DNA of 64,000 nt from Phycisphaerae bacterium. Its GTDB lineage: Bacteria > Planctomycetota > Phycisphaerae > Phycisphaerales > UBA1924. Below the pieces are notes generated by a model. The model made no database searches. It worked only from the letters and a program-made list of their open reading frames with translations, and was not told the DNA's origin. Position 1 is the stretch's first letter, and each line of letters starts with the position of its first letter. The translations under genes were made by a program, and so were the position numbers. Positions 1 through 64,000 of the stretch are shown piece by piece. Where the stretch lies: positions 124,001 through 188,000 of the forward strand of contig JAEUIZ010000056.1 of the NCBI GenBank assembly GCA_016793805.1, read 5' to 3'.

Positions 1-714
1 CTCGGCGACGACGCGTCCGCCCTCGCCCTCGCGCAGCCGATCCAGCGTGTTCCCGCTCAGCCTGCCATACGGCCCGAACGACTGCACACGGAAGTAGACC
101 ACGCGCGCGCCGGGCGTGCCCGCCACGTACGCGTACGGCTCCCCGTCCGCCGCCCGCGTCCGAAGAAGCCGATCCACCAGCGCGATCATCCCCGCCACGC
201 TCTGGGTCGCCCTCGGCATGAGCGTCGGGTCGCGATCGGCCTCGAGCGCGAGTTTCAACCCCAGCCGCCTCGCGTCCTCGCGGAACCGCGTCTCGTAGAA
301 CCGCGCGATCTGGTAGGGGTCGTTGGGGTTGATCTCGACGCCCGCGGGGATCGTGCCGGCCTTCTTGGCCTCGGCCAGCCGTCGGCCCGCCACCGCCATC
401 CGGTCCTCGCCGTGCTCCCCGCCCTCGGCGTCGTCGGTCATGTGTCCCACGTCCGTGATGTTCATGACGTGCACGACCCGTCGCCCATGTTGCTCGCGAT
501 GGCGTCGCTGCTCGGGCGTCTCGTTGGCCAGTTCGCACAGCGGGGATTCGAGCCACCGCCGGAGCAGGTCGGCCGCCAGGAACGAGCGGAAGTTCCCGAT
601 GTGCGCGTCGTCATAGACCGTCGGCCCGCACGAGTAGAACGTGATCCGCGTCGCGTCCGCGGGCCGGAACTCCTCCAGGCGACGCGTGAGCGTGTTGTAC
701 AGACGCATCGGCAT
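1..714 (-). CDS. cysS: cysteinyl-tRNA synthetase, C-terminus beyond left edge
   Basis: Class I aminoacyl-tRNA synthetase that attaches cysteine to tRNA-Cys in the cytoplasm. The 238 visible residues begin MPMRLYNTLTRR. They carry FYSCGPTVYD, with Cys29 as the first zinc ligand, followed at once by AHIGNFRSF, whose HIGN (residues 38-41) is the family's form of the class I HIGH signature. The motif NITDVGHMTDD further on is also typical of CysS. The reading frame is open to the edge, so the anticodon-binding part and the KMSKS loop lie outside. Two in-frame ATGs exist, at 714 and 708. I prefer 714 because a TACCAT hexamer lies exactly six bases upstream, as in other apparently leaderless genes of this window. 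Confidence 0.94.
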   Translation of the reverse strand, partial: MPMRLYNTLTRRLEEFRPADATRITFYSCGPTVYDDAHIGNFRSFLAADLLRRWLESPLCELANETPEQRRHREQHGRRVVHVMNITDVGHMTDDAEGGEHGEDRMAVAGRRLAEAKKAGTIPAGVEINPNDPYQIARFYETRFREDARRLGLKLALEADRDPTLMPRATQSVAGMIALVDRLLRTRAADGEPYAYVAGTPGARVVYFRVQSFGPYGRLSGNTLDRLREGEGGRVVAE

Positions 715-720
715 GGGCGG

Positions 721-726
721 ATGGTA
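721..726 (-). promoter_or_regulatory. -10-like hexamer of cysS, apparently leaderless
   Basis: On the minus strand TACCAT ends six bases before the cysS ATG at 714. There is no purine-rich ribosome binding site between them. Transcription would start at or next to the ATG. No convincing -35 is visible. The call rests on the same spacing recurring at other genes in the window. Confidence 0.45.
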
Positions 727-754
727 GTGGGGGGGCGCCGGTCGCGCGCACGCC

Positions 755-2119
755 TCACGCCTCCGGCGTCGCCTCCAGCGGCTTGGCCTCCGGTTCCGGC
801 TCGGAGGCCGCTACCTCCACGCGAACCCGGGTGGCCCGCGTGGGCTCCGCCTCGACCACCCGCACGATCAACCCGGGTAGTTCCACGACCTCGCCCGCCT
901 CCGGGATCCGCCGGAGCAGCGTGCTCACCAGCCCCGCGATCGTGTCGTACTCGTCCGACTCCGGCAGTTCGACCCCCAGCGCCCGCAGGCGATCGTTCGC
1001 GTCCGAGATGTACGCCCGCGCGTCCAGGTCCGCCGTCCGCGCCGCCCCGTCCACCACGATCACCGGCGCGTCGTCCTCGGGCGCCTCGTACTCGTCCTGG
1101 ATCTCGCCCACGATCTCCTCGATGATGTCCTCGAGCGTCACGAGGCCCGACGTGCCCCCGAACTCGTCGGCCACCATCGCCACGTGGACCTTCTTGTCCA
1201 CGAACTCCTGCAGCAACTCGCGGATCGTCTTGGACTCCGGGACGAAGTACGCCGGCCGAAGGATCGACCGCAGTTCGAACCCCTTCCCGCTGGCCCGCGG
1301 CACGTCGCCCGCCATCCACCGCATGAGGTCCTTGATGTAGAACATCCCCACGATCGAGTCGAGCGTGCCGTCGTAGACGGGGATCCGCGAGTGCCGGCAC
1401 GTCCGGATGAACCGCACCACCTCGCCCAGGTTGTTCGTCAGGGCCAGCGCCTCGATCTCCGTCCGCGGGGTCATGATCTGGCGCACCGTCGTCTGGCTGA
1501 ACTCGACCACGGCCTGGATCATGTCCCGCTCGACCTGGTCGACCTGGCCCTCCTGCTGGGCCTCGTCCACCGCCGACATGATCTCCGCCTCGCGCTGCTC
1601 GGCCTCGGTCTCGTCGCTTCGGCCCGCGAGCCTGCGGATCGCCTCGTCGAGGAACGACACCACCGCGTTCAGCGGCGCCTGCATCGCGTAGCAGACCCGG
1701 ATCAGCCACGACCACGCGTAGACCGTCCGCTCCGCCGCGTACCCCGCCACGCTCTGCGGGATCACCAGCCCCACCACCCACACCAGGAGCGACGCCGCCA
1801 CGATCCCGATGAGCACCTGCAGGCCCGTGGGCGTCGGGTGGCTCGTGAACGACGCGACCCAGAAGACGGCCGCCACCGCCGTCACCATGTTGCACACGAT
1901 CCGCGGGAGTGCCACCGCCGTCAGGTGCCCGTCCACGTCCTCGAGGATCCGCTCCACGCGCCGACGCCCGGCCCCCGAGCCGGTCTTGGCGGCCCGCTCC
2001 TCGGCGAGTTCCGCCAGCCGCGTCCGAGTCATGTCCTTGAGCGAATGGAAGATCGTCGCCAGCAGCCCGCCGACGCCGGCCGAGAGCAGCCCCGTCCACA
2101 GCCACGCGCTCCCGTTCAT
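755..2119 (-). CDS. CNNM/CorC-type membrane protein with CBS pair
   Basis: A 454-residue membrane protein of the CNNM (DUF21) - CBS pair - CorC/HlyC family, often linked to magnesium or cobalt ion efflux. Hydrophobic segments lie near residues 6-24, 75-95, 98-125 and beyond. The first CBS motif starts at IMTPRTEIEAL and runs through SRIPVYDGTLDSIVG. The second contains VADEFGGTSGLVTLEDIIEE, the classic family signature. A CorC_HlyC domain fills the C-terminal third before an acidic, proline-rich tail. Its ATG overlaps the stop of ybeY by four bases (ATGA), so the two are probably translationally coupled. The ybeY-hemolysin-like pairing is common in bacteria. The transported ion cannot be read from the sequence. 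Confidence 0.9.
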   Translation of the reverse strand: MNGSAWLWTGLLSAGVGGLLATIFHSLKDMTRTRLAELAEERAAKTGSGAGRRRVERILEDVDGHLTAVALPRIVCNMVTAVAAVFWVASFTSHPTPTGLQVLIGIVAASLLVWVVGLVIPQSVAGYAAERTVYAWSWLIRVCYAMQAPLNAVVSFLDEAIRRLAGRSDETEAEQREAEIMSAVDEAQQEGQVDQVERDMIQAVVEFSQTTVRQIMTPRTEIEALALTNNLGEVVRFIRTCRHSRIPVYDGTLDSIVGMFYIKDLMRWMAGDVPRASGKGFELRSILRPAYFVPESKTIRELLQEFVDKKVHVAMVADEFGGTSGLVTLEDIIEEIVGEIQDEYEAPEDDAPVIVVDGAARTADLDARAYISDANDRLRALGVELPESDEYDTIAGLVSTLLRRIPEAGEVVELPGLIVRVVEAEPTRATRVRVEVAASEPEPEAKPLEATPEA

Positions 2120-2580
2120 GCGACGCTCCCGAACGTCGCGCCGACGCCGATCTCGATGAGCAGCGCGTCCTCCGCCGCGTGCATCCGCGCCGCCGACGCC
2201 TCGTCGTGGTCGTCGTGCCCGAGGCAGTGCAGCACCCCATGCACCACGTACAGCAGCAGTTCGCGCTCCACCGGGTGCCCCGCGGCCCGCGCCTGCCGCT
2301 CCGCTTCATCGACGCACACCAGCACGTCCGTGTCCAGCCCCGCCGACCCCGGGGCGCGCAGGTCGAACGTCAGCACGTCGGTCGTGCCCTCGACCCCCGA
2401 GTGCCGGCGATGGGCCGCGTCCATCTCCGCGTCCGAGACGATCCGTACCCCTACCCGCCCAGACACCCCGAGCCGGACCATTGCCGCGCCGGCGTGCCGT
2501 CGAATCCACTCTTGCTGAACCGCCGTCACGCGCCCGCAGGCGTCAGTTACCTCGACTTGGATGGAGTCATCATCCGCCAT
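2116..2580 (-). CDS. ybeY: endoribonuclease YbeY (16S rRNA maturation)
   Basis: Metal-dependent single-strand endoribonuclease acting in 16S rRNA 3'-end maturation and ribosome quality control. The diagnostic zinc site is HGVLHCLGHDDHDEA near the C-terminus, a DDH variant of the usual HGxLHLxGYDH. TDVLTFDL and VCVDEAERQA upstream are also typical of the family. I start at the ATG giving MADDDSIQ (154 residues); a TTG seven codons further upstream (2601) is possible. The gene is followed with a four-base overlap by the CBS/CorC protein, so both probably share a transcript. Confidence 0.92.
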   Translation of the reverse strand: MADDDSIQVEVTDACGRVTAVQQEWIRRHAGAAMVRLGVSGRVGVRIVSDAEMDAAHRRHSGVEGTTDVLTFDLRAPGSAGLDTDVLVCVDEAERQARAAGHPVERELLLYVVHGVLHCLGHDDHDEASAARMHAAEDALLIEIGVGATFGSVA

Positions 2581-2612
2581 AGCCCCGCTTCCGCGAACCA
2601 ATCACTACTTTC

Positions 2613-2630
2613 CCTAGAATCAAGTCTAGG
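2613..2630. repeat. short inverted repeat upstream of ybeY
   Basis: Perfect six-base arms (cctaga / tctagg) separated by six bases lie in the relatively AT-rich 210-bp gap between the divergent ybeY and the zinc-ribbon gene. The size and position would suit an operator, but nothing identifies a regulator. The rest of the gap shows no gene that I can support. Confidence 0.35.
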
Positions 2631-2778
2631 TCTTCCAAGGTCGGTAGGCCGAACCAGGCCATGAGTTTGATAGGATTGTGATAGGTAATTGAATGCCTCA
2701 CCGCGGCGAAGTTCGTTGTATGTAAGGATTCAAACCGCATCGTCTTCCGATCAGTCTCCGACTCGCGCCGCCGTGGGG

Positions 2779-2784
2779 TAGGCT
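2779..2784 (+). promoter_or_regulatory. -10-like hexamer, leaderless start of zinc-ribbon gene
   Basis: TAGGCT ends six bases before the ATG at 2791, and no Shine-Dalgarno sequence fits in between. The spacing matches the other leaderless candidates of the window. No clear -35 is seen. Confidence 0.4.
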
Positions 2785-2790
2785 CCCGAC

Positions 2791-4389
2791 ATGTCTGAGG
2801 CCGATCCCAGCCCGGCATCCAACGAGCCCTCCTCAGCCGTCGCCGGCCCCCGCGCCGAGCCCAGCCGCCGGACCGTCGGCCTCGCCTGCGACCAGTGCGG
2901 CTACTTGCTCTGGGGCATGCGCGACCGCCGCTGCCCCGAGTGCGGGCGCGGCTTCCTGCCCAGCGACTACGACTTCGTGCCCGGCGCCGTCGCGTTCGCG
3001 TGCCCGCACTGCGACCAGGCGTACTTCGGCACCGGCCGCTACGGGCGACTCGAGCCCTTCGTCTTCTCCTGCGTCCGCTGCGGCGAGCGTCTCTCTATGG
3101 ACGACACGATCGTCACGCCCGCGCCGGGTGTCGATCCGATGCGCACCGTCGCGGCCGGGCTCCCCTGGCTCGACCGCGCCCGCCTCGGCCGCTTCACCGC
3201 CTGGCGCAAGACCCTCGTGCTGGCGCTCTTCGACCCCGCCCGGCTTGCCCGAGCCATGCCCGACCCCGCTGGCGGGTGCGGCGGCGTTCGTTTCGGCGTG
3301 CTCACCATCTTGATGTACCTCGCCGTCATGTTCCTCCCTTTCGTGGCGCTCGTCGCGTTCAGCGTCGCCCGTGCCGGCGGGTTGGGAGGGTGGGGGGGAG
3401 GCGGCATCTTCCTCGCCTCCTCGTTCCTGCTCACGGCCCTGTTCCTCCTCCTGCTCGTTCCGCTCTGGGGCCTCCTGGCGCACCTCGTGCTGATCTGCAC
3501 CGGCCGGCGGGCGGGCGGGCTCTCGCGGACGCTCGGCGCGATGGGCTTCGCCTCCGGGTGCGCCGTGCTCGGCGCTGTCCCATGCCTGGGCGTCTATCTG
3601 CTTCCGATCGCCGCCATCTGGCCCGCCATCAGCGGGATCATCATCCTCCGCCATGCGCAGCGCGTCGGCTGGTGGCGGTCCGTGTTCGCGGTCGGCCTTG
3701 GACCCGTGCTCGTGGCGGTCGGCGCGACCCTGCTGTTCGCGCTCCCCGCGTACCTGGGAGCGAGGATCTCCCTCGGCACCGCGCGGGCCCAGGCCGCGCA
3801 GGCTCGCGCTGCCGCCCTCGCCGCGGCCCAGACCCTCCCGCCCTCGGCGATGCCCTCGACGCACGGCGTCACGGCGGGCCTGCGCACGTTCCAACTCGAC
3901 CACGGGCGCTGGCCCGCGCACGCCCTCGAAGCGATCGAGGCCAACGCCTTCCCCGCCACGACGCTCTGCATGCCCGATGCCGCGATCCCGCGGGTGCTCG
4001 CGGACGTGCCCGCCGGCGGGACAGGCCTGGATCGCTTCGTCTTCCTCGAGCGACCCGACGCTCGTCTCGCGATCTCGCGCGCCGTCGCCAACCTCCCGCC
4101 GGGCGTCGTCGCCCATCGCCTCGGGGACTTTGTCTTCACCTACCACGGCGTCAACCACAACGGCGACGGTCGCCTCTGGATCGTCGTCGCCCGCGGCGAA
4201 GTCGGCGCCGATCCCGCCAACGGCGTCGTCGGTCGCGGGCTCGTCGCGGGCCAACTCGACGGAACGATCCACCCCGTCACCGAGGCCAACGTCCCCGCCG
4301 CCCTCGCCGAGCAGAACGAGATCCGCGCCGAGCATGGGATGCCTCCGCTCCCCGACCCGGCGATCGTCACGCACGAGAGGCCGAAGTAG
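2791..4389 (+). CDS. double zinc-ribbon polytopic membrane protein
   Basis: A 532-residue protein of unknown role. The N-terminus carries two four-cysteine zinc ribbons: C33/C36 with C48/C51 (CDQCGYLLWG...CPECG) and C71/C74 with C94/C97. The first ribbon is of a type frequently seen at the N-terminus of planctomycete membrane proteins. About four hydrophobic stretches follow (roughly residues 165-195, 203-240, 248-288 and 296-327), arranged as in Yip1-like domains. The last 200 residues look like a soluble, pseudopilin-like extracytoplasmic region without a lead motif. It stands alone between divergent ybeY and convergent rpsA. The start is supported by the -10-like hexamer six bases upstream. 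Confidence 0.82.
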   Translation: MSEADPSPASNEPSSAVAGPRAEPSRRTVGLACDQCGYLLWGMRDRRCPECGRGFLPSDYDFVPGAVAFACPHCDQAYFGTGRYGRLEPFVFSCVRCGERLSMDDTIVTPAPGVDPMRTVAAGLPWLDRARLGRFTAWRKTLVLALFDPARLARAMPDPAGGCGGVRFGVLTILMYLAVMFLPFVALVAFSVARAGGLGGWGGGGIFLASSFLLTALFLLLLVPLWGLLAHLVLICTGRRAGGLSRTLGAMGFASGCAVLGAVPCLGVYLLPIAAIWPAISGIIILRHAQRVGWWRSVFAVGLGPVLVAVGATLLFALPAYLGARISLGTARAQAAQARAAALAAAQTLPPSAMPSTHGVTAGLRTFQLDHGRWPAHALEAIEANAFPATTLCMPDAAIPRVLADVPAGGTGLDRFVFLERPDARLAISRAVANLPPGVVAHRLGDFVFTYHGVNHNGDGRLWIVVARGEVGADPANGVVGRGLVAGQLDGTIHPVTEANVPAALAEQNEIRAEHGMPPLPDPAIVTHERPK

Positions 4390-4410
4390 TTCCGGCGCAC
4401 CAACGAAAGA

Positions 4411-4430
4411 ACCCCCGCACGGGCGGGGGT
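4411..4430 (-). terminator. hairpin terminator of rpsA
   Basis: A perfect eight-base stem (acccccgc / gcgggggt) with a four-base loop. Read on the minus strand it is followed by TCTTTCGTT, a short U-rich tail, just after the rpsA stop. It lies between convergent genes and may also serve the plus-strand gene. Confidence 0.75.
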
Positions 4431-4459
4431 CCTGGGTTCGCATGGGTTGTCTGGAGCGG

Positions 4460-6235
4460 CTACCGCTCGGGCATGCGGATCTTGTCGGTGCCCATCGCGT
4501 CGTGGGCGTCCATCCCGCCCCGGGTGGGGAACGACTCGCGTCCGCCGCCGCCGGAGCGGCCGGTGTCGGAGCCCGAGGTGTCGCCCCACTGGGCGCGCTT
4601 GAGCGACAGCCCGATCTTGCGATCGGCCGTGTCGACGCGGAGGATCTTGACGTCCACCTCGTCGCCGGGCTTGACGACGTCCTGCGGGTTCTCGACCTTG
4701 TGGTCGGCCAGTTCCGAGATGTGCAGGAGGCCCTCGAGGTCGGACTCGAGCTCGACGAACACGCCGAAGTTGGTGATCTTGGTCACGGCCCCGCGGACGA
4801 CCATGCCGGGCTTGTAGTGCTCGGGGATCGCGCTGATCCACGGGTCCTCGGTGAGTTGCTTGACGCCCAGGCTGACGCGCTGCTTGGACTGGTCGACGTC
4901 CAGCACGACGCACCGCACGCTGTCGCCCTTCTTCACCACCTCGTTCGGGTGCGTCACCTTCTTCGTCCACGACATGTCCGAGATGTGCAGCAGCCCGTCG
5001 ATCCCCGGCTCGATCTCCACGAACGCGCCGTAGTTCGCCATGTTGCGGACCTTGCCCTCGATGACCGTCCCCGGCGGGTACTTCTCGGCCACCAGTTCCC
5101 ACGGGTTCACCTCGGTCTGCTTCATCCCGAGGCTGATCTCCTGCTTCTCCTTGTTGATGTCCAGGACGACGACGTCCACCTCCTGCCCGGGCTGCACGAT
5201 CTCGGACGGGTGGTTCACGCGGCGGGTCCACGACATCTCCGAGATGTGGACCAGGCCCTCGATCCCGTCCTCCAGCCGCACGAACGCGCCATAGGACATG
5301 ATGTTGACGACCGAGCCCTTCACGCGGGAGTTGACCGGGTACTTCTTCTCGATCTGCTCCCACGGGCTCGCCTCGCGCTGCTTCAGGCCCAGCGCGATCT
5401 TCTCCTTCTCCCGGTCGATATTCAGGACCTTCACCTCGACCTTCTGGTCGATCTTCAGCAGTTCGCTCGGGTGGTTGATCCGGCCCCACGACATGTCCGT
5501 GATGTGCAGCAGCCCGTCGATCCCGCCCAGGTCCACGAACGCCCCGAAGTCGGCGATGTTCTTCACCGTTCCGTTGATCACGTCGCCTTCCTTCAGGCCC
5601 TCGAGCAGGCGCCGCTTCGCCGCGTCGCGCTCCTCCTCGATCAGTTTCCGCCGGCTGATGACGATGTTGTGCCGCTCCAGGTCGATCTTCAGGATCGACG
5701 CCCGCACGCGCTTCCCGATGAAGTCCCCGATCTCGCCCGGGCGGCGGACGTCCACCTGCGACGCCGGCAGGAACACCGGCACGCCGATGTCCACCAGCAG
5801 ACCGCCCTTGATCTTCCGCATCACCGTCCCCTCGACGACGTCGCCCTCCTTCGTCGTGTCGGTGATCCGCTGCCAGTTGAGCATCCGGTCGGCCTTGCGC
5901 TTCGAGAGCGCGATCAGGCCCCCCTCACCCTCCATGCTCTCCAGCAGCACGTCGATCAAGTCCCCGACCTTGGGCTCGTTCCCCGCGAACTCCTCCTTCG
6001 GGATCAGGCCCTCGGACTTCAGCCCCACCTCGACGACGATGTCCTCGCCCGCCGTCCCCACCACCTTGCCCTTGATCAGTTTCCCCGGCGAGAGTTCCTT
6101 GATCGCCTCGCCCAGGAATGAGTCCATGTACTCGGCGTCCTCGGCCTTGGGCTTCCGCCCGAACGCCTGCGCGAGCAGCGCGTCCGCCTCAGAGTCGGTG
6201 TTGCCAAGCGACGCGAGCAGCGTTTCGTCGATCAT
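4460..6235 (-). CDS. rpsA: 30S ribosomal protein S1
   Basis: RNA-binding S1 protein that brings mRNA to the small ribosomal subunit. At 591 residues it carries six consecutive S1 (OB-fold) repeats, beginning near residue 50 and ending near 540. The later copies share the motif GLLHISDMSW, which appears several times (also GLVHISEMSW and GLLHISELAD). A glycine/arginine-rich tail follows (SGGGGRESFPTRGG). Six repeats match the full-length S1 of Gram-negative bacteria. A GAAGGAAG ribosome binding site precedes the ATG, so this gene has a conventional leader, unlike several neighbours. Confidence 0.97.
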   Translation of the reverse strand: MIDETLLASLGNTDSEADALLAQAFGRKPKAEDAEYMDSFLGEAIKELSPGKLIKGKVVGTAGEDIVVEVGLKSEGLIPKEEFAGNEPKVGDLIDVLLESMEGEGGLIALSKRKADRMLNWQRITDTTKEGDVVEGTVMRKIKGGLLVDIGVPVFLPASQVDVRRPGEIGDFIGKRVRASILKIDLERHNIVISRRKLIEEERDAAKRRLLEGLKEGDVINGTVKNIADFGAFVDLGGIDGLLHITDMSWGRINHPSELLKIDQKVEVKVLNIDREKEKIALGLKQREASPWEQIEKKYPVNSRVKGSVVNIMSYGAFVRLEDGIEGLVHISEMSWTRRVNHPSEIVQPGQEVDVVVLDINKEKQEISLGMKQTEVNPWELVAEKYPPGTVIEGKVRNMANYGAFVEIEPGIDGLLHISDMSWTKKVTHPNEVVKKGDSVRCVVLDVDQSKQRVSLGVKQLTEDPWISAIPEHYKPGMVVRGAVTKITNFGVFVELESDLEGLLHISELADHKVENPQDVVKPGDEVDVKILRVDTADRKIGLSLKRAQWGDTSGSDTGRSGGGGRESFPTRGGMDAHDAMGTDKIRMPER

Positions 6236-6443
6236 CGGTCTGTGCTTCCTTCACGCCCAGCCGCCCGCGCGTCGCGCCGGTCCGACTCGCTCGGCGTCCA
6301 GGCTTGCGACCACGGGTCAGATCCCGCGATCGGCCCCCTCGGGGCGGCATGGAGCCTCTCGTCGCCGCGCCCCACGCTCGTGAGGAATCCCGCGGCCCGG
6401 CAGACCTCAAGCATAGGACCCGATCCGCCCCCGGACGACCCGC

Positions 6444-7604
6444 CTATGCCCCCGACACCGCACGCCCATACAGCCCGTCGAACTGGTCCAGAACCCGGTC
6501 CCGGTTCAGGTGCTCCATCACCCAACGCCGCCCGCGATCCCCCATCGCCCGACGCTCCGCCCCGTCGTCGATCAGCCGACCCACCGCCCCGGCCACCGCG
6601 CCCGCCTCCGGCGATCCGATCACCAGCGAACTCCCGCTCGACTCCAACTCCGGCCAGATGTCCACCGCCTTCGTCGTCACCACCGGCGTCCCGCACGCCA
6701 ACGCCTCCACCAGCACCAGCCCGAAGTTCTCCTGGTACGACGGCAGCACCAGCATGTCGCCCGCACGAAGCACGCGCGTCTTGTCCGCCCCCACCACATG
6801 CCCAAGGAAGTGAATCCGCTCCGCGACGCCCTCGGACGCCGCCAACGACTCCAGCGTTCGCTGATACTCCGCGGGGCCAGTCCCCGCGACCAGAACCTCG
6901 GCCTCTCTGCCCGATCGCGACAACATCCCCGCCGCCTCGATCAGGCGCTCCAACCCCTTCTTCGGGTGCAGCCGCCCCATGAACACGATCGTCGGCAGGC
7001 TCGTATCCCCCGGGAGCGCCTCCCGGCACGCCGCCTTCGCCGGCAACACCCGGTACGGCTCGATGTCCAGCAGCAGCGGCGCCACGCCCGCCCGGTTCTC
7101 TGGGAGCCACCGCCGCGCCTGCATCGCCTCGCCCTCGGCCGTGCAGTGCACCGCCCCGGCGCCGCGGATCATCCGATTCCCGACCAGCCGCAGGTACGCC
7201 CGCTTCTTCAGGCCCTTCTGCGCCATCGACCAGTCGTCCAGCATCCCGTGCGCGCTGAGCACGTACGGCGTGCCCACCCGCCGCGCGATCTGCGCTACGT
7301 GCGCCGACGCCGGCAGCCAGATCTCCTGAATGTGAACCAGGTCCGTCTTGGAGAACAGAATCTCCAGCGTCCGCCGCGACCACCGCGTCAGCAACTTGAT
7401 CGGGCCGCCCAGAGGCGGAATCTCAAGTACTTTCGGGTGCCCCGGCTCCCCCGCCTTCCACGACTCGGGAACATCCCGGGCCTCGAACGTCACCAGCGTC
7501 ACGTCGTGCCCGCGCTGGGCCAGGCCAGCGCACAGGTCCAGCGTGGCACGTGCCACCCCGCCGTCCTCGGTTCGGACGCGTGTCAGAAAGTGAACCACCC
7601 GCAT
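6444..7604 (-). CDS. glycosyltransferase family 4 (GT-B fold)
   Basis: Cytoplasmic or membrane-associated sugar transferase, probably for cell-envelope or exopolysaccharide glycans. MRVVHFLTRVRTEDGGVARA opens an N-terminal Rossmann domain with the glycine-rich loop of glycosyltransferases that use activated sugars. The C-terminal half has GRLHPKKGLERLIEA and the donor-binding E-x7-E region ENFGLVLVEALACGTPVV. I start at the ATG preceded by AAGGGTGG rather than eight codons upstream. The acceptor and donor are unknown, and no other polysaccharide gene is adjacent. Confidence 0.88.
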   Translation of the reverse strand: MRVVHFLTRVRTEDGGVARATLDLCAGLAQRGHDVTLVTFEARDVPESWKAGEPGHPKVLEIPPLGGPIKLLTRWSRRTLEILFSKTDLVHIQEIWLPASAHVAQIARRVGTPYVLSAHGMLDDWSMAQKGLKKRAYLRLVGNRMIRGAGAVHCTAEGEAMQARRWLPENRAGVAPLLLDIEPYRVLPAKAACREALPGDTSLPTIVFMGRLHPKKGLERLIEAAGMLSRSGREAEVLVAGTGPAEYQRTLESLAASEGVAERIHFLGHVVGADKTRVLRAGDMLVLPSYQENFGLVLVEALACGTPVVTTKAVDIWPELESSGSSLVIGSPEAGAVAGAVGRLIDDGAERRAMGDRGRRWVMEHLNRDRVLDQFDGLYGRAVSGA

Positions 7605-7737
7605 GGCATCCACCCTTTTGGAGCGCACGTGCGTCTCCTCAAAGGTGCATCACGATTCCGAGAATGCCAAGAGAACCGTTGCTTTTTTCTCGAACCGTCC
7701 CGAACACGTCCCCCCCACGACAGCGGCACGTAGGTCC

Positions 7738-7777
7738 AAAAAAGACCGCGGCCCGGCCGAAGCCGAGCCGCGGGTCG
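7738..7777 (-). terminator. rho-independent terminator of the VWA gene
   Basis: On the minus strand a strong GC-rich stem (gacccgcggc pairing with gccgcggtc around a loop that itself pairs as ggcttcggcc) is followed by seven T residues. It lies about 35 bases after the stop of the VWA gene. Confidence 0.8.
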
Positions 7778-7812
7778 ATCGTAATCTGCCAGAGGCCCCG
7801 AAGGGCTCCGGC

Positions 7813-8721
7813 TTAGCGGCGGATGCGACGGACGACGCCGACGCCCACCAGGCCGATCAGGCCCATCCACGCGCCCGTGGGGAGCGGGATGGTCTGCTGA
7901 ACGATCTCCTGCACCTTCAGGTCCACGAAGGCCTTAGTGAAGGAGAGGGCGGTGTTGCCGCCGAGGCGGAGCTGGTTGAGGTCCCACGCCGCGCCGTTGA
8001 CCGGGCCCATCGGGCCGACGAAGCCGACGCCGAAGGCCATGTTGATGTAGTCGGCCTCGGTAGTGCCGAACGCGCTGGAGACGCGAGCGCCGGGGCTCTT
8101 GATGAAGCCGCCCGAGCCGTCCGCGCGATAGTTGATCGCGTTGGGGTTGATCGGGGGAGTACCGACCGTCTTGCCGTTGATCCCCAGCGCCGGGTTGGTG
8201 TTGGCGCCATTGTTGAGCGCGGCATCGACGACGACGTTGAGGAGGGCGTTGCGAGCGTTGAGCGCCGCCGAGAGGCTGGCGAACGTCACCGCGCCATTGA
8301 CGACGTCGCGGTCCTCGTCCGTGATGAGGATGAAGTTCTGGGCCGCGCCGGGGCGGAACGTGTAGCCCAAGGCGAAGTTCACGCCGGCGTACCCGTCCTC
8401 GGTCGCGCCGGTCGTCACGAGCGAGCCTGCCGCGGCCGCGAACTGCGCCGCCGTGCCGAACTGCCCGCCGCCGACGTTGATCTGACGGCCCGCGTTGCCC
8501 GCGCCGCCGCCGCCGAACCCGACCAGGCCGTACTGCGCCTGCACGCCCTTGGCCGCCAGACCCGCGTCCAGCGACGCGATCATGCTGGCGATCCACGCAT
8601 GCTCGCCGGCCATCGAGCCCGACTCGTCCACCACGAAAACGATGTCCGCGATCGAAGCGGCCTGCGCAGAGGCCGCAACCATCGCCGCGGCCAAAAGGCC
8701 GCACGCACTGCTCATCTTCAT
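7813..8721 (-). CDS. exported von Willebrand factor A protein, C-terminal sorting tail
   Basis: A 302-residue exported protein. A signal peptide (MKMSSACGLLAAAMVAASAQA) leads directly into a VWA domain that opens with FVVDESGSMAG, containing the DxSxS part of the metal-ion-dependent adhesion site. FILITDEDRDV further on is the typical VWA central strand. The last 25 residues (PLPTG, a hydrophobic helix, RRIRR) resemble a PEP-CTERM-type sorting signal. A strong AGGAGGG precedes the chosen ATG. It probably acts as a surface adhesion or protein-binding module. Transcribed alone, with its own promoter and terminator. Confidence 0.87.
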   Translation of the reverse strand: MKMSSACGLLAAAMVAASAQAASIADIVFVVDESGSMAGEHAWIASMIASLDAGLAAKGVQAQYGLVGFGGGGAGNAGRQINVGGGQFGTAAQFAAAAGSLVTTGATEDGYAGVNFALGYTFRPGAAQNFILITDEDRDVVNGAVTFASLSAALNARNALLNVVVDAALNNGANTNPALGINGKTVGTPPINPNAINYRADGSGGFIKSPGARVSSAFGTTEADYINMAFGVGFVGPMGPVNGAAWDLNQLRLGGNTALSFTKAFVDLKVQEIVQQTIPLPTGAWMGLIGLVGVGVVRRIRR

Positions 8722-8824
8722 ATCGAACCCTCCTTCTCTTTCCGGAGCGTTAGCCCCAACGACTCGTGCACAACCTCCACCGACGCGACAAAGGGTGTTC
8801 ACCCCCTCTGCAACGAACTCCCGT

Positions 8825-8852
8825 ACAGTACCAACAAAGCGTCAAATGGCAA
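8825..8852 (-). promoter_or_regulatory. sigma70-like promoter of the VWA gene
   Basis: Minus strand: TTGCCA, a 16-base spacer ending in GTTGG, then TACTGT, about 100 bases before the VWA start. The stretch is AT-richer than its surroundings. Confidence 0.45.
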
Positions 8853-8944
8853 GACCTTGGACTGAAAAACCGCGCAGGATTTCCTAGTACTCGCGCAATC
8901 ATAACGTCCTATAACAGAACGCGGTCTGTGTCGGCATCCCATCT

Positions 8945-9274
8945 TCACCGCGCTCGCGCGAGCACGTCTGCTAATGCGCGGTCAAACCCGCCCCGGGTCA
9001 TGACTTGCGCACCCTCCGCCTTGGCTGCCGCCAATGCCTCGACCGCGACATGTGGGCCAAAGGCGACTACGTCCGCTCTACCTGACGCAGCACGAACAAG
9101 ATCCATAGCACCCTCCGCCTCCAGGTCGACAATGACCAGGCGGACCGGCGAGTCGGCGAATCGGGCCTCCAGCATCTCGATCGTGCGCGCGGGACGGGCC
9201 GGCACGCCAAGCGACTCGGCGGTCGCCTTGATGCGCGTGGCCCAGATCAGATCGGCGGCAGCGTAGAGCACCAT
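8945..9274 (-). CDS. small receiver-like protein
   Basis: A 109-residue protein of unknown function. The alternating pattern (MVLYAAADLIWATRIKA, VRLVIVDLEAEGAMD, ADVVAFGPHV, AEGAQVMTRGGFDRALADVL) looks like the five-stranded alpha/beta receiver fold of response regulators. An Asp sits in the LVIVDLE strand where the phosphoacceptor would be. The acidic pair expected after strand 1 is absent, so it may be a non-phosphorylated pseudo-receiver. It is transcribed divergently from xylA with a 42-bp gap. No histidine kinase is nearby. Confidence 0.65.
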   Translation of the reverse strand: MVLYAAADLIWATRIKATAESLGVPARPARTIEMLEARFADSPVRLVIVDLEAEGAMDLVRAASGRADVVAFGPHVAVEALAAAKAEGAQVMTRGGFDRALADVLARAR

Positions 9275-9303
9275 CCGGTCGAGTGTAGTCGTCGGCCCGC
9301 CGG

Positions 9304-9309
9304 TAGACT
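9304..9309 (+). promoter_or_regulatory. -10-like hexamer, leaderless start of xylA
   Basis: TAGACT ends seven bases before the xylA ATG, with only pyrimidine-rich sequence between. Same arrangement as at pyrB and ispE. No -35 is evident. Confidence 0.42.
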
Positions 9310-9316
9310 CCCGCCC

Positions 9317-10501
9317 ATGGCCGACGCCTATGTGCCGACTCCTAAGGACCGCTTCACCTTTGGGTTGTGGACGGTGGGGAACCCCGGGCGCGACCCGTTC
9401 GGGGAGCCGACGCGGGCCGCGCTCTCGCCGGCGGAAGTCGTCGAGTTGCTCGCTAAGGCCGGGGGCGACTCACACGGCGTGTGGGGCGTGAACTTCCACG
9501 ACAACGACCTGGTCCCGATGGGCGCGACGCCCGCGGAGGCCGACGCGATCAAGGGCTCGTTCGCCGCGGCGCTGAAGAAGGCCAAGATGCGGGTCGCGAT
9601 GGTGACGGCGAACCTGTTCAGCGACCCGGCGTTCAAGGACGGCGCCTTCACGAGCAACGACGCCGAGGTGCGCGCGTTCGCGGTGCAGAAGTGCATGCGC
9701 GCGATGGACCTCGGGGCGGAGTTCGGCGCCAAGGTGTTCGTCTTCTGGGGCGGGCGCGAGGGCGTGGAGACCGAGGGGGCCAAGGACCCGATCGAGGCCG
9801 AGCAGCGATTCCGTCGCGCGGTGGACTTCCTGTGCGATTACTCGATCCATCGGCGGTACGAGTACCGCTTTGCGCTGGAGGCCAAGCCCAACGAGCCGCG
9901 CGGGCACATGTACTTCGCGACCACGGGGCACTACCTGGCGCTGATCCCCTCGCTCAAGCACCCGGACCTGGTGGGCGTGAACCCGGAGGTCGCGCACGAG
10001 CACATGGCGGGCCTGAACTTCACGCACGCGGTCGCGCAGGCCCTGGCCGCGGGCAAACTCTTCCATGTTGACCTGAACGACCAGCAGTTCGGACGCTTCG
10101 ACCAGGACTTCCGGTTCGGGTCGGTCGATCCCAAGGCCGCGTTCTTCCTGGTCAAGTTGCTCGAGGAGCAGGGGTACGACGGGTTCCGGCACTTCGACGC
10201 GCACGCCTATCGCACCGCGGACCGCGACGACGTGGTCGAGTTTGCGCGCGGGTGCATGCGGACGTACCTGATCCTCAAGGACAAGGCGAAGCGCTGGGCC
10301 GCGGATTCGACCATCAAGAGCCTCCTCAAGCAGATCAATAGCCCGAGCAAGGACCTGGACCGGCTCTGCGAGACGTTCACCAAGTCGCACGCCGAGACGC
10401 TGCTGGCGATGGCCTTCGATCGCGCGGCGCTCGCGGCCCGGCCGCTGCCCTACGAACGCCTCGACCAGCGGACCATGGAGATCCTGCTCGGGGTCGATTG
10501 A
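9317..10501 (+). CDS. xylA: xylose isomerase
   Basis: Interconverts D-xylose and D-xylulose (often also glucose and fructose) with two divalent metals. The 394-residue length matches the short class I (actinobacterial-type) enzymes. Active-site segments are intact: WGVNFHDNDLVP with the catalytic His, EAKPNEPRG with the Lys, VGVNPEVAHEHMAGLNF with metal-binding Glu and His, HVDLNDQ with the Asp pair, and HFDAH. No xylulokinase, transporter or regulator is next to it, so the gene is probably expressed on its own. It lacks a ribosome binding site. Confidence 0.95.
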   Translation: MADAYVPTPKDRFTFGLWTVGNPGRDPFGEPTRAALSPAEVVELLAKAGGDSHGVWGVNFHDNDLVPMGATPAEADAIKGSFAAALKKAKMRVAMVTANLFSDPAFKDGAFTSNDAEVRAFAVQKCMRAMDLGAEFGAKVFVFWGGREGVETEGAKDPIEAEQRFRRAVDFLCDYSIHRRYEYRFALEAKPNEPRGHMYFATTGHYLALIPSLKHPDLVGVNPEVAHEHMAGLNFTHAVAQALAAGKLFHVDLNDQQFGRFDQDFRFGSVDPKAAFFLVKLLEEQGYDGFRHFDAHAYRTADRDDVVEFARGCMRTYLILKDKAKRWAADSTIKSLLKQINSPSKDLDRLCETFTKSHAETLLAMAFDRAALAARPLPYERLDQRTMEILLGVD

Positions 10502-10530
10502 GCCAAGCGCGCCGGGCCCGCCCGCCGCGT

Positions 10531-10536
10531 TAGAAT
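10531..10536 (+). promoter_or_regulatory. -10-like hexamer, leaderless start of pyrB
   Basis: TAGAAT, close to the TATAAT consensus, ends six bases before the pyrB ATG with no ribosome binding site between. It is the best match among the leaderless candidates. Confidence 0.5.
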
Positions 10537-10542
10537 CCCTCG

Positions 10543-11541
10543 ATGCCCGTGGCGACCACACCCCCGCCCGCGACTCCGGCCGCTCCGCCGCCGCACAAGT
10601 GGTCGCGCCGGCATCTGCTCGGGCTTGACGGGCTGACGGCGGGCGAGGTGCGGGCGCTCCTGCGCGCCGCGGCGGCGTACGTCCCCGTGGCCACCTCGAC
10701 CCAGACTGACACGCAGGAACTCGCCGGACGCACCGTCGCGACGCTCTTCTTCGAGGACTCGACCCGCACGCGGACGAGTTTCACGCTCGCGGCCCGTCGG
10801 CTCGGCGCGGGCGTCGTCGATCTCTCGTCGGGCGCGTCGTCGGTGAACAAGGGCGAATCGCTGCTCGACACCGCCCGGACCGTCGAGGCGATGGGCGTCT
10901 CGGGGATCGTGGTCCGCGCCAAGCAGGCCGGCGCCGCCGAACTGATCGCCCGCGGGGTCTCGTGCGCCGTCGTGAACGCGGGCGACGGCAAGCACGAGCA
11001 CCCGACGCAGGGCCTGCTCGACCTGCTCACCCTCGCCGAGGCTCACGGGCGGCAGGACGCCCTCGACCTCTCGGGCCTGACGCTCGTCATCGTGGGGGAT
11101 GTCGTCAGTTCTCGCGTGGCGCGCTCGGCGATCGCGGGCGCGCGGTTGCTCGGCGCGCGGGTCGTGTGCGTCGGGCCGCCCGCGCTCGCGCCGGCGTCGC
11201 TGGCGGCGCTCGGGTGCGAGGTCTCGGGCGACCTCGACGCGGTGCTGCCGATCGCCGACGCGGTGATGATGCTCCGCGTGCAGTTCGAGCGGCACGAGGG
11301 GTCCGAGTCGCTGCGCTCGCCCAGCGTCCCATCCCCGCGCGAGTTCCGCACGCTCTTCGGGCTGACGCGCGAGCGCGCCGACCGCATGAAGCCGGGTGCC
11401 GTGGTCATGCACCCGGGGCCCATGAACCGCGGACTCGAGATCGACGGCGAGGTCGCCGACGGTCCGCGCTCCGTGATCCGCACGCAGGTCTCGCGCGGCG
11501 TGGCCGTGCGCATGGCCGCCCTCCGCCTCTGCATCGGCTGA
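10543..11541 (+). CDS. pyrB: aspartate carbamoyltransferase, catalytic subunit
   Basis: Second step of de novo pyrimidine synthesis: joins carbamoyl phosphate and aspartate. FFEDSTRTRTSF near residue 67 is the carbamoyl-phosphate loop, HEHPTQGLLDLLT the second conserved segment, and VMHPGPMNRGLEI the aspartate-site loop near the C-terminus. At 332 residues it is a standard catalytic chain with a slightly extended, proline-rich N-terminus. No pyrI or pyrC is adjacent. The guanylate kinase gene follows after 32 bases on the same strand, so the two nucleotide-pathway genes may be cotranscribed. Confidence 0.95.
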   Translation: MPVATTPPPATPAAPPPHKWSRRHLLGLDGLTAGEVRALLRAAAAYVPVATSTQTDTQELAGRTVATLFFEDSTRTRTSFTLAARRLGAGVVDLSSGASSVNKGESLLDTARTVEAMGVSGIVVRAKQAGAAELIARGVSCAVVNAGDGKHEHPTQGLLDLLTLAEAHGRQDALDLSGLTLVIVGDVVSSRVARSAIAGARLLGARVVCVGPPALAPASLAALGCEVSGDLDAVLPIADAVMMLRVQFERHEGSESLRSPSVPSPREFRTLFGLTRERADRMKPGAVVMHPGPMNRGLEIDGEVADGPRSVIRTQVSRGVAVRMAALRLCIG

Positions 11542-11573
11542 GTTCCCGCCCGCACCCCGCGCCGCTCCCTCCC

Positions 11574-12200
11574 ATGTCCACCACCGCCCAGACGCACCGC
11601 CTCCCCACCGACACCGACGACGGGATGGTCCTGATCATCAGCGGGCCCTCGGGCGTGGGCAAGACCACGATCACCCGCGGGGTCGAGCGCTCGATCCCCG
11701 ACGCGGTCTTCAGCGTCTCGGCGACCACGCGGCAGCGCACGCCCGCGGACGTCGAGGGCGTGGACTATCACTTCGTCGATGACGCCGAGTTCGAGCGGAT
11801 GCGGGCCGCGGGCGAGTTGCTCGAATCCGCCGGGGTGTACGGGAAGAAGTACGGCACGCCGCGGGCCTGGGTCGAGGAGCAGCGACGCCGCGGGCGGCTG
11901 GTCATCCTCGAGATCGACGTGCAGGGCGCGATCCAGGTCCGCCGGTCCATCCCCGACGCGCTGGGGCTCTACATCCTCCCGCCCGACGAGCCCACCCTCC
12001 TCCAGCGGCTCCGCTCGCGCAAGCGCGAGGACGAGGACGGCATCCGCCGCCGCTTCGAGGCCGCCAAGAAGGAGATCGCCGACGCCCGGGCCTCCGGCGT
12101 CTACGCCCACTTCCTCGTCAACCAGGAGGTCCGCACGACGATCGACGAGGCCGTGCGCATCATCCTCGACGAGCGCGCTCGGCGGCGCTCGAAGAGCTGA
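11574..12200 (+). CDS. gmk: guanylate kinase
   Basis: Phosphorylates GMP to GDP with ATP. The P-loop is GPSGVGKTT. SATTRQRTPADVEGVDYHFV and YGKKYGTPRAWVEE form the GMP-binding region, and LEIDVQGAIQVR the conserved core. At 208 residues it has normal length with a short non-conserved N-terminus. I chose the ATG giving MSTTAQTH because it is the only one between the pyrB stop and the P-loop that leaves a normal-sized leader; no strong Shine-Dalgarno is seen. Confidence 0.95.
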   Translation: MSTTAQTHRLPTDTDDGMVLIISGPSGVGKTTITRGVERSIPDAVFSVSATTRQRTPADVEGVDYHFVDDAEFERMRAAGELLESAGVYGKKYGTPRAWVEEQRRRGRLVILEIDVQGAIQVRRSIPDALGLYILPPDEPTLLQRLRSRKREDEDGIRRRFEAAKKEIADARASGVYAHFLVNQEVRTTIDEAVRIILDERARRRSKS

Positions 12201-12247
12201 GACCATCGCCGGTCAACACGCCGGAACGGCCTCGTCGCCCCGACGCC

Positions 12248-13297
12248 TCACGAGCACCCCGCCGAGAAGACGTTGATGTAGCAGATGAAATCGTTGATGT
12301 TCAGAATGGGCGACACCGTGCTCCCGTCGCAGTTGCAATACGCGTCGCCTGCGGAGTACTTGTTCATGAAACAGATGAAGTCGTTCACCGTGAGTTGCGG
12401 GCTCGTCGTCGAGTGATCACAGTTGGAATAGCATTCCCTGAGAATCGCGTGTCCGACATACCCGCCCGCGCCGATCGAGGCAAACAGGCCAGAAGGAGGA
12501 TTGGTTTGCCCAGCCAGATTGAAGCCCCAGCCCACCACCCGGTCATCGGTTGTCAACGCCAATGCAAACTGGGACTTGGCGGCAATCGCTCGGTACGTGC
12601 CCGCGGGCGGGCTGCTTTGTCCATAGTTATTGGCGCCCCACGCGGCGAGCGTCCCGTCGGATCGAAGGCCGACGGCGAAGTTGATCCCGGCAGCGACGGC
12701 AACAAATGTTCCCAAAGGCACGCTCGTGTTCCCAAACGGATTGTAACCCCATCCAACCAATGTCCCATCCGCCCTGAGCCCGATGGAGAAGCCCGTTCCA
12801 GCTGCAGCATCGATATATGATCCGGCAGGAGCGACCGCTTCGCCGTTGTTGTTCGAGCCCCATCCGAGCAATGCGCCGTCCTCGCGGACTGCGAGGCCGT
12901 GAGTCGCGCCCGCGGACACCTTCATGAATGCCCCGGGCGGGACGTTGCCTTGCCCGTAGACATTGTCGCCCCATGCCACGAGGCTGCGATCGGATCGAAT
13001 GCCCACGCTCCACTTCAACCCGCCGTCGACGGCAATGAACGTCCCGGCTGGCACGAACAGGACGCCTCCCTTTCCTTCGCCCCACGCCGCAAGCGAGCCG
13101 TCGGCGCGAATCCCGATGGAGTGCCATCGCCCCCCGCTGACGGCGCGGAATGGCCCTTGGGGGAGCGGAGCAACTTGCCCGAAGGCGTTCGATCCCCAGC
13201 CGACCAGCTCGCCGGGCTGAGCGTGCGCGACGCGCACGCTCAGCCACATTGCGGCGGTACATAATAGCGCAGTCGTGGCAGGGTGCTTGCGTGTCAT
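12248..13297 (-). CDS. exported RCC1-repeat protein with dockerin-like tail
   Basis: A 349-residue exported protein. A signal peptide (MTRKHPATTALLCTAAMWL..., cleavage near AHA/Q) precedes about seven RCC1-like blades of the pattern VGWGSNxxGQxxxPxGxFxxVxAGxxHxxGLRxDGT, predicting a beta-propeller. The C-terminus has two cysteine-rich dockerin-like repeats (NCDHST...NDFICFMNKYSAGD and NCDGST...NDFICYINVFSAGCS). This resembles the tag that NCBI families call a GC-type dockerin, as I recall. The ATG overlaps the stop of the upstream RCC1 gene by four bases (ATGA), so it is coupled to that broken gene. The function is unknown; surface attachment is an inference from the tail. Confidence 0.85.
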   Translation of the reverse strand: MTRKHPATTALLCTAAMWLSVRVAHAQPGELVGWGSNAFGQVAPLPQGPFRAVSGGRWHSIGIRADGSLAAWGEGKGGVLFVPAGTFIAVDGGLKWSVGIRSDRSLVAWGDNVYGQGNVPPGAFMKVSAGATHGLAVREDGALLGWGSNNNGEAVAPAGSYIDAAAGTGFSIGLRADGTLVGWGYNPFGNTSVPLGTFVAVAAGINFAVGLRSDGTLAAWGANNYGQSSPPAGTYRAIAAKSQFALALTTDDRVVGWGFNLAGQTNPPSGLFASIGAGGYVGHAILRECYSNCDHSTTSPQLTVNDFICFMNKYSAGDAYCNCDGSTVSPILNINDFICYINVFSAGCS

Positions 13298-14578
13298 TCG
13301 ATCCCCCACAATCGGCGCGCTCGCTCGAAGCGTGCGAGAAAGCAACCGTAATCCATCGCGTCGAGCACGCGGTCGCCGTTGCAGTCGGCATTGCTGTTGC
13401 CGAGGCCGTGCATGATGTTGAACATCAGGATGTCACTGGCCGCGTATCGAAGAAGAGTCGACTGTCCGTCCGCATTTGCGAACGAGTCCGAACTGGCAAC
13501 ATCCTCGATGCCCAGGCCATGGTCGTAGTTGGCCGAATACCCAATCAATGGTCCCGCGGGAACAAAGCACTGATACTCATGGTTTCGGCCCCATGCGAAG
13601 ATGGTCCGATCTTCGAGTTGCGCGGTCGTGTGGTAGTATCCTCCATCCACGCGGATCAGATCTGCAGGTGCTGGGAATGGCTGTGGTGGTGGCGCATAGC
13701 ACCAGTCGTTCAGTGGGGGGCAGTTGTTTGGAGTGCATGCGCCAGAACAGGCATCGCCTGTGGATGATTGGCCGTACCACCCATGTCCCCAAGCGTCGAA
13801 CTCGTCGCTGTCGGGCCCGTTTGGTCGGATCACGACGCCGTGCTTGTGCCCGGCCGAGAAGGACGAAGCCCATCCAAGGTATGAATCTGTGACCTGGCAC
13901 TCGTCATCTGCTCCCCAGGCGTGCAACGTGCCATCGGCTCGCTGCGCCAGTCCCCAATGACCAGTGGCGGACACTGCGACGAAGCCCACATTCTCATTGT
14001 CGGGCAGTCCAGTCACGGTTGGGTTCCAGGGTCCAGCGCCGCACGGGCCGGTGCACAGGCCACTGTCGCCGCAGGTCAGTTCCGAAGTCCAGGGCATGAT
14101 TCGACCATCAGCGGCGCGGATCGCCACGCTCCAGTGTTCACCGGCTGCGATCGCGAGCGCCGCTCCAAGCGATGATGGCACGTTGCACGCGCCCACGAGT
14201 TGTCGCCCCACGCGACGACATGCCCATCGTCCGGCTGCCCGGGATTATCAATGATGGCCAGGCTATGGTGGTATCCAGCCGCAATCGCCCTGACGCTCCG
14301 AGTGTTCAGGATTGACGGAAGCGTTGTCTGTCCGAACTGATTGCTCCCCCACGCCACGACCGTTCCATTTGCGCGAATGGCGACGCTGTGCTCGAAGCCA
14401 GCCGCAACGGCGAGGTACTCATACTCCTGCGACTCTACGGGCGGATTGGCTTGACCGAAGGTGTTGTAGCCCCAACCGACGATCGGGCCTGTCTGCGCCC
14501 CCGCCCTACTCGGCCACGCCATCAGCGCGCAAAACACCAGAGAGAGAGAGAGAGAGAGAGAAGCATCCGCGTTGTCAT
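13294..14578 (-). pseudogene. RCC1-repeat exported protein, frame-broken, possibly phase-variable
   Basis: A coherent gene needs three frames. The ATG at 14578 sits six bases after an excellent GGAGGTGA ribosome binding site and begins MTTRMLLSLSLS, then runs through a (CT)11 tract. At this tract length the frame ends at a TGA within 20 codons. With ten or thirteen CT units it would read into VFCALMAWPSRAGAQ, completing a signal peptide, and then RCC1 blades (VGWGYNTFGQ, VVAWGSNQFGQ). A second break lies at a C triplet at 14192-14194: one extra base would continue VVAWGDNS into WGACNVPSSLGAA and the rest of the propeller. The end carries a divergent dockerin-like motif (NADCNGDRVLDAMDYGCF). 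The following RCC1 gene is an intact paralogue. It is either switched off by the repeat, decayed, or affected by assembly indels. Confidence 0.75.
14539..14560. repeat. (AG)11 / (CT)11 simple-sequence repeat in signal-peptide codons
   Basis: Eleven perfect dinucleotide units, read as CT on the coding (minus) strand, lie between the ATG of the RCC1 gene and the hydrophobic core of its signal peptide. Length changes by slippage would move the start codon in and out of frame. I noticed no other dinucleotide run of this length in the window. Confidence 0.9.
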
Positions 14579-14672
14579 CCGTCACCTCCAGTCCGCTGCC
14601 CGGCGATGGGCGAGAGACACACACGCAGTTCAACCCGGCAGCGTGAACAACGGCGCACGGCACAACGCCACC

Positions 14673-14701
14673 GGTCTACCACAAACCGACCGCCGTGTCA
14701 A
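14673..14701 (-). promoter_or_regulatory. sigma70-like promoter upstream of the RCC1 gene pair
   Basis: Minus strand: consensus TTGACA, a 17-base spacer ending in TTTGTGG, then TAGACC. It lies about 95 bases before the RCC1 ATG and overlaps the end of the HIT gene. Confidence 0.5.
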
Positions 14702-15246
14702 CCCCCCGTGGTTCCGGCGATTCTGAGTTCTTCCGCGGCCCGCCGATACCTCCCCGCCATCGCCTCCAGCGACGCCGAGATCACGCGGACGTGCCCGACG
14801 ACGGACATCACGTTTACGTCCCCATGCCAGCGCGGGACGAGGTGGACATGCAAGTGCTGCGGCACGCCCGCGCCCGCGGCCCGGCCCTGGTTGATCCCGA
14901 TGTTGATGCCCTGCGGCTCCAGCGCTCGTTGCATCAGCGACGCCGCGATCTCCGTCAAGCGCCACAGCGCCGCCCGCTGCGGCGGGTCATAGTCCAAGAG
15001 CGTCGGCCGCGCCTCGCCAAGCGCCACCAGCAAATGGCCCCCCGCGTACGGATACTTGTTCAGCAGCACGATCCCCTCGGCCTCGCGATAGACAACGTGG
15101 TTGGCGATATCGGACGCGGGGTCGAGGAAGTAATCGCGCAGGAACGAGCCGGTCGAGGCCGTCGGGGGGCCGGACTTCTTCTCTCGGGCGTCGAGGTCCT
15201 CGAGGTACGAGAGCCGCCAGGGTGCGTGGAGGGCCTGATCGTGCAT
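14698..15246 (-). CDS. HIT-family nucleotide-binding protein
   Basis: A 182-residue member of the histidine-triad superfamily: nucleotide hydrolases or transferases with cytoplasmic roles, such as Ap4A or nucleoside-phosphoramidate hydrolysis. The catalytic triad region is QHLHVHLVPRW, matching HxHxHxx. NKYPYAGGHLLVALGEARP upstream is the usual first conserved block. The N-terminal lead-in WRLSYLEDLDAREKKSGPP is found in HIT proteins of this kind. The frame is open far upstream, but the ATG at 15246 starts the conserved region. TAAACT lies five bases before it, so the mRNA may be leaderless. Divergent from the CBS-domain gene. Confidence 0.9.
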   Translation of the reverse strand: MHDQALHAPWRLSYLEDLDAREKKSGPPTASTGSFLRDYFLDPASDIANHVVYREAEGIVLLNKYPYAGGHLLVALGEARPTLLDYDPPQRAALWRLTEIAASLMQRALEPQGINIGINQGRAAGAGVPQHLHVHLVPRWHGDVNVMSVVGHVRVISASLEAMAGRYRRAAEELRIAGTTGG

Positions 15247-15372
15247 GGACGAGTTTATGGGGCCGGCGGGGGCCAAGAGTCGGGCCCGCGGCGCGACGAA
15301 ACTAGGAAGGGCGACGGGGCGCATGTCGTCGGCCCGCGCCCGCGAAAGGCGATGGCTGGGAAGGGGCGGACC

Positions 15373-15816
15373 ATGAACGTCGGGACGATCATGACGCGGC
15401 AGGTGGTGACGGTCGGGCTCGATGAGACGCTCAACACCGTCCGCGAGATGTTCGAGAGCCTGCGCTTCCATCACCTCGTCGTGGTGGAGGGCAAGCGCGT
15501 CGTGGGGATCGTCTCGGACCGCGACCTGTTCAAGAACCTCTCGCCGTTCATCGGGAAGATCAGCGAGCAGAACCGCGACCTGTGCACGCTGCAGAAGAAG
15601 GTGCACCAGGTGATGACGCGGAAACTCATCACGACGACGCCGGAGATGTCGCTGGCCGAGGCCGGTCGCCTGCTGATGCTGCATCGCCTGAACTGCCTCC
15701 CGGTGCTCGGGCCGCAGGGCGAATGCCTGGGCGTGCTGACCCTCCGCGACATGCTGGGCTGGTGCATCGTCAAGTGCGCGGGCGGCCCGGACCACTGCCA
15801 GATCGACGCGGCGTAG
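15373..15816 (+). CDS. two-CBS-domain protein
   Basis: A 147-residue cytoplasmic protein made almost only of a CBS pair (Bateman module): MTRQVVTVGLDETLNTVREM...GIVSDRDLFKNL and MTRKLITTTPEMSLAEAGRL...GVLTLRDMLGW. Such modules bind adenine nucleotides and regulate partners; no partner domain is attached. A short cysteine-bearing tail (VKCAGGPDHCQ) ends it. I start at ATGAACGTC, eleven bases after GGAAGGGG; an ATG seven codons earlier is also in frame. Confidence 0.85.
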   Translation: MNVGTIMTRQVVTVGLDETLNTVREMFESLRFHHLVVVEGKRVVGIVSDRDLFKNLSPFIGKISEQNRDLCTLQKKVHQVMTRKLITTTPEMSLAEAGRLLMLHRLNCLPVLGPQGECLGVLTLRDMLGWCIVKCAGGPDHCQIDAA

Positions 15817-16100
15817 GAACGCCAGCGGGCCAGTTCTGGCCAGCGCGGGTGGCGAATCCTGCGACGCACTGGCCAGTTCTCGCCACCACTTGCCAATCGA
15901 TTCGTACTCTGATCGCACTCCTCCTGGGAGCATGGCAAAGCCAGAGCCTCTGGGCGTTCGGCATGGCTCTTGCAGGTGTCCGACGTTGGCCGGAAGTCGC
16001 GACACGACGCTTCTGGTTGACCGCGGTGCATCGGGTGGTCACCGCTGCCAACAGCCCAAGCGCCGGTAACCCCTCACCGGCATGGGTCGGGCCAAGCCGA
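15817..16100. other. non-coding stretch with short direct repeats
   Basis: No gene I can support. A twelve-base-scale motif related to TGGCCAGTTCT occurs twice near the left end (around 15834-15846 and 15872-15885), each followed by a GCCA-rich segment. The remainder has no terminator, tRNA or recognisable coding similarity. Together with the following hairpin and dockerin remnant it looks like the scar of a lost gene. Confidence 0.45.
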
Positions 16101-16167
16101 CCCCAAGTGCATTCGCCCGGTCCGAGCGTGCCTCCTCTCGCTAGACCGGGCGAATGTGTTTTTCTTG
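16101..16167 (+). terminator. large hairpin, terminator-like
   Basis: A perfect 13-base stem (cattcgcccggtc / gaccgggcgaatg) around a loop of about 21 bases is followed by TGTTTTTC. An outer pair (ccccaag / cttgggg) brackets the whole. It is the strongest hairpin in the 0.5-kb gap and is most simply a plus-strand terminator. Confidence 0.6.
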
Positions 16168-16303
16168 GGGGCTCCGGCTCTGCGCCGCCTCGGCGGCGTC
16201 CGGTGGCGATGAGTTTCAGCCCAACGGCGACGCCAGCACCTCGCCCCCCACCCTCAACGACTTCGTCTGCTTCAACAACGCTTTCGCCGCCGGGTGCCCG
16301 TGA
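16154..16303 (+). pseudogene. remnant of a dockerin-like C-terminus
   Basis: A 49-codon open frame whose last 30 residues (NGDASTSPPTLNDFVCFNNA, then FAAGCP and stop) clearly match the second half of the cysteine-rich dockerin-like repeat found in three other proteins here. Nothing upstream in any frame supplies the rest of a protein, and the only ATG lies inside the hairpin stem. I read it as the tail of a deleted exported-protein gene. Two positions are lost relative to the usual LNVNDFVCFLNAF. Confidence 0.65.
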
Positions 16304-16330
16304 GTCCGATCCACGTCGGTGGCGAGCGTC

Positions 16331-17218
16331 TTACGGCAGCCGCGGCGGGTCGTCGTCCCGTGCCGTGCCCGAGAACAACTTGTTCGTCGTCCGACCGTTG
16401 TTCGCGGCGAGGATGCCCTCGTAACTCCCGTCGGCCTTGAGGTTGTACCCCAGCGCCAAGAACCCCATCACCGCCCCGTGCCCATCGGCAAAGAGCGTGT
16501 TCACCTTCCCCTGGTGCCGAGGGTCCACCCCGTTGCGGTGCGGCGCGCTGGCCATGTCGCTGGTGGGCGAGAGCCGCGGCGGGTCGATCGAGAACGCCTC
16601 GTTGCCCAGTTCATTATGGCCGGTGCTGTTGTTGTTGTACGGCAATCGCTGCGAGGGCGGATAACTCGCCGCCGTCCCGATCGAGTCGGCGCACACCACC
16701 GTCTGGTCGAACGTCGCCAGGCGCGATCGGCGGACCGGGTAGTTGTGGTACTTCCCGTTGGTCACGCGCGAGTTGCCCAGGAACAAATAGTTGTACCCGT
16801 ACGCCGCGTTCCGCTCGTCCGTCCATTCCGAGACCAGCGGGCACACGAACACCGGCGAGACGTAGTCCTGCCGCCCGTCCGTGATCGAGGGCTCGTGGAA
16901 CGGATAGATCCCCACGGCCGTGCCCATCCGCGCGATCCAGGTCGGGCGGAACTTCAGCCCGTTCCCGACCTCGTAGTGGTTCGCGGGGTTGGCGGTCCCG
17001 CCCGCGAGGTTGGGCGCCCGGGCCGCGACCATCACGTCCTTGTTCTCATCGGCGTAGACCATCCAGCCCAGCGAGAGTTGCCGCAGATTCGAGAGGCAGA
17101 GCGTGCCCTTGGAGTTCGCCCGCGCCCCCGCGAGCGCCGGGAGCAGGATCCCGATGAGCAGCGCGATCACGGCGATGACCACCAGCAACTCGATGAGCGT
17201 GAAACCACGGGCTTTCAT
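16331..17218 (-). CDS. pseudopilin-like protein with H-X9-DG motif
   Basis: A 295-residue type II secretion/type IV pilus-like pseudopilin of the planctomycete-expanded kind. KARGFTLIELLVVIAVIA is the prepilin peptidase site and hydrophobic spine, followed by a soluble domain. Near the C-terminus HQGKVNTLFADG fits the H-x9-DG signature exactly. Its partner secretion apparatus is not in the window. The ATG lies seven bases after a TATGCT -10 element with no ribosome binding site, so the mRNA is probably leaderless. The shared promoter layout with the second pseudopilin gene 1.2 kb away suggests common control. Confidence 0.88.
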   Translation of the reverse strand: MKARGFTLIELLVVIAVIALLIGILLPALAGARANSKGTLCLSNLRQLSLGWMVYADENKDVMVAARAPNLAGGTANPANHYEVGNGLKFRPTWIARMGTAVGIYPFHEPSITDGRQDYVSPVFVCPLVSEWTDERNAAYGYNYLFLGNSRVTNGKYHNYPVRRSRLATFDQTVVCADSIGTAASYPPSQRLPYNNNSTGHNELGNEAFSIDPPRLSPTSDMASAPHRNGVDPRHQGKVNTLFADGHGAVMGFLALGYNLKADGSYEGILAANNGRTTNKLFSGTARDDDPPRLP

Positions 17219-17225
17219 CGCGGCA

Positions 17226-17253
17226 AGCATACCACAAGCCTGAGAAACCACAA
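17226..17253 (-). promoter_or_regulatory. promoter of pseudopilin gene, leaderless layout
   Basis: Minus strand: TTGTGG, 16 bases ending in TTGTGG, TATGCT, seven bases, ATG. The GTGG before the -10 gives an extended -10 (TGGTATGCT). It is nearly the same as the element before the pseudopilin gene at 17532-18452. Confidence 0.6.
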
Positions 17254-17271
17254 GCCCGGGCCGGTTCGTCC

Positions 17272-17529
17272 CTACCTGCTTCCGTCAGGAGTCTTGGCGC
17301 CGCGATCGCCGCCCTTCGCCCGCGGCGTGCTCGCGGGGGCCCTGTCGGGAGATGGGGGGGAGGAGGACGCCGCCTGGATCGCCGCTTGCAACTCCTTCGC
17401 CTTCTGATCCACGATGTCGTCGGTCGGGGCCTCGTTTCCGCCCGTGAATCGGACCACTGCTACGACAATCGCCACGACAAAGATCACGCCGGCGGCCGCG
17501 AGCTTGATGGTCTTGGCGCGGTCTGCCAC
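17272..17529 (-). CDS. small single-span membrane protein
   Basis: An 85-residue protein with one hydrophobic segment (KLAAAGVIFVVAIVVAVV, residues 9-26) after a basic N-terminus, then a Pro/Ser/Ala-rich soluble tail. It starts two bases after the stop of the pseudopilin gene at 17532-18452 on the same strand, so it is probably cotranscribed and may be an accessory of that pseudopilin. No family recognised. Its length and context are similar to small proteins that follow pseudopilins in related genomes (recollection, not checked). Confidence 0.65.
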   Translation of the reverse strand: MADRAKTIKLAAAGVIFVVAIVVAVVRFTGGNEAPTDDIVDQKAKELQAAIQAASSSPPSPDRAPASTPRAKGGDRGAKTPDGSR

Positions 17530-17531
17530 GG

Positions 17532-18452
17532 CTAGAAGTCCCTGCCGCGGATGCCGTTGCGAGTGAACCAGAAGTACGCCGGCTTGTTGAAAGTCCAGAA
17601 GAAACCCTGCGGCGAGCCGTACTCATACTGCGAGCCGCCCATGACCGCATCGCCGTAGTCAAAGTTGCCCGAAGGCGGCTTCAGGAAGTTCGGCATCGTT
17701 CCCGCGGGGTCCGTGCGCGCGATGATGTCCGCGATTCGCACAGGGCGTGAACTTCCGTCGGGCATCGCGCACAGCGGCTTGGCGGAGGGCTCGTTCCACA
17801 TCGGCTGCGCGGGGTGGTCGTACTCCTTGCCCTCAAACAGCATCACCTTCTGACCCGGGGAGACGATGTCCGAGAGCTTGTTGCGCCGGATGTGATACGC
17901 ATTGGCCGCGCTGCCGGGTAGCCGGTTGGTGCCCTCGAACCGCGCCGGGTCCTGCCAGAATGTCGGGCTATACCAGTAGGACGTGGGGTAGATCCACTCG
18001 TAGTTGCTGAACCCCGCCGCGTTCGTGCGGAGCCAGTTCAGGAGCGCCCGGTCGTTGGGCGCAAAGTTCGACTTGAACCGCGACTGGATGTCCTGATCCG
18101 CGAACATCGTGTGGGCGATCCAGTGGCATCCGTACAAATCCGTCGCGGTCTGCGTGTAGACCCATCCATACGTGCCGAACGGAGTCGGCGGTGGCGGATT
18201 CGGATGCCACACCCATCCGAGCGGCGCGCCCGGCCGCACCGGCACGCGGCTGAACGGATTGATGATGGAGTCCTTGTTGTCGGTGCCATAGATGAAGAAG
18301 AACGACGCGTTGCTGCGGAGGTTCGCCAGGCTGACCGCCCTTTGGCTCGCTCGGCGAGCCTCTGCCAGCGAGGGGAGCAGGATGCTGATGAGCAGCGCGA
18401 TGATGGCGATGACAACCAGCAGCTCGATGAGGGTAAAGCCACGAGGTTTCAT
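17532..18452 (-). CDS. pseudopilin-like protein
   Basis: A 306-residue exported protein with the prepilin signature KPRGFTLIELLVVIAIIA at its N-terminus, followed by SLAEARRASQRAVSLANLRS and a tryptophan/tyrosine-rich soluble domain (YEWIYPTSYWYSPTFWQD). Unlike its neighbour it lacks an H-X9-DG motif. It reads in frame from the aminotransferase upstream without a stop codon. However, a complete promoter with the same leaderless layout as the other pseudopilin lies in the junction, so I treat it as a separate gene starting at 18452. The small membrane protein follows two bases later. Confidence 0.85.
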   Translation of the reverse strand: MKPRGFTLIELLVVIAIIALLISILLPSLAEARRASQRAVSLANLRSNASFFFIYGTDNKDSIINPFSRVPVRPGAPLGWVWHPNPPPPTPFGTYGWVYTQTATDLYGCHWIAHTMFADQDIQSRFKSNFAPNDRALLNWLRTNAAGFSNYEWIYPTSYWYSPTFWQDPARFEGTNRLPGSAANAYHIRRNKLSDIVSPGQKVMLFEGKEYDHPAQPMWNEPSAKPLCAMPDGSSRPVRIADIIARTDPAGTMPNFLKPPSGNFDYGDAVMGGSQYEYGSPQGFFWTFNKPAYFWFTRNGIRGRDF

Positions 18453-19409
18453 GCCATGAGCATACCACAACGCGGGGGGTCCGCAAGGGCGGTTCAGGAC
18501 TCCCCCTGTCGCCTCGCGCCAGGCCGCGATCAGTGCCCGCGTGATCGGGCCGACACGCCCGCCGCCGATCGAATGCCGCTCGACCCGCACCACCGGGAGC
18601 ACGCCCCAACTCGAGTTCGTCAGGAACGCTTCCTCGGCCTTGAGAACGTCCTCGATCGCCACCATCCGCGTCCCCACCCCGGTGCCGATCGTCCCCGCGT
18701 GCCGACGCACCCACGCCCGCGTGATCCCGGGCAACACGGGGTTTCGCAGCGGCGAGCCCTCCGGCTCCTCCCCGCGGGCCAGCGGCGTCACCAGCACCCC
18801 ATCCCGCACTACGAACAGATTGCTCACACACCCTCCCGCAACGTGGTTCGAGATGGTCAGCAGCAGCGCCTCGCCGGCCTGCGCCGCCGCCGCACGTTGC
18901 AACTCCCGCAGTCGGCCCCAATAGTGGATCGTCTTGTGCCCCGCCAGCGGGTCCAGCGGGTTCAGCCGCGACTCGCCCACCACGCACGACACGCCCTGCT
19001 CGAAGAACGCCTCCGGGTACGCCGTCGGCGGCTGCGCGACGATCAGCACCGTAGGATCGAGCGGCGGCGGTGGCGAGCCTCCGGGCGCGACCCGTGCGAG
19101 GAGGTTCAGATCCCCGCCCGTGACCGTGAGCCGCACCCGCGCCCGAGGCAGTCCGCACCGCGCGAGCGTCGCCAGCACCGCCTCCGCGAGTGCCTCGGTG
19201 CGAATCCGATCCGACAGCCCCAACTCCCTCGCCGAGCCCGCCAGCCGCGACAGGTGTTCCTCGAGCCCCAGCGCCCAGGGCGTGCCGTCGCTCACGCCCC
19301 CGAGCATCGTCTCAAAGAGCCCGACGCCGTGCTGCACCGAGGCATCAAAGACCGACAGCCGCGCCTCGTCGCCCCCGACAAACCGACCGTTGAGAAAGAC
19401 CGTGGCCAT
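18453..19409 (-). CDS. aminotransferase class IV, stop codon missing
   Basis: PLP enzyme of fold type IV (branched-chain or D-amino-acid aminotransferase, or aminodeoxychorismate lyase); the substrate cannot be fixed from sequence. It begins MATVFLNGRFVGGDEARLSV, with FDASVQHGVGLFETM as the usual first block. GHKTIHYWGRLREL has the probable Schiff-base Lys, and ISNHVAGGCVSNLFVVRDG and EEAFLTNSSWGVLPV form the cofactor region. The protein would end naturally at REATG, but a G5 run near 18502-18506 keeps the frame open into the pseudopilin; with one G fewer the frame closes at once as ES-stop. A mutation or a sequencing indel is likelier than a true 625-residue fusion. Confidence 0.82.
18459..18486 (-). 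promoter_or_regulatory. promoter of second pseudopilin gene, leaderless layout
   Basis: Minus strand: TTGCGG, 16 bases ending in GTTGTGG, TATGCT, six bases, ATG. The -10, extended -10 and spacer length match the promoter of the neighbouring pseudopilin gene, although the coding sequences differ. Confidence 0.6.
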
Positions 19410-19417
19410 CGCGCGTC

Positions 19418-19423
19418 AGCGTA
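19418..19423 (-). promoter_or_regulatory. possible -10 of the aminotransferase, leaderless
   Basis: TACGCT ends eight bases before the ATG at 19409, in the six bases between the previous stop and this start. No ribosome binding site is seen. It is weaker than the other leaderless candidates because cotranscription from the gene upstream is possible. Confidence 0.3.
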
Positions 19424-19429
19424 GCCGCC

Positions 19430-21286
19430 TCAGGGCGCCCGCCGCGCATCGAACCGCACCGGCGGCGGCATCGGGGCCGCGATCGCGTCCAGTTCCGCGC
19501 ACGTCACGAACGAGTCCGCGCCACCCGCCGGGCCCGCGATCCGCACGCCCTCGGCCACCATCGGCGTCGCCAGCACGAACTCGATCCACTGGAACGGGAC
19601 CGCCGGATCGAGCGCCTCGCTCGGCGTCGCTGCCGCCGCCACCCACTGGCCCCCCACGAGCAGTTGCACCGTCGCCGACTGGAACCACCCGCCGGTGATC
19701 CCCGGGAGCGAGAGATGGTCGCCCTCGACAAACCGCACCGCCGCTACCTCGACCGGTCGGCTGTACGTCACCTGCAGCGTGTGCGTCGCCCCCGCGGGCT
19801 GCCCCGACCCCTGCGTCGAGAAGAAGTACCGCTTCGCGTCCTGCCCGTCCGCCCCCGACGGGTCGCACTCGAACGCGTTGGCCATGACCGCGGGGTTCGA
19901 CACCCCGAACGTCCACGGCGGAACCGACACGCTCGGCGAGACCGACGCCCACGCCGTCACCGTCCCGCCCTGGGCCCGCACGCTCCAGTTCGCCGTCCGC
20001 TCCGCCTCGCGCCGCATCGGGTTGATGAGGTCGCGCCGGCTTACCACGGGCGCGGGCAGCACCCATTGCCCGCCGCCCACCGTGCCGCCCGCCTTCACCA
20101 CCGTCGCGTCGATGATCGGCAGCGCCCGCGCCGCCATCAGCGTGAACGTGTCCTCGGCCTGCGGATCCGCCGGCAGGTAATCCGGCAGGTTCACCCGCGT
20201 CCGCAGGATGTTGAACCGATCCGAGAGCGTCACCCCAGGGAACTGGTCGCGCACCCCTTGCGTCCCGAGCATGAGTCCGATCATCCCGCCCAGCGTGGCC
20301 GTCGCGTTGTCGCTGTCCCACCCCGAGAGCGTCCCGATCTGCACCGTGCGGCGATAGTCGAGCCCGCCATAGAGCAGCGCCATCACCCCGCTCGCAAAGT
20401 TCACCGACGACTCGAACCACCCGCGATACACAAACCCGTTCGCGCCCGCGTTCGCCTGGTAGCGCTGGTAGATCTTGTCCCGCGTCGATTCCCAGTCGTT
20501 CACGTCGGGGTTGGCGAGGTAGTCGTCGATGACGAAGCGCGCGATGTCCGCCGTCTTGGACGAGGCCGGGATCCACCGCAGCGCCTGCCGCGCCAGCCAG
20601 AGCGCCCGCTCGCGTGGGGGGAGCGTCGCGGGCGCGACGGGCGCCAGGCTGTAGAGCACGACGTAATACTGCGCCGCGTGGGCCGCATAGCCGGTCGCCG
20701 TCGTCCGGATCGGCAGGTCCGCCAGGCGCAGCGCCTCCTCCGGCATCCCGGGGGCCAGCGCGCCGAACAACTCCGTCGTCAGTTGCGCGTCGATCATCCA
20801 CGCCAGTTCGTTGGCCCCCGCCTGCCCCGTCATCGGCGGGCGCACGCCCCGCTGCATCAGGTCGTACGCGCGCCCGTTCGAGACCCAGATCCACGAGCGG
20901 TTCATGTGCGCCAGCCACCCCGCCGCGATCTCCGCGGGCGAGAGCAGCGCGGGCTCCGGCTGCGCCAGCCGCAGCGTGATCAGGTGCTGGTACACGTACT
21001 CGATGTCGGTGTCGTCGTCCGCCAGCCACGGGTCCTGCGTCAGCACGAAATCGATGAACTGTCCCGGCGGCGGGCCCGCCGGCGTCGTCCCCCAGTCCGC
21101 GTCGGTCAGGAACGGCGGCGCGGTGCGATACCCCTCCGTCCGAAGCCCCGTCCAGTTCGCGATGCACTGCCCGAGCCACAGGCCGCGCAGCCGATCGGCA
21201 TAGTCCGCACGGTCGATCGTCTGCCCCGCGCCCGCGCTGGCCAGCAGCCCCACCGCCGTGGTACCCATTCCCACGAACGCGCGCAT
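19430..21286 (-). CDS. exported ADP-ribosylglycohydrolase-like protein
   Basis: A 618-residue protein with a signal peptide (MRAFVGMGTTAVGLLASAGAG) followed by a DraG-type domain. GLWLGQCIANWTG is the first conserved block, DDDTDIEYVY the metal-binding acidic cluster, and SGWDSDNATATLGGMIGLMLG the closing GxDxDxxAxxxG signature. The last 170 residues (from about GQPAGATHTLQVTYSRPVEV to the C-terminus) look like a discoidin/F5-8C-type beta sandwich, often sugar-binding. DraG proteins normally act in the cytoplasm on ADP-ribosylated targets, so an exported, sandwich-linked version is unusual and may act on another glycosidic substrate. AGGAGGAGG precedes the ATG. Confidence 0.82.
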   Translation of the reverse strand: MRAFVGMGTTAVGLLASAGAGQTIDRADYADRLRGLWLGQCIANWTGLRTEGYRTAPPFLTDADWGTTPAGPPPGQFIDFVLTQDPWLADDDTDIEYVYQHLITLRLAQPEPALLSPAEIAAGWLAHMNRSWIWVSNGRAYDLMQRGVRPPMTGQAGANELAWMIDAQLTTELFGALAPGMPEEALRLADLPIRTTATGYAAHAAQYYVVLYSLAPVAPATLPPRERALWLARQALRWIPASSKTADIARFVIDDYLANPDVNDWESTRDKIYQRYQANAGANGFVYRGWFESSVNFASGVMALLYGGLDYRRTVQIGTLSGWDSDNATATLGGMIGLMLGTQGVRDQFPGVTLSDRFNILRTRVNLPDYLPADPQAEDTFTLMAARALPIIDATVVKAGGTVGGGQWVLPAPVVSRRDLINPMRREAERTANWSVRAQGGTVTAWASVSPSVSVPPWTFGVSNPAVMANAFECDPSGADGQDAKRYFFSTQGSGQPAGATHTLQVTYSRPVEVAAVRFVEGDHLSLPGITGGWFQSATVQLLVGGQWVAAAATPSEALDPAVPFQWIEFVLATPMVAEGVRIAGPAGGADSFVTCAELDAIAAPMPPPVRFDARRAP

Positions 21287-21580
21287 CCCGACCTCCTCCT
21301 GTCCGCCCGTGAGGACCAGCCCACACCTTGGTCTAATGGCCTGTGCCCGATCCGCCCGCCTGACACAAGTAGAACGCCAGACATCCAACAGGTCAAGAGG
21401 TCCAAGTGGATTCCTCAGTGGCGAGAACCGCAGAAGCGTCCTTCGCGTAGCGCCGATAGGGTGATAGAAGGGTCATGGATGGCATGCGGGATGCTGTCGG
21501 TCAAGGGGGAGCGTGCGGGAACGGATCGCGTTGACCCCTCCCGCCCCGACCCGTAGCCTTCCGGCCCGGCATGGAGCGCG

Positions 21581-22969
21581 ATGAGCCAGACGCCGCGACA
21601 GCCCGACCTCACCGAGACCTCGCCCCTGGCGCGGTCGGATGAGTCAACGCTCAACGCCGGGCTCGATCCGCGCCTGCAGGCCGATGCGCCCACGATCCGC
21701 GAGACCGAGGAGGCGCTGCAGGAGGCCACCAAGGGCGGGACCAACGTCGACACGCTCGTGGCCCGCCTCGTCGTCGACAACGGCCTGGCGCTCCCCGAAG
21801 AGGTCCAGCACTGCCTCGAGAAGGCCAAGGTCCTCCGCGAGGAGAAGAACCAGGCGTCGCTCGTCCAACTGCTCGTCGATAACGAGTACGTGACCCGCCG
21901 CCAGGTCGCGCGGCTCAAGCAGATTATCGAGGCCGAGCGCAGCGGGCAGAAGATCCCCGGGTACAAGGTCCTGGGCAAGTTGGGCGCCGGCGCGATGGCG
22001 ACGGTGTTCAAGGCCAAGCAGTTGAGCCTCGATCGCATCGTGGCGATCAAGGTGCTCCCGCGGAAGTTCACGAGCAACGCGCAGTTCATCGAGCGGTTCT
22101 ACGCCGAGGGCCGGTCCGCCGCCCAGTTGAACCACCCGAACATCGTGCAGGCCTTCGACGTGGGCAAGGCCGGGGACTACCACTACTTCGTGATGGAGTA
22201 CGTGGACGGGCGGACCGTCTTCGACGACATCGCCAAGCACAAGCGGTACAGCGAGCCCGACGCGATCGACATCGCGATCCAGACCGCCGAGGCCCTCCAG
22301 CACGCCCACGAGCGCGGGCTCATCCACCGCGACGTGAAGCCCAAGAACATCATGATCACCACGCAGGGCGTGGCCAAACTCGCCGACATGGGCCTGGCCC
22401 GCGCCATGAGCGACAAGGAGGCCGCCGAGGCCGAGGCCGGCAAGGCCTTCGGAACCCCGTACTACATCTCCCCCGAGCAGATCCGCGGCGAGAAGACCGT
22501 CGGCCCGCCCTCGGACATCTACTCCCTCGGCGCCACCCTCTACCACATGGTCACCGGGAACGTCCCCTTCGACGGGAAGAACCCCTCCGCGGTGATGCAC
22601 AAGCACCTCAAGTCCGAACTCGTGCCCCCCGACCACGTCAACCCCAAACTCAGCGCGGGCATCTCCGAGGTCATCGAGATGATGATGGCCAAGGACCCCA
22701 AGCAGCGCTACCAATCCGCCAAGGACCTGCTGACGGATCTCCGCGCCGTGCGCAAGGGCGAGCCGCCCCCGATCGCGCACAAGGAGGTCGTCCCCGCTGC
22801 CGCGCTCGCCAGCCTCGCCGCCGCCGAGGCCGCCGCCGCGGGGCAGTTGGTCGAGGCCGAGCCCGAGTCCCGGCCCCTCGTCCGCGAGCCCCTGGTCATC
22901 GCGCTGGCCGTCGTCGCGATCATCAGCATCGCCGTCAACATCCTCCTCATCGCCACCCGCGGGTCCTGA
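21581..22969 (+). CDS. Ser/Thr protein kinase, membrane-anchored, MshEN-like N-terminus
   Basis: A 462-residue Hanks-type kinase. The domain runs from about residue 128 to 390: LGKLGAGAMATVFKA (P-loop), IKVLP with Lys157, HRDVKPKN with catalytic Asp251, DMG with Asp269, and GTPYYISPEQ in the activation segment. Residues 50-115 (LVARLVVDNGLALPEEVQHC and SLVQLLVDNEYVTRRQVARL) form two helical repeats like the MshEN domain of secretion ATPases. A single membrane segment (VIALAVVAIISIAVNILLI) ends the protein, leaving the kinase in the cytoplasm and no external domain. Targets are unknown. It is divergent from the ADP-ribosylglycohydrolase-like gene across a 294-bp gap in which I see no further gene. 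Confidence 0.92.
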   Translation: MSQTPRQPDLTETSPLARSDESTLNAGLDPRLQADAPTIRETEEALQEATKGGTNVDTLVARLVVDNGLALPEEVQHCLEKAKVLREEKNQASLVQLLVDNEYVTRRQVARLKQIIEAERSGQKIPGYKVLGKLGAGAMATVFKAKQLSLDRIVAIKVLPRKFTSNAQFIERFYAEGRSAAQLNHPNIVQAFDVGKAGDYHYFVMEYVDGRTVFDDIAKHKRYSEPDAIDIAIQTAEALQHAHERGLIHRDVKPKNIMITTQGVAKLADMGLARAMSDKEAAEAEAGKAFGTPYYISPEQIRGEKTVGPPSDIYSLGATLYHMVTGNVPFDGKNPSAVMHKHLKSELVPPDHVNPKLSAGISEVIEMMMAKDPKQRYQSAKDLLTDLRAVRKGEPPPIAHKEVVPAAALASLAAAEAAAAGQLVEAEPESRPLVREPLVIALAVVAIISIAVNILLIATRGS

Positions 22970-23070
22970 CTGGGCCCCAGCCCCATAACCGCGCCCCTCG
23001 CGCGGCGGTCGCGGCCGTCGCACCTATCATCCCGATCAGCGCCGCCCGATGCGTCGCTCGGAGTTCGACC

Positions 23071-24603
23071 ATGCACGCCCGACTCTGTTCCCTCGCCGCG
23101 GCGGTCGCGCTCGCCGCCGGCGCCGCCCCCTCGCTCGCCCAACTCCGCGTCGGTGAGTGGAACGTCACCAACTACGGCGGCGCGGGCGCGCGAGACGCCG
23201 CGTTCAGGACCGCCCTCTACGCCTCCTTCAACGGCCGCCAGTTCGCGCCCGATGTCCTTGTCGGGCAGGAGTTCCTCAGCCAGGCCGGCGTCACCGCCTT
23301 CCTCGCCAACCTCAACTCCGCCGCCGGCAGCCCGGGCGACTGGGCCGCGGGGCCGTTCAACAACGGCGCCGACACCGACAACGCCTTCTTCTTCCGCACC
23401 TCCAGGGTCCAGTTCCTCGGCATGACCATCGTCTCCGTCGGGAGCGGCTCGCCCAACCACCCGCGCGACATCAATCGCTACGACTTCCGGCCCGTCGGCT
23501 ACTCCGGCGCCGCCGCCACCATCGCCGCCTACAGCAGCCACATGAAGGCCGGCAACACCGCCGACGACCAGGCGCGCCGGCTCCTCGAGGCCCAGATCAT
23601 CCGCGCCAACGCCGCCTCGCTCCCCAGCGGATGGAACTTCCTCCTCGCCGCCGACCTCAACATCCCCTCCAGCGCCCAATCCGCCTACGTCGAACTCGTC
23701 GGCCCCCAGGCCAACAACGCCGGTCGATTCTTCGACCCCATCCTTACCCCCGGGTCGTGGAACAACAGCAACGCCTTCCGCTTCGTCCACACCCAGGACC
23801 CCGCCGTCACGATGGACGACCGCTTCGACCAGATCCTCCTGAGCGCCTCCCTCCTCGACGGCCTCGCCTTCGACTACATCGGCAGCCTCTCCATCCCCTA
23901 TTCCACCACCACCTGGAACGACCCCAACCACTCCTACCGCGCCTGGGGCAACGACGGGTCCAGTTTCAACAACCTCCTCACCGTCGCCAACAACCAGATG
24001 GTCGGCCCCACCATCGCCCAGGCCCTCATCGACGCCGCCAACGGCCTCGGGCACCTCCCCGTCTTCCTCGACCTCCGCGTCCCGGCCCAGGTCGCCTCGC
24101 CCACCCTCATCGACTTCGGGACCGTCTCCCAGAACGCCACCGCACAGGCCACCCTCACCGTCACCAACGCCGGCAACACCACCCTCTGGACCGTGGCGGG
24201 CATCGCCAACCTGCGCTACACCCTCGCCGCCTCCGCCGGCTTCACCGCCCCGGGAGGCACCTTCACCGAGGCCCCCGGCGGCGGGAGCAACGCCCACACC
24301 ATCTCCATGAGCACCGCCAGCATCGGCCCCAAGAGCGGCACCATCACCATCAACTCCGACTCCCCCGATGAGCCCGTCCGAGTCGTCATGGTCGTGGGCA
24401 ACGTCGTGGCCGCGGCGTGCTACGCCAACTGCGACGGGAGCACGACGATCCCGATCCTGAACGTCAACGACTTCTCCTGCTTCCTCAACCTCTTCGCGTC
24501 CGGCGACCCCCGCGCCAACTGCGACGGGAGCACGGAAATCCCGGTCCTGAACATCAACGACTTCGGCTGCTTCCTCAACGCCTACTCGGTGGGATGCCCG
24601 TAG
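23071..24603 (+). CDS. exported endonuclease/phosphatase-fold protein with dockerin-like tail
   Basis: A 510-residue exported protein. After a signal peptide ending near PSLA/Q comes an endonuclease/exonuclease/phosphatase-like domain: LRVGEWNVTNYGG, DVLVGQEFLS with the metal-binding Glu, YSSHMKAG, and FLLAADLNIPSS with the Asp-Asn pair. Residues around 345-450 (PTLIDFGTVSQNATAQATLT) form a choice-of-anchor-D/ASH-like immunoglobulin domain. Two cysteine-rich dockerin-like repeats end in YSVGCP. The GGG-WN-L motif set suggests phosphodiesterase activity on nucleic acid or lipid headgroups, not resolved further. Single gene, convergent with the exporter operon. Confidence 0.88.
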   Translation: MHARLCSLAAAVALAAGAAPSLAQLRVGEWNVTNYGGAGARDAAFRTALYASFNGRQFAPDVLVGQEFLSQAGVTAFLANLNSAAGSPGDWAAGPFNNGADTDNAFFFRTSRVQFLGMTIVSVGSGSPNHPRDINRYDFRPVGYSGAAATIAAYSSHMKAGNTADDQARRLLEAQIIRANAASLPSGWNFLLAADLNIPSSAQSAYVELVGPQANNAGRFFDPILTPGSWNNSNAFRFVHTQDPAVTMDDRFDQILLSASLLDGLAFDYIGSLSIPYSTTTWNDPNHSYRAWGNDGSSFNNLLTVANNQMVGPTIAQALIDAANGLGHLPVFLDLRVPAQVASPTLIDFGTVSQNATAQATLTVTNAGNTTLWTVAGIANLRYTLAASAGFTAPGGTFTEAPGGGSNAHTISMSTASIGPKSGTITINSDSPDEPVRVVMVVGNVVAAACYANCDGSTTIPILNVNDFSCFLNLFASGDPRANCDGSTEIPVLNINDFGCFLNAYSVGCP

Positions 24604-24616
24604 CTGCCCGGGCGGT

Positions 24617-26314
24617 TCACTTCGCCGACGCTTCGGGGTCGTTCGGTCGCCCACCGGCCGTCGTGTTGTCCAGTTCTCTCGGCGCCCACTGCACGTGGGC
24701 CGCGCCGAGGAGCGTGCCGGTGGCCTCGGCGAGGTCGGTCTGGGCGATCTGATAGTCGGCCAGGGCGCGGATCTCCGAGAGTTGCGCCTCGGCCAGCCGC
24801 GTCGCCGCGTCCAGCACGTTCGTGCTCGTCGATCCGCCCACGTCGAACTGGCGCTGCTCGGCGGCCAGCGCCCGCGCCGCGAGCACCGTCGATTGCCGCG
24901 ACGCCAGGATCCGCTGCCAGCCCGCCTCGATCGCGTCGATCGCGTCGAGCACCTCCTGCCGAACCGTCTGCTCGCGCGACTCGCGCGTCGCGAGCCGCTG
25001 GATCCTCGCCAGGAGATCGGCCCGGAGCCGCGACTTGGCCGCCTCGTTGCCCAGCGGGACCTCCAGCGTCGCGCCGATCGACCAGTCCTCGAACTTGTTC
25101 TTCCCCAGCGTGCGGAAACTGTCCTGCGACGACGCCCCGAGCCCGTTGATCCGGTACGTCGCGTCCAGGTCCAGCCGCGGCAGAAGTTGGTTGCGATCCA
25201 ACTCGATGCTCGCCGCGTCCGCCAAGAGCCGCAACTCGATCTCCAGCATCTCCATGCGCGATTGCACCGCGTCGCTCATCAGCGCCGAGGCGTCCACGAG
25301 GTACTCCACCGGCGCGGGCTCGGTCTCGGGGACCACGGCCGTGGACGACTCCACGGGCATCTCCGGCATGTTGGCGACGCGCTTGAACTCGCGCTGCCGG
25401 CGCAGGAGCGTGTTCTGGGCCACGATGATCGCCTCGAGCCGATCCGCCACGCCCGATTGCGCCCGCACGACCTCGATCTCGCCCAGCGCGCCCGCCGCCA
25501 CGCGCCGCTGCGCCCGCGCCAGTTGCGCCGTCGCGAGTTCGTACTGCTGCTGCCGGACTTCGAGGTCCTTCCGCGCCTGGTAGAGCCGCCAATAGGCGCG
25601 GTCCGCGTTCGACAACTGGTTGATGATCCGCAGTTTCGTCTGCGCCTGCGCGATCTGTTCGCTGTACGACGCGATGCGGATCGCAGTGGTCGCGGCCGTC
25701 CGGCCCGCGTCCCGCAGCAGCGGATGGCTGATCGAGAACGCCAGGTCGCTCGTCCACGCCGGGTTGAGCGTCGAGAACTGGTTGTCCGTCTCCGATCGCG
25801 CCACGGGCAGGCTCACGGTCGCCGTCCCGCCCGTGCGCAGCGGGATCCGCACCCCGGGCTCGACGGTCTGCGTCTTGGACTGCGCGCTCGCCAGCGACGA
25901 CGACGTGGGCGAGTCCAACTCTTGCCACAGCGCCCGGGTCGTGAACGCGGCCTCGAACCGCGCCTCCTCCGCCGACAGGTTCGCCCTCGCGATCGATGGA
26001 TCGACCAGCGCCACCTGGATGTCCAGGTTGTTCGCCAGGGCCGAGGCCCGCGTCTCCGCCAGCGTCACGCTCCGCGTCGGGAGCGCCTCCAGCCGCCGGC
26101 GCGACGCCTCGGCGTCCGCCTCGGGTGTGCCCGACGCCGGGCGCGCGTAGCGGTCGATCGGCAGGGGCTCGATCCGCCGGAGCCGCTCCGCCGGCGCCCG
26201 CCGACCCAGGTCCGAGTCCGATCGCGCCAGCGGGTTCTGGCAGCCCGCCAGCCCGGCCAGCAGGGCGAGCCCGAGGGCGGCGTGCAACGGGGCGGTTCGC
26301 GTCGTGCGTGGCAC
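24617..26314 (-). CDS. TolC-like outer-membrane efflux lipoprotein
   Basis: Outer-membrane channel of a tripartite exporter. The 565-residue protein starts with a lipoprotein signal ending LAGLAGC, then shows two similar halves rich in long helices, as in OEP/TolC proteins (ETRASALANNLDIQVALVDP, AQARALA-like stretches, and QFDVGGSTSTNVLDAATRLAEAQ in the second half). Last gene of the run adaptor - ATPase - permease - channel. The start is a GTG after AAAGGA. A G11 tract (C11 on this strand) lies in its 102-base leader behind the permease gene. The substrate is unknown. Confidence 0.9.
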   Translation of the reverse strand: MPRTTRTAPLHAALGLALLAGLAGCQNPLARSDSDLGRRAPAERLRRIEPLPIDRYARPASGTPEADAEASRRRLEALPTRSVTLAETRASALANNLDIQVALVDPSIARANLSAEEARFEAAFTTRALWQELDSPTSSSLASAQSKTQTVEPGVRIPLRTGGTATVSLPVARSETDNQFSTLNPAWTSDLAFSISHPLLRDAGRTAATTAIRIASYSEQIAQAQTKLRIINQLSNADRAYWRLYQARKDLEVRQQQYELATAQLARAQRRVAAGALGEIEVVRAQSGVADRLEAIIVAQNTLLRRQREFKRVANMPEMPVESSTAVVPETEPAPVEYLVDASALMSDAVQSRMEMLEIELRLLADAASIELDRNQLLPRLDLDATYRINGLGASSQDSFRTLGKNKFEDWSIGATLEVPLGNEAAKSRLRADLLARIQRLATRESREQTVRQEVLDAIDAIEAGWQRILASRQSTVLAARALAAEQRQFDVGGSTSTNVLDAATRLAEAQLSEIRALADYQIAQTDLAEATGTLLGAAHVQWAPRELDNTTAGGRPNDPEASAK

Positions 26315-26396
26315 TCTCGTCGTCCTTTCAACCGGCTATCACGATCGGCCGATGCGTGCGAACTTGGAAGCGGGAGGGCGGCTTCGGATGGAAGGA

Positions 26397-26407
26397 GGGG
26401 GGGGGGG
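26397..26407. repeat. G11 homopolymer between permease and channel genes
   Basis: Eleven consecutive G on the plus strand (C11 in the transcript), with flanking GGA repeats, in the leader between the ABC permease stop and the TolC-like start. Its length would be unstable on replication and could alter expression of the last gene. No regulatory role is shown. Confidence 0.8.
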
Positions 26408-26416
26408 AAGAGGGGG

Positions 26417-27643
26417 CTACTCGTGGCGGAGGGCGACGATCGGGTCCAGCCGGGCCGCCTTGATCGCCGGGAACATGCCCGCCACGATCCCCGTGAACGC
26501 GCACGCGCCCACCGAGAGCGTCGGGGCCCACCACGGGACTGCGGCCTCGGGCATCCAGATCCGCGCCACCAGCACCAGCGCGAACCCGATCAGCAGGCCC
26601 ACGCCCGCGCCCACCACGCACAGCGTCACCGCCTCGACCAGGAACTGCAGCAGCACCACCGCCGGCTTGGCGCCCACGGCCTTGCGCAGCCCGATCTCCC
26701 GCGTCCGCTCGCTCACGCTCGCCAGCATGATGTTCATGATCCCGATCCCGCCCACGATCAGCGAGATGCCCACCAGAAGGGCCGTCAGCCCCGTCAGGAA
26801 CTGCCCCACCCGCCGCACCTGCGCGATCATCTGCTCGATCGCCTCCACCCCGAACGTGTTGGGCTCCTCGGGCTTCAGCCCGCGCACCTTTCGCATGTGG
26901 AACGTCAACTCCGCCTTCGCGTCCTCGTACAACTCCGGGCTCTTGGTCGTCGCCACCGCGTACATCCGCGGCTCGGACCGCAGCATCGAGCCCGTCGCGA
27001 ACGGCATGTAGACCTCCGTCCGCGCCTCGTCCCCGCCGAACATCGGGCTCACCGCCTTGGTCTCGATCACCCCCACGATGAAGAACGCCCGGCCGCCCAC
27101 CAGGATCCGCGACCCGATCGGGTTCCGGTCCAGCCCCAGTTCCCCGATCGCCTTGTCGTTCACGATGCACACGTTCAGCCGCTGGTCCTCGTCCAGTTGC
27201 GTCAGCGGGCGGCCCTGCAGCACCTCCCGCTGCTCGATGTCGAACCACGACGGACGCACCGCCTGCACCGTCACCATGTCCTTGTACGTCGTCCCGTACT
27301 GCACCGACGTGGACATCTCCATGATCGGCGTCAGCGCCGCCAGCGACGGCGCCGCCGCCAGCATCCCGTCGATCTCCTTCACCGTCATCCGGATCTGACG
27401 CCACGAGTACCGGTCCCGCTGGCCCTGCGGCATCCGCGGGAAGATCCACACCTTGTTCGCCCCGATCGTCTTGAACTCGCTGAGCAGGTAGCCCTCCGCC
27501 CCCTTGGTCGCCGCCGACACAAACACCACCGCGCCGACGCCGATCAGGATGCCCAGCGTCGTCAGCACCGCACGGACCTTGTTCGCCCAGATCTGCTGCA
27601 ACGCCAGCCCCACCGTCTGCGTCAGGAGTCGGATCAGCATCAT
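26417..27643 (-). CDS. MacB-type ABC exporter permease
   Basis: A 408-residue inner-membrane protein of the MacB/LolC-FtsX family: one N-terminal span (KVRAVLTTLGILIGVGAVVF), a large periplasmic domain (about residues 45-280), then three C-terminal spans beginning LIVGGIGIMNIMLASVSERT, whose SERTREIGLRKAVGA is the family hallmark. It works with the ATPase encoded 13 bases upstream. Such transporters couple ATP hydrolysis to periplasmic substrate extrusion through a TolC-like channel. GGAGG precedes the first of two ATGs. The frame is open upstream over the ATPase C-terminus, which I regard as coincidental. Confidence 0.92.
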   Translation of the reverse strand: MMLIRLLTQTVGLALQQIWANKVRAVLTTLGILIGVGAVVFVSAATKGAEGYLLSEFKTIGANKVWIFPRMPQGQRDRYSWRQIRMTVKEIDGMLAAAPSLAALTPIMEMSTSVQYGTTYKDMVTVQAVRPSWFDIEQREVLQGRPLTQLDEDQRLNVCIVNDKAIGELGLDRNPIGSRILVGGRAFFIVGVIETKAVSPMFGGDEARTEVYMPFATGSMLRSEPRMYAVATTKSPELYEDAKAELTFHMRKVRGLKPEEPNTFGVEAIEQMIAQVRRVGQFLTGLTALLVGISLIVGGIGIMNIMLASVSERTREIGLRKAVGAKPAVVLLQFLVEAVTLCVVGAGVGLLIGFALVLVARIWMPEAAVPWWAPTLSVGACAFTGIVAGMFPAIKAARLDPIVALRHE

Positions 27644-27656
27644 CGCCTGGCCTCCG

Positions 27657-28511
27657 TCACGCCTTGGCTCCCGCCGGCTCGGCCCCCGCGGGCGCCTCGC
27701 CGCCCCCCGCCCCTCCAGTCCCCCCCGCGCTCGCATCGCCCGCCGCCGCCTGCGCCGCCACCCGCGCCACCCGGTCGAGGTACTCGCGGTGGATCGGGTC
27801 GCGCTCCGTCGGATGGTCCGAGACGATCCGCCCGTCCTTGAGCCGGACGATCCGGTGCGCGTGCCCCGCGATGTCCTCCTCGTGCGTCACGATCACGATC
27901 GTCTGCCCCTCCGCGTGTAACTGCTTGAACAGCCCGATGATCTCCTCGCTCGTCTTGCTGTCGAGGTTCCCCGTCGGCTCGTCCGCCAGCAGCAGCGAGG
28001 GCTTGTTCACCAGCGCCCGCGCCACCGCCACGCGCTGCCGCTGCCCGCCCGACAACTGGTTCGGCCGGTGCTTCATCCGATCCCCCAGCCCCACGCGCCC
28101 CAGCGCCTCCCGCGCCATCCGCCCGGCCCCCAGCCAGTGCCGAGGCGAGTACATCAGCGGGAGCATCACGTTCTTGTGCGCCGTCGCCCGACCCAGCAAC
28201 TCGAACGTCTGGAACACGAACCCGATCTCCCGGTTCCGAACCGTCGCCAGTTGCGACGCCCCCATCTTCTGCACCGGCGTCCCGTTCAGTTCGTACGTCC
28301 CGCTCGTCGGACGATCCAGGCATCCCAGGATGTTCATCAGCGTGGACTTCCCCGACCCCGACGCCCCCATGATCGCCACGAACTCGTTCCGCCCGATGTC
28401 CAGGTCCACGCCCCGCAGCGCATGGACCTTCTCCACACCGATCCGGTACACCTTCTGCAGGTTCCGGATCCGGATCGTCATCGGCGCGGGTGAAGAGGAG
28501 GGAGTGGCCAT
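27657..28511 (-). CDS. MacB-type ABC exporter ATPase
   Basis: ATP-binding subunit of the MacAB-like exporter, separate from the permease. Walker A is [10 protein letters not shown], the signature [15 protein letters not shown], Walker [14 protein letters not shown], and the H-loop [12 protein letters not shown] 35-residue Ala/Gly/Pro-rich tail after the usual end is extra. The chosen ATG ([10 protein letters not shown]) lies seven bases after the adaptor stop; the second ATG, at [12 protein letters not shown], is where homology starts. Confidence 0.93.
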
Positions 28512-28518
28512 CGCGCGC

Positions 28519-29844
28519 TCACGACTTCCCATTGCCCGACGTCCCGCCCGCGACCTCCGACTTGGTCCCCCCGCCCTTCTTCGACGCCCCCTCCTCCGCA
28601 ACCGTCTGATCGTGCCTGAGGTTCGTCAGCACCTTGAACGGCCCGGTCACGATCCGCTCCCCGCCCGCCAGCCCCGCCACCACGATCGTGTGCGTCACGT
28701 CGCTCGTCCCGATCGACACCGGGATCGCCCGCGTCTTCCCGTCCTCGCCCACCGCGTACACGATCCGCGCGAACACCTTGTGCGTGTCGATGTTCGCGTT
28801 CCCCTCCGTGATCGCCTTGGGCAACTCGTCCACCCGCCGATCCACCACCGCCTGGCTCGGGACCCGGATCACGTCCGCGAACGTCTCGACCTGGATGTCC
28901 GCGTTGGCCGTGTACCCCGAGCGCAGCCGGTCGCCCTTGGGCAGCTCCTCGCCCTGCCCCAGTTTCACGATGATCTGCGCCTCGAAGTAACTCGTCCCGT
29001 CGCGCTCCGTCAGCCGCTTCAGGCCCACAAGGTCCACCTCGCCCGTGAACTTCTTGTCCGGGTACGCGTTGAGGTAGATCGTCGCCTTCTGCCCCACGCG
29101 CACCGGCGCCACGTTCGCCTCGTCCACCCGCGCCTTCATCAGCATCACCGAGAAGTCGGCGATCTCCATGATCGTCGTCCCGATGTTGTTGAACGTCCCC
29201 AGCACCTGCTCCCCCACCTCGTTGTTCAGTTTCGTGATGATCCCGTCGATCGGCGAGCGGATCGTCGTGAAGTCCAGGTTCTTCTTCGCCCGCGTCACGC
29301 TCGCCTGTGCCATCTCCACGCTGTGCTCGGCCGCCCGCACCGCCGCCTGCTGCTGGATGTACCGCGTCTGCGCCGCGTCGAAGTCGCTCTTGGAGACGTC
29401 CTTGGTCTCCCACAGCGCGATCACCCGGTCCAGTTCGACCTTCAGGTTCGCCAACTCAGCCCGCATCCCGTCCAGCCGCGCCAGGTCCTGCTTCAGGCCC
29501 GCCTCCGCCGACGCCAGCGCCGCCACGTAGTCATCCGAGTCCAGCCGCACCACCACGTCCCCGGCCTTGACCGTGTCCCCCTCGCGGAACGGCAACGCCG
29601 TGATCTTCGCCGACACCTGCGCCCCCAGTTGCACCCGCGTCTTGGGCTCGATGTTCCCGGGCGCCGATACCACCCTCACCAGGTCCCCACGCGACACCGC
29701 TTCGATCCGTACTTCCGTCTTCCGCTCCTGCGGCCGGATCTTCTTCATCATCTCCTTGCCCTGAGGGGTCGCAAAGAGAAAGTACCCGCCCCCGCCGCAC
29801 GCGAGCGCCACAATCACGAACATGCCGAGCAGCCATTTCCACAC
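28519..29844 (-). CDS. MacA/HlyD-type periplasmic adaptor
   Basis: Membrane-fusion protein of the tripartite exporter. A single N-terminal span ([20 protein letters not shown]) is followed by a lipoyl-like segment with [18 protein letters not shown], a helical hairpin of about 110 residues, the second lipoyl half ([16 protein letters not shown]), a beta barrel and the MacA-type C-terminal domain ([20 protein letters not shown]). I prefer a GTG start at 29844 with GGAGG nine bases upstream; an ATG at 29922 would add 26 basic, glycine-rich residues. First gene of the operon. Confidence 0.9.
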
Positions 29845-30056
29845 GAGACACGGCCTCCAGACCCCCACTCGCCCGCCACCGATGTCGCCGGCCCGCCCGG
29901 CTCGTCCCTCACCCCCAGCCATCCGCCCCGTTCTTGGGCGTCACCCGCCCGCGGTTTCGACGGCGCGTCGGCAAACGTTAGCCCCTTCGCCGGGCCACGG
30001 CGCTCATACGTCCCCCGCACCCAAGTTGTTACCCCACCCGACTCCGAACCTCGCGA

Positions 30057-30758
30057 TCAGGTACACCCCGCCGAGAACTGGTTCAGGAAGCACACAAAGT
30101 CGTTGACGTTCAGCACCGGCGCCGCCGCCGAGCAGTCGCAGTTCGCCGACGGGTCGCCCACCGAGAACTTGTTGAGGAAGCACACGAAGTCGTTGACGTT
30201 CAGCACCGGGGGCGACGTGCTCGCGTCGCAGTTCGCCGGGCACAGCACCACCCGCGTGATCACCGCCGAGCCCGTCGTGATCCGAAGGCTCCCCACCAGC
30301 GCCGAGGGCGTGAGCACCACGTTCGTCAGGCTGAACGTCGCGAAGTTCCCCGCGTCGATCCCCGTCACCAGGTTTGCCGCGAAGTTCACCGTGATCCCCA
30401 GCAGCACCTGCGAGCCCGCCAGCGCCTCGTTCGCCAGCGTCACCGGGTGCGTCCCGGGGCAGTTCTCGGCCGTGCCGTTGAGGAACGCCGACGACCCCGG
30501 CTGCAGCGTCTCAAAGATCTGCGCCAGCGGCGTGGGCGTCGGGAACAGCGCCCCGAGGATCACCCCGCTCCCCACCGCGTTCCCCGTGATCGCGTACGTG
30601 TACCGATACGCCGGCGAGATCGGGTTCGGCGAACTCGATCGCATCTGCGCCAGCCCGTTCTGCAGCCGAACGTCCGTCAGGTCGATCGTCACCGACTGCT
30701 GCGCGAGCGCGCTCGAAGTCACCGCCAACACCGCCGCCAGGGTCGCACGATTTCGCAT
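30057..30758 (-). CDS. exported protein with dockerin-like tail
   Basis: A 233-residue exported protein: signal peptide (MRNRATLAAVLAVTSSALAQ), a beta-rich domain of about 140 residues with no recognised family (VTIDLTDVRLQNGLAQMRSS... LLGITVNFAANLVTGIDAGNF), then two dockerin-like repeats (NCDAST...LNVNDFVCFLNKFSVGD and NCDCSA...LNVNDFVCFLNQFSAGCT). The LNVNDFVCFLN core occurs twice almost unchanged. GGAGG precedes the ATG. It lies between the exporter operon and a PEP-CTERM gene, both on the same strand, with its own promoter-like element. Confidence 0.85.
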   Translation of the reverse strand: MRNRATLAAVLAVTSSALAQQSVTIDLTDVRLQNGLAQMRSSSPNPISPAYRYTYAITGNAVGSGVILGALFPTPTPLAQIFETLQPGSSAFLNGTAENCPGTHPVTLANEALAGSQVLLGITVNFAANLVTGIDAGNFATFSLTNVVLTPSALVGSLRITTGSAVITRVVLCPANCDASTSPPVLNVNDFVCFLNKFSVGDPSANCDCSAAAPVLNVNDFVCFLNQFSAGCT

Positions 30759-30776
30759 GGCGCTACCTCCGCCAGC

Positions 30777-30782
30777 AGCATA
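30777..30782 (-). promoter_or_regulatory. extended -10 element
   Basis: GCGTGG-TATGCT on the minus strand, the same extended -10 as at the two pseudopilin genes, but with a 19-base distance to the ATG that holds a GGAGG site. No clear -35. Confidence 0.4.
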
Positions 30783-30909
30783 CCACGCCCCGCAAGCCCC
30801 CGGCCATGAACCGATCACCCCCGGCCCGCCGATCCCGCCACGCCATGAGCGGATCGCGCGGGCGACGCGTCCTCATGCCGGACCGTCGATGCTGCTATGG
30901 CCTGCCGAT

Positions 30910-31623
30910 TCACCGTCGCCGGCGCGCCGCCAACATCCCAACGACCAGCAGCGTCGCCCCAAGACCCGGCGCGGGAACGATCGGGACCACCACCGAGCCA
31001 AACTGCCCGGGGACCCACTTGTTCGTATAGATCGGCTCGCCGGCCGCGGTCTGCCCGGCCAGTACGGTCAGGGAACATGTGATCGTCGAACCAGGAAAGT
31101 ACGGCATGCTTGTCCACGTCACAGATCGCGGCACGAAACTGCTCGGATTCCAGACGCCAATCCAGATCGCGCTGACGGGATTCGCGCCATTGGCTGTCTG
31201 GCCAGGGAGGATAAGTTGCCCGGCCGCGGCATCCTCAATGACCGTCCCGCCGGACGTGACCGAACCGGCTCCTCCGATGCCCCACCCCGGAGCGCGCTCG
31301 ACGAGCGACCAAACCCCTTCCGCCGAACCCGTTCCCACCAGATCGAAGAGAATCTCATTGAGCCCGGCCACCGTGCCCATGCCGGTGCCGGGGGGAGGGC
31401 TGTAGAGGATCGTTGCGCCGACCTCAGGAGTGAAGCCGACCGACAACTCCAGCCGCACCGCTTCACCAGGCTCGATCAGGCCGTTGGGCGACGGCACGGG
31501 AGTGTTCGTGCCGGCCAGCACCTCCCGATACATCCACGAATATGTAATAAGTTCGGACTGCGCGCTCGCGTGCCCGGCACACGAGGCAAGGAGCAAGGGG
31601 AATACAACCTTGGGCCGTGCCAT
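30910..31623 (-). CDS. PEP-CTERM-like exported protein, paralogue A
   Basis: A 237-residue exported protein with a signal peptide (MARPKVVFPLLLASCAGHASA) and a C-terminal PAPGLGATLLVVGMLAARRRR tail, matching the PEP-CTERM pattern of short proline motif, helix and arginine cluster. The middle shares a clear framework with the protein at 46643-47386: TYSW/TYSF, PNGLIEPGEAVRLELSVGFT versus PNGLIDIGEGARLTLNVSFT, GTVAGL..I.FDL, and the IWSGVW-like block. The two are therefore one family, whose function I do not recognise. It starts 17 bases after the broken gene upstream and may share its promoter. GGAGAGAC precedes the ATG. Confidence 0.82.
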   Translation of the reverse strand: MARPKVVFPLLLASCAGHASAQSELITYSWMYREVLAGTNTPVPSPNGLIEPGEAVRLELSVGFTPEVGATILYSPPPGTGMGTVAGLNEILFDLVGTGSAEGVWSLVERAPGWGIGGAGSVTSGGTVIEDAAAGQLILPGQTANGANPVSAIWIGVWNPSSFVPRSVTWTSMPYFPGSTITCSLTVLAGQTAAGEPIYTNKWVPGQFGSVVVPIVPAPGLGATLLVVGMLAARRRR

Positions 31624-31640
31624 GCGTTGTCTCTCCAATG

Positions 31641-32957
31641 TCAGGGCGCGTGGGACCACACGGCGACTGAGACCGCATCGATCTCTGCCGTCGAGGAGGC
31701 ACCGGGGTGAGTCTTCTCGAACGCGATCGCGACAAAGAACGAACGGTCATTAAACATGGCTGGGGTAAACTGATTCTGGGCGCCAGGCGGTTCGAGTGGC
31801 CAGGTATCTTCGCAGTGCCCAATCGTGTGGTCGACAAACCCAGTTGTCGGTTCGACAAACGGATACTTGCCCCGGCCCACCTGGGCGTTGCTGGCCCACG
31901 GCGAAACGTAGTGCCACCTCTGGCATGCTCCGGTGACCTTGGCGACAATCGTGACTTCGACGCCGTCGATGACGTGATCAGATGGAATGGTGGGAAGCGG
32001 GAAGTTCGAGCAGAAGAGATAGGTCGTCGTGCCCGAGGTGGACACGCCGATCGCGCCGTGCCCATCGGGTGCGTCCGCCGCATCCATGGCGTTCGTCCAT
32101 GTGTTCGATGCCGCGCTTCCGGCCCACACAGGGCCGCCGGTCGGCGAGTCGCAACTGATCACGTCGAAGTACACCGTGACCGCGACAGAATCAACCATGA
32201 CCACCGCGCCATCATCCGAGCCGACCGTGTCGTTGTCATAGCCGAGCAGCACGCCAAAGTTCGCGGCCTTGTATAGATTGGCCGTCGGGAACGGAGTGTT
32301 CCAGACGTCCGTGGAACTTCCATATGATGCAGTCGCGAGCGCCGTGCCGACATAGGCTCCCGTCGCCTTGTTCTGGGCGAAGCCTACGAAGTGCTCCTTT
32401 ACCATCGTCACGGCCGATTCCTTGATCGTCGCTCCGGCGCTCGCAAACCGACGGATGTCGATCACAACGCCGCGAATGATCGCGTCATCTGGAAGTCCGC
32501 TGAAGCCAAAGCCGCCGCGCGAAGGTACTCGGTCTTGCTCTCGCCGCCCATGTACACTGACGCGCACTGATGGTTGGGGGTGTACACGTTCGCGGGGTCG
32601 GACCACTTCAGCGTCCCCCCGGGTCGTGGATACCCGCCGTCGGATGACGTGGGGCTGCCGGTGACGCAGTCGGAACTGCGACCAGTGTTGGCTGCTGCAA
32701 ACCCGCCTTCGACGCTGCTCGCACTCGCCGTCACCGACCGCATCGGCGGGCGGAACGCCGTCGGTCGGATCGCTGCGCCCGCTCCCCCCTTTGGCCGCCA
32801 GATCGAGCCGTGGATCGGCGAACTCGCAGCCATGGGCGGAACTCCGGGCACTGTTGGGGGCATCCTGATCAAGGCCAGCGCCGCCGCGAGCGCCACCAGT
32901 CCGACAAGACTACCCGACCCCCCCCCCTAACGACGCGAAAGCACGCAGAAGACGCAT
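31641..32957 (-). pseudogene. exported two-domain protein, frame-broken at a G10 tract
   Basis: The ATG at 32957, with AAGGGGA upstream, reads MRLLRAFASLGGG into a run of ten G and then stops (GTC GGG TAG). With nine G the frame would continue SGSLVGLVALAAALALI, a good signal peptide, into the next open segment (down to about 32520). A second break at a GC-rich spot near 32511-32522 leads from SKTEYLR to GGFGFSGLPDDAIIRGVV. The product would hold two copies of a beta-domain beginning IP/LPDDAIIRG / IPSDHVIDGVEVTI and ending in VDSVAVTVYF / IDAVSVAVWS. I know this domain from phage-like and metagenomic exported proteins. Promoter, start and both domains are preserved, so the loss, if real, is recent. 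Confidence 0.72.
32918..32927. repeat. C10 / G10 homopolymer in signal-peptide codons
   Basis: Ten consecutive C on the plus strand, G on the coding strand, eleven codons into the gene at 31641-32957. Lengths of nine or twelve would join the start codon to the signal-peptide frame. Its placement parallels that of the (CT)11 tract in the RCC1 gene. Confidence 0.9.
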
Positions 32958-32995
32958 GGCGATCCCCTTGCAGCGGCCGACGACCGGCCACTTGC

Positions 32996-33023
32996 AATGT
33001 ACCACAAGCCTCCGGCTTGTCAA
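32996..33023 (-). promoter_or_regulatory. sigma70-like promoter of the G10 gene
   Basis: Minus strand: perfect TTGACA, a 16-base spacer ending in CTTGTGG, then TACATT, with about 38 bases to the ATG. The GTGG before the -10 repeats the pattern of the pseudopilin promoters. Confidence 0.6.
33004..33020. repeat. inverted repeat overlapping the promoter
   Basis: Perfect seven-base arms (acaagcc / ggcttgt) with a three-base centre occupy the spacer and the edge of the -35. This is a typical operator position for a dimeric repressor, though the same sequence could fold as a small hairpin. Confidence 0.45.
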
Positions 33024-33083
33024 GAGAAATTGCTGCACATCGCGGGAGCGCGGGTTCCTCGGTCCGTGTCCGAGCCGATCGCC

Positions 33084-35630
33084 CTACGTGCTCTGCGCGC
33101 CCGCCCCCACCGTGCCCTCGCGCGGCGTGTCCATGCCCTCGAAGTACAGGTGGTCCTGCGGCGTGCCCTGCTCGTCGTTCTTCCGCGTCACCACGATCCG
33201 GCCCTTCCCCGACGCCTCGCCCGACAGCAGCATCTCCGACAGCGGGTCCTCGATGTACTGCCCGATCGCGCGACGCAGCGGCCTGGCCCCGAACTCCGGG
33301 TTGTACCCCTTCTCGATCAGGAAGTCCTTCGCCAACTGGTCCAACTCCAGGTTCACGCCCTGCTGCCGCAGCCGCTTGGCCACCTTCCCGACCTCGTACT
33401 CGATGATCTGCACGAGGTCCTCCTTCGTCAGCGGATGGAACACGATCACGTCGTCCAGCCGGTTCAGGAACTCGGGCCGGAAGAACCGCTCGACCTCCTT
33501 CATCAGCGAGCCCTTCAGGCTGTCATAGTCCGCCGCCTGGCTCCGCTGGCGGAACCCGAACGAGCCCCCGCCCTTGATGACCTCCGCCCCGAGGTTCGAC
33601 GTCATCACCATGATCGTGTTGCGGAAGTCCACGTTCCGACCGAACGAGTCCGTCAGCCGACCTTCCTCCATGATCTGCAGCAGCATGTTGAACACGTCCG
33701 GGTGCGCCTTCTCCACCTCGTCGAGCAGGATCACCGCGTACGGACGCCGGCGGATCCGCTCCGTGAGTTGCCCGCCTTCCTCGTACCCGACATACCCGGG
33801 CGGCGCGCCCACCAGCCGAGACACGTTGTGCTTCTCCATGTACTCGCTCATGTCCAGGTGCAGGAGCGCCTCCTCGTCCCCGAACATGAACTCCGCCAGC
33901 GCCTTGGCCAAGAGCGTCTTGCCAACTCCCGTCGGGCCCAGGAACACGAACGACCCCATCGGCCGCTTCGGGTCCTTCAGCCCCGCCCGCGCCCGCCGGA
34001 TGCTCTTGGCGATCGCCTTGATCGCCTCGTCCTGCGAGATGACCTTCTTGTGCAGTTCCTTCTCCAGGTCCAGCAGCCGCTGCGCCTCCTGCTTCTCCAG
34101 TCGCTGCAGCGGCACGCCCGTCATCTTGCTCACGACCTCGGCGACGACTTCCTCGTCCACCACCCCGTCCACTTCCTTCGCACGGTCCTTCCACTGCCGC
34201 TGGATCTCTTCCTTCTTCTTCTTCGCCTGCTCGCACTTGTCGCGCAGTTCCGCCGCACGCTCGTAGTCCGCGGCCTTCACCGCCTCGTCCTTCTCGATCG
34301 CCAACTTCTCGATCTGCGCTTCCAGGTCCGCCAGGTCCGGCGGCTTGCTCATGCTCTTGATCCGGACCCGCGCCCCCGCCTCGTCGATCACGTCGATCGA
34401 CTTGTCCGGCTGCACCCGCCCCGTGATGTACCGGCCCGACAACTCCACCGCCGCCTTCAGCGCCTCGTCCGTGATCCGAACCCGGTGGTGGCTCTCGTAC
34501 CGATCCCGCAGACCCTTGAGGATCTCGATCGTCTGGTCGTTGCTCGGCGGGTCCACCGTGATCGCCTGGAATCGCCGCGCCAGCGCCGCGTCCTTCTCGA
34601 TGTACTTCCGGTACTCGTCGAACGTCGTCGCCCCGATGCACTGGATCTCCCCGCGGGCCAGCGCCGGCTTGAGCACGTTGCTCGCGTCGATCGCGCCCTC
34701 CGCACCGCCCGCCCCCACCAGCGTGTGCAACTCGTCGATGAACAGCACCACCGTCTTGGCCCGGCGGACCTCGTTCATCACCGCCTTGATCCGCTCCTCG
34801 AACTGCCCCCGGTACTTCGTCCCGGCCACCATCATCGCCAGGTCCAGCACCACGATCCGCTTGTCGTGCAGGATCTCGGGCACCTCGTTCGCCACGATCC
34901 GCTGCGCCAGACCCTCCACGATCGCCGTCTTCCCTACCCCCGCCTCGCCCAGCAGCACCGGGTTGTTCTTCGTCCGCCGGCACAACACCTGCACCAGCCG
35001 CTCGATCTCCGTCTCCCGCCCGATCACCGGATCCAGCGTTCCTTCCTTCGCCAACTCGGTCAGGTCGCGCCCGAAACTATCCAGCGCAGGCGTCTTGGAC
35101 TTCCCGCCCTTGCCCCGTGCCTCCCCGCCCGAGGCCGCCCCGGGCCCAGCGCCAGCAGTACCGCCGCCGGCGTCACCCTCCCCGCTCTCCGCACCGGCGC
35201 CCAGCAGGTTCAAGACCTCCTCGCGCACCTCCTCCAACTTCAATCCCAGGTTGCGCAACACCTGCGCGGCCACTCCGTCGTGCTCTCGCAGCAACCCCAA
35301 GAGCAGGTGCTCCGTTCCCACGTAGTTGTGGTTCAGGTTCCTCGCTTCCTCGATCGCGTACTCGATCACCTTCTTCGCCCGGGGCGTCTGGGGCAGTTTC
35401 CCCATCGTCACCATCTCCGGGCCGGCCTTCACCAACTTCTCCACCTCGAGGCGCACCTTCCGCAGATCCACCTCCAGGTTCTTCAGCACGTTCGCCCCGA
35501 CCCCCGAGCCTTCCTTCACCAGCCCGAGCAGGATGTGCTCGGTCCCGATGTACTCGTGGTTGAAGCGCTGGGCCTCCTGGTTCGCCAGGGCCATCACCTT
35601 GCGGGCTCGGTCTGTGAATCGTTCGAACAT
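33084..35630 (-). CDS. clpC: AAA+ chaperone ClpC
   Basis: An 848-residue Clp/Hsp100 unfoldase that feeds substrates to ClpP. The N-domain ([20 protein letters not shown]) holds two Clp_N repeats. The first AAA+ module has [15 protein letters not shown] and [21 protein letters not shown] motif ([15 protein letters not shown]) and middle coiled coil mark it as ClpC rather than ClpA or ClpB. The second module has [17 protein letters not shown] and [15 protein letters not shown]. An Ala/Gly/Pro linker near residues 140-170 is longer than usual. The ClpS adaptor gene is 12.5 kb away. ClpC is usually stress-induced; no CtsR-like operator is evident. Confidence 0.96.
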
Positions 35631-35869
35631 CGGCCTTCTCCCGGGTCGGGACTGTCCCGGCCACGTCTATCGGTTCGTCCGGGCACCCTCGCGCGGATGC
35701 CCGCCCCAAACGCCCCTCAAACGCCCACGCTCCAATGCTACACCCCGGCGGGTCATCCGGTTCTCTCTTGCACCCCCCATGCCATCGACTTTCCGCCCGC
35801 CCGCCGCGCCGGAGCACTTCCATCAGCCTTTCGCTCCGCCCCCGGCCCTCGCCCTGCCAATTCGGCGGC

Positions 35870-36652
35870 CTACACCAGCCCCGCCACCAACGCCCCCGCC
35901 AGCAGCAGCAGCGCCACGCCGATGAACTTGCGCAGCCCCGGCATCGTCACCTCGCGCAGCAACCGACGCCCGATCGTGGTTCCCGTGAACGCCGCCAGCG
36001 TCGCCGCGGCCACCAGCCCCCAGTTCGCGCGCAGCGCGTCCGCCTCCGACGCACGGATCGCGATGCCATACACCAGCAGCCGCGACACGTCCACGACCAC
36101 CGCGCCCGCGGCCCGAGTGGCCACCAGCGCCTCCTTGGTCAGCCCCACGCGCAGCAGGAACGCCGTGCGCAGCGCGCCCTGATGCCCCGAGAGCCCCCCA
36201 AAGAATCCCGAGACCAGCCCCCCGGCCCACAGCCAGCGACGATCGAACGACACCCGCTCCGACCCCGGCCACAACTCCAGCACCGCGAACCCCGCGATCA
36301 CCACGCCCACCACCACCTTGATCGGCGTCACCTCGGCGACGTGCCCCGCGATGCCGTAGGTCAGCCAGGTCGGGACGCGCGCCATTGACTCGAGCGCCAC
36401 GGCGCCGGCGATCGCGCCCAGCGACGCGGGGACGCCGTAGGCCACGACCGTGTGCCAGTGCGCGTGCCGGGCCATCAGCCCGAGTTTGAACACGTTGTTG
36501 GCCAGGTGCACCACCGCCGTCGCCGCCACCGCGACGGGGATCGGAAAGAACACCGCGAACGCCGGCATGAGCAGCGTCCCGAGCCCGAACCCGCTGAAGA
36601 AACTCATCGCCGCGACGACGACCGCCACGGAGCAGACGAGGAGGTAGTCCAT
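35870..36652 (-). CDS. TauE/SafE family membrane transporter
   Basis: A 260-residue polytopic protein with seven to eight spans and the duplicated TauE/SafE (DUF81) pattern: FFSGFGLGTLLMPAFAVFFP in the first half and SGFFGGLSGHQGALRTAFLL in the second. The family exports or imports sulfur-containing anions such as sulfite or sulfoacetate. The GGLSGxQG motif is the conserved substrate loop. Its ATG lies three bases after the stop of the Nif3-like gene, so they are cotranscribed. The substrate is unknown. Confidence 0.9.
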   Translation of the reverse strand: MDYLLVCSVAVVVAAMSFFSGFGLGTLLMPAFAVFFPIPVAVAATAVVHLANNVFKLGLMARHAHWHTVVAYGVPASLGAIAGAVALESMARVPTWLTYGIAGHVAEVTPIKVVVGVVIAGFAVLELWPGSERVSFDRRWLWAGGLVSGFFGGLSGHQGALRTAFLLRVGLTKEALVATRAAGAVVVDVSRLLVYGIAIRASEADALRANWGLVAAATLAAFTGTTIGRRLLREVTMPGLRKFIGVALLLLAGALVAGLV

Positions 36653-36655
36653 GCC

Positions 36656-37801
36656 CTACACCGGCACCCGCGGGCTCCGGTCCCGCTGGCTCACGACCAC
36701 GCTCGCGCCGGGGAGCGCCGCCGACAGCCGACGCGCCAGCCTCGGCAGGTACCCGCGCTCCGTGTTCGTGTGGCCCGCCAGGATCACGCTGGTCCCCGCG
36801 TTGAGCGCGTCGAGCAGTTCGTGGTGCTTCATCTCCCCGGTGATGAAGACCTCGCACCCGTCGGCCCGGGCCGCGGCCGCCATCGACGCCCCCGAGCCCG
36901 GCACGACCCCGATCGTCGAGATCGGGCGGTCCTCGTCCCCGGCTCGCGCGACGTTCACCACCGCGATCCCCAGGTGCGCCTTGAGCCGTTCCGCCAGCGC
37001 CGCCAGCGTCGCGGGCTGGTCGAGCACCAGCCGGCGTCCGGGGCCCTGGCTCCGCTCGGGACGCCCCAGCAGTTCGTACACGTCCACCGCCGGCTCCTCA
37101 TACGGGTGGAACCGCCGGAGCACCTCCATCGCCAGCGGGAGCGCCGCCTTCGAGCAGACCATCTCCAGCCGGAGTTCCGCCGCTCGCTCGAGCCGGCCCG
37201 GCGCGCCCACCGACGGGTGCGTCCCCGCGCCACCGAAAAACGTCCCGGTGCCCATCGTCGCGAACGAGCAGACCTGATAGCCCCCGATGATCCCCGCGCC
37301 CGCCGACGCCAGCGCGTTGCGCAACTCGTCGGCCGACCGCTCCGGCACGAACGTCACGATCTTCACTTCCTGCGTGGCCTCCCGCGCCACATGCGGCAGC
37401 AGCGCCCGGCAATCCCCCGCGACCCGGCCTTCCGCCCCGCCTCCCGAGATTCCCTCGCACAACCAGTCCGTCACCCCGCCCGCCGCAGCGTCCAGCGCCG
37501 TGTGCGGGGAATACACCGCCATCCCCGCCTCCATCGCCCCCAGCAGCACCCGGCCCCGAGGCGTCGCGCCCGTGATCCGCTTCATCCCCTCCCAGATCGG
37601 GGGGTGGTACGCCACGACCGCCGACGCGCGCGCGCCCGTGGCTTCGGCCAGCACCCGCTCCGTCAGGTCGATCGTCAGCACGATCGGGCCCGACACCTCC
37701 CGATCCATCGACCCCACCAGCAGGCCCACGTTGTCCCACGGCTCGGCCAGGTTCAGCGGCGCGATCGCCTCCATCGCGCGCACGAGATCGGTCACTCGCA
37801 T
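36656..37801 (-). CDS. Nif3-like dinuclear metal-centre protein
   Basis: A 381-residue member of the Nif3/YqfO/DUF34 family: ring-shaped hexamers with a two-metal site, reported as GTP cyclohydrolase-like or metal-chaperone proteins but without a settled role. EPWDNVGLLVG opens the domain, and VVAYHPPIWEGMKRI has the first His. FITGEMKHHELLDAL and GHTNTERGYLPRL supply the rest of the site. The central insert (about residues 135-245, VTFVPERSADELRNALASAG) is the CutA/PII-like domain of longer family members. TACAAT at 37819-37824 on this strand is a good -10. Divergent from ispE; TauE/SafE follows. Confidence 0.9.
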   Translation of the reverse strand: MRVTDLVRAMEAIAPLNLAEPWDNVGLLVGSMDREVSGPIVLTIDLTERVLAEATGARASAVVAYHPPIWEGMKRITGATPRGRVLLGAMEAGMAVYSPHTALDAAAGGVTDWLCEGISGGGAEGRVAGDCRALLPHVAREATQEVKIVTFVPERSADELRNALASAGAGIIGGYQVCSFATMGTGTFFGGAGTHPSVGAPGRLERAAELRLEMVCSKAALPLAMEVLRRFHPYEEPAVDVYELLGRPERSQGPGRRLVLDQPATLAALAERLKAHLGIAVVNVARAGDEDRPISTIGVVPGSGASMAAAARADGCEVFITGEMKHHELLDALNAGTSVILAGHTNTERGYLPRLARRLSAALPGASVVVSQRDRSPRVPV

Positions 37802-37853
37802 GGTTCGCTCCCGATCCAATTGTATGGACCGGCCCGCGCACGCACCCGGTCTC

Positions 37854-37859
37854 TACGAT
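37854..37859 (+). promoter_or_regulatory. -10-like hexamer, leaderless start of ispE
   Basis: TACGAT ends seven bases before the ispE ATG with no ribosome binding site. It lies back-to-back with the TACAAT -10 of the divergent Nif3-like gene. Confidence 0.45.
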
Positions 37860-37866
37860 CGCACCC

Positions 37867-38808
37867 ATGCGGCTCATCGCCCACGCCAAGATCAACCTCG
37901 CGCTGGCCGTCGGGCCGCCGATCCCCGCGGGCCAGCCCCATGCCGGGTTCCATCCCATCGCGTCGATCATGCACGCGATCGACCTGGCAGGGACGGTCGA
38001 GATCGTGCGCACGGGCGCGCCCTCCGGGGCCAGCGAGCACCGGGTCGAGTGGTCGCCGGACGCGCCGCGACCCTCGCCGATCGACTGGCCGATGGAGAAG
38101 GACCTGGTCGTGCGCGCGCATCGGGCGCTTGAAACGCGCGTTCAGCGCGCGCTCCCGGCGCGGGTGCGCGTCGCCAAGCGTGTGCCGGTGGGCGCGGGGC
38201 TGGGCGGGGGGTCGTCGGAGGCCGCGGCGGCGCTGGCGGGGCTGGATCAGGAGTTCGATCTGCGGCTGGGGCACGCGGCGCTGGCCGAGGTCGCGCGCAC
38301 GATCGGGTCCGACGTGGCGTTCTTTCTGGACGACGGCGACGGGGGAGGTGGGGGGGGGGTGCCCAGACCGGCGCTGGTGACGGGCGCGGCGGACACGATC
38401 GTTCGCCTCCCGAGGCGGGCGGGTTGGCTGGTGCTGGCGCTCCCGGCGTTCGGGTGTCCGACGGGAGAGGTGTACCGCGCGTTCGACGCCACGCGACCCG
38501 GGCCGATCCGGGAGGACGCGGTTCGAGCGCTGGCGGCGGACCGATCCTGGCCGCCGGGTGGAATCGGGGGCGCGGCGGGGGGCGGAGGGTTGTTCAACGA
38601 TCTGACGTCGGCGGCGGAGGCGGTGCGTCCGGCGCTGGGGTCGCTGCGGCGGGGGCTCGAGTCCGCGTGCGGGCGGACGTGGCACATGAGCGGGAGCGGG
38701 AGCACGCTGTTCCTGCCGGTGGCGACCTCGGCCGAGGCGCACGCGATCGCTTCGAAGATGCGTCGGGATCGGCCCGATGCAGAGTACGTGCCCGCGCGGC
38801 TCGTGTAA
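37867..38808 (+). CDS. ispE: 4-diphosphocytidyl-2-C-methyl-D-erythritol kinase
   Basis: GHMP kinase of the MEP isoprenoid pathway, phosphorylating CDP-methylerythritol. AHAKINLAL holds the catalytic Lys8, VPVGAGLGGGSSEAAAAL (about residues 107-122) is the ATP loop, and GSDVAFFL carries the catalytic Asp149. WHMSGSGSTLFLP is the third GHMP motif. A glycine/aspartate stretch (DGDGGGGGG) directly after the Asp motif is an insertion encoded by G5 and G10 runs, not part of the usual enzyme, yet the frame is intact. No other MEP gene is near. Confidence 0.92.
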   Translation: MRLIAHAKINLALAVGPPIPAGQPHAGFHPIASIMHAIDLAGTVEIVRTGAPSGASEHRVEWSPDAPRPSPIDWPMEKDLVVRAHRALETRVQRALPARVRVAKRVPVGAGLGGGSSEAAAALAGLDQEFDLRLGHAALAEVARTIGSDVAFFLDDGDGGGGGGVPRPALVTGAADTIVRLPRRAGWLVLALPAFGCPTGEVYRAFDATRPGPIREDAVRALAADRSWPPGGIGGAAGGGGLFNDLTSAAEAVRPALGSLRRGLESACGRTWHMSGSGSTLFLPVATSAEAHAIASKMRRDRPDAEYVPARLV

Positions 38809-38908
38809 CCGTCGGCGGACCCGTACACTGGGCGGAAGGGCACGGAACGCGGGCGCATGCGGCGACGATCGTCGCGCTCCGCACGGCCGAAGGCGAAGGA
38901 CTCACGCG

Positions 38909-39868
38909 ATGGCACAGAGCAAGCCGGTGGTGGGGATCGACCTGGGCGGGACGAACATGCAGATCGCGGTGGTGAGCCCGGAGCGGACGATCCTGGGGCG
39001 GGCGAAGAAAAAGACCAAGCCCGACGACGGACGGGACGCGGTCTTGGCGCGGATCGCCGAGGGCGTGCAGGAGGCGTGCGCGGACGCGAAGATCGCGCTG
39101 AGCGACCTGGCGGGGCTGGGGATCGGGGCGCCGGGGGCGATCGAGCCGTCGGCGGGGGTGGTGCTCGAGGCGGTGAACCTGCGGTGGAACGACGTGCCGC
39201 TGGCGGACCTGTTGCGGAAGCGATTGAACATGCCGGCGTTCGTGGACAACGACGTGAACGTGGCGGTGTACGCCGAGAACGTGATGGGGGCGGGGGAGCA
39301 GTCGCGCGACCTGCTCGGGGTGTGGGTGGGGACGGGGATCGGGGGCGGGCTGATCCTGAACGGGGCGATGTACTACGGGACGTTCTTCACGGCGGGGGAG
39401 ATCGGGCACACGATCCTGTTCCCGGGGATCCCGCTGGGCTCGCGGTCGCTGGAGCACAACTGCTCGCGGACGGCGGTGGTGGACCGGATCGTGCGGCTGG
39501 TGAAGTCGAACCGTCGCTCGGTGATCCCGTCGCTGGTCGATGGGGACCTCGAGCAGGTGAAGTCCAAGACGGTGGCGAAGGCGTACCAGATGGGGGACGA
39601 GTTGACGGTGCAGGTGGTGGACCACGTCGCGGACCTCCTGGGGATCGCGATCGCGAACGTGGTGACGCTGCTGTCGCTGCCGCGGGTGGTGCTGGGGGGC
39701 GGGCTGACCGAGGCGCTGGGGGACGCGCTGGTGGAGCGGGTGAAGAAGTCGGCGCGGGCGAACGTCTTTCCGGACAAGTGCAAGCAGGTGAAGGTGGTGG
39801 CGACGCGGCTCCTGGATGATGCCGGGGCGCTGGGCGCGGCCCTCATCGCGCAGGATCGGTTGGGGTAG
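38909..39868 (+). CDS. ROK-family sugar kinase (glucokinase-like), no zinc motif
   Basis: A 319-residue sugar kinase of the ROK family. VGIDLGGTNMQIAVV is the phosphate-binding loop, GIGAPGAIEPSAGVV the sugar-side block, FVDNDVNVAVYAE has the catalytic Asp, and WVGTGIGGGLILNG the adenosine loop. GEIGHT keeps the first zinc-ligand region, but the CxCGxxGCxE cluster that follows in most ROK proteins is replaced by SLEHNCSRTAV. That leaves a single cysteine, so zinc binding is doubtful. Glucose is the likeliest substrate. Its end overlaps the convergent DUF1573-like gene by 26 bases. Confidence 0.9.
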   Translation: MAQSKPVVGIDLGGTNMQIAVVSPERTILGRAKKKTKPDDGRDAVLARIAEGVQEACADAKIALSDLAGLGIGAPGAIEPSAGVVLEAVNLRWNDVPLADLLRKRLNMPAFVDNDVNVAVYAENVMGAGEQSRDLLGVWVGTGIGGGLILNGAMYYGTFFTAGEIGHTILFPGIPLGSRSLEHNCSRTAVVDRIVRLVKSNRRSVIPSLVDGDLEQVKSKTVAKAYQMGDELTVQVVDHVADLLGIAIANVVTLLSLPRVVLGGGLTEALGDALVERVKKSARANVFPDKCKQVKVVATRLLDDAGALGAALIAQDRLG

Positions 39869-40916
39869 GGAGCGACAACCAGAGCACAGGAATCTCGGTG
39901 AGGATCGCTCCATCCGCGCCGAGCACGAGCACGCGCGTCTCACCCGACGGGGCGTCGGCGATCCGCGGCCGTGCCGTCGCGCGCAGCACCCACCCTCCAG
40001 TGTCCAACGCCACAGGAGTCTCGATGTCGATCGGTGCCCGAGCGTCCGCGACCCTTGCTCGCAGCGGTCCCGCGAACGCAAGGTCAGGCGAGCATGGCCT
40101 GAGCAGGAGTTCGGTGTGCTCGAGTTGCCAGCCGTCGGCACGCCGCACCGCGACGAAGCCGGCTGGTGAAGGCATGAGCCAGGGCTGGACCGTCCACGCG
40201 ATACTGACTCGCTGGGGCTGGCCGGCGTCGCCCTCGACCTGGAACTCGACCGATCCTCGGTGGAGGCCGACGGGTCGATCCGCGAGTTTCAGCACGACTC
40301 GCACCGCCGAGTCGCACCCGGCGACGGGCTCGACGGCGCCCACCGCACACCAGGGTTGTCGCGGCGTGACGGAGGAGAGCCGCGGCCGCATGCCATCGGG
40401 CCTCCGAATGAAGAACGCGGCTTCGGGTATCTGCCCGAGAGGCGAGGCGACGCGCACGATCACGGGCCACGCGACGGCCTCGATGTCCGGGGCGTACTCG
40501 ATCGACACTCGAACGGTCTGCGCCGTCGAGCCGGGCTCGGCCTCGCCGGAGGCGCGCGCCTCGATGACGGCGGTGTAGGCCTGCGGGATCGCCACGTGGG
40601 CCGCCGTGGTCCGCAGCGTGAGCCCGACGGACTCTGCTGGCGGGATCACGTTGCCGTCAAGCCGCGCGACCGTGCAGGGGCAGGAGGTCCCCACGACCCG
40701 CACGGACACATGGTGGGCCGAGACATTCTCGATGAGAACACGACGAACAACGGGCTGACCTGGCTTGAAGACACCACGATCACTCGGTTGCGTCTCGACC
40801 ACGCGGACCAGCGGGGCGACTTGGGCGTACACGGGGGCGCGTGTGACCAGCAGCACCGCGATCGCGGCGAGAATCCTCAAGGCACGGCTCGCGGCGGCGC
40901 GCTGTTGGGCAACCAC
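39843..40916 (-). CDS. exported DUF1573-like protein
   Basis: A 357-residue exported protein. A signal peptide ends near APVYA/Q. Residues 45-140 have the DUF1573 pattern: FKPGQPVVRRVLIENVSAHH, the CxC signature TSCPCTVARLDG, and IPPAESVGLTLRTTA. A second, less recognisable beta-rich half follows (VEFQVEGDAGQPQRVSIAWT). DUF1573 domains are Ig-like and typical of exported proteins in Bacteroidetes and planctomycetes; the activity is unknown. Last gene of a three-gene run whose members overlap, here by 40 bases, with a GTG start. It is convergent with, and overlaps, the ROK kinase gene. Confidence 0.8.
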   Translation of the reverse strand: MVAQQRAAASRALRILAAIAVLLVTRAPVYAQVAPLVRVVETQPSDRGVFKPGQPVVRRVLIENVSAHHVSVRVVGTSCPCTVARLDGNVIPPAESVGLTLRTTAAHVAIPQAYTAVIEARASGEAEPGSTAQTVRVSIEYAPDIEAVAWPVIVRVASPLGQIPEAAFFIRRPDGMRPRLSSVTPRQPWCAVGAVEPVAGCDSAVRVVLKLADRPVGLHRGSVEFQVEGDAGQPQRVSIAWTVQPWLMPSPAGFVAVRRADGWQLEHTELLLRPCSPDLAFAGPLRARVADARAPIDIETPVALDTGGWVLRATARPRIADAPSGETRVLVLGADGAILTEIPVLWLSLPTPTDPAR

Positions 40917-41938
40917 TCGTCGGTCCCGGCTTTCTTCACGCGATCGCGGAGCGTGTCGAGGATCAGAAACTCGCGCGGGTACGTCGCGTCAAACGCGGAG
41001 CGATCGATCGGCTCGTTGACCGAGGCGTAGTGTGCCTCGATCGAGAGAACAGGAACCATGGGAAGCGAGGGCGCTTCAGAGTGGTGGAACGCGTCCTGCA
41101 AGGCCGCGTGGTACGAGGCGACGGTCGCCGCATCGAGCGTGGCCGGGTGGAGAGGCAGGGATCGCGCGTCGAGCGCGGCGGTGAGGGCCGCCGTCTGTTC
41201 AGGAGTCGGCTGGAACTTGCGAGTCGCGAGCGTCCCTCGGCTGGGCAACCAGACACCACCGACGTGCTCGAATGCCTCGACCTCAAAGTGGTCATACGGG
41301 ATGCGGATCAAACGATCCCGGATCCAGATGCTCCGCGGCGCGAAGCCGTGCCCGGTGTCGACCTCGACCTCCACCGAGGCGAGGAGCGGCCCCAGTTCGG
41401 CCGAGCACGCGAGGATCGGCAGATGCCGGTCGGAGAACCGCTCGATGCGCAGATCGGTGGACTCGAGCAGAATCTCTGGAAGCGATCGATGGCCGGTCGG
41501 GTCAACCTGACGGCCCCACCAGCAGTCCACCGCGAGCACGGTACGACGATCGTTCTCGTACCCCCGAATCGTCCCGGACCCACGCGAATCGAACGTGGAC
41601 AGAGCGACGCCGTCGAAAGCGTACCGTCCTCGAAACTCGATCGGCTCCGCCTGGGACGCGCTGCGGGCGAGATCGACGAAGTCGGATCGCCACCGACCCA
41701 TGTCGTCGATGACCTGCGTGCTCGTTCGAGTGAGCGCTCTCGGTGTGCCGACTTCCAGGACGAGCGTTTGCGTCCAGCGCAGGCTTCGGATGCTCTGGTC
41801 GTGGACCTGCATCGCGCGTGCGAGAAGGCTCGCCTCGGAAGGCTCGCCGCAGCCGGAGACGGAGAGCAATATGGATATCAGGAAGGACGCGATGACGGCG
41901 TGTCTCCGGCCGGCGGGAGCGGGCTGAATCAGGTGCAA
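40877..41938 (-). CDS. lipoprotein of unknown function, LolA/RseB-like start
   Basis: A 353-residue lipoprotein: hydrophobic N-terminus ending LSVSGCGEPSEAS, with the lipobox cysteine near residue 30. The start of the mature part (AMQVHDQSIRSLRWTQTLVL) and the repeated beta strands (GRYAFDGVALSTFDSRG, RSIWIRDRLIRIPYDHF) recall lipoprotein-binding LolA/RseB folds, a weak similarity judged by eye. It overlaps the Cys-rich gene before it by ten bases and the DUF1573 gene after it by 40. The tight packing argues for a common function. Confidence 0.75.
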   Translation of the reverse strand: MHLIQPAPAGRRHAVIASFLISILLSVSGCGEPSEASLLARAMQVHDQSIRSLRWTQTLVLEVGTPRALTRTSTQVIDDMGRWRSDFVDLARSASQAEPIEFRGRYAFDGVALSTFDSRGSGTIRGYENDRRTVLAVDCWWGRQVDPTGHRSLPEILLESTDLRIERFSDRHLPILACSAELGPLLASVEVEVDTGHGFAPRSIWIRDRLIRIPYDHFEVEAFEHVGGVWLPSRGTLATRKFQPTPEQTAALTAALDARSLPLHPATLDAATVASYHAALQDAFHHSEAPSLPMVPVLSIEAHYASVNEPIDRSAFDATYPREFLILDTLRDRVKKAGTDEWLPNSAPPRAVP

Positions 41939-42423
41939 CTACCGATGTCGCAGGAGTTGGTAGTTGGCGTCGATGTGAGGCTGCACGCGCACGGGCGCTC
42001 AAACTGAGTCTGAGACGTGGAGAAAAAGCACGGCGCCTCGTTGATGGTGCCGCAGGTGAAGATGCCGCCGGTGCCGACGCTGCACTTCTCCGTCGAATCT
42101 TGCACGCACAGGTTCGTGGTGCCGGTCCCGGCGCATCTCTTGCAGACGCCCGTGCAAACCCCACCGGGAGTGACGCCGTCCCAAGTGCATCCAGCGGGCC
42201 CGATGTCGCCCCGAGGGTCGACATTCACCAGGGTTGCGCCGGTGCAGGATGCGGCGACACACTTGTGGAAGTCCCAGTTGAACCCCGCCTCGCCGTCACC
42301 CGGTTGAACCTCGCCGCCATAGACATCGAGAAGGCCGCCTTGTGCCATGGCGGTTCGTGAGCCGCCGAGGCTTAGAACGAAGAGCGCGATAGCCTTCAGT
42401 GCCGCCTTCTTGCATGAAGTCAT
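41929..42423 (-). CDS. exported cysteine-rich protein
   Basis: A 164-residue exported protein with a signal peptide (MTSCKKAALKAIALFVLSLG) cleaved near AMA/Q. The mature part has about fourteen cysteines in pairs (HKCVAASCTG, CTWDGVTPGGVCTGVCKRCAG, PCACSL, SCDIGSCT), compatible with a disulfide-knit domain. Family not recognised. It heads the overlapping run of three genes and has the clearest promoter of this part of the window, so the three probably form one regulated surface or periplasmic unit. I start at the ATG at 42423; the frame is open upstream without meaning. Confidence 0.75.
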   Translation of the reverse strand: MTSCKKAALKAIALFVLSLGGSRTAMAQGGLLDVYGGEVQPGDGEAGFNWDFHKCVAASCTGATLVNVDPRGDIGPAGCTWDGVTPGGVCTGVCKRCAGTGTTNLCVQDSTEKCSVGTGGIFTCGTINEAPCFFSTSQTQFERPCACSLTSTPTTNSCDIGSCT

Positions 42424-42444
42424 GTGACACTCCGTTCGGCGCGC

Positions 42445-42473
42445 AGCATACACGCATGACATCGGTACGTCAA
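42445..42473 (-). promoter_or_regulatory. sigma70-like promoter of the Cys-rich operon
   Basis: Minus strand: TTGACG, 17-base spacer ending GCGTG, TATGCT, then 21 bases to the ATG. The spacing and both hexamers are near consensus. Confidence 0.65.
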
Positions 42474-42614
42474 GCAATGACGGCACGAGGTGTTTGCTCG
42501 GCGTGTCATCCCCGGACTGCACTTGGCACGCGTTCGCACGCACGCATGCCGTACTCGCCTTCATTCGGGAGTTGCGCGAGTCGTGTCGGATTCATTCTGA
42601 GGAAGCACGGCGCT

Positions 42615-44816
42615 CTATGGCCTGACATTCAGCGTGGCGCGGCGGGAGGCGATCTCGTCGCGGAGGCCATCGGCGAAGCGGGCCAGGGGCATGGAGCCGA
42701 GGTCTTTCTCGGTGCCGCGGGCGCGGACGCTGACGGCCTGCTGTTCCTCGTCGCGCGGGCCGACGACGAGGAGGTAGGGGATCTTCCAGTCGCTGGCTTC
42801 CTTGATCTTGCCCTGGATGCGGTCGTTTCCCTCGTCGATGGTGGCGCGGGCGCCGGCGTCGCGGAGCACCTGGCCGACGCGGCGGGCGTAGGCGAGGGAC
42901 TTCTCGCTGATGGGCAGGACGCGGACCTGCTCGGGGGCGAGCCAGGTGGGGAAGGCGCCGCCGAAGTGCTCGATGAGGAACCCGCAGAAGCGTTCCATCG
43001 AGCCGAAGGGGGCGCGGTGGATGACGACGGGCCGGTGCGGGGCGTTGTCGGGGCCGATGTAAGAAAGATCGAAGCGGAGGGCCATGTTATAATCGACCTG
43101 GACGGTCCCGAGTTGCCACTCGCGTCCGATGACGTCCTTGACGACGAAGTCGATCTTGGGCCCGTAGAAGGCGGCCTCGCCCGGCTCGCGCGAGAAGGCG
43201 ACGCCCAGCGTCTCGGCGGCGGCGACGCAGGCGGCCTCGGCCTTGTCCCACGACTCGGCGCTCCCGGTGTACTTCCCGCTGTCCGGGTCGCGCAGGCCCA
43301 CGCGGACGCGGTACTCGGCCATCCCCAGCGTGGCGAAGATGAGTTTCACCAGCGACAGGCACCCCTGGATCTCGTGGGCGAGTTGGTCCTCGGTGCAGAA
43401 GAGGTGCGCGTCGTCCTGGGTGAAGGACCGGACGCGGAGCATCCCCGAGAGTTCGCCGGACTGTTCCCAGCGGTAGACGGTCCCGAACTCGGCGAGGCGC
43501 ACGGGCATGTCGCGGTAGGAGTGGGGCGCGGAGGCGAAGATGCGGGCGTGGTGGGGGCAGTTCATGGGCTTGAGCATGAACCCGTCGATGAGGCGGTCGT
43601 CGGGCAGGACGCGGTCGGGGGTGATGGTCTGTCTGCCGGTGCGTTCGTTGATGCCGCGGGCGAGGCGTTCGGGGACGCCCTCGACGCGGTGCATGACCTC
43701 GGCGCAGGAGCAGCCCTCGGCGCAGAGGCGTTCGAGGGCCTGGCGCTCGACGATGGGGGCGAACTGGGCGTCCTTGTAATAGGGGAAGTGGCCGGAGGTC
43801 TTGTACAGGTCGAGGCGTCCGATGTGGGGCGTGAAGACCTCGGTGTAGCCCTGCTTCTTGAGTTCGGCGGCGATGAAGGTCTGGAGTTCCTTGCGGATCA
43901 CGGCGCCATTGGGGGTCCAGAGGATCAGGCCCTGGCCCACGTCCTCGTCGATGTGGAAGAGGCGGAGGTGTCTGCCGATGACGCGGTGATCGCGCTTCTT
44001 GGCCTCGTCGAGTTGGACGAGGTACTGGTCGAGTTCGTTCTGGGTGGGGAAGGCGGTGCCATACACGCGGAGGAGGCGGTCGGAGGTCTCGTCGCCGTGC
44101 CAGTAGGAGGAGGCGAGGGACATGACGCGGGCGGCGCCGATGCGCGCGGTGCTGGGGACGTGGGGCCCGCGGCAGAGATCCTCCCAGTTCAGGCCGGGCG
44201 TGCCGGTGGCGTAGAAGGAAAGGACAGCGGCGCGCGGGGGCGCGGCGGGGTCGGCGCTGGCGGCCTTGGGGCCCTTGTAGACGGAGGAGGGTCGGCCCAG
44301 GGCTCGCTCGGCGTTGTCGACCTTGTACTTGTTGCCCTCGGCCTTGAGCCGCGCCAGGCCCGCGTCGGCGGGCTGCTCGTAGCGGGTGAATCGGCGGTCC
44401 TCCTTGAGGATCTCGGCGATGCGCCGGTTGATGGCGTCGAAGTGATCGGTGGAGATCTTCTTGTGGGGCGGGACGAACATGTCGTAGAAGAACCCGGTGT
44501 CGGTGGGCGGGCCATAGGCCAGGAGCACGTCCTTGCCGATCACGTCCTGGATGGCCTCGGCCATGACGTGGGCGGCGGAGTGTCGCATGAGGAAGAGGGC
44601 GTCGGCGGAGGCGGTTTGCCCCGGCTTGGGTGCGGTGACAATGGCGACGGCGCAGTCGCGGTCAAGGACGGTGGAGAGGTCGCGCAACTCCCCGTCCACC
44701 TTGCACCCGATGGCGGCCTTGGCGAGCCCCGGGCCGATGGAGGCGGCGACGTCGGCGGCGGTCACGGGCTTGTCGAAGGACTTGGTCTTGCCGTCGGGGA
44801 GGGTGATGGTGGGCAT
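42615..44816 (-). CDS. thrS: threonyl-tRNA synthetase
   Basis: Class II synthetase charging tRNA-Thr. MPTITLPDGKTKSFDKPV starts the N-terminal TGS domain. RHSAAHVMAEA carries the HxxxH of the editing domain that removes mischarged serine. The catalytic core has MKPMNCPHHARIFAS with the zinc-binding Cys, RLAEFGTVYRWEQSGELSGM as motif 2, and the C-terminal WLAPEQVRVLPISE opens the anticodon domain. At 733 residues it is about 90 longer than typical; an insertion lies near the start of the core (YKGPKAASADPAAPPRAAVL). The GAGG before the ATG supports the start. Confidence 0.96.
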   Translation of the reverse strand: MPTITLPDGKTKSFDKPVTAADVAASIGPGLAKAAIGCKVDGELRDLSTVLDRDCAVAIVTAPKPGQTASADALFLMRHSAAHVMAEAIQDVIGKDVLLAYGPPTDTGFFYDMFVPPHKKISTDHFDAINRRIAEILKEDRRFTRYEQPADAGLARLKAEGNKYKVDNAERALGRPSSVYKGPKAASADPAAPPRAAVLSFYATGTPGLNWEDLCRGPHVPSTARIGAARVMSLASSYWHGDETSDRLLRVYGTAFPTQNELDQYLVQLDEAKKRDHRVIGRHLRLFHIDEDVGQGLILWTPNGAVIRKELQTFIAAELKKQGYTEVFTPHIGRLDLYKTSGHFPYYKDAQFAPIVERQALERLCAEGCSCAEVMHRVEGVPERLARGINERTGRQTITPDRVLPDDRLIDGFMLKPMNCPHHARIFASAPHSYRDMPVRLAEFGTVYRWEQSGELSGMLRVRSFTQDDAHLFCTEDQLAHEIQGCLSLVKLIFATLGMAEYRVRVGLRDPDSGKYTGSAESWDKAEAACVAAAETLGVAFSREPGEAAFYGPKIDFVVKDVIGREWQLGTVQVDYNMALRFDLSYIGPDNAPHRPVVIHRAPFGSMERFCGFLIEHFGGAFPTWLAPEQVRVLPISEKSLAYARRVGQVLRDAGARATIDEGNDRIQGKIKEASDWKIPYLLVVGPRDEEQQAVSVRARGTEKDLGSMPLARFADGLRDEIASRRATLNVRP

Positions 44817-44994
44817 GGGGAACCTCAGACAAGGGATGGGCGGGCCGGGGTGTCGGGATGGTGGACGTGGAGCGCCACGAGCCCGGCGCTTCAGCGAGGG
44901 CAAGTGTAGAGTCGCCGGCAAACCGAGCGTGCGCGTCGCCGCGCTGTTGTGCGCCGTGCTGGTCGAGCGGGCGCGACGATCGGGCCGGAGCGGG

Positions 44995-45237
44995 TCATTG
45001 ATCGAAGGCGTAGAGGCGGAGGGCGTGGCACTCGGGGCAGCGATAGGCGACGACGGGCTTGCTCCCGACGAGTTGCGACTGCCGCGCGTCGCCCTGGGGC
45101 ACGAGCGGGTTGGTCGGCTTCTCCGGCGTTCCCGGGCACCAGCGCGGGAGGAGGACGGCGTTGGCGCTGCCGCGATCGGTCATGAATCCGAGTTGCATGT
45201 CCTTCTTGCAGACGAGGCAGACGGGCTGTGCGGCCAT
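44995..45237 (-). CDS. small zinc-ribbon protein
   Basis: An 80-residue protein with two CxxC pairs, CLVC at residues 7-10 and CPEC near 67-70, forming one predicted zinc ribbon. The layout CxxC-KKDMQLGFM...WCPG...YRCPECHALRLYAF resembles small DUF6487-type ribbons (by recollection). Role unknown. It starts seven bases after the stop of the TlpA-like gene on the same strand, so it is probably cotranscribed. Confidence 0.75.
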   Translation of the reverse strand: MAAQPVCLVCKKDMQLGFMTDRGSANAVLLPRWCPGTPEKPTNPLVPQGDARQSQLVGSKPVVAYRCPECHALRLYAFDQ

Positions 45238-45244
45238 GGGTCGC

Positions 45245-46504
45245 TCACTTTCCCTGGGCTTCGATGATCGAGCCGATCTTCTCCTCGCCCTCGGGGTCGA
45301 AGCCGATGGCGGAGTGGAGGATCCGGCCGTCCTTCCCGATGACGAAGAAGGCGGGGATGCCGCTGACGCCGTACTTGGACGCGACCTCGTCGGCCTTGAG
45401 GAGCAGGCCGTAGGTGTAGCCCTTGTCCTTCATGAAGGCGGAGGGGTCCCCGTCCTCCCAGCAGTTGAGCCCGAGGACGACGGCATTGGGGTGCTTCTCG
45501 TGGAGTTTCTGGAGCCCGGGCATGGCGAGTTGGCACGGCCCGCACCAGGTGGCCCAGAAGTCGAGGACGACGACCTTGCCGCGGTAGTCGCTGAGGCGGT
45601 GCTCCTTGCCCTGGGGGTCCTTGAGGACGAAGTCCGGGGCGAGAGCGCCCGCGTCGGCGCCGCCGGCGGCCCGCGCGGGTCGGCGCTCGGGCTGCTCGAT
45701 GGTCCTCTTCTCAAAGGTGTCGGGCGCGGCCAGGGCGGCGAGGGTGATGGGCGGGTTGAGTTCGAGGTTGGAGAGGGTGGTCATGACGAAGCCGTCGCCG
45801 CGCGAGGGATCGACGCGGTGGAGGTCGATGCGTCGGGGGAGGGAGTCGGCGCGGGCGATGTACCACCAGGCGTCGAAGAGGGTGGGGTCGCTGGTGTCGG
45901 AGTAGTCGACGTAGATGATGTCGCACTCGACGCCATCGACTCGGCCGACGCCCTCGTAGCGCGCGGGGCCGGGCGAGGCGGGGTCGGCGAAGGGCTGGTG
46001 GACGAACTCGGGCCAGCGGAGGAGCCACTCGACGACCAGGCCCGTGCCGTCGTCCATGGCCTGGGCGGCGAGATCGGGCGGGGCGTCGACGACGCGGCGG
46101 TCGCGAGCGCGCACGGAGCGGACGACCTTGCCGTCGTAGGCGGAGGCGATCTCGCGTTCGCCGACGGCGTCGAGCGCGCGCCCGCGGACCTCGAAGGCGA
46201 AGCCGAGCGGGTCGTTGTCGCGGCGCTGGAGGCGGACCGTGGCCTCGACGGTCGGGAGGGCGGCGCCCAGCAGCCCGACGGGCGTGGCGCGGGCGCGGAA
46301 GGAGAGCGAGGTGAGGCCCCGCATCGTGGCGTCGGCGGCGCGCAGGATGGCGGAGGCGTCGGGCTTGCTCGGGGCGGTCTGGGACTTCGTCGTCGTCGGC
46401 CAGTCGGGTGCGTCGGCGCTCTGGGCGCGAGCGGCGTGTCCTAGGAGCGTGAAGGTGAGCGCGGCGACGGTCGAGGCCACGAAGCGGAGGGTATGGCGGT
46501 TCAT
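45245..46504 (-). CDS. exported TlpA-like thioredoxin with LolA-like N-terminal domain
   Basis: A 419-residue exported protein. A signal peptide (ending HAARA/Q) is followed by about 225 residues that resemble LolA/RseB or DUF2092 sandwiches (ASAILRAADATMRGLTSLSF, RRIDLHRVDPSRGDGFVMTT). The last 150 residues form a TlpA/ResA thioredoxin domain: APDFVLKDPQGKEHRLSDYR, the redox motif WATWCGPC, then YGVSGIPAFFVIGKDGRI with the cis-proline. It is probably a periplasmic thiol-disulfide reductant of unknown partner. The start is the ATG at 46504; the reading frame stays open for over 1.4 kb upstream antisense to other genes, which is meaningless. Confidence 0.88.
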   Translation of the reverse strand: MNRHTLRFVASTVAALTFTLLGHAARAQSADAPDWPTTTKSQTAPSKPDASAILRAADATMRGLTSLSFRARATPVGLLGAALPTVEATVRLQRRDNDPLGFAFEVRGRALDAVGEREIASAYDGKVVRSVRARDRRVVDAPPDLAAQAMDDGTGLVVEWLLRWPEFVHQPFADPASPGPARYEGVGRVDGVECDIIYVDYSDTSDPTLFDAWWYIARADSLPRRIDLHRVDPSRGDGFVMTTLSNLELNPPITLAALAAPDTFEKRTIEQPERRPARAAGGADAGALAPDFVLKDPQGKEHRLSDYRGKVVVLDFWATWCGPCQLAMPGLQKLHEKHPNAVVLGLNCWEDGDPSAFMKDKGYTYGLLLKADEVASKYGVSGIPAFFVIGKDGRILHSAIGFDPEGEEKIGSIIEAQGK

Positions 46505-46642
46505 TTCTTTTCGCTCCGGATTCTGGCAAATGCGAAAGTGTGGTTCATAGTAGAGATACCGGACACCCGTGCGTTGGGGTTCGGGCGGATTCGTGCCGGG
46601 ACAGCCCGGGAGACCATCGGGGGAGGGTGTCTGGAGGCGTGC

Positions 46643-47386
46643 ATGGCTCGCGGAGTGGTGGCCCGCGCGGTGGTCGGGGCGGCGGGGCTGGTGCTGGCGT
46701 CGATGCCAACCATGGCCCAGGATCAGGTGACGTACTCGTTCAGTTTCACGGAGGTCGACGCGTTCACGAACGTGGCGATCGCGAATCCCAACGGGCTGAT
46801 TGACATTGGCGAGGGTGCGCGGCTCACGCTGAACGTGAGTTTCACGCCGGCGGTGGGCTCGACGACGACGTATCCCGCGCCGCCTCCGCCTGGGACCGGG
46901 ACGGTGGCGGGTCTGGGTTCGATCTTTTTCGATCTCTATGGGGCGAACAACGCGTCGGGAACGTGGTCGTTCATGCAGCAGGGCGGGGGTTGGGCGCTCG
47001 GGGGCGCGGGGACTCCGAACGCCAGCGGGAGCGCGGTGTCGGCGATCCAGGCCGGGCAGTTCATCGCGCCCGGGCAAGGGCCCAATCCGGCGAACCCTGT
47101 GAACACGATCTGGTCGGGGGTGTGGGTGCCGGCGGTGTACTCGGCGCGGACGGTGACGTTTTCGAGTTACTCGGCGTCGGCGTCGGGCGGGCTGCACAGT
47201 TCGATCTTGGTGCGATTCGGGGTGGATGGATCGGGGAACCCGCTGTACGTAGGGAAGTGGGTGGGGGCGTCGTGGGGCCGGGTGAACGTGCCGATCGCGG
47301 TGCCGGCGCCGGGGGTGGGGCTGGTGGCGTGCGGGCTGGCGCTGGCGGTGGGGCGTCGTCGTCGGGCGTATGCTGAGCCCGCGTGA
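46643..47386 (+). CDS. PEP-CTERM-like exported protein, paralogue B
   Basis: A 247-residue exported protein, paralogous to the one at 30910-31623. It has a signal peptide (MARGVVARAVVGAAGLVLAS), the shared blocks TYSFSFTEV, NPNGLIDIGEGARLTLNVSF, GTVAGLGSIFFDL and NTIWSGVWVPA, and a PEP-CTERM-like end (VPAPGVG, hydrophobic stretch, GRRRRAYAEPA). The tail extends six residues past the arginine cluster. GGAGG lies ten bases before the ATG. Its TGA overlaps the GTG of the VTT-domain gene by four bases. Divergent from the TlpA-like gene. Confidence 0.83.
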   Translation: MARGVVARAVVGAAGLVLASMPTMAQDQVTYSFSFTEVDAFTNVAIANPNGLIDIGEGARLTLNVSFTPAVGSTTTYPAPPPPGTGTVAGLGSIFFDLYGANNASGTWSFMQQGGGWALGGAGTPNASGSAVSAIQAGQFIAPGQGPNPANPVNTIWSGVWVPAVYSARTVTFSSYSASASGGLHSSILVRFGVDGSGNPLYVGKWVGASWGRVNVPIAVPAPGVGLVACGLALAVGRRRRAYAEPA

Positions 47387-48216
47387 CCCAGGAAGCACCC
47401 ACGGCCGGGCAGATCGTTCGGAGATTGGGACCCGCCGGGTTGCTGGCGTTGGGGGCAGCGGTGCTTCCGCCGCTGGGGTCGATCGCGCTCTTCGCGTCGA
47501 TGGGGTGGCTGGGCCCGTGGCTGCGCGGGCACGAGGACGCGGGGGTGGTGTTGTACATCGTGGCGTTCGCGGTGCTGGGCGGGATCGCGCTGTTGCCGAC
47601 GTACGCGCAGTCGGCGCTCGGGGGCTTCGCGTTCGGTGCGGCGATCGGGGTGCCGGCGGCGATCCTGGGGTTCGCGGGCGGGGCGATGATCGGGTACGAG
47701 ATCGCCCGCCGCGCGTCGAAGGAGCGCGTGATGCGTCTCTTGGACGAGCACCCGAAGTGGCGCGCGGTGCGGGACGCGCTGGTCGGGTCGGACCGGGGCG
47801 GCGGGCGCGGGTTCTGGCGGACGGCGGGGGTGGTGGCGCTGGTGCGGGTGCCCCCGAACTCGCCGTTCGCGCTGACGAATCTGGCGATGGCGGCGGTGAA
47901 GGTGCCGTGGGGCCCGTTTGTGGTGGGGACGATCGTGGGGATGGTGCCACGGACGGCGGCGGCGGGGATCATCGGGGCGGGGGTCAAGGAGTTCACGCGC
48001 GAGAGCGTGATGGGGGCGGTGCCGCGGTGGGCTTGGGCGCTGGGGATCGTGCTGATGGTGGGCGTGGTGGTCGTGCTCGGGGCGGTGGCGAAGCGGACGC
48101 TGGACCGGCTGGCGGGGTCGGCCGCTACGATCGATCGTGGCGCAGACGGCGACGAAAGCGGACCCGCGGACGGAGACGGACCAGCCCGTGCCGTGGAACG
48201 TGGTGCTGCTCGATGA
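47383..48216 (+). CDS. VTT-domain (DedA/TVP38-like) membrane protein
   Basis: A 277-residue inner-membrane protein with five to six spans and the VTT/SNARE-associated signature: LLPTYAQSALGGFAFGAAIG and GFAGGAMIGYEIARRAS in the first half, RVPPNSPFALTNLAMAAVKV and GTIVGMVPRTAAAGIIG in the second. The family functions in lipid carrier or phospholipid flipping. A GTG start overlaps the upstream TGA. The last 27 residues (acidic, Gly/Ala-rich) are encoded over the start of clpS in another frame, so the true functional end may be near the last span. Confidence 0.85.
   Translation: MTQEAPTAGQIVRRLGPAGLLALGAAVLPPLGSIALFASMGWLGPWLRGHEDAGVVLYIVAFAVLGGIALLPTYAQSALGGFAFGAAIGVPAAILGFAGGAMIGYEIARRASKERVMRLLDEHPKWRAVRDALVGSDRGGGRGFWRTAGVVALVRVPPNSPFALTNLAMAAVKVPWGPFVVGTIVGMVPRTAAAGIIGAGVKEFTRESVMGAVPRWAWALGIVLMVGVVVVLGAVAKRTLDRLAGSAATIDRGADGDESGPADGDGPARAVERGAAR
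48126..48131 (+). promoter_or_regulatory. possible -10 of clpS, leaderless
   Basis: TACGAT ends five bases before the GTG start of clpS, inside the end of the VTT gene. The spacing is slightly short, so this is a weak call. Confidence 0.3.
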
Positions 48217-48484
48217 CGACGCGCACACGTACGAGTATGTGATCGAGATGGTGGTGTCGCTGTTCGGGCACTCGAAGGAGCGGGCGTACGAGATCGCGAA
48301 GAAGGTGGACGAGGAGGGGCGGGCGGTCCTGCTGACGACGCACAAGGAGCACGCGGAGTTCAAACGCGACCAGGTGCACGCGTTCGGGCCGGATCGGCGG
48401 ATGGCCGAGAGCGCGGGCTCGATGTCGGCGATCATCGAGCCTGCGGAGTGCGGGGGGGAGGACGACCAAGGCGCGGAGCGCTGA
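48137..48484 (+). CDS. clpS: ATP-dependent Clp protease adaptor ClpS
   Basis: A 115-residue adaptor that presents N-degron substrates to ClpA/ClpC. PWNVVLLDDDAHTYEYVIEM is the family's start (the usual YxVVLLNDDxTpmeFV). LFGHSKERAYEIAKKVDEEG and AVLLTTHKEHAEFKRDQV provide the chaperone-binding helices. Asp replaces the first usual Asn of the NDD motif. It overlaps the end of the VTT gene by 80 bases in another frame. The clpC gene is elsewhere in the window, so both halves of the system are present. Confidence 0.92.
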   Translation: MAQTATKADPRTETDQPVPWNVVLLDDDAHTYEYVIEMVVSLFGHSKERAYEIAKKVDEEGRAVLLTTHKEHAEFKRDQVHAFGPDRRMAESAGSMSAIIEPAECGGEDDQGAER

Positions 48485-48498
48485 CGCGGGGAGGTTCC

Positions 48499-49452
48499 AT
48501 GCCGCCACTGGTGATCGAGGCCGAGGAGTTGGACCCGCTGCCGTCGGCGTGGCTGTCGGAGCGCTGCCGGGTGGAGCGATGCGGGGCGGGCGAGGCGCGG
48601 TTCGGGGCGCTGCTCGCGGAGGCGGAGGGGCTGATCGTGCGGTCGTACACGCGCGTGGACGGGGCGCTCCTGTCGCGGGCGCCGCGGCTGCGGGTGGTGG
48701 GGCGAGCGGGGGTGGCGCTGGAGAGCATCGACGTGCCGGCGTGCCGGGCGCGGGGCGTGGAGGTGGTCCACACGCCAGGGGCGAACACGCGGGCGGTGGT
48801 GGAGTACGTCGCGGCGCTGCTGGCGGACGCGCTTCGGCCGCGGGTGTACCTCGATCGGGCCGTGCCCGACGAGGAGTGGCACCGGTATCGGCGCGAACTG
48901 GTGGCGCCGAAGCAGATGGACGAACTGACGCTGGGGATCTGGGGCTTCGGGCGGATCGGCTCGGCGGTGGCACGGCTGGGGGCGGCGCTCGACATGCGCG
49001 TGATGTACCACGAGTTGCTGGAGATCCCGCCGGCGCGGCGCGCGGGGGCGACGCCGGTGGGTGTCGATCGGCTGCTGTCCGAGAGCGACGTGCTGACGAT
49101 CCACGTGGACTATCGGGAGTCGAACCGTGGGCTGTTGTCCGCCGACGCGCTGGCGCGGTGCGGGCCGGAGGTGCTGATCCTGAACACGAGCCGGGGGCTG
49201 GTCGTGGACCACGCGGCCTTGGCGGCGTTCCTGCGCGCAAACCCGCGGGCGCGGGCGGTGATCGACGTGCACGATCCGAACGAGCCCATTCGCGCCGATC
49301 ATCCGCTGCTGGGGCTGCCCAACGCGCGGCTGACACCGCACCTGGCGGCCTGCACCGAGACCGCCAAGCGGAACATGAGTTGGGTGGTCCGCGACGTGTG
49401 GCGCGTGCTCAGCGGCGAGCGGCCGGAGTGCCCGGCGCCGAACCTGGCCTGA
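48499..49452 (+). CDS. D-isomer-specific 2-hydroxyacid dehydrogenase
   Basis: A 317-residue NAD-dependent oxidoreductase of the D-2-hydroxyacid family (phosphoglycerate or glyoxylate/hydroxypyruvate type; substrate undetermined). LGIWGFGRIGSAVAR is the nucleotide-binding loop. The catalytic set is Arg in ILNTSRGLVVD, Glu in DVHDPNEP and His in LTPHLAACT. The catalytic domain's VGRAGVALESIDVPACRARG is the normal VGxGGVGxDxID block with small changes. GGGGAGGTT precedes the ATG. It lies 14 bases after clpS. Confidence 0.9.
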   Translation: MPPLVIEAEELDPLPSAWLSERCRVERCGAGEARFGALLAEAEGLIVRSYTRVDGALLSRAPRLRVVGRAGVALESIDVPACRARGVEVVHTPGANTRAVVEYVAALLADALRPRVYLDRAVPDEEWHRYRRELVAPKQMDELTLGIWGFGRIGSAVARLGAALDMRVMYHELLEIPPARRAGATPVGVDRLLSESDVLTIHVDYRESNRGLLSADALARCGPEVLILNTSRGLVVDHAALAAFLRANPRARAVIDVHDPNEPIRADHPLLGLPNARLTPHLAACTETAKRNMSWVVRDVWRVLSGERPECPAPNLA

Positions 49453-49468
49453 GTGGGTCGGGCCGGTC

Positions 49469-49864
49469 CTACTTGGCTTTTTTGGACCGGGACTTGCTCG
49501 CCGGCGCGCCCGCGGCGGACGGCGCGGCCAGAGTGGGAGAGGTTGGGGGAGGAGGGGGGGGAGGGGGGGGAGGGGGGGCGAGGCGGTCGATGGTGGCGGC
49601 GAGGGCGAAGTCCTTGGCCGTGATCCCGCCCGAGTCGTGGGTCGAGAGGGTGAAGGTGACCTTGTTGTAGCGGACAAGAATGTCCGGATGGTGGTTGGCC
49701 CGCTCGGCCTCTTCGGCGACCTTGTTCACCACCCGCATCGCGTCGACAAAGTTGGGGAACTGGAGGGTGCGCTGGATCGCACCGTTCAACTCGGACCACT
49801 CCGGGACGCTCGGCAAGGCGGCCTGGATCTCGGCGTCGGTCATCTTCGGCACGGGTGTGGACAT
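49469..49864 (-). CDS. 4a-hydroxytetrahydrobiopterin dehydratase-like (PCD/DCoH)
   Basis: A 131-residue protein. Residues 1-95 match pterin-4a-carbinolamine dehydratase: PEWSELNGAIQRTLQFPNFV, EERANHHPDILVRYNKVTFTL with the HHP motif, and ITAKDFALAATID. The family recycles pterin cofactor for aromatic amino-acid hydroxylases but is often present without them. The last 36 residues are unusual: about eleven consecutive prolines from three G-tracts, then SKSRSKKAK, a basic tail. It is divergent from gluQ, with 39 bases between the starts; GGAGGGC precedes this ATG. Confidence 0.87.
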   Translation of the reverse strand: MSTPVPKMTDAEIQAALPSVPEWSELNGAIQRTLQFPNFVDAMRVVNKVAEEAERANHHPDILVRYNKVTFTLSTHDSGGITAKDFALAATIDRLAPPPPPPPPPPPTSPTLAAPSAAGAPASKSRSKKAK

Positions 49865-49903
49865 CGGCGCCCTCCGGCGGAGTGTACGGTAGGCGGACCG
49901 GAC

Positions 49904-50863
49904 ATGCCCAATCCCCTGACACCAACCAACCGGACGCGCCTCGCACCCTCGCCCACGGGGGCTCTGCACCTCGGGAACGCGCGCACGATTCTGGTCACCT
50001 GGGCGCTGGCGCGGCAGCGGGGGTGGCGGATCGTGCTGCGGATCGAGGACCTGGACGGCCCGCGGGTCAAGCCGGGGGCGATCGAGGAGACGATCGAGAC
50101 GCTCGCGTGGCTGGGGATGGACTGGGATGAGGGCCCGATCGTGCAGTCGCATGGCCTGGCTCCCTATCGCGAGGCGATGTGTCGGCTGGCGTCGGCAGGG
50201 CTCGCGTATCCGTCCGAACTGACGCGGACGGAGATCGAGGCGGCGGCGTCGGCGCCGCAGGAGGGCGTTCACGAGACGGCGTTCCCGGCGTCGCTGCGCC
50301 CCCCCGCAGCCTCGCTGGGGCCGAGGGCGTTCGATCGGGAGGACATGAACTGGCGGTTGGTGGTGCCGGCGGGCGCGGTGGAGGTGGAGGACGAGGTGAT
50401 GGGGCGGGTGAGGTTGGACCCGTCAACGAGCGTGGGGGACTTTGTGATCTGGACGAAGCGTGGGCAGCCGTCGTATCAGTTGGCGGTAGTGGTGGACGAC
50501 GCGCGGCAGGGGGTGACGCACGTGGTGCGCGGGAACGATCTGATCGACTCGGCGGGTCGGCAGGTGGTGTTGTACCGGGCGCTGGGGCTGTCGCCGATGC
50601 CGGGGTACGCGCACCTGCCGCTGGTGCGCGGGTCGGACGGGAAGCGTCTGGCGAAGCGGCACGGGGATACGCGGGTGTCGGCATACCGGTCGGCGGGGGT
50701 GTCGTCGGAGCGGATCGTGGGGCTGGTGGCGGGGTGGTCGGGGATGGAGCGTCGGCCGATCGCGGCGCGGGAGTTCGCGGGGGCGCTGGACCTCCGTAGA
50801 ATCCCGCGAGCGGATGTGATCTTCGGCCCGGAGGACGACGCGTGGCTTCGCAATCGGTGCTGA
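49904..50863 (+). CDS. gluQ: glutamyl-Q tRNA(Asp) synthetase
   Basis: A 319-residue GluRS paralogue that attaches glutamate to queuosine in tRNA-Asp. RLAPSPTGALHLGNARTIL has the class I HLGN (residues 22-25), and DGKRLAKRHG (245-254) is the KMSKS counterpart. The protein ends where GluRS would begin its anticodon-binding domain, as expected for GluQ. The four zinc-ligand positions near residues 100-125 lack cysteines (AGLAYPSELTRTEIEAAASA), whereas many GluQ have CxC-Y-C. A short spacing to the divergent PCD gene leaves little room for regulation. Confidence 0.92.
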   Translation: MPNPLTPTNRTRLAPSPTGALHLGNARTILVTWALARQRGWRIVLRIEDLDGPRVKPGAIEETIETLAWLGMDWDEGPIVQSHGLAPYREAMCRLASAGLAYPSELTRTEIEAAASAPQEGVHETAFPASLRPPAASLGPRAFDREDMNWRLVVPAGAVEVEDEVMGRVRLDPSTSVGDFVIWTKRGQPSYQLAVVVDDARQGVTHVVRGNDLIDSAGRQVVLYRALGLSPMPGYAHLPLVRGSDGKRLAKRHGDTRVSAYRSAGVSSERIVGLVAGWSGMERRPIAAREFAGALDLRRIPRADVIFGPEDDAWLRNRC

Positions 50864-51402
50864 CGGCTCGGGGCGGATGGTGGCGATGGGTGCTGGTGCT
50901 CGCGGCAATGGGCGCGGTCTTCGCCATCGCGTTCGCCAACAGTTGCGACGAGAAGGCGTCGGCGTCGGTGCAGTCGGTGAAACTCGGGGGCAAGTGGTTC
51001 CACCTGGAGATCGCGGCGACCGACACGGTGCGGTTCAAGGGCCTCGGGCAGCGGGACCACATCGAGCCGGACGGGGGGATGCTCTTCGTGTTCCCGCAGC
51101 CGCGCGAGACGGGCTTTGTGATGCGCGACTGCCTGGTGGACATCGACATCATCTACATCGATCCGGGTGGCCGGATCACGGCGATGTACGAGATGAAGGC
51201 AGAGCCGCCGCGCGGGCCGGACGAGGGGGCGGCGGGGGACTACACGAACGAGAAGTACGAGCGGCGGCTGAGGCAATACCCGAGCCGGTTTCCCGCGCAG
51301 TACGTGATCGAACTCAAGGGCGGGACGCTCCCGGTGCTGGGGCTGAAGGATGGGGAGCGGGTGGACCTGCCGTATGCGCGACTGAAGGCGCTGGCGAAGT
51401 AG
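50842..51402 (+). CDS. DUF192 membrane-anchored protein
   Basis: A 186-residue protein with one N-terminal span (WWRWVLVLAAMGAVFAIAFA) and a DUF192 domain. KGLGQRDHIEPDGGMLFVFP and ETGFVMRDCLVDIDIIYID match the family's RGL...GMLFVF...FWMKNTxxPLDxxFID. Family function unknown. A GTG start overlaps the end of gluQ by 22 bases in another frame. The LDIxFID part is conserved, but the usual Lys-Asn is Arg-Asp. Confidence 0.85.
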   Translation: MASQSVLTARGGWWRWVLVLAAMGAVFAIAFANSCDEKASASVQSVKLGGKWFHLEIAATDTVRFKGLGQRDHIEPDGGMLFVFPQPRETGFVMRDCLVDIDIIYIDPGGRITAMYEMKAEPPRGPDEGAAGDYTNEKYERRLRQYPSRFPAQYVIELKGGTLPVLGLKDGERVDLPYARLKALAK

Positions 51403-51452
51403 GCCGATGAGGGTGGAGGCGCGGCAGAGCGCGTGGCGCGCCGGGAAGCCGC

Positions 51453-52721
51453 ATGCCCTCGAAAGCCGTCATCCTCGCCGCGTCGCCCTCTGCCGGTGAT
51501 CCGTTGGCGAGGTGGTGGCACCCGATCAAGGCGTCCTGGCCGCGGTACTGCATCGCCCCCGAGACGCGGGCGGTGAGCCTGGCGGAGTTCCAGTTCGCGG
51601 TGACCGGCCCGACGCCGGAGCGGATGGTCGAGGGCGGTCCGGTGCTGATCGGGGTGGGCCCGGAGTTGAGCCCGACGTCGCTGTACCAGTTGGTGGACCG
51701 GCTGCAACAGTTGGTCGTGCCGGCGGTGGTGCTGTTCCCGGTCGTGGACCAGGCGGCGCGCGGCCTCCAGGGGGGCGGGGTGCTGGTCGAGAGTTGGGAC
51801 GCGGACCCCGCGTTCCTCGCGGCGGCGCTGGCGACCCTCGGCGAGCGGCAGAGCACGGTTCGCGGCTTGCTCCAGGACCTCGCCATCGCCTCGCGGTACA
51901 GCGGAGGCGTGAGCGGGGAGATCGATCGGATCCACGAGGAACTCAACCTCGCCGCGGCGGTGCAGCAGGAGATGCTCCCGCGCCGGCTTCCGCGGGCCCC
52001 GGGCTTTGAGTGCGGGGTGCTCTTCCGTCCGGCGGGGTATGTCAGCGGGGACATCTACGACGTGGTGGACCTCGGGCAGGGGCTGGTGGCGTTCTTCATC
52101 GCGGATGCGGTGGGCCACGGGGTGCCCGCGGCGCTGATGACCATGGTGATCAGCAAGAGCCTGCGCATGACTCGGCCCGGGGACGGCGGCGGAGGGGTTG
52201 TGAGCCCAGCCGAGGCGATGACGCGGCTGAACGAGGAACTCTGTCGGGGCGTGGCCGGCTCGCCTCGGTTCAGCACGGCGGTGTACGGGCTGCTCGACAC
52301 GCGGACGCGAGAGGTGCGGCTGGCGGGCGCGGGACACCCCCCGCCGCTGCGGATCCGCGGGGCGAACCTGACGCGGGTGGAGACCGACGGCCCACTGCTG
52401 GGCGTGTTCCCCGGGGAGACCTACACCGAGACGAGTTTCACGCTCGGCCCGGACGAGACGCTGCTGCTCTACAGCGACGGGTTCGAGACGGCGTTCGCGC
52501 CGGCGGTGGACTCGCGTGGCAAACGCGGGACGGACTCGTACCTGGACGAGATCGCGAGCCTGGCTTGGCCGGATGGCAAGACGGCAACGACGATCGCGGG
52601 GGCGTTGCGGGACCTGGAATCTCGGATCGACCGGGCGGCGGGCTCGCTGCATCAGGCGGACGACGTGACGGCGGTGGCGTTGTGCTGCCGCGAGGCCGTA
52701 CCGTCGCTGGTGGCGGCGTAG
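51453..52721 (+). CDS. SpoIIE/RsbU-type PP2C phosphatase
   Basis: A 422-residue regulator. The N-terminal 150 residues look like a degenerate receiver-type alpha/beta domain (VEGGPVLIGVGPELSPTSLY, VVLFPVVDQAARGLQGGG). A coiled linker (EIDRIHEELNLAAAVQQEML) leads into the PP2C domain. GDIYDVVDLGQGLVAFFIADAVGHG carries the metal-binding Asps, LMTMVISKSLRM and MTRLNEELCR follow, and LLLYSDGFETA and HQADDVTAVAL complete the site. Such phosphatases act on anti-sigma antagonists in partner-switching, but none is next to it. Single gene. Confidence 0.88.
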   Translation: MPSKAVILAASPSAGDPLARWWHPIKASWPRYCIAPETRAVSLAEFQFAVTGPTPERMVEGGPVLIGVGPELSPTSLYQLVDRLQQLVVPAVVLFPVVDQAARGLQGGGVLVESWDADPAFLAAALATLGERQSTVRGLLQDLAIASRYSGGVSGEIDRIHEELNLAAAVQQEMLPRRLPRAPGFECGVLFRPAGYVSGDIYDVVDLGQGLVAFFIADAVGHGVPAALMTMVISKSLRMTRPGDGGGGVVSPAEAMTRLNEELCRGVAGSPRFSTAVYGLLDTRTREVRLAGAGHPPPLRIRGANLTRVETDGPLLGVFPGETYTETSFTLGPDETLLLYSDGFETAFAPAVDSRGKRGTDSYLDEIASLAWPDGKTATTIAGALRDLESRIDRAAGSLHQADDVTAVALCCREAVPSLVAA

Positions 52722-52925
52722 GGTGCAAGGGAAGAGGCCGGACGGGACTGCGCCCGCCCGGCCCCCGAGTCTGACGATCGCCCCCCCCTCCCCCCCTCCC
52801 AGTCTCCCACTCTCACTCTCTCCGACCCTGCGTCCTGCACGCGGACGCCGATGGTCCCCAGCGTGAGCCTCCCCTGCGAGCCCACCCCCACCTTCCATGA
52901 CCCGGCCAACGGACGGCCGAGCGAT

Positions 52926-52955
52926 CCGAGTCGCGGCGGGGTTGCCGCGGCTCGG
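52926..52955. terminator. hairpin between convergent genes
   Basis: Stem ccgag-cgcggc / gccgcg-ctcgg with two bulges around a six-base loop, between the phosphatase and porin genes. No T-run follows on either strand, so terminator activity is uncertain. The remaining 250 bases here are C-rich (runs of eight and six C) and show no gene. Confidence 0.4.
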
Positions 52956-52972
52956 TCGCCGGCGAGTCGAAG

Positions 52973-54151
52973 TCAGAAGATGAGTTGCATCTGGACGCGG
53001 AAGTTGAACTGATCGCCCTCGGAGTCGGCGAGGATGCCGGTGATGGTGCTCGAGGGCGTGATGCTCTCGGACTGTTTGTCGGGTGAGTAGAGGATGTCGA
53101 GGGTGAGTTTGGCGGACTGGGACTCGGGGGAGATGTAATGGTTGACGCCGAAGGTGACGGTGCTGAAGGCGGAGAAGTCGCCCGGGCGGTCGTTGTCGTC
53201 TGGGATGGAGATGTCGTAGCGGCCGAAGAGTTCCCACTGGTCGGCGACGAAGATACCGCCCTGGAGGACGAAGCCGAAGTCGTCGAGGGAGTTGCCGACG
53301 GAGGGGTCGATCATGCGATAGATGCCGGCGGCGAAGGCGTTCCACCCGCTGCCCTCGACGCAGACGTCGATGGTCCCGAGGAAGATGTCCATGTCGCCTG
53401 TGGCGAAGGTCTCGCCCCCGGACTGCCAGTGGGCGGCGCCGCCGAGTTTGCCGGCGTAGTCGGAGCCCTTGAAGGAGGTGAAGTCGGCGAAGCGGTCCCA
53501 CTGCCCCGCGAACTTCCACTCGCCGCGCGCGGTGAGGGCGTAGTCGGCCTCGGCCATGGAGGTGTAGTCGCTGTTGGCGGTGCCGGCGCCGTCGTCGATG
53601 GCGCCCCAGAACCGGAAGGACTCGGAGGAATAGTGGACGAAGGCGCCCTGCACGCGGTCGGGCCTGAAGGCGGCGTTGGTGGGGGAGTAGTCGGCGCCGA
53701 GTTGACGCCACTTGTCGACGTAGTCCTCCCAGAGGACGGGGAAGTAGAGTTGGCCCGCGCCGATGAACCATCCGCCGTCACCGAGGGCGTGGAGGAAGTA
53801 GGCGTCTTCGAGGGTGAAGGTCCCGCCGTCAATGTCGAAGTTGCCCTGGACGCGATAGGTGAATCCCGGGGCGACTTCGCCGGTGACCCAGAGGGTGGAG
53901 AGGCGGGTCTGGAAGCCTGTGGCGAGGTCCTCGTTGCCCGGGACGTTGTCGCGGGAGTTGATGTTGTAGCGGAACTGGAGGGCGCCCCCGATGGTGACGG
54001 GCGCCGGGGCGGCGGCGAGGGCGCTGGCGCGCGAGGCGGCGTCGGCGAGAAGATCGGCGGTCAGCGCCCGCGACTCCTCGGCGGTCTGGGCCATCGCGCT
54101 CCCGCACAGCAGCAGGGTCGTGGCCGCGGTTCGGATCACGTTCTTTGGCAT
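52973..54151 (-). CDS. outer-membrane porin (phosphate-selective porin O/P-like)
   Basis: A 392-residue outer-membrane beta barrel. A signal peptide (MPKNVIRTAATTLLLCGSAMA) precedes a short helical stretch, then alternating strands: GGALQFRYNINSRDNVPG, TYRVQGNFDIDGGTFTLEDAYF and GQLYFPVLWEDYVDKWRQ are typical of the OprO/OprP family. It ends with QFNFRVQMQLIF, an aromatic-terminal final strand as expected for insertion by Bam. Anion uptake is likely; the solute is unknown. It has its own promoter with a 50-base leader. Confidence 0.87.
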   Translation of the reverse strand: MPKNVIRTAATTLLLCGSAMAQTAEESRALTADLLADAASRASALAAAPAPVTIGGALQFRYNINSRDNVPGNEDLATGFQTRLSTLWVTGEVAPGFTYRVQGNFDIDGGTFTLEDAYFLHALGDGGWFIGAGQLYFPVLWEDYVDKWRQLGADYSPTNAAFRPDRVQGAFVHYSSESFRFWGAIDDGAGTANSDYTSMAEADYALTARGEWKFAGQWDRFADFTSFKGSDYAGKLGGAAHWQSGGETFATGDMDIFLGTIDVCVEGSGWNAFAAGIYRMIDPSVGNSLDDFGFVLQGGIFVADQWELFGRYDISIPDDNDRPGDFSAFSTVTFGVNHYISPESQSAKLTLDILYSPDKQSESITPSSTITGILADSEGDQFNFRVQMQLIF

Positions 54152-54201
54152 GACAGTCTCCTTGATCCGACGCGAGAATCGCGCCGGCATGATTGAGGAC
54201 A

Positions 54202-54229
54202 ATCATATCCTCTTTCCTGCCGGGATCAA
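54202..54229 (-). promoter_or_regulatory. sigma70-like promoter of the porin gene
   Basis: Minus strand: TTGATC, 16-base spacer, TATGAT, the closest -10 to consensus in the window. A small inverted repeat (gattg-aggac-aatc) lies directly downstream, where the transcript would begin. Confidence 0.65.
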
Positions 54230-54260
54230 GTCTGTCGCGGGATGGGGGTGGGGGGGAGGT

Positions 54261-55802
54261 TCAGAGTTGGTAGATGGGCCCGAGTTTGCCCTCGAGGTGG
54301 CGGAGGAGTGGGTCGGCCGAGAGGGGCTTGCCCGTGACGCGCTGGCAGAGGTCGCCGGCGCGGTACCGCCGCCCCGGGGCGTGGATGTGCGTGTTCAGCC
54401 ACGACTTGAGCGGCGCGAAGTTGCCGGTTCGGAGGTGCTCGTCCAGGTTGGGCGAGGCGGCACGGAGGGCCTCCCAGAACTGGGCGGCGTAGAGGTTGCC
54501 GAGGGTGTAGGTCGGGAAGTACCCGATGAGCCCGAAGGCCCAGTGGATGTCCTGCATGCACCCGCGGGCGTGGTCGGGCACGTCGAGGCCGAACGATTCC
54601 TTGAACAGGCGGTTCCAGGTGGCGGGGACGTCCTTGGCTTCGAGTGAGCCGCGGAGGAGGGCTCGTTCGATCTCGAAGCGGAGCATGATGTGGAGGTTGT
54701 AGGTGGCCTCGTCGGCCTCGACGCGGATGAAGGAGGGGCGGACGATGTTGGCGGCCTTGTAGAGGTGGTCCGGGGCGTAGGGTTCGAGGGCCGGGCCGAG
54801 GAACTTCTTGGCGTGGGGGAGTGCCCACTCCCAGAACGGGCGTCCGCGTCCGACGAAGTTCTCCCAGAGGCGGGACTGGCTCTCGTGGATGCCCAGGGAG
54901 ATGGCGGAGGCGAGCGGGGTGCCGGCCAGGGGGATGGTCTCGCCGTCGGGGGTGCGGAGGGAGCCGGACTTGGGGAGGCCCTGCTCGTAGAGCCCGTGGC
55001 CCATCTCGTGCAGGGTGCCGTAGAGCGCATCGGCGAAACTGGACTCGCGGTAGCGGGTGGTGAGGCGGGTGTCGCCGGGGGCGAGGCCCTCGCAGAAGGG
55101 GTGGGTGGTGGTGTCGAGGCGGCCGGCCTTGAGGTCGAAGCCCATGGATTCCAGGACGAAGAGCCCGAACTTGTGCTGGCGGTCGGGCTCGATCTTCACC
55201 CTCAGCGGGGCGTCCGAGGGCGGCTTCGGGGAGGCGGCGATGCGGGCGACGAGGTCGGAGAGGCGGGCGCGGAGAGGCGTGAAGATGGCCTCGACCTGGC
55301 GCGCGGTCATGCCCGGCTCGTACTCGTTGAGGAGGGCGTCGTAGGGCTCGCCCAGGGGCGCGTGCCCGTAGCAGGCGGCCTTCTGGCGGGCCAGGCCGAT
55401 CATCCTCGTGAGCCACGGGGCGAAGGCGTCGAAGTCGCTCCGCGGCTTGGCGGCCTTCCAGGCCTCCGTCGATTCGCTGGCGGTCTTGGCGATCTCGGCG
55501 ACGAGGCTCGCGGGGAGTTTGACGGCCAGGTCGTAGTCGCGGCGCATCTCTCGGACGAGCGCGGCCCAGGGGGAATCCGCGGGGATGGAAGCGTCGGCCT
55601 CGCACGCGGCGATGAGGTCGCCCAGTTCCGGGCTCGTGCGGCGCTCGTGCTCGAGCGACGCGATGAGGGCCTGCTGCTCGGCGCGGGCGGGGGCGCCGGC
55701 GGGGGGCATGTACGTCTCCTGGTCCCAGTTCAGGAGCGCGTGGACCGATCGGAGCGTCGCGGCGTCACGCGCGAGGGCGCACAAGCGGGCGAGAGCGGGC
55801 AT
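54261..55802 (-). CDS. M32 family carboxypeptidase (Taq-type)
   Basis: A 513-residue metallo-carboxypeptidase that removes C-terminal residues from peptides, normally cytoplasmic. The zinc motif is HEMGH (265-269), with HESQSRLWENFVGR (306 onward) providing the third ligand. LDTTTHPFCEGL (about 229-240) is the family's DxRxTxHPF region with Thr in place of Arg, and SVHALLNWDQETYMPP the N-terminal block. Length is normal. It is followed by the porin gene, both on the minus strand but with a separate promoter for the porin. Confidence 0.94.
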   Translation of the reverse strand: MPALARLCALARDAATLRSVHALLNWDQETYMPPAGAPARAEQQALIASLEHERRTSPELGDLIAACEADASIPADSPWAALVREMRRDYDLAVKLPASLVAEIAKTASESTEAWKAAKPRSDFDAFAPWLTRMIGLARQKAACYGHAPLGEPYDALLNEYEPGMTARQVEAIFTPLRARLSDLVARIAASPKPPSDAPLRVKIEPDRQHKFGLFVLESMGFDLKAGRLDTTTHPFCEGLAPGDTRLTTRYRESSFADALYGTLHEMGHGLYEQGLPKSGSLRTPDGETIPLAGTPLASAISLGIHESQSRLWENFVGRGRPFWEWALPHAKKFLGPALEPYAPDHLYKAANIVRPSFIRVEADEATYNLHIMLRFEIERALLRGSLEAKDVPATWNRLFKESFGLDVPDHARGCMQDIHWAFGLIGYFPTYTLGNLYAAQFWEALRAASPNLDEHLRTGNFAPLKSWLNTHIHAPGRRYRAGDLCQRVTGKPLSADPLLRHLEGKLGPIYQL

Positions 55803-55824
55803 GGGGGCTCCTTTGGATCGGAGT

Positions 55825-56808
55825 CTAGGGCCCGGTGCGCGGGCGCTTCACCGCCAGCGCGAGGAGGTTCTTCCACGCGGTCACGGAGGCGGGGTTGCGG
55901 CGGAGCGCGCGCCAGCCGGTGCGGAGGGCTTCGGCGCGTCGGCCCTGTCGGTGGGCGCGCCAGGCGGCGCCGATGAGGATGCCCATGACCTGTTCCGAGG
56001 CCTTGGGCAGCGGGACGAAGGGCAGATCGGCGGGCACGTCCATCGGCTTGCCGAGCGAGAGGTCGTCGAGGCCCCATTCGAGGATCTCGCCGCCGGGCCC
56101 GGTGCGGGCGCGGGCGCGGCGCTGCTCCTGGAGGATGCGCGGGAGTCTCTCGTGGAAGAGGCGTTCGGCGCTGGGCTGGTTGTGGGTGACGGAGCGGTCG
56201 TGGAGGCGGTAGCGGTAATCGACGTGCGGCTCGAAGGCGACGCGGTGGGCCTCGGCGAAGCGGAGTTGGAGGTCGTGGTCCTCGCCGGTGGTCCCGAGGT
56301 GGCGGACGCCCCCCAGCCTGCGGAGCAGGTCGGTGCGCATGAGCCAGGTCCCGTTGTGGGTTCGGATGTGTCCGCGCCGCAGTTCGGCGGTGATGTCCTC
56401 GGGCGTGTCGCCGCAGCCCATCTCGGCGAGGACCTCGCCGCGCTCGTCCATGGATTCGAGTTGCCCGCAGACGGCGCCGAACTCGGGGTGGGCGCGGAGG
56501 AACGCGACCTGGCGGGCGAGGCGTCCGGGCGGGAGGATGTCGTCGTGGTCGCACCGGCAGACGAACTCGCCCCGGGCGTGCTCGAGGGCGGTGTTGAGGC
56601 TGGCGGCGATGAACCTGCCCTTGTTGCGGAGGACGACGATCCGAGGGTCGCCGATGGCGCGGAGCATGTCGGGGGTGCCGTCGGTGCTCCCGTCGTCGGA
56701 GCAGACGACCTGGACGTTCACGCCCCGCTGGTCGAGGGCGGCGCGGACGGTCTCGGTGATGAACCGGGTGCTGTTGTAGGTGGGGATGAGGACGGTGGCA
56801 TCGGTCAT
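55825..56808 (-). CDS. glycosyltransferase family 2
   Basis: A 327-residue GT-A sugar transferase for surface glycans. ATVLIPTYNSTRFITETV opens the nucleotide-sugar domain, VVCSDDGSTDGTPDML has the first Asp pair, and RGEFVCRCDHDDI the metal-binding DxD-like motif. TTGEDHDLQLRFAEAHRVAF carries the catalytic ED region. A C-terminal basic helix region (AWRAHRQGRRAEALRTGWRA) may bind membrane. The ATG lies seven bases after the flippase stop, so these two are one operon. No other assembly genes are present. Confidence 0.9.
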   Translation of the reverse strand: MTDATVLIPTYNSTRFITETVRAALDQRGVNVQVVCSDDGSTDGTPDMLRAIGDPRIVVLRNKGRFIAASLNTALEHARGEFVCRCDHDDILPPGRLARQVAFLRAHPEFGAVCGQLESMDERGEVLAEMGCGDTPEDITAELRRGHIRTHNGTWLMRTDLLRRLGGVRHLGTTGEDHDLQLRFAEAHRVAFEPHVDYRYRLHDRSVTHNQPSAERLFHERLPRILQEQRRARARTGPGGEILEWGLDDLSLGKPMDVPADLPFVPLPKASEQVMGILIGAAWRAHRQGRRAEALRTGWRALRRNPASVTAWKNLLALAVKRPRTGP

Positions 56809-56815
56809 GGGAGTC

Positions 56816-58216
56816 TCATCGGATGGCGGCGAGGCCGATCGAGAGGGCAGCGATGGCGGCGACGGCGGCATCGACGCGGGGCGTGTAGACGCCGTGCTTG
56901 CGGGCGCGCCAGACGACGAAGGCGTAGTTGAGCCATTCGGTGAGGGCGAGGCCGAGGATGAACCCGCGTTCGCCGGCGATCGCAAAGCCGATGAGGGTCC
57001 CGGCGGACATGAAGACGAGCAGGGAGATGAGGAGGACGACGATCTGGTCGCTGCGGCCCAGGGCGAGGAGGGCGTGCCCGTAACTCTGGCTGACGATCAT
57101 GGCGAAGGAGCCAGCGGCGATGATGCGGAGCATCCACCCCGCGTCGTGGAAGGGCGCGGCATAGAGGACGCGGACGATGTCGGGACCAAAGACGACGAGC
57201 AGCGCGATGGCGCAGGCCGAGGGGACGAGGACGAGCCCGCGGACCTGCTCGACGCGCTGGCGGATGCGGTCCGGCGCCTCGCGTGCGGCCTTGGCGAGGA
57301 GCGGGAACATGACGGCGGTGCCGAGCGTTCCGATGGCGGCGGGGAGCATGGTCCCGAGGTTCTGGGCGATGGAGTAGATCCCGAGGCGGTCGGGGGCGAT
57401 GAGTTTGCCGAGGAGGAGTTGGTCGAGTTTGAGCCCGAGGAAGGTGAGGACGGTGCTGAGGAAGATCCAGCGAGCGAAGCGGAAGATGCCGCGCGCCGCC
57501 TCGGGGTCCCAGGCGAGTCGGTTGCGGACGGAGCGGTCGAGGAGGTGGCTGCCGACGAGTTGGACGAGCGCGCCGACGTAGCCGCCCAGGACGAGGGCCC
57601 AGACCGCGTGCGGGGCCCAGGCGGGATCGGAGCGGGCGAGGACGGCGAAGCCGATGGTGGCGGCCATGCCCGAGACCTGGGTGATGATGTTGAGCGTCGT
57701 CACGCGCCCGAGGTGGAGTTTGCGGTTGAGGGTGTAGAGCGCGGTGGAGTTGAAGCCGGCGATGACGACGGTGAGCGCGGTGGCGGGGAACACATAGAGG
57801 AAGCCCGGGGTGCTGGAGTAGAAGGCAGCGAGCGGCCACGCGAGCGCGAGGGCGACGAGCCAGAGCGCGGCGCCGCGGATGATCTGCATGGTCCAGGCGG
57901 TGTTGATGAAGCGAGGGTCGTCGCCGCGCGGGCTCTGGACGATGCTGGGTCCGATGCCGATGTCCGAGAGCATCTCGAGCCCGACGCGGAAGGTCTGGGC
58001 GAGGGCCATGATGCCGAAGGCTTCCGGGGCGACGAGACGGGTGAGGATGAGGTTGGTGACCAGACGCAGAACCTGGCCGGTGCCATAGGCGCCCATGGTC
58101 CAGGTGGCGGCGCGGATGGGTGCCTTGGCCCAGGCGCGGCGAGCGAAGGCGAGCGGGTGTCGCGTCGCCATGCGCCAGCGTTCATGGGATGGGGGCGGGT
58201 CGATCACCTCGGCCAT
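56816..58216 (-). CDS. Wzx-like oligosaccharide flippase
   Basis: A 466-residue MATE/MVF-superfamily membrane protein with twelve to fourteen spans. TWTMGAYGTGQVLRLVTNLI and LTRLVAPEAFGIMALAQTFR are the family's start, with the charged SDIGIGPSIVQSPRGD loop. It exports lipid-linked oligosaccharide for cell-surface polysaccharide or teichuronic-type polymers (exact substrate unknown). Followed by the GT2 gene. Confidence 0.9.
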   Translation of the reverse strand: MAEVIDPPPSHERWRMATRHPLAFARRAWAKAPIRAATWTMGAYGTGQVLRLVTNLILTRLVAPEAFGIMALAQTFRVGLEMLSDIGIGPSIVQSPRGDDPRFINTAWTMQIIRGAALWLVALALAWPLAAFYSSTPGFLYVFPATALTVVIAGFNSTALYTLNRKLHLGRVTTLNIITQVSGMAATIGFAVLARSDPAWAPHAVWALVLGGYVGALVQLVGSHLLDRSVRNRLAWDPEAARGIFRFARWIFLSTVLTFLGLKLDQLLLGKLIAPDRLGIYSIAQNLGTMLPAAIGTLGTAVMFPLLAKAAREAPDRIRQRVEQVRGLVLVPSACAIALLVVFGPDIVRVLYAAPFHDAGWMLRIIAAGSFAMIVSQSYGHALLALGRSDQIVVLLISLLVFMSAGTLIGFAIAGERGFILGLALTEWLNYAFVVWRARKHGVYTPRVDAAVAAIAALSIGLAAIR

Positions 58217-58363
58217 GCGGAGTCCCTACGACGACCGATCGGTGGATGATCGGCGAGGGAGGATCGGTCCGAAGCGTATGGGACCTTGCTGGAGGCGTGG
58301 AATTCGGCGTCCGCTCGGTGCGAGAGGCGCGGTTGGGCCTCAGGGATCGGGCGAGCGGCTGGC

Positions 58364-58672
58364 TCAGAAGCCGCTCTTGGTCTTGCTGGTGACCTTGTCC
58401 TCGGTGAGCGTGACGACGATGAGTTTCCCGCCGTCTTTCCAGGAGTAGACGCGCGACTTGCTGTACTTTTCGCCCTGGGATTGGGAGATGCCTGCGCCGG
58501 AGACGGAGAAGCCGCCGGACTCTTCCTTGGTGCCCTCGCCGAGGATGGCCTCGACCTGGTCGAGGGTCATGCCGTTGGCGATCTTGTCGAAGTTCTCCTG
58601 TGTGAACTTGTCCTCGCACCCGACGAGGAAGATGGAGGCGGCGAGGGCGAGAGCGGCAAGGACGATGCGCAT
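58364..58672 (-). CDS. small lipoprotein, BamE/SmpA-like
   Basis: A 102-residue lipoprotein: signal MRIVLAALALAASIFLVGC, then a SmpA/OmlA-like domain with NFDKIANGMTLDQVEAILGE and SRVYSWKDGGKLIVVTLTED. BamE-like domains occur in the outer-membrane assembly complex and in many unrelated small lipoproteins (DUF3862 group). No Bam genes are nearby, so the second is likelier. AAGGAG-like sequence precedes the ATG. Confidence 0.8.
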   Translation of the reverse strand: MRIVLAALALAASIFLVGCEDKFTQENFDKIANGMTLDQVEAILGEGTKEESGGFSVSGAGISQSQGEKYSKSRVYSWKDGGKLIVVTLTEDKVTSKTKSGF

Positions 58673-58870
58673 GGTGTGCTCCTTATGGAATGGTAGCGGG
58701 TGGGGGCTGGAGGCGGCCCAAGCGGGCCAGTGCAGACCCGGGCGTGAACAGGTGTTCGCGCCGCACAAGAATCGTTCCAAGCAAGGTACACAGATGTTTG
58801 CCACGAGAGGCAGCGCGGGCTCCGCGTTCTAGGACGAAGGCGACACATCTAATGTAAGGAGAAAGTTCTC
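58673..58870. other. intergenic stretch without a gene
   Basis: Between the divergent lipoprotein and haloperoxidase genes. I checked both strands for tRNA cloverleaf elements, hairpins and small frames and see nothing I can support. The right end is AT-richer and leads into the haloperoxidase promoter. Confidence 0.5.
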
Positions 58871-58899
58871 TTGACGGAATCGTGCGGACGCGGTAGTCT
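58871..58899 (+). promoter_or_regulatory. sigma70-like promoter of the haloperoxidase-like gene
   Basis: TTGACG, 17-base spacer ending in GCGG, TAGTCT, about 90 bases before the ATG. Both hexamers and the spacer resemble the Cys-rich operon promoter. Confidence 0.55.
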
Positions 58900-58990
58900 G
58901 ACTGCGCTGTTGCTAGGAGGTGCGCTGCGAGGAGCGGCGCGTTGGCGGGGCCCATGTGGGGCGCCGCCACAGCGTTCAGGGAGACTCAAC

Positions 58991-60448
58991 ATGAGACGGA
59001 TGGCGTGGGCGGCATGCGTGTCGGCGTGCGTGTCGGCGTGCGCGGCGCGTGCGGACGTGGTGACGGACTGGAACAACGTTCTGCTCGACACGATCCGTGC
59101 GGTCGGAGGCGGGCCGTGCCCGATCTCGCGCTCGAACGCGATGGTGCACGTGGCGATGTTCGACGCGATCAACTCGATCGAGCGGGTGTACGACCCGTAC
59201 ATCGGGTTCTTCCCCTGCCCGCCGAACGCGAGCAAGGAGGCGGCGGCGGCGCAGGCGGCGCGCGACGTGCTCGTGCATCTGTACCCGGCACGGCAGGCGG
59301 TGTATGACGCGGCGCTGGCGGGATCGCTGGCGGCGATTCCCAACGGCCCGTCGAAGGCGGCGGGGATCGCGCTGGGCGCAGCGTGCGCGCAGGGCTGCAT
59401 CCAGAGCCGCGCCAACGACGGGACGCAGAACCTGCCGGCGTACGTGCTGGGCGGGTCGCCGGGCGACTGGAAGCCGACGTTTCCCGACTTCACGTTCCCC
59501 CCGCACGCGCCGGGCTGGGGCAAGACCAAGCCGTGGGTCATGGACAACGTGAAGAAGTTCGTGGACAAGGGCCCGGCGGGGTACACGAACATGACGCAGT
59601 GGCTCAAGAGCGCGCGCTACGCGGCGGACTTCAACGAGGTGAAGTCGCTGGGCGCGTACAACAGCCCGACACGGACGGAGGAGCAGACGCGGGTCGCGTT
59701 CTTCTGGGCCAACGACTTGGACGGGACGTACAAGCCCCCGGGCCACCTCAACTACATCACGCAGGTGATCGCGCACCAGCAGGACCTGACGCTGGGCGAG
59801 CGGGCGCGGATCTTTGCGCTGGCGAACCTGGCGATGGGCGACGCGGGCGTGGCGGCGTGGTACACGAAGTACGAGACCAGAATCGACCTGTGGCGTCCGA
59901 TCACGGGGATCCGCGAGGCGGACACGGACGGGAACGCGGCGACGGTCAAGGACGCGACGTGGGAGCCGCTGAACCCGTTCAGCCCGACGTTCCCGGCGTG
60001 GGCGTCGGGCCACGCGACATTTGGCGCGGCGCACGCGGGGGTGATGGCGGCGTTCTTCTGCACCGACAACGTGACGTTCACGATCGACTCGGAGGACCCG
60101 TTCTACCAGTCGCTGCCCTCGCACCCGCCGCGGACGTTCCATCGCTTCTCCGACGCGGCGTGGGAGAACGCGATGAGCCGGATCTACCTGGGCGTGCACT
60201 GGCGTGTCGACGCGGACACGGGCAACCGGGCGGGGCTCAAGATTGGGAAGTACGCGGTGGACCATTACCTCCGACCGAGGAACAAGGCGGATTTCGACAA
60301 GAACGGCGTGAAGAACGTCCAGGACGTGATCGCCTTCCTCGGCGCGTTCCAGCAGCAGAACTGGCGAGCGGACTACACCTGTGACGGAACGGTCAACGGT
60401 GCTGACACGATCGCGTTCCTCCATTGCTACCTGCGAAACTGCCGCTGA
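58991..60448 (+). CDS. exported vanadium haloperoxidase-like protein with dockerin tail
   Basis: A 485-residue exported protein (signal peptide MRRMAWAACVSACVSACAARA). It belongs to the vanadium haloperoxidase/PAP2 superfamily: DLWRPITGIREA (299-310) with the Arg, FPAWASGHATFGAAHAG (334-350) with the Ser-Gly-His, and SRIYLGVHWRVD (396-407) with the last Arg/His. These residues bind vanadate or phosphate, so it is either a halide oxidase or an acid phosphatase. Lys before the first Arg, normal for haloperoxidases, is not clearly present. The C-terminus has two EF-hand-like dockerin loops (DFDKNGVKNVQD at 434-445 and the CDGTVNGAD loop) ending LRNCR, unlike the GC-type tags elsewhere. AGGGAG precedes the ATG. 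Confidence 0.86.
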   Translation: MRRMAWAACVSACVSACAARADVVTDWNNVLLDTIRAVGGGPCPISRSNAMVHVAMFDAINSIERVYDPYIGFFPCPPNASKEAAAAQAARDVLVHLYPARQAVYDAALAGSLAAIPNGPSKAAGIALGAACAQGCIQSRANDGTQNLPAYVLGGSPGDWKPTFPDFTFPPHAPGWGKTKPWVMDNVKKFVDKGPAGYTNMTQWLKSARYAADFNEVKSLGAYNSPTRTEEQTRVAFFWANDLDGTYKPPGHLNYITQVIAHQQDLTLGERARIFALANLAMGDAGVAAWYTKYETRIDLWRPITGIREADTDGNAATVKDATWEPLNPFSPTFPAWASGHATFGAAHAGVMAAFFCTDNVTFTIDSEDPFYQSLPSHPPRTFHRFSDAAWENAMSRIYLGVHWRVDADTGNRAGLKIGKYAVDHYLRPRNKADFDKNGVKNVQDVIAFLGAFQQQNWRADYTCDGTVNGADTIAFLHCYLRNCR

Positions 60449-60490
60449 GGCAGTCGCGGCATGCCGCGAGGCGAGCGCACGACAACGACG

Positions 60491-60522
60491 AGCCCCGGTC
60501 ACACTGGCCGGGGCTCTTTCTT
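60491..60522 (+). terminator. rho-independent terminator of the haloperoxidase-like gene
   Basis: Perfect eight-base stem (agccccgg / ccggggct) with a nine-base loop, followed by CTTTCTT. Located 42 bases after the stop. Confidence 0.78.
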
Positions 60523-60594
60523 GCGCCGAAGGGCACGGCGGCCCGCTCCCCTGGCGCCGGGTTCATGCGTTCGCCTGTCCTGCGCTTCAAAATG

Positions 60595-60631
60595 AAAACC
60601 GACCGCGTCGGAGGAACCGAGCGCGGCCGGT
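60595..60631 (-). terminator. terminator of the sigma-factor operon
   Basis: Minus strand: accggccgcg pairs with cgcggtcggt (one mismatch), a 14-base loop, then TTTTCATTTTG. It lies 44 bases after the PDZ gene stop and faces the haloperoxidase terminator. Confidence 0.72.
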
Positions 60632-60675
60632 AGCGGAGATCGGGTTGTCTCGCGGCCGCCCGCGGGGTTGGGGTG

Positions 60676-61731
60676 CTATCGCCCGCGGCGTTCGCCCTGG
60701 CTTTCGAGGCGGTCGGCGAGTTTGTCGAGTTGGTTGCCGAGGCGCTCGAGTTGCTTGGAGAGGTCGCCCAGCCGCTTCTCGATGTTGGCGAGTTTCTTGT
60801 CCATGTCCTGATTCTGGGCCTGGAAGTACATGGGCTGCCCGCGGTCGGGCGTGACCCAGAAGGTCGCGTCGGGCGTGCTTCGCCAGCCTTGCGTGGCCTG
60901 CCCGCCCTGGCGCAGCCGCAGTTGCTTCATCGCCTCCTGCAACTGCTTCTCGGCCTGCAACAGCGGCTCGTTCTGCGCGGCCTGCGGCTCTTCGTCCTTG
61001 TCCTCGGGTTGCATCTGGAGTTTGGACGAGTCGAAGGCGGCGAGTTCGGCCTGGATCGTCTTCTCGATCCCGCGGCGGAGGACGGTGAGTTCGACGGTGT
61101 CGCCCGGTTCCTTCTCGTTCAGCGAGGCACGGAGCGAGTCGGGCGTGACGGGGCGCTTCCCGTCGACGGCGACGATGAGGTCCTTGACCTTGAGCCCGGC
61201 CTTGGCCGCGGGCAGGCCCTCGATCACTCGATCGACCTGCACGCAGGAGCCGGCGTCGAGCCCGAGGTGCTCGAGGAGCGCCTCGCTGGGCTCGGACATG
61301 TTGATCCCGATCATCACCTTGGCCGGAGGCGTCGGGGGCGCGGGCGGCTCGGGCGCGACGGCCCCGCCGGCGCCGAACATCGTGGCGGTGCGCCCGCCCG
61401 GGCCGATGACGACGGCACCGCCCTGCTGCTGCGGCATCGAGAATGACCGCTCCACATTCCCGCTCTTGTCGAGGATCTCGATGGCGTCGCCGCTGCGACG
61501 GATGCGGTCGGCGGGGATCGCGTTCCCGTTCTTCTTGGCCGTGATCTTGTCACTCTTGATGGTGATCTCGAAGGTGTCGTCGCCGTCGGCGGAGCGCATG
61601 ATGACGGTGGACGACCCGCCGGAGGCCGAGGCAGCGAGCGGCTTGTCGAAGGCCCCGCTCTGGGCCCAGGTGGTGCCGGCCGAGGCGAGCAGCAGCGCGA
61701 CGCCGAGCCGGATGGTGCGAGTGGTGTTCAT
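60676..61731 (-). CDS. exported PDZ-domain protein with coiled-coil tail
   Basis: A 351-residue exported protein (signal MNTTRTIRLGVALLLASAGT). A first beta domain of about 100 residues is followed by a PDZ domain. Its PDZ motif is AKVMIGINMSEPSEALLEHL, with VDRVIEGLPAAKAGLKVKDL as the carboxylate-binding fold and GDTVELTVLRRG as the end. No protease motif accompanies it. The last 60 residues are a heptad coiled coil (KKLANIEKRLGDLSKQLERL). It resembles DegP-type stress proteins stripped of the protease, probably a periplasmic scaffold or chaperone. Last gene of the sigma-factor run, and therefore a probable target of that sigma factor. Confidence 0.83.
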   Translation of the reverse strand: MNTTRTIRLGVALLLASAGTTWAQSGAFDKPLAASASGGSSTVIMRSADGDDTFEITIKSDKITAKKNGNAIPADRIRRSGDAIEILDKSGNVERSFSMPQQQGGAVVIGPGGRTATMFGAGGAVAPEPPAPPTPPAKVMIGINMSEPSEALLEHLGLDAGSCVQVDRVIEGLPAAKAGLKVKDLIVAVDGKRPVTPDSLRASLNEKEPGDTVELTVLRRGIEKTIQAELAAFDSSKLQMQPEDKDEEPQAAQNEPLLQAEKQLQEAMKQLRLRQGGQATQGWRSTPDATFWVTPDRGQPMYFQAQNQDMDKKLANIEKRLGDLSKQLERLGNQLDKLADRLESQGERRGR

Positions 61732-61771
61732 GGTGTTCTCCAGTGGTTCCTGACCAGTTCCCCCGCGGCGA

Positions 61772-62764
61772 TTAGAGCACGCCGCCACGCATGGATGTCT
61801 TGCGAGGCTCGATGACGGGCGCGATGCGCACACCCTGGACGGGCGTGGCGTCGAGTGGCTGGCCCACGACCGGGATCTCGCCCAGGGGCAGGCCGCGGAC
61901 CTCGAAGGTTTCGAGTGGGAACCCCGGAACGGCCTCGCTGCGCGGGCCGCGCTTGGGCGAGCCCAACTCGCGCTCGGTCACCGTGCCATCGGGCCCGACG
62001 ATGATGATCTTGCCCTGGACCTTGACGTCGCCGCCGTGCGTGCCATGACCGAGCCGGGCGAGGTGCTCGTGGAGTTGGCCGCGGTTCTGGCCCTCGGACC
62101 TGCGGAGGATGCGGACCTCGCCCTTGTTGCCGTCACCGGAGTCGAAGCGGAAGACCTTGGGTTGGGCGGGGGCGGCGCGCCCCGCGTGCTCGAACGGGCG
62201 CCCGCAGGCCTCGCAGCAGGCGCCCTTGGCTGGCGCGGCGGGCTTGCCACCGAGGGCGAAACCGCGGACCTCGCCGCCGGGGAGGCCGCGGAGCGTGATC
62301 GCCTTGCCGCCGCCGCGGGCGTTGCCGAGGGCGCGGAGTTGGATGGTGCCGTCGTGGCCTCGGGAGGCGCGGAAGGTCATGGTCTTGCCGTCGCCACCGG
62401 GCATACCAAAGACGTGGATCTCGTGCTGGCCGCGCGGGGCGGTGGCGCCGTCCGCGCCGTCATCGCCGTCGTCGCAGTCCTCCCCGTCGCAATCCTGGGC
62501 GAGTTGCCCCTCGATCTTGCGGACGATGATGCGCTTCTGGCTCGTGGCGTCGTCGCCGCTGACCCAGACCCTGGGCTGGCCGTCGCGGACCTCGACGCGG
62601 ACCTGTCGCTCGCCGGACTTGGCCGCGGCCATGGGGCCGACCTTGCGGACGACGACGCGCTTCGGGCCGTCGGCGTCGTCGGTGGAGAAGAACGCCTGCG
62701 CGGAGGCGGAGCCCTCGAGGGCGAGGATCGTCGCGGCGCCGATCAACAAACGAGAGGTGCTCAT
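61772..62764 (-). CDS. exported protein of unknown function in sigma-factor operon
   Basis: A 330-residue exported protein (signal MSTSRLLIGAATILALEGSA, cleaved near SAQA). Family not recognised. Two similar strands, RVVVRKVGPMAAAKSGERQV and RIIVRKIEGQLAQDCDGEDC, suggest an internal repeat. An acidic patch (DCDGEDCDDGDDGAD), a glycine-rich middle and a CCEACGRPFEH segment with three close cysteines follow; the cysteines could bind metal. The second half (KIIIVGPDGTVTERELGSPK) looks like an extended beta domain. Between the anti-sigma gene and the PDZ gene, with about 30-40-base gaps on each side. Confidence 0.75.
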   Translation of the reverse strand: MSTSRLLIGAATILALEGSASAQAFFSTDDADGPKRVVVRKVGPMAAAKSGERQVRVEVRDGQPRVWVSGDDATSQKRIIVRKIEGQLAQDCDGEDCDDGDDGADGATAPRGQHEIHVFGMPGGDGKTMTFRASRGHDGTIQLRALGNARGGGKAITLRGLPGGEVRGFALGGKPAAPAKGACCEACGRPFEHAGRAAPAQPKVFRFDSGDGNKGEVRILRRSEGQNRGQLHEHLARLGHGTHGGDVKVQGKIIIVGPDGTVTERELGSPKRGPRSEAVPGFPLETFEVRGLPLGEIPVVGQPLDATPVQGVRIAPVIEPRKTSMRGGVL

Positions 62765-62793
62765 TCCTGACCTTTCCTGGTGAGACTGTGTGG

Positions 62794-63426
62794 CTACATC
62801 TTGCCGAGGCCCGCGGGCGGGACGAGATCGACGGGGACGGGCACGGGGTTGCCGGCCTCGTCCTTGCCCCCGAACTGGTAGAGGTTGGGGACGACGACGC
62901 GCTCCATGATCTGGCGGATGTAGATGACCTCGTACCCGCGCGAGGCGCCGGCAGGCCGGGCCTCGAGCATGATGCGGGTCGGGACCTCGCCGACGACTCG
63001 GCCCTCGGCGCTGCCCTGGGTCAGATACTGGTTGAAGGCGTCGGCGGCCGAGAGCGGCATGATCCCGGCCTGGTTCCCGTGGTTGGTCGGGGTGGTCCCG
63101 GGCCGACCCGCGACGACCGCGAGCCCCACGGCCGCGGCGACGGCCCACCCGCCCCACGCGCCCACCAGCCGGAAGCGGTTCACGAGGCCCGTGGTCATCG
63201 CTTCTTCGACCGGGGCCTCGATGGAGTCGGCGATCGACTCGGCGCGGGCGACGATCGCGGCCATCTCGCCGTGCATCTCCTGGGCCTCGGCCAGGTCGCG
63301 CCAGATCGTGGTGTCACTGACGGCGAGGGTCTTGAGGCGTGCCCAGTCGGCGGGCGAGGCGACCCCGTCCACCACGCGGCTGATGAGCACCTCGATCGTC
63401 GGATCGGGCGTTGTGTGTTCGGTCAT
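62794..63426 (-). CDS. membrane anti-sigma factor
   Basis: A 210-residue protein. The N-terminal 80 residues (PTIEVLISRVVDGVASPADW...TTIWRDLAEAQEMHGEMAAI) form an anti-sigma-like helical domain without the zinc motif HxxxCxxC. One span (WGGWAVAAAVGLAVVAG) and an external domain with a VIYIRQIMERVVVPNLYQFG motif follow. Its ATG overlaps the sigma-factor stop by four bases, as expected for a sigma/anti-sigma pair needing equal amounts. A signal outside the membrane would be sensed through the 85-residue external part. No site-1 protease is nearby. Confidence 0.82.
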   Translation of the reverse strand: MTEHTTPDPTIEVLISRVVDGVASPADWARLKTLAVSDTTIWRDLAEAQEMHGEMAAIVARAESIADSIEAPVEEAMTTGLVNRFRLVGAWGGWAVAAAVGLAVVAGRPGTTPTNHGNQAGIMPLSAADAFNQYLTQGSAEGRVVGEVPTRIMLEARPAGASRGYEVIYIRQIMERVVVPNLYQFGGKDEAGNPVPVPVDLVPPAGLGKM

Positions 63427-64000
63427 GACCATCCCCCTCCGGCCTCGGCGCTGGCGAGTTCGCGGAGCATCCGCCGGCCGCGGGCGATCCGCGTCTCGAC
63501 GGTGGTCTCGGCGAGCCCCAGCAGCGTGCCGATCTCTCGGTACGACATCCCCTTGACGCACTTGAGGAGGAGCGGCTCGCGGTAGCCCTCGGGCAGCCGC
63601 GCCGCGAGCGCGGTGAGGCGCTCGCCGGACTCGATCCGCTCCACCTCGTCACTGACCGGCGGCCAGGTCGCGCCAGCCTCACCCTCGGACACGCCCTGGC
63701 CCCGGGACAACCGGAAGGGTCCCCGCTGCCGGCGCGAGGTCTGGCGTCCCGCGGCCCTGGCCGCGTTGATCGCCACCGTTCGCAGCCACGGCCCGAGCAC
63801 CGATGGGTCCCGAACTTTCGTGATGTTCTTCACCAGCGTCATCGCCACGTCCTGCAAGAGGTCCTCGAGATCCGCGTCCTTGGGCTTGTGGGCCAGAAGG
63901 ACGGCAGCGACCCATCGTCGGTTCTCCTGCCACACGGCGCGGAGAGCGTCCGCGTCTCCGCGCAAGGCCGCGGCCGCCGTGTGGGAACGGTCCTGCGTAT
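63423..64000 (-). CDS. ECF RNA polymerase sigma factor, N-terminus beyond right edge
   Basis: Extracytoplasmic-function sigma factor. Region 2: LEDLLQDVAMTLVKNI and WLRTVAINAARAAGRQTSRR. Region 4: ALAARLPEGYREPLLLKCVK and SYREIGTLLGLAETTVETRI (a helix-turn-helix for -35 recognition). The linker is basic (QTSRRQRGPFRLSRGQGVSE). The frame stays open to the edge (SHTAAAALRGDADALR), so the start lies outside; a TTG at 63965 is unlikely to be it. Translationally coupled to the anti-sigma gene. Target promoters cannot be read from the sequence. Confidence 0.92.
   Translation of the reverse strand, partial: TQDRSHTAAAALRGDADALRAVWQENRRWVAAVLLAHKPKDADLEDLLQDVAMTLVKNITKVRDPSVLGPWLRTVAINAARAAGRQTSRRQRGPFRLSRGQGVSEGEAGATWPPVSDEVERIESGERLTALAARLPEGYREPLLLKCVKGMSYREIGTLLGLAETTVETRIARGRRMLRELASAEAGGGWS

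Follow-up and report, generated by a model that had tools for sequence, protein, structure and literature searches.

Signal-peptide microsatellites as a candidate frame switch in an exported RCC1-propeller gene family of a Phycisphaerae bacterium

The signal-peptide core of an exported RCC1-propeller protein, here referred to as gene A, is encoded by a (CT)11 microsatellite in the window, i.e. the whole stretch of 64,000 nucleotides that was analysed. It has paralogs in the same genome, with which it forms a family of exported RCC1-propeller genes whose signal-peptide cores are encoded by microsatellites that would be prone to slippage. The tract layout, read from the sequence, suggests with a probability of about 0.75 that the family is switched in frame by slipped-strand events at these microsatellites. 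Units would be gained or lost by slipped-strand mispairing during replication. In one length class out of three, start codon, signal peptide and mature protein would share a frame (ON), and the other two classes would end translation early (OFF), after 18 codons in the case of the window copy. The OFF state of gene A should also lower expression of the overlapping gene B through lost translational coupling. Frame switching by slippage would explain why two types of repeat share one position, why tract lengths are spread across frames and why the coding sequence is conserved.

Start, tract and frame breaks of the window copy

The (CT)11 tract stands on the minus strand between the Shine-Dalgarno sequence and ATG and the signal-peptide core of the RCC1-propeller gene, as had been described in a previous sequence-only reading (Table 1). 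The Shine-Dalgarno sequence claimed there is present; its distance from the start codon, given as six bases, is 3 nt from its last base and amounts to six only if counted from GGAGG. The ATG frame reads MTTRMLLSLSLSLWCFAR* and ends after 18 codons, which agrees with the claim of a stop within 20 codons, and the propeller frame reads ...SLSLSLSLVFCALMAWPSRAGAQ. The two frames are joined if 2n+1 is divisible by 3, i.e. for n = 10 or 13. Computed in this way, the 11 units are out of frame and 10 or 13 units would complete a signal peptide ending in SRAGA/Q, both as previously proposed. The propeller frame of the window copy was searched for a credible start of its own and none was found. A GTG at 14663 was rejected as another start on account of its acidic leader and the lack of a Shine-Dalgarno sequence.

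Table 1. Features of the two-gene cassette in the window
Feature	Position	Strand	Evidence
Shine-Dalgarno sequence GGAGGTGA of gene A	14582..14589	-	sequence
Start codon ATG of gene A (MTTRML...)	14576..14578 (ATG 14578-14576)	-	sequence; counterpart MRTRMM in C2 paralog
(CT)11 tract, coding for the Leu-Ser core of the signal peptide and out of frame with the mature protein	14539..14560	-	
Gene A in its frame 2: signal peptide after the tract (VFCALMAWPSRAGA/Q) and initial part of the RCC1 propeller	14198..14538	-	RCC1_2 1.2e-16
Second frame break in gene A, TGGGCG	14191..14197	-	gap versus C2 paralog
Gene A in its frame 3: remaining propeller sequence and a weakly dockerin-like C-terminus	13294..14190	-	RCC1-like 5.9e-14 (Pfam)
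Stop codon TGA of gene A	13296-13294	-	
Gene B, intact, coding for an exported RCC1-repeat protein that ends in a GC-type dockerin	12248..13297	-	RCC1_2 1.5e-43

The second frame break and the family of paralogs with a like layout were absent from the earlier reading. The break falls about 115 codons beyond the tract and divides the motif WGDNSxGACNVP between frames, so that the window copy as assembled has two interruptions. No slippery repeat is found at the site of this break, and a return of the tract to 10 units would therefore still give no full-length protein in this consensus. Being OFF at the tract and broken downstream, the window copy is a silent, possibly decaying member of the family in this consensus. 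The phase switch that had been put forward for it is well supported for the gene family and weaker for the window copy itself, because of the downstream break.

The stop codon of gene A overlaps the start codon of gene B as ATGA in the window. The overlap is present in all seven cassettes checked, as GTGA in C4 and as ATGA in the others. On the strength of this overlap, gene B is probably translationally coupled to gene A; it is open in all seven cassettes checked. The RCC1_2 scores of 60.4 bits for the first part of A and 146 bits for B (Pfam cut-off 22) place both proteins in the RCC1 repeat family. The dockerin_GC family (NF041540, NCBIfam cut-off 29 bits) matches B above its cut-off (33.5 bits) and A below it, as a weak match (17.1 bits, E 0.005). 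Structure prediction for the C53 A protein (mean pLDDT 73) gave a fold that matches RCC1-type propellers, e.g. BLIP-II and RCC1. Gene A thus resembles the bacterial RCC1-repeat protein BLIP-II (1jtd) in having an RCC1-type propeller, by Pfam as well as by predicted fold, and differs from it by the microsatellite in its signal peptide and by its dockerin-like C-terminus. A and B may have a role in binding outside the cell.

The G+C content of the cassette (window 12248-14580) is 60-65%, against about 70% in the surrounding sequence, and its codon use is atypical; it may be of horizontal origin. Elsewhere in the window, a 90-bp direct repeat in 1.9 copies (30067-30238) resembles dockerin-type repeats on its minus strand (NCD...LNVNDFVCFLN).

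A family of paralogs with two repeat units at one place

The genome, a draft assembly of 3.6 Mb in 59 contigs with a completeness of 82.7%, contains an expanded family of two-gene RCC1/dockerin cassettes, with more than a dozen RCC1 paralogs detected by protein search. A microsatellite occupies precisely the signal-peptide site in at least nine copies, as (CT)n in two of them and as (TCAC)n in seven. The second (CT)n copy lies on contig C2 in a duplicate of the entire two-gene cassette, 82% identical to that of the window. Its tract is (CT)9 following an interrupted stretch and is out of frame, and the gene is broken at the same downstream place as the window copy, in the opposite direction. 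In six further paralogs, the signal-peptide core SLTHSLTHSLTH... is encoded by (TCAC)n right after a conserved start of the type GGCAAGGAGGTCGCGATG; in the seventh (TCAC)n copy the start runs into the tract at the very end of contig C33.

Tract lengths were compared across paralogs and species. Between conserved flanks, the six (TCAC)n tracts measure 7.5, 9.5, 11.5, 13.5, 16.5 and 20.5 units, the 9.5-unit tract being preceded by an interrupted stretch. The frame is off by one in three of them and by two in two others, and it is kept in one. The lengths in the family are thereby spread over all three frames, and one of the eight readable copies is in frame when the CT pair is included. This single in-frame copy, C27b (L139, G000:C27), has 20.5 units and is interrupted later at a C11 run, which may be either another place of slippage or an artefact of assembly. 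None of the repeat-bearing copies readable in full is fully ON in this consensus. In the eight copies of this genome and in others, the number of repeats sets the frame between start and body, which is the layout of SSR-mediated contingency loci. As each of at least nine paralogs has its own tract, every copy would be switched separately and the number on display at any one time would be small.

The repeats were set against a census of 440 kb from six contigs of the assembly. The (CT)11 tract is the longest dinucleotide repeat in these 440 kb and the second longest occupies the same place in a paralog, which argues for more than chance. Apart from the two AG tracts, no dinucleotide repeat in the sample exceeds 13 nt, and apart from the two (TCAC)n tracts that it includes, no tetranucleotide repeat exceeds 17 nt. 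Throughout the genome, (AG)8 and (TCAC)4.5 tracts are confined to these signal peptides. A G-rich tract, with about four copies of GGGGGGGGA, is found at window 49545-49583. MutS, which would slow slippage at dinucleotide repeats, is present in the genome, and loss of mismatch repair was discarded as a cause on this ground.

Similar loci in other genomes and alternative explanations

Signal peptides encoded by (CT)n, mostly out of frame, are found at unrelated exported genes in other genera of the order and of the phylum. Within the order, a (CT)8 tract whose next base is not C occurs in 39 of 301 genomes. Out of 73 distinct CT tracts, 15 come after a Shine-Dalgarno sequence and a start codon and before a single long frame, and most of these 15 continue as signal peptides. 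The AG strand taken as control gave 3 such tracts and random placements 4.9% (binomial 2e-6, uncorrected for relatedness). Among 392 genomes of the phylum, a Shine-Dalgarno sequence and start followed by (CT)8 were found in 12 genomes and the reversed control in 1. Signal-peptide-like loci counted by hand, 18 elsewhere and 8 here, include 4 in frame out of 26, or 7 if three loci with an extra in-frame ATG are taken as ON. With free slippage 1/3 would be expected, which gives probabilities of 0.036 for at most 4 and 0.32 for at most 7 of 26. Genome G039 has two copies with 97% identity over 945 bp whose tracts are 16 bp apart in length; one copy is ON and the other OFF. The (TCAC)n tracts of seven other genomes of the order occur without the start and signal-peptide layout, which leaves the genome of the window as the only one with the tetranucleotide version. 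A scan of named genomes with three paralogs retrieved only distant homologs (28-37% identity) without repeats, and hence no orthologous locus in a named species.

Differences between the window and C2 copies fall mostly on third codon positions, each half of gene A being read in its own frame. The first half has a dS of 0.75 and a dN of 0.09 (dN/dS 0.12) and the second half a dS of 0.68 and a dN of 0.07 (dN/dS 0.10), both ratios being below that of the intact gene B (0.22). A relaxed codon constraint was looked for in the broken copies and was not found over either half. Such strong purifying selection downstream of the tract (dN/dS about 0.1) indicates that the repeat-bearing genes are not old pseudogenes and that the window and C2 copies were translated protein-coding genes through most of the period after their divergence; very recent loss of single copies may have occurred. 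It is for this reason unlikely that the repeat-bearing genes are decaying pseudogenes whose off-frame lengths and second breaks represent successive damage, although this would account for the further interruption seen in each of the window, C2 and C27b copies. The family does contain a plain pseudogene, the RCC1/dockerin paralog L146 (G000:C8:57000-61500) with several stops and frame changes, and its low proportion of in-frame tracts would also fit decay. On the other hand, selection on both halves of A has been stronger than on intact B since the window/C2 split, five other out-of-frame copies, all with (TCAC)n, retain 402-418 open codons, and decay accounts poorly for two repeat types at the same codons and for their recurrence in other genera.

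Errors of sequencing or assembly and recoding fit the data worse than slippage. If the true tracts were in frame and the second breaks were homopolymer indels, seven of the eight tracts would have to be wrong, and independent assemblies of other genera also contain out-of-frame tracts; this explanation is very improbable, even though microsatellites and G or C runs are typical places for such errors and contig C33 terminates within a tract. A frame scan of 440 kb (368 coding segments) flagged only two direct frame switches, at C2:151120 and at window 48134, the latter being the normal start of a clpS-like gene. Most other junctions of the scan look like artefacts of minus-strand stop handling. 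The low count is a weak control, as gene A was not recognised as coding by the scan owing to its atypical codon use. It is scarcely credible that slippage of the ribosome or during transcription, or the use of another start codon, allows the gene to be expressed from the out-of-frame tract. A further in-frame ATG does exist at three loci elsewhere (G037, G039 and G043), but the copies of the present genome are devoid of a plausible in-frame start with a Shine-Dalgarno sequence. The shift needed is moreover not the same in all copies (one base or two), so a fixed recoding signal would not serve.

Comparison with known contingency loci

The proposed slipped-strand switching has its closest counterpart in the opa genes of Neisseria, where pentanucleotide CTCTT repeats lie in the sequence coding for the signal peptide and where in-frame copies are likewise fewer than 1/3 (PMC13183285). 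Both are multi-locus families in which each copy has its own repeat, with a pyrimidine-rich unit, in the signal-peptide code, and in both the number of repeats sets the frame and few copies are in frame at once. The differences are that opa codes for an outer-membrane barrel and gene A for an RCC1 propeller with a dockerin-like end, that the unit has 5 nucleotides in opa and 2 or 4 here, with two units within one family, and that the present genes have a probably coupled second gene and belong to an environmental planctomycete. Switching is known experimentally for opa, whereas here it is deduced. No homology to the Opa barrel was found, the Pfam match being RCC1 and the predicted fold a propeller. 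Gene A would work like opa and is not a member of the opa family.

Tetranucleotide repeats of Haemophilus influenzae are located near the 5' end of the coding region. They form contingency loci, such as that of AGTC in mod (PMC3711429), and resemble the (TCAC)n copies in that a tetranucleotide repeat within the coding region sets the frame by its number of units. The latter differ by their unit, by their position within a signal peptide and by their occurrence in propeller-family paralogs, and they are candidates for phase variation.

The sequence-only reading knew of no such loci described in Phycisphaerae, and no report was found for Planctomycetota. In searches of literature that is open without subscription, phase variation and Phycisphaerae were not found jointly in any publication, nor was any title or abstract found about such loci for slipped-strand mispairing and planctomycetes. 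We lean slightly towards the broader reading that Planctomycetota run opa-like multi-locus contingency systems, in which each member of an exported propeller family would have its own CT or TCAC core, be switched independently and carry a coupled partner gene. Few variants would then be shown at a time, e.g. against phages or predators, or for attachment.

Repeat-driven multi-locus phase variation is known almost only in host-associated bacteria. Long repeats have been linked to host dependence (PMC4060949), and according to a 2025 review the apparent restriction of phase variation to host-associated bacteria may be a database bias, with ocean and soil bacteria forming a gap (PMC11868660). A paralog family in an environmental planctomycete, with two different microsatellites occupying the same signal-peptide codons, together with similar single loci across the phylum, makes the question of host association testable. 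For annotation, exported genes of such genomes that appear start-less or 'frameshifted' may be switchable and not broken.

A second, unrelated family of exported proteins was observed in genomes G039 and G043 (L011, L016, L020, L022, L087 and L102). Its members share the start ...LRTxFGS, after which the signal peptide contains a CT tract of between (CT)11 and (CT)22, with a length that differs in each copy.

Follow-up and report, generated by a model that had tools for sequence, protein, structure and literature searches.

The window is a 64,000-nucleotide stretch of one contig (JAEUIZ010000056.1, positions 124,001 to 188,000) from the genome of a Phycisphaerae bacterium. On its minus strand lies a gene, A1 below, for a predicted exported protein. 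The promoter has a −35 hexamer TTGACA (33018–33023) and a −10 hexamer TACATT (32996–33001), with a 16 nt spacer between them. AAGGGG precedes the start codon ATG (32955–32957), where an n-region reading MRLLRAFASL begins. There then follow a TTA codon (32928–32930) and directly behind it a run of ten G’s (32918–32927).

This run is one base over the length that fits the downstream frame. In the assembled allele the ATG frame reads MRLLRAFASLGGGVG and ends at a TAG (32910–32912, minus strand) immediately 3’ of the run, in the context GTC GGG TAG. With G9 in place of G10, the frame continues as ...LGGGSGSLVGLVALAAALALIR..., which joins the hydrophobic stretch and makes a plausible signal peptide. 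Signal peptides were scored by eye and with a hydropathy score. A preliminary description of this DNA had listed the TTGACA promoter, a ribosome binding site, the ATG, a hydrophobic core and a G10 off by one, and all of these are indeed there.

It had also held that only the G10 breaks the frame, which is wrong. Aligned to three paralogues (L083, L084 and L085), A1 is short of one more base near 32517–32518 (minus strand), some 400 nt 3’ of the run. The first part of the exported protein, comprising the hydrophobic core, a linker and the start of a domain, lies at 32462–32917 and ends past this second lesion. The remainder, at 31641–32517, is in another frame, and is 45–57% identical to five other loci of the same genome. 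The protein parts at 32462–32896 and 31641–32606 are in different frames. The suggestion that G9 would work therefore holds for the signal peptide, but G9 by itself is insufficient for a full-length protein. A1 could be a silent or decaying copy, unless the assembled sequence has an error here.

The protein has no profile match in Pfam or NCBIfam, no match among PDB sequences and no relative on viral contigs. AlphaFold on the single window sequence gave a pLDDT of 33, too low for use.

An inverted repeat, CAAGCCGGAGGCTTG (33005–33019), begins in the −35 box and extends into the promoter spacer, just 3’ of a co-directional clpC gene. Another co-directional neighbour (30057–30818) has a GC-type dockerin domain (NF041540).

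Paralogues in the same genome

A search of the organism’s own genome (G000; 3.6 Mb in 59 contigs) revealed five more loci for this protein, which together with A1 are here called family A. All six carry GTTA-G(n)-TCGGGTAGTC at the same place, even though their proteins agree at only about half of the positions. Spelled out, the motif is GTTA-G(n)-[T/AT]CGGGTAGTC, with n equal to 10, 10, 11, 11 and 10 (plus A), and GGGGC plus 9 in the last case. The TTA codon of the window gene is part of it. Comparable TTGACA promoters precede A2, A4, A5 and A6, and A4 and A6 are without an ATG. A seventh locus, A7 (C5:50981), is a remnant with G15, and is in frame.

Across 400 genomes of the order, and with slightly stricter flanks across 84,980 named species, the family-A motif occurs only in the own genome. 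The preliminary description had proposed looking for relatives that are in frame. No intact in-frame family-A copy was found, but in-frame cases do exist: families H and D1 and the A7 remnant in the own genome, plus a homologue in another metagenome-assembled genome (MAG), described below.

Between some paralogues (L078 and L079; L081, L082, L083 and L084) the promoter and signal-peptide modules are identical or nearly so, and the 3’ parts are divergent. By their sequences, this suggests gene conversion or module exchange. Such a shared stretch is also where contigs C5, C6, C39 and C40 break.

G-runs across the genome

The census of such tracts is near-complete, being built from an initial list of 100 places to which stretches around tracts were added. 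The pattern TTAG8+ occurs 12 times in the own genome, and the reversed pattern, which serves as a control, zero times. All 12 are at the 5’ end of exported-protein genes, roughly 27–51 bases past the start codon. In A4, A6 and family E the start is lost or ambiguous, and there the pattern is still at the matching place. GTTAG9 is found 11 times here, versus 0 or 1 times in each of 120 relatives. TTA is a rare codon, accounting for 8 of 66,491 background codons.

Adding runs behind TTC and TTT brings the set to around 20 signal-peptide runs, G8 to G15, in at least 8 protein families. Several of these are RCC1 beta-propellers. Besides A, the families are B (RCC1; G8, G10 and G11), C1–C5 (RCC1 in C1 and C3), D, E, F (RCC1), G and H. 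TTA, TTC or TTT precedes 19 of the 107 G9+ tracts that were examined, and after ten GGGTA follows within three bases.

The run separates the hydrophobic core, on its 5’ side, from the cleavage site, on its 3’ side, in families B, C, F and G. Run lengths differ within families. B2 and B3 for example share 90 identical upstream bases, yet have G11 and G8; B1 has G10. Since G11 and G8 are three bases apart, B2 and B3 are in the same frame. In the RCC1-type genes C1–C4, run plus spacer is constant at 12 nt, as either G10CC or G11C.

The preliminary description had argued that a second, unrelated gene with a slippable tract at the same place relative to its signal peptide makes chance or simple decay less attractive. 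The census, which extends well beyond what the window alone could show, bears this out. Rather than one broken gene, the pattern points to an on/off or frame-correcting switch that serves surface and secreted proteins throughout the genome.

Relaxed selection, under which dying paralogues would have accumulated expanded runs, is an improbable explanation. The second lesion in A1, the missing ATG’s of A4 and A6 and the A7 remnant speak for it. Most copies however retain open frames of roughly 300–600 codons, and where paralogues were compared the changes are mostly in the third position, so the reading frames are constrained. Also against decay are flanks and +1-frame stops that recur independently, and the like arrangement in other genera.

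Frame offsets

Offsets were set by comparing the frame of the start codon with the frame that stays open 3’ of the run, except for A4 and A6, where alignment to other copies was used. D2, D3 and E2 were excluded from the counts, as they have further frameshifts or garbled contig ends. The 20 signal-peptide loci of the own genome divide into 3 at offset 0, 11 at +1 and 6 at +2, which taken alone is no significant departure from an even split (p = 0.09).

G-runs in the middle of genes behave differently. Of these, 10 out of 14 are in frame, versus 3 out of 20 in signal peptides (p = 0.0014); the mid-gene count is made up of 9 in frame among 13 that a simple composition rule selected, plus ispE, and some of those out of frame may in fact mark the boundary of a gene. 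The ispE-like kinase gene lies in the window itself, and its G10 (38350–38359) is in frame, which makes it an internal control for homopolymer accuracy.

This difference argues against a general homopolymer error. Sequencing or assembly error is accordingly very unlikely as the explanation, all the more since MAGs from different projects agree on +1, one of them from a project with both Nanopore and Illumina sequencing. What speaks for it is that contigs C8, C13, C33 and C59 end at some of the tracts in G-rich garbage, and this means that individual run lengths may be wrong.

The contig ends at or near G-runs are those at L092 (start of C8), L093 (start of C13, with G67), L090 (C33) and L188 (start of C59). 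A single family-E gene may be split between C8 and C59.

In about 12 of 13 families, the +1-offset frame meets a stop 0 to 4 codons past the run. The stop can be TAG, TGA or TAA, and its position differs. As background, a +1-frame stop is that near in 2.6% of positions, or 5.3% near the start of a gene (143 genes); a p-value for this enrichment is indicative only, because the families are partly non-independent. The +2 frame is mostly open over many codons. Going by the sequences, convergent stops behind the runs would be hard to explain without selection.

Related genera

In the sister genus g7, GTTC-G9 is enriched, with several of the matches located mid-gene. Several TT(C/T)-G9 matches in relatives were considered as signal-peptide runs, and rejected as ordinary mid-gene sequence.

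In g7 and g15, the genes for FG-GAP propellers have runs of G9 or G10, all at +1. A TAG comes directly behind nearly all of them: in most g7 copies, and in every g15 copy. A scan of named genomes added PNC22, a single-contig g15 genome from the Nanopore and Illumina study, and MAG-57 (+1). In total, 12 of 13 FG-GAP loci are at +1 and one is at 0 (p = 1.7e-5), where loci are treated as independent of kinship and where one g7 locus, L240, is weakly placed, as it matches BNR and not FG-GAP. The homologue in S141 is in frame, with one G fewer. Total length is held constant through substitutions, such as G10-T versus G9-TT. Pooled over all genera, offsets 0, +1 and +2 are found 5, 25 and 9 times (p = 0.0002, again treating loci as independent of kinship). 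That the off-by-one recurs at homologous loci in MAGs of different projects, including the single-contig genome, also means that it is not a single assembly error.

A few bases past the TAG, the FG-GAP loci of g7 have a GTG. This could be a second start, in which case the short frame would be a leader peptide, with the G-run acting as ribosome-binding site for re-initiation. The likelihood of this is slight. With the core on one side of the run and the cleavage site on the other in families B, C, F and G, a whole signal peptide arises only from a fused product.

The same data also fit programmed +1 recoding. Here the run would be one base over by design, and a ribosome or RNA polymerase would slip by one before the stop, so that a fraction of translation would yield the exported protein. 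In this it would resemble prfB, the gene for release factor 2, with a G-rich, Shine-Dalgarno-like stretch and an in-frame stop. In its favour are the FG-GAP loci, with +1 in 12 of 13 across several genera, TAG behind the run and a length kept constant by substitution. The 12 nt of run plus spacer in C1–C4 similarly fit, as does the closeness of the stop to the shift site, which is typical of recoding. In family A, a +1 slip at GGG-U in GTC GGG TAG would yield the exported frame.

Several things do not agree with recoding. The own genome shows both +1 (11) and +2 (6), the stop lies anywhere from 0 to 4 codons past the run, there is no prfB-like CTTT slip site, and downstream structure is not generally conserved. 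A downstream RNA hairpin, looked for as a general stimulator, is clear at two G378 loci only. As the explanation for the window’s run, recoding is a tentative second. A rule of thumb holds that a single shift direction indicates ribosomal slippage and two directions transcriptional slippage (PMC3711429). Both directions are seen in the own genome, and one in the FG-GAP genes.

Proposed mechanism

The run is most likely a frame gate. The main reading is that the window’s G10 belongs with poly-G frame gates that sit in signal-peptide codons across the genome and are switched by replication slippage, and to this we give a probability of about 0.5.

Under this main reading, translation from the ATG through the run would hit a stop a few codons on in the assembled allele, and no secreted protein would be made. 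Slipped-strand mispairing during replication would alter the run by one base, or by the right multiple. With the altered run, the n-region would be read in the same frame as the hydrophobic core and the cleavage site, and export would follow. A population would then contain ON cells alongside OFF cells with respect to each of around 20 surface or secreted proteins. We infer from sequence the change of length within a living population, its switching of export, and the roles of the proteins.

For the own genome, replication slippage, that is phase variation, fits best. It is supported by B2 and B3, with G11 and G8 behind 90 identical upstream bases, by the mixed offsets, and by the hypermutability of runs of G9 and longer. 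Against it, random switching does not predict the bias to +1 (5, 25 and 9 overall; 12 of 13 in FG-GAP), and ordinary phase variation does not require conserved flanks. B2 and B3 are in the same frame, and A1 has its second lesion. The interpretation given in the preliminary description is partly supported. The offset is biased to +1, and this suits programmed recoding no less than ON/OFF switching.

For the sister genera, programmed +1 recoding fits at least as well as phase variation, and the two can coexist. It is conceivable, if doubtful, that a lineage of Phycisphaerae-like planctomycetes has TT(A/C)-G(9-11)-NNGGGTA plus a +1-frame stop as a conserved module, which gates the signal peptides of many secreted beta-propeller-like proteins by a programmed +1 shift. 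The homopolymer would in that case control export in translation or through RNA-polymerase slippage, with phase variation by replication slippage on top.

Known systems

The best-known examples of poly-G contingency genes are those of pathogens and commensals that live with a host. In Neisseria pilC the poly-G tract is in the coding region, reportedly in the signal peptide. The Neisseria phasome as a whole resembles what is found here: G9+ in exported-protein genes, frequent off-frame alleles, and some repeat tracts in promoters. It differs in phylum and in protein families, which here are RCC1, FG-GAP and unassigned proteins, and also in that the present runs have conserved flanks (GTTA/GTTC-G(n)-NNGGGTA), a strong +1 bias and a stop behind the run; these data consist of assembled sequences only.

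In Neisseria, at least nine G’s is the working threshold for phase variability, and there are some 15–20 poly-G tracts per genome (PMC5953494). In sequence, the present runs look like such genes. The G10 is a homopolymer of at least nine G/C in a coding region, and it has roughly 20 sister loci. The length also alters the frame, as G10 leads to the stop and G9 joins the signal peptide, though in A1 the full length is blocked by the second lesion as well.

The runs are possibly prfB-like too. As in prfB (PMC12421855), there is a G-rich stretch, an in-frame stop and a coding frame at +1, so that a +1 shift is needed for the full product. Unlike in prfB, the CTTT that comes three bases after an AGGGGG-like stretch is absent, pre-stop codons (GGG, TAT, AAG, CGT and others) and spacing vary, and the proteins are exported ones and not release factor 2. 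The stop here is often TAG, with which prfB has never been observed (PMC12421855), although this is not decisive.

Homopolymeric tracts near gene starts have been described as a general prokaryotic switch for reversible inactivation (PMC2831843). That work stresses poly-A and poly-T, where here it is poly-G, concentrated in the signal peptides of exported genes. No paper linking phase variation to Phycisphaerae was found in the open-access literature. Some 20 such genes in an environmental planctomycete would extend the contingency idea to pressures from phages, predators or substrates. If the constant +1 in the sister genera is recoding, this would be a new use of G-runs, and a testable system for translational or transcriptional slippage.

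G-runs in promoters

One further tract of the own genome is not in a signal peptide. At L146 (G000:C29:60096), a G11 sits between TTGACA and TAATCT, 5’ of an exported-protein gene. Similar promoter tracts are present in a few relatives: G003 (L117), G004 (L114), G042 (L128) and G205 (L254 and L255). Poly-G in a promoter spacer resembles transcriptional phase variation in its classic form. Flanks such as GTTCG9TAGGGTATTT are common to promoter runs (L114, L117, L254) and signal-peptide runs (L280, L286).
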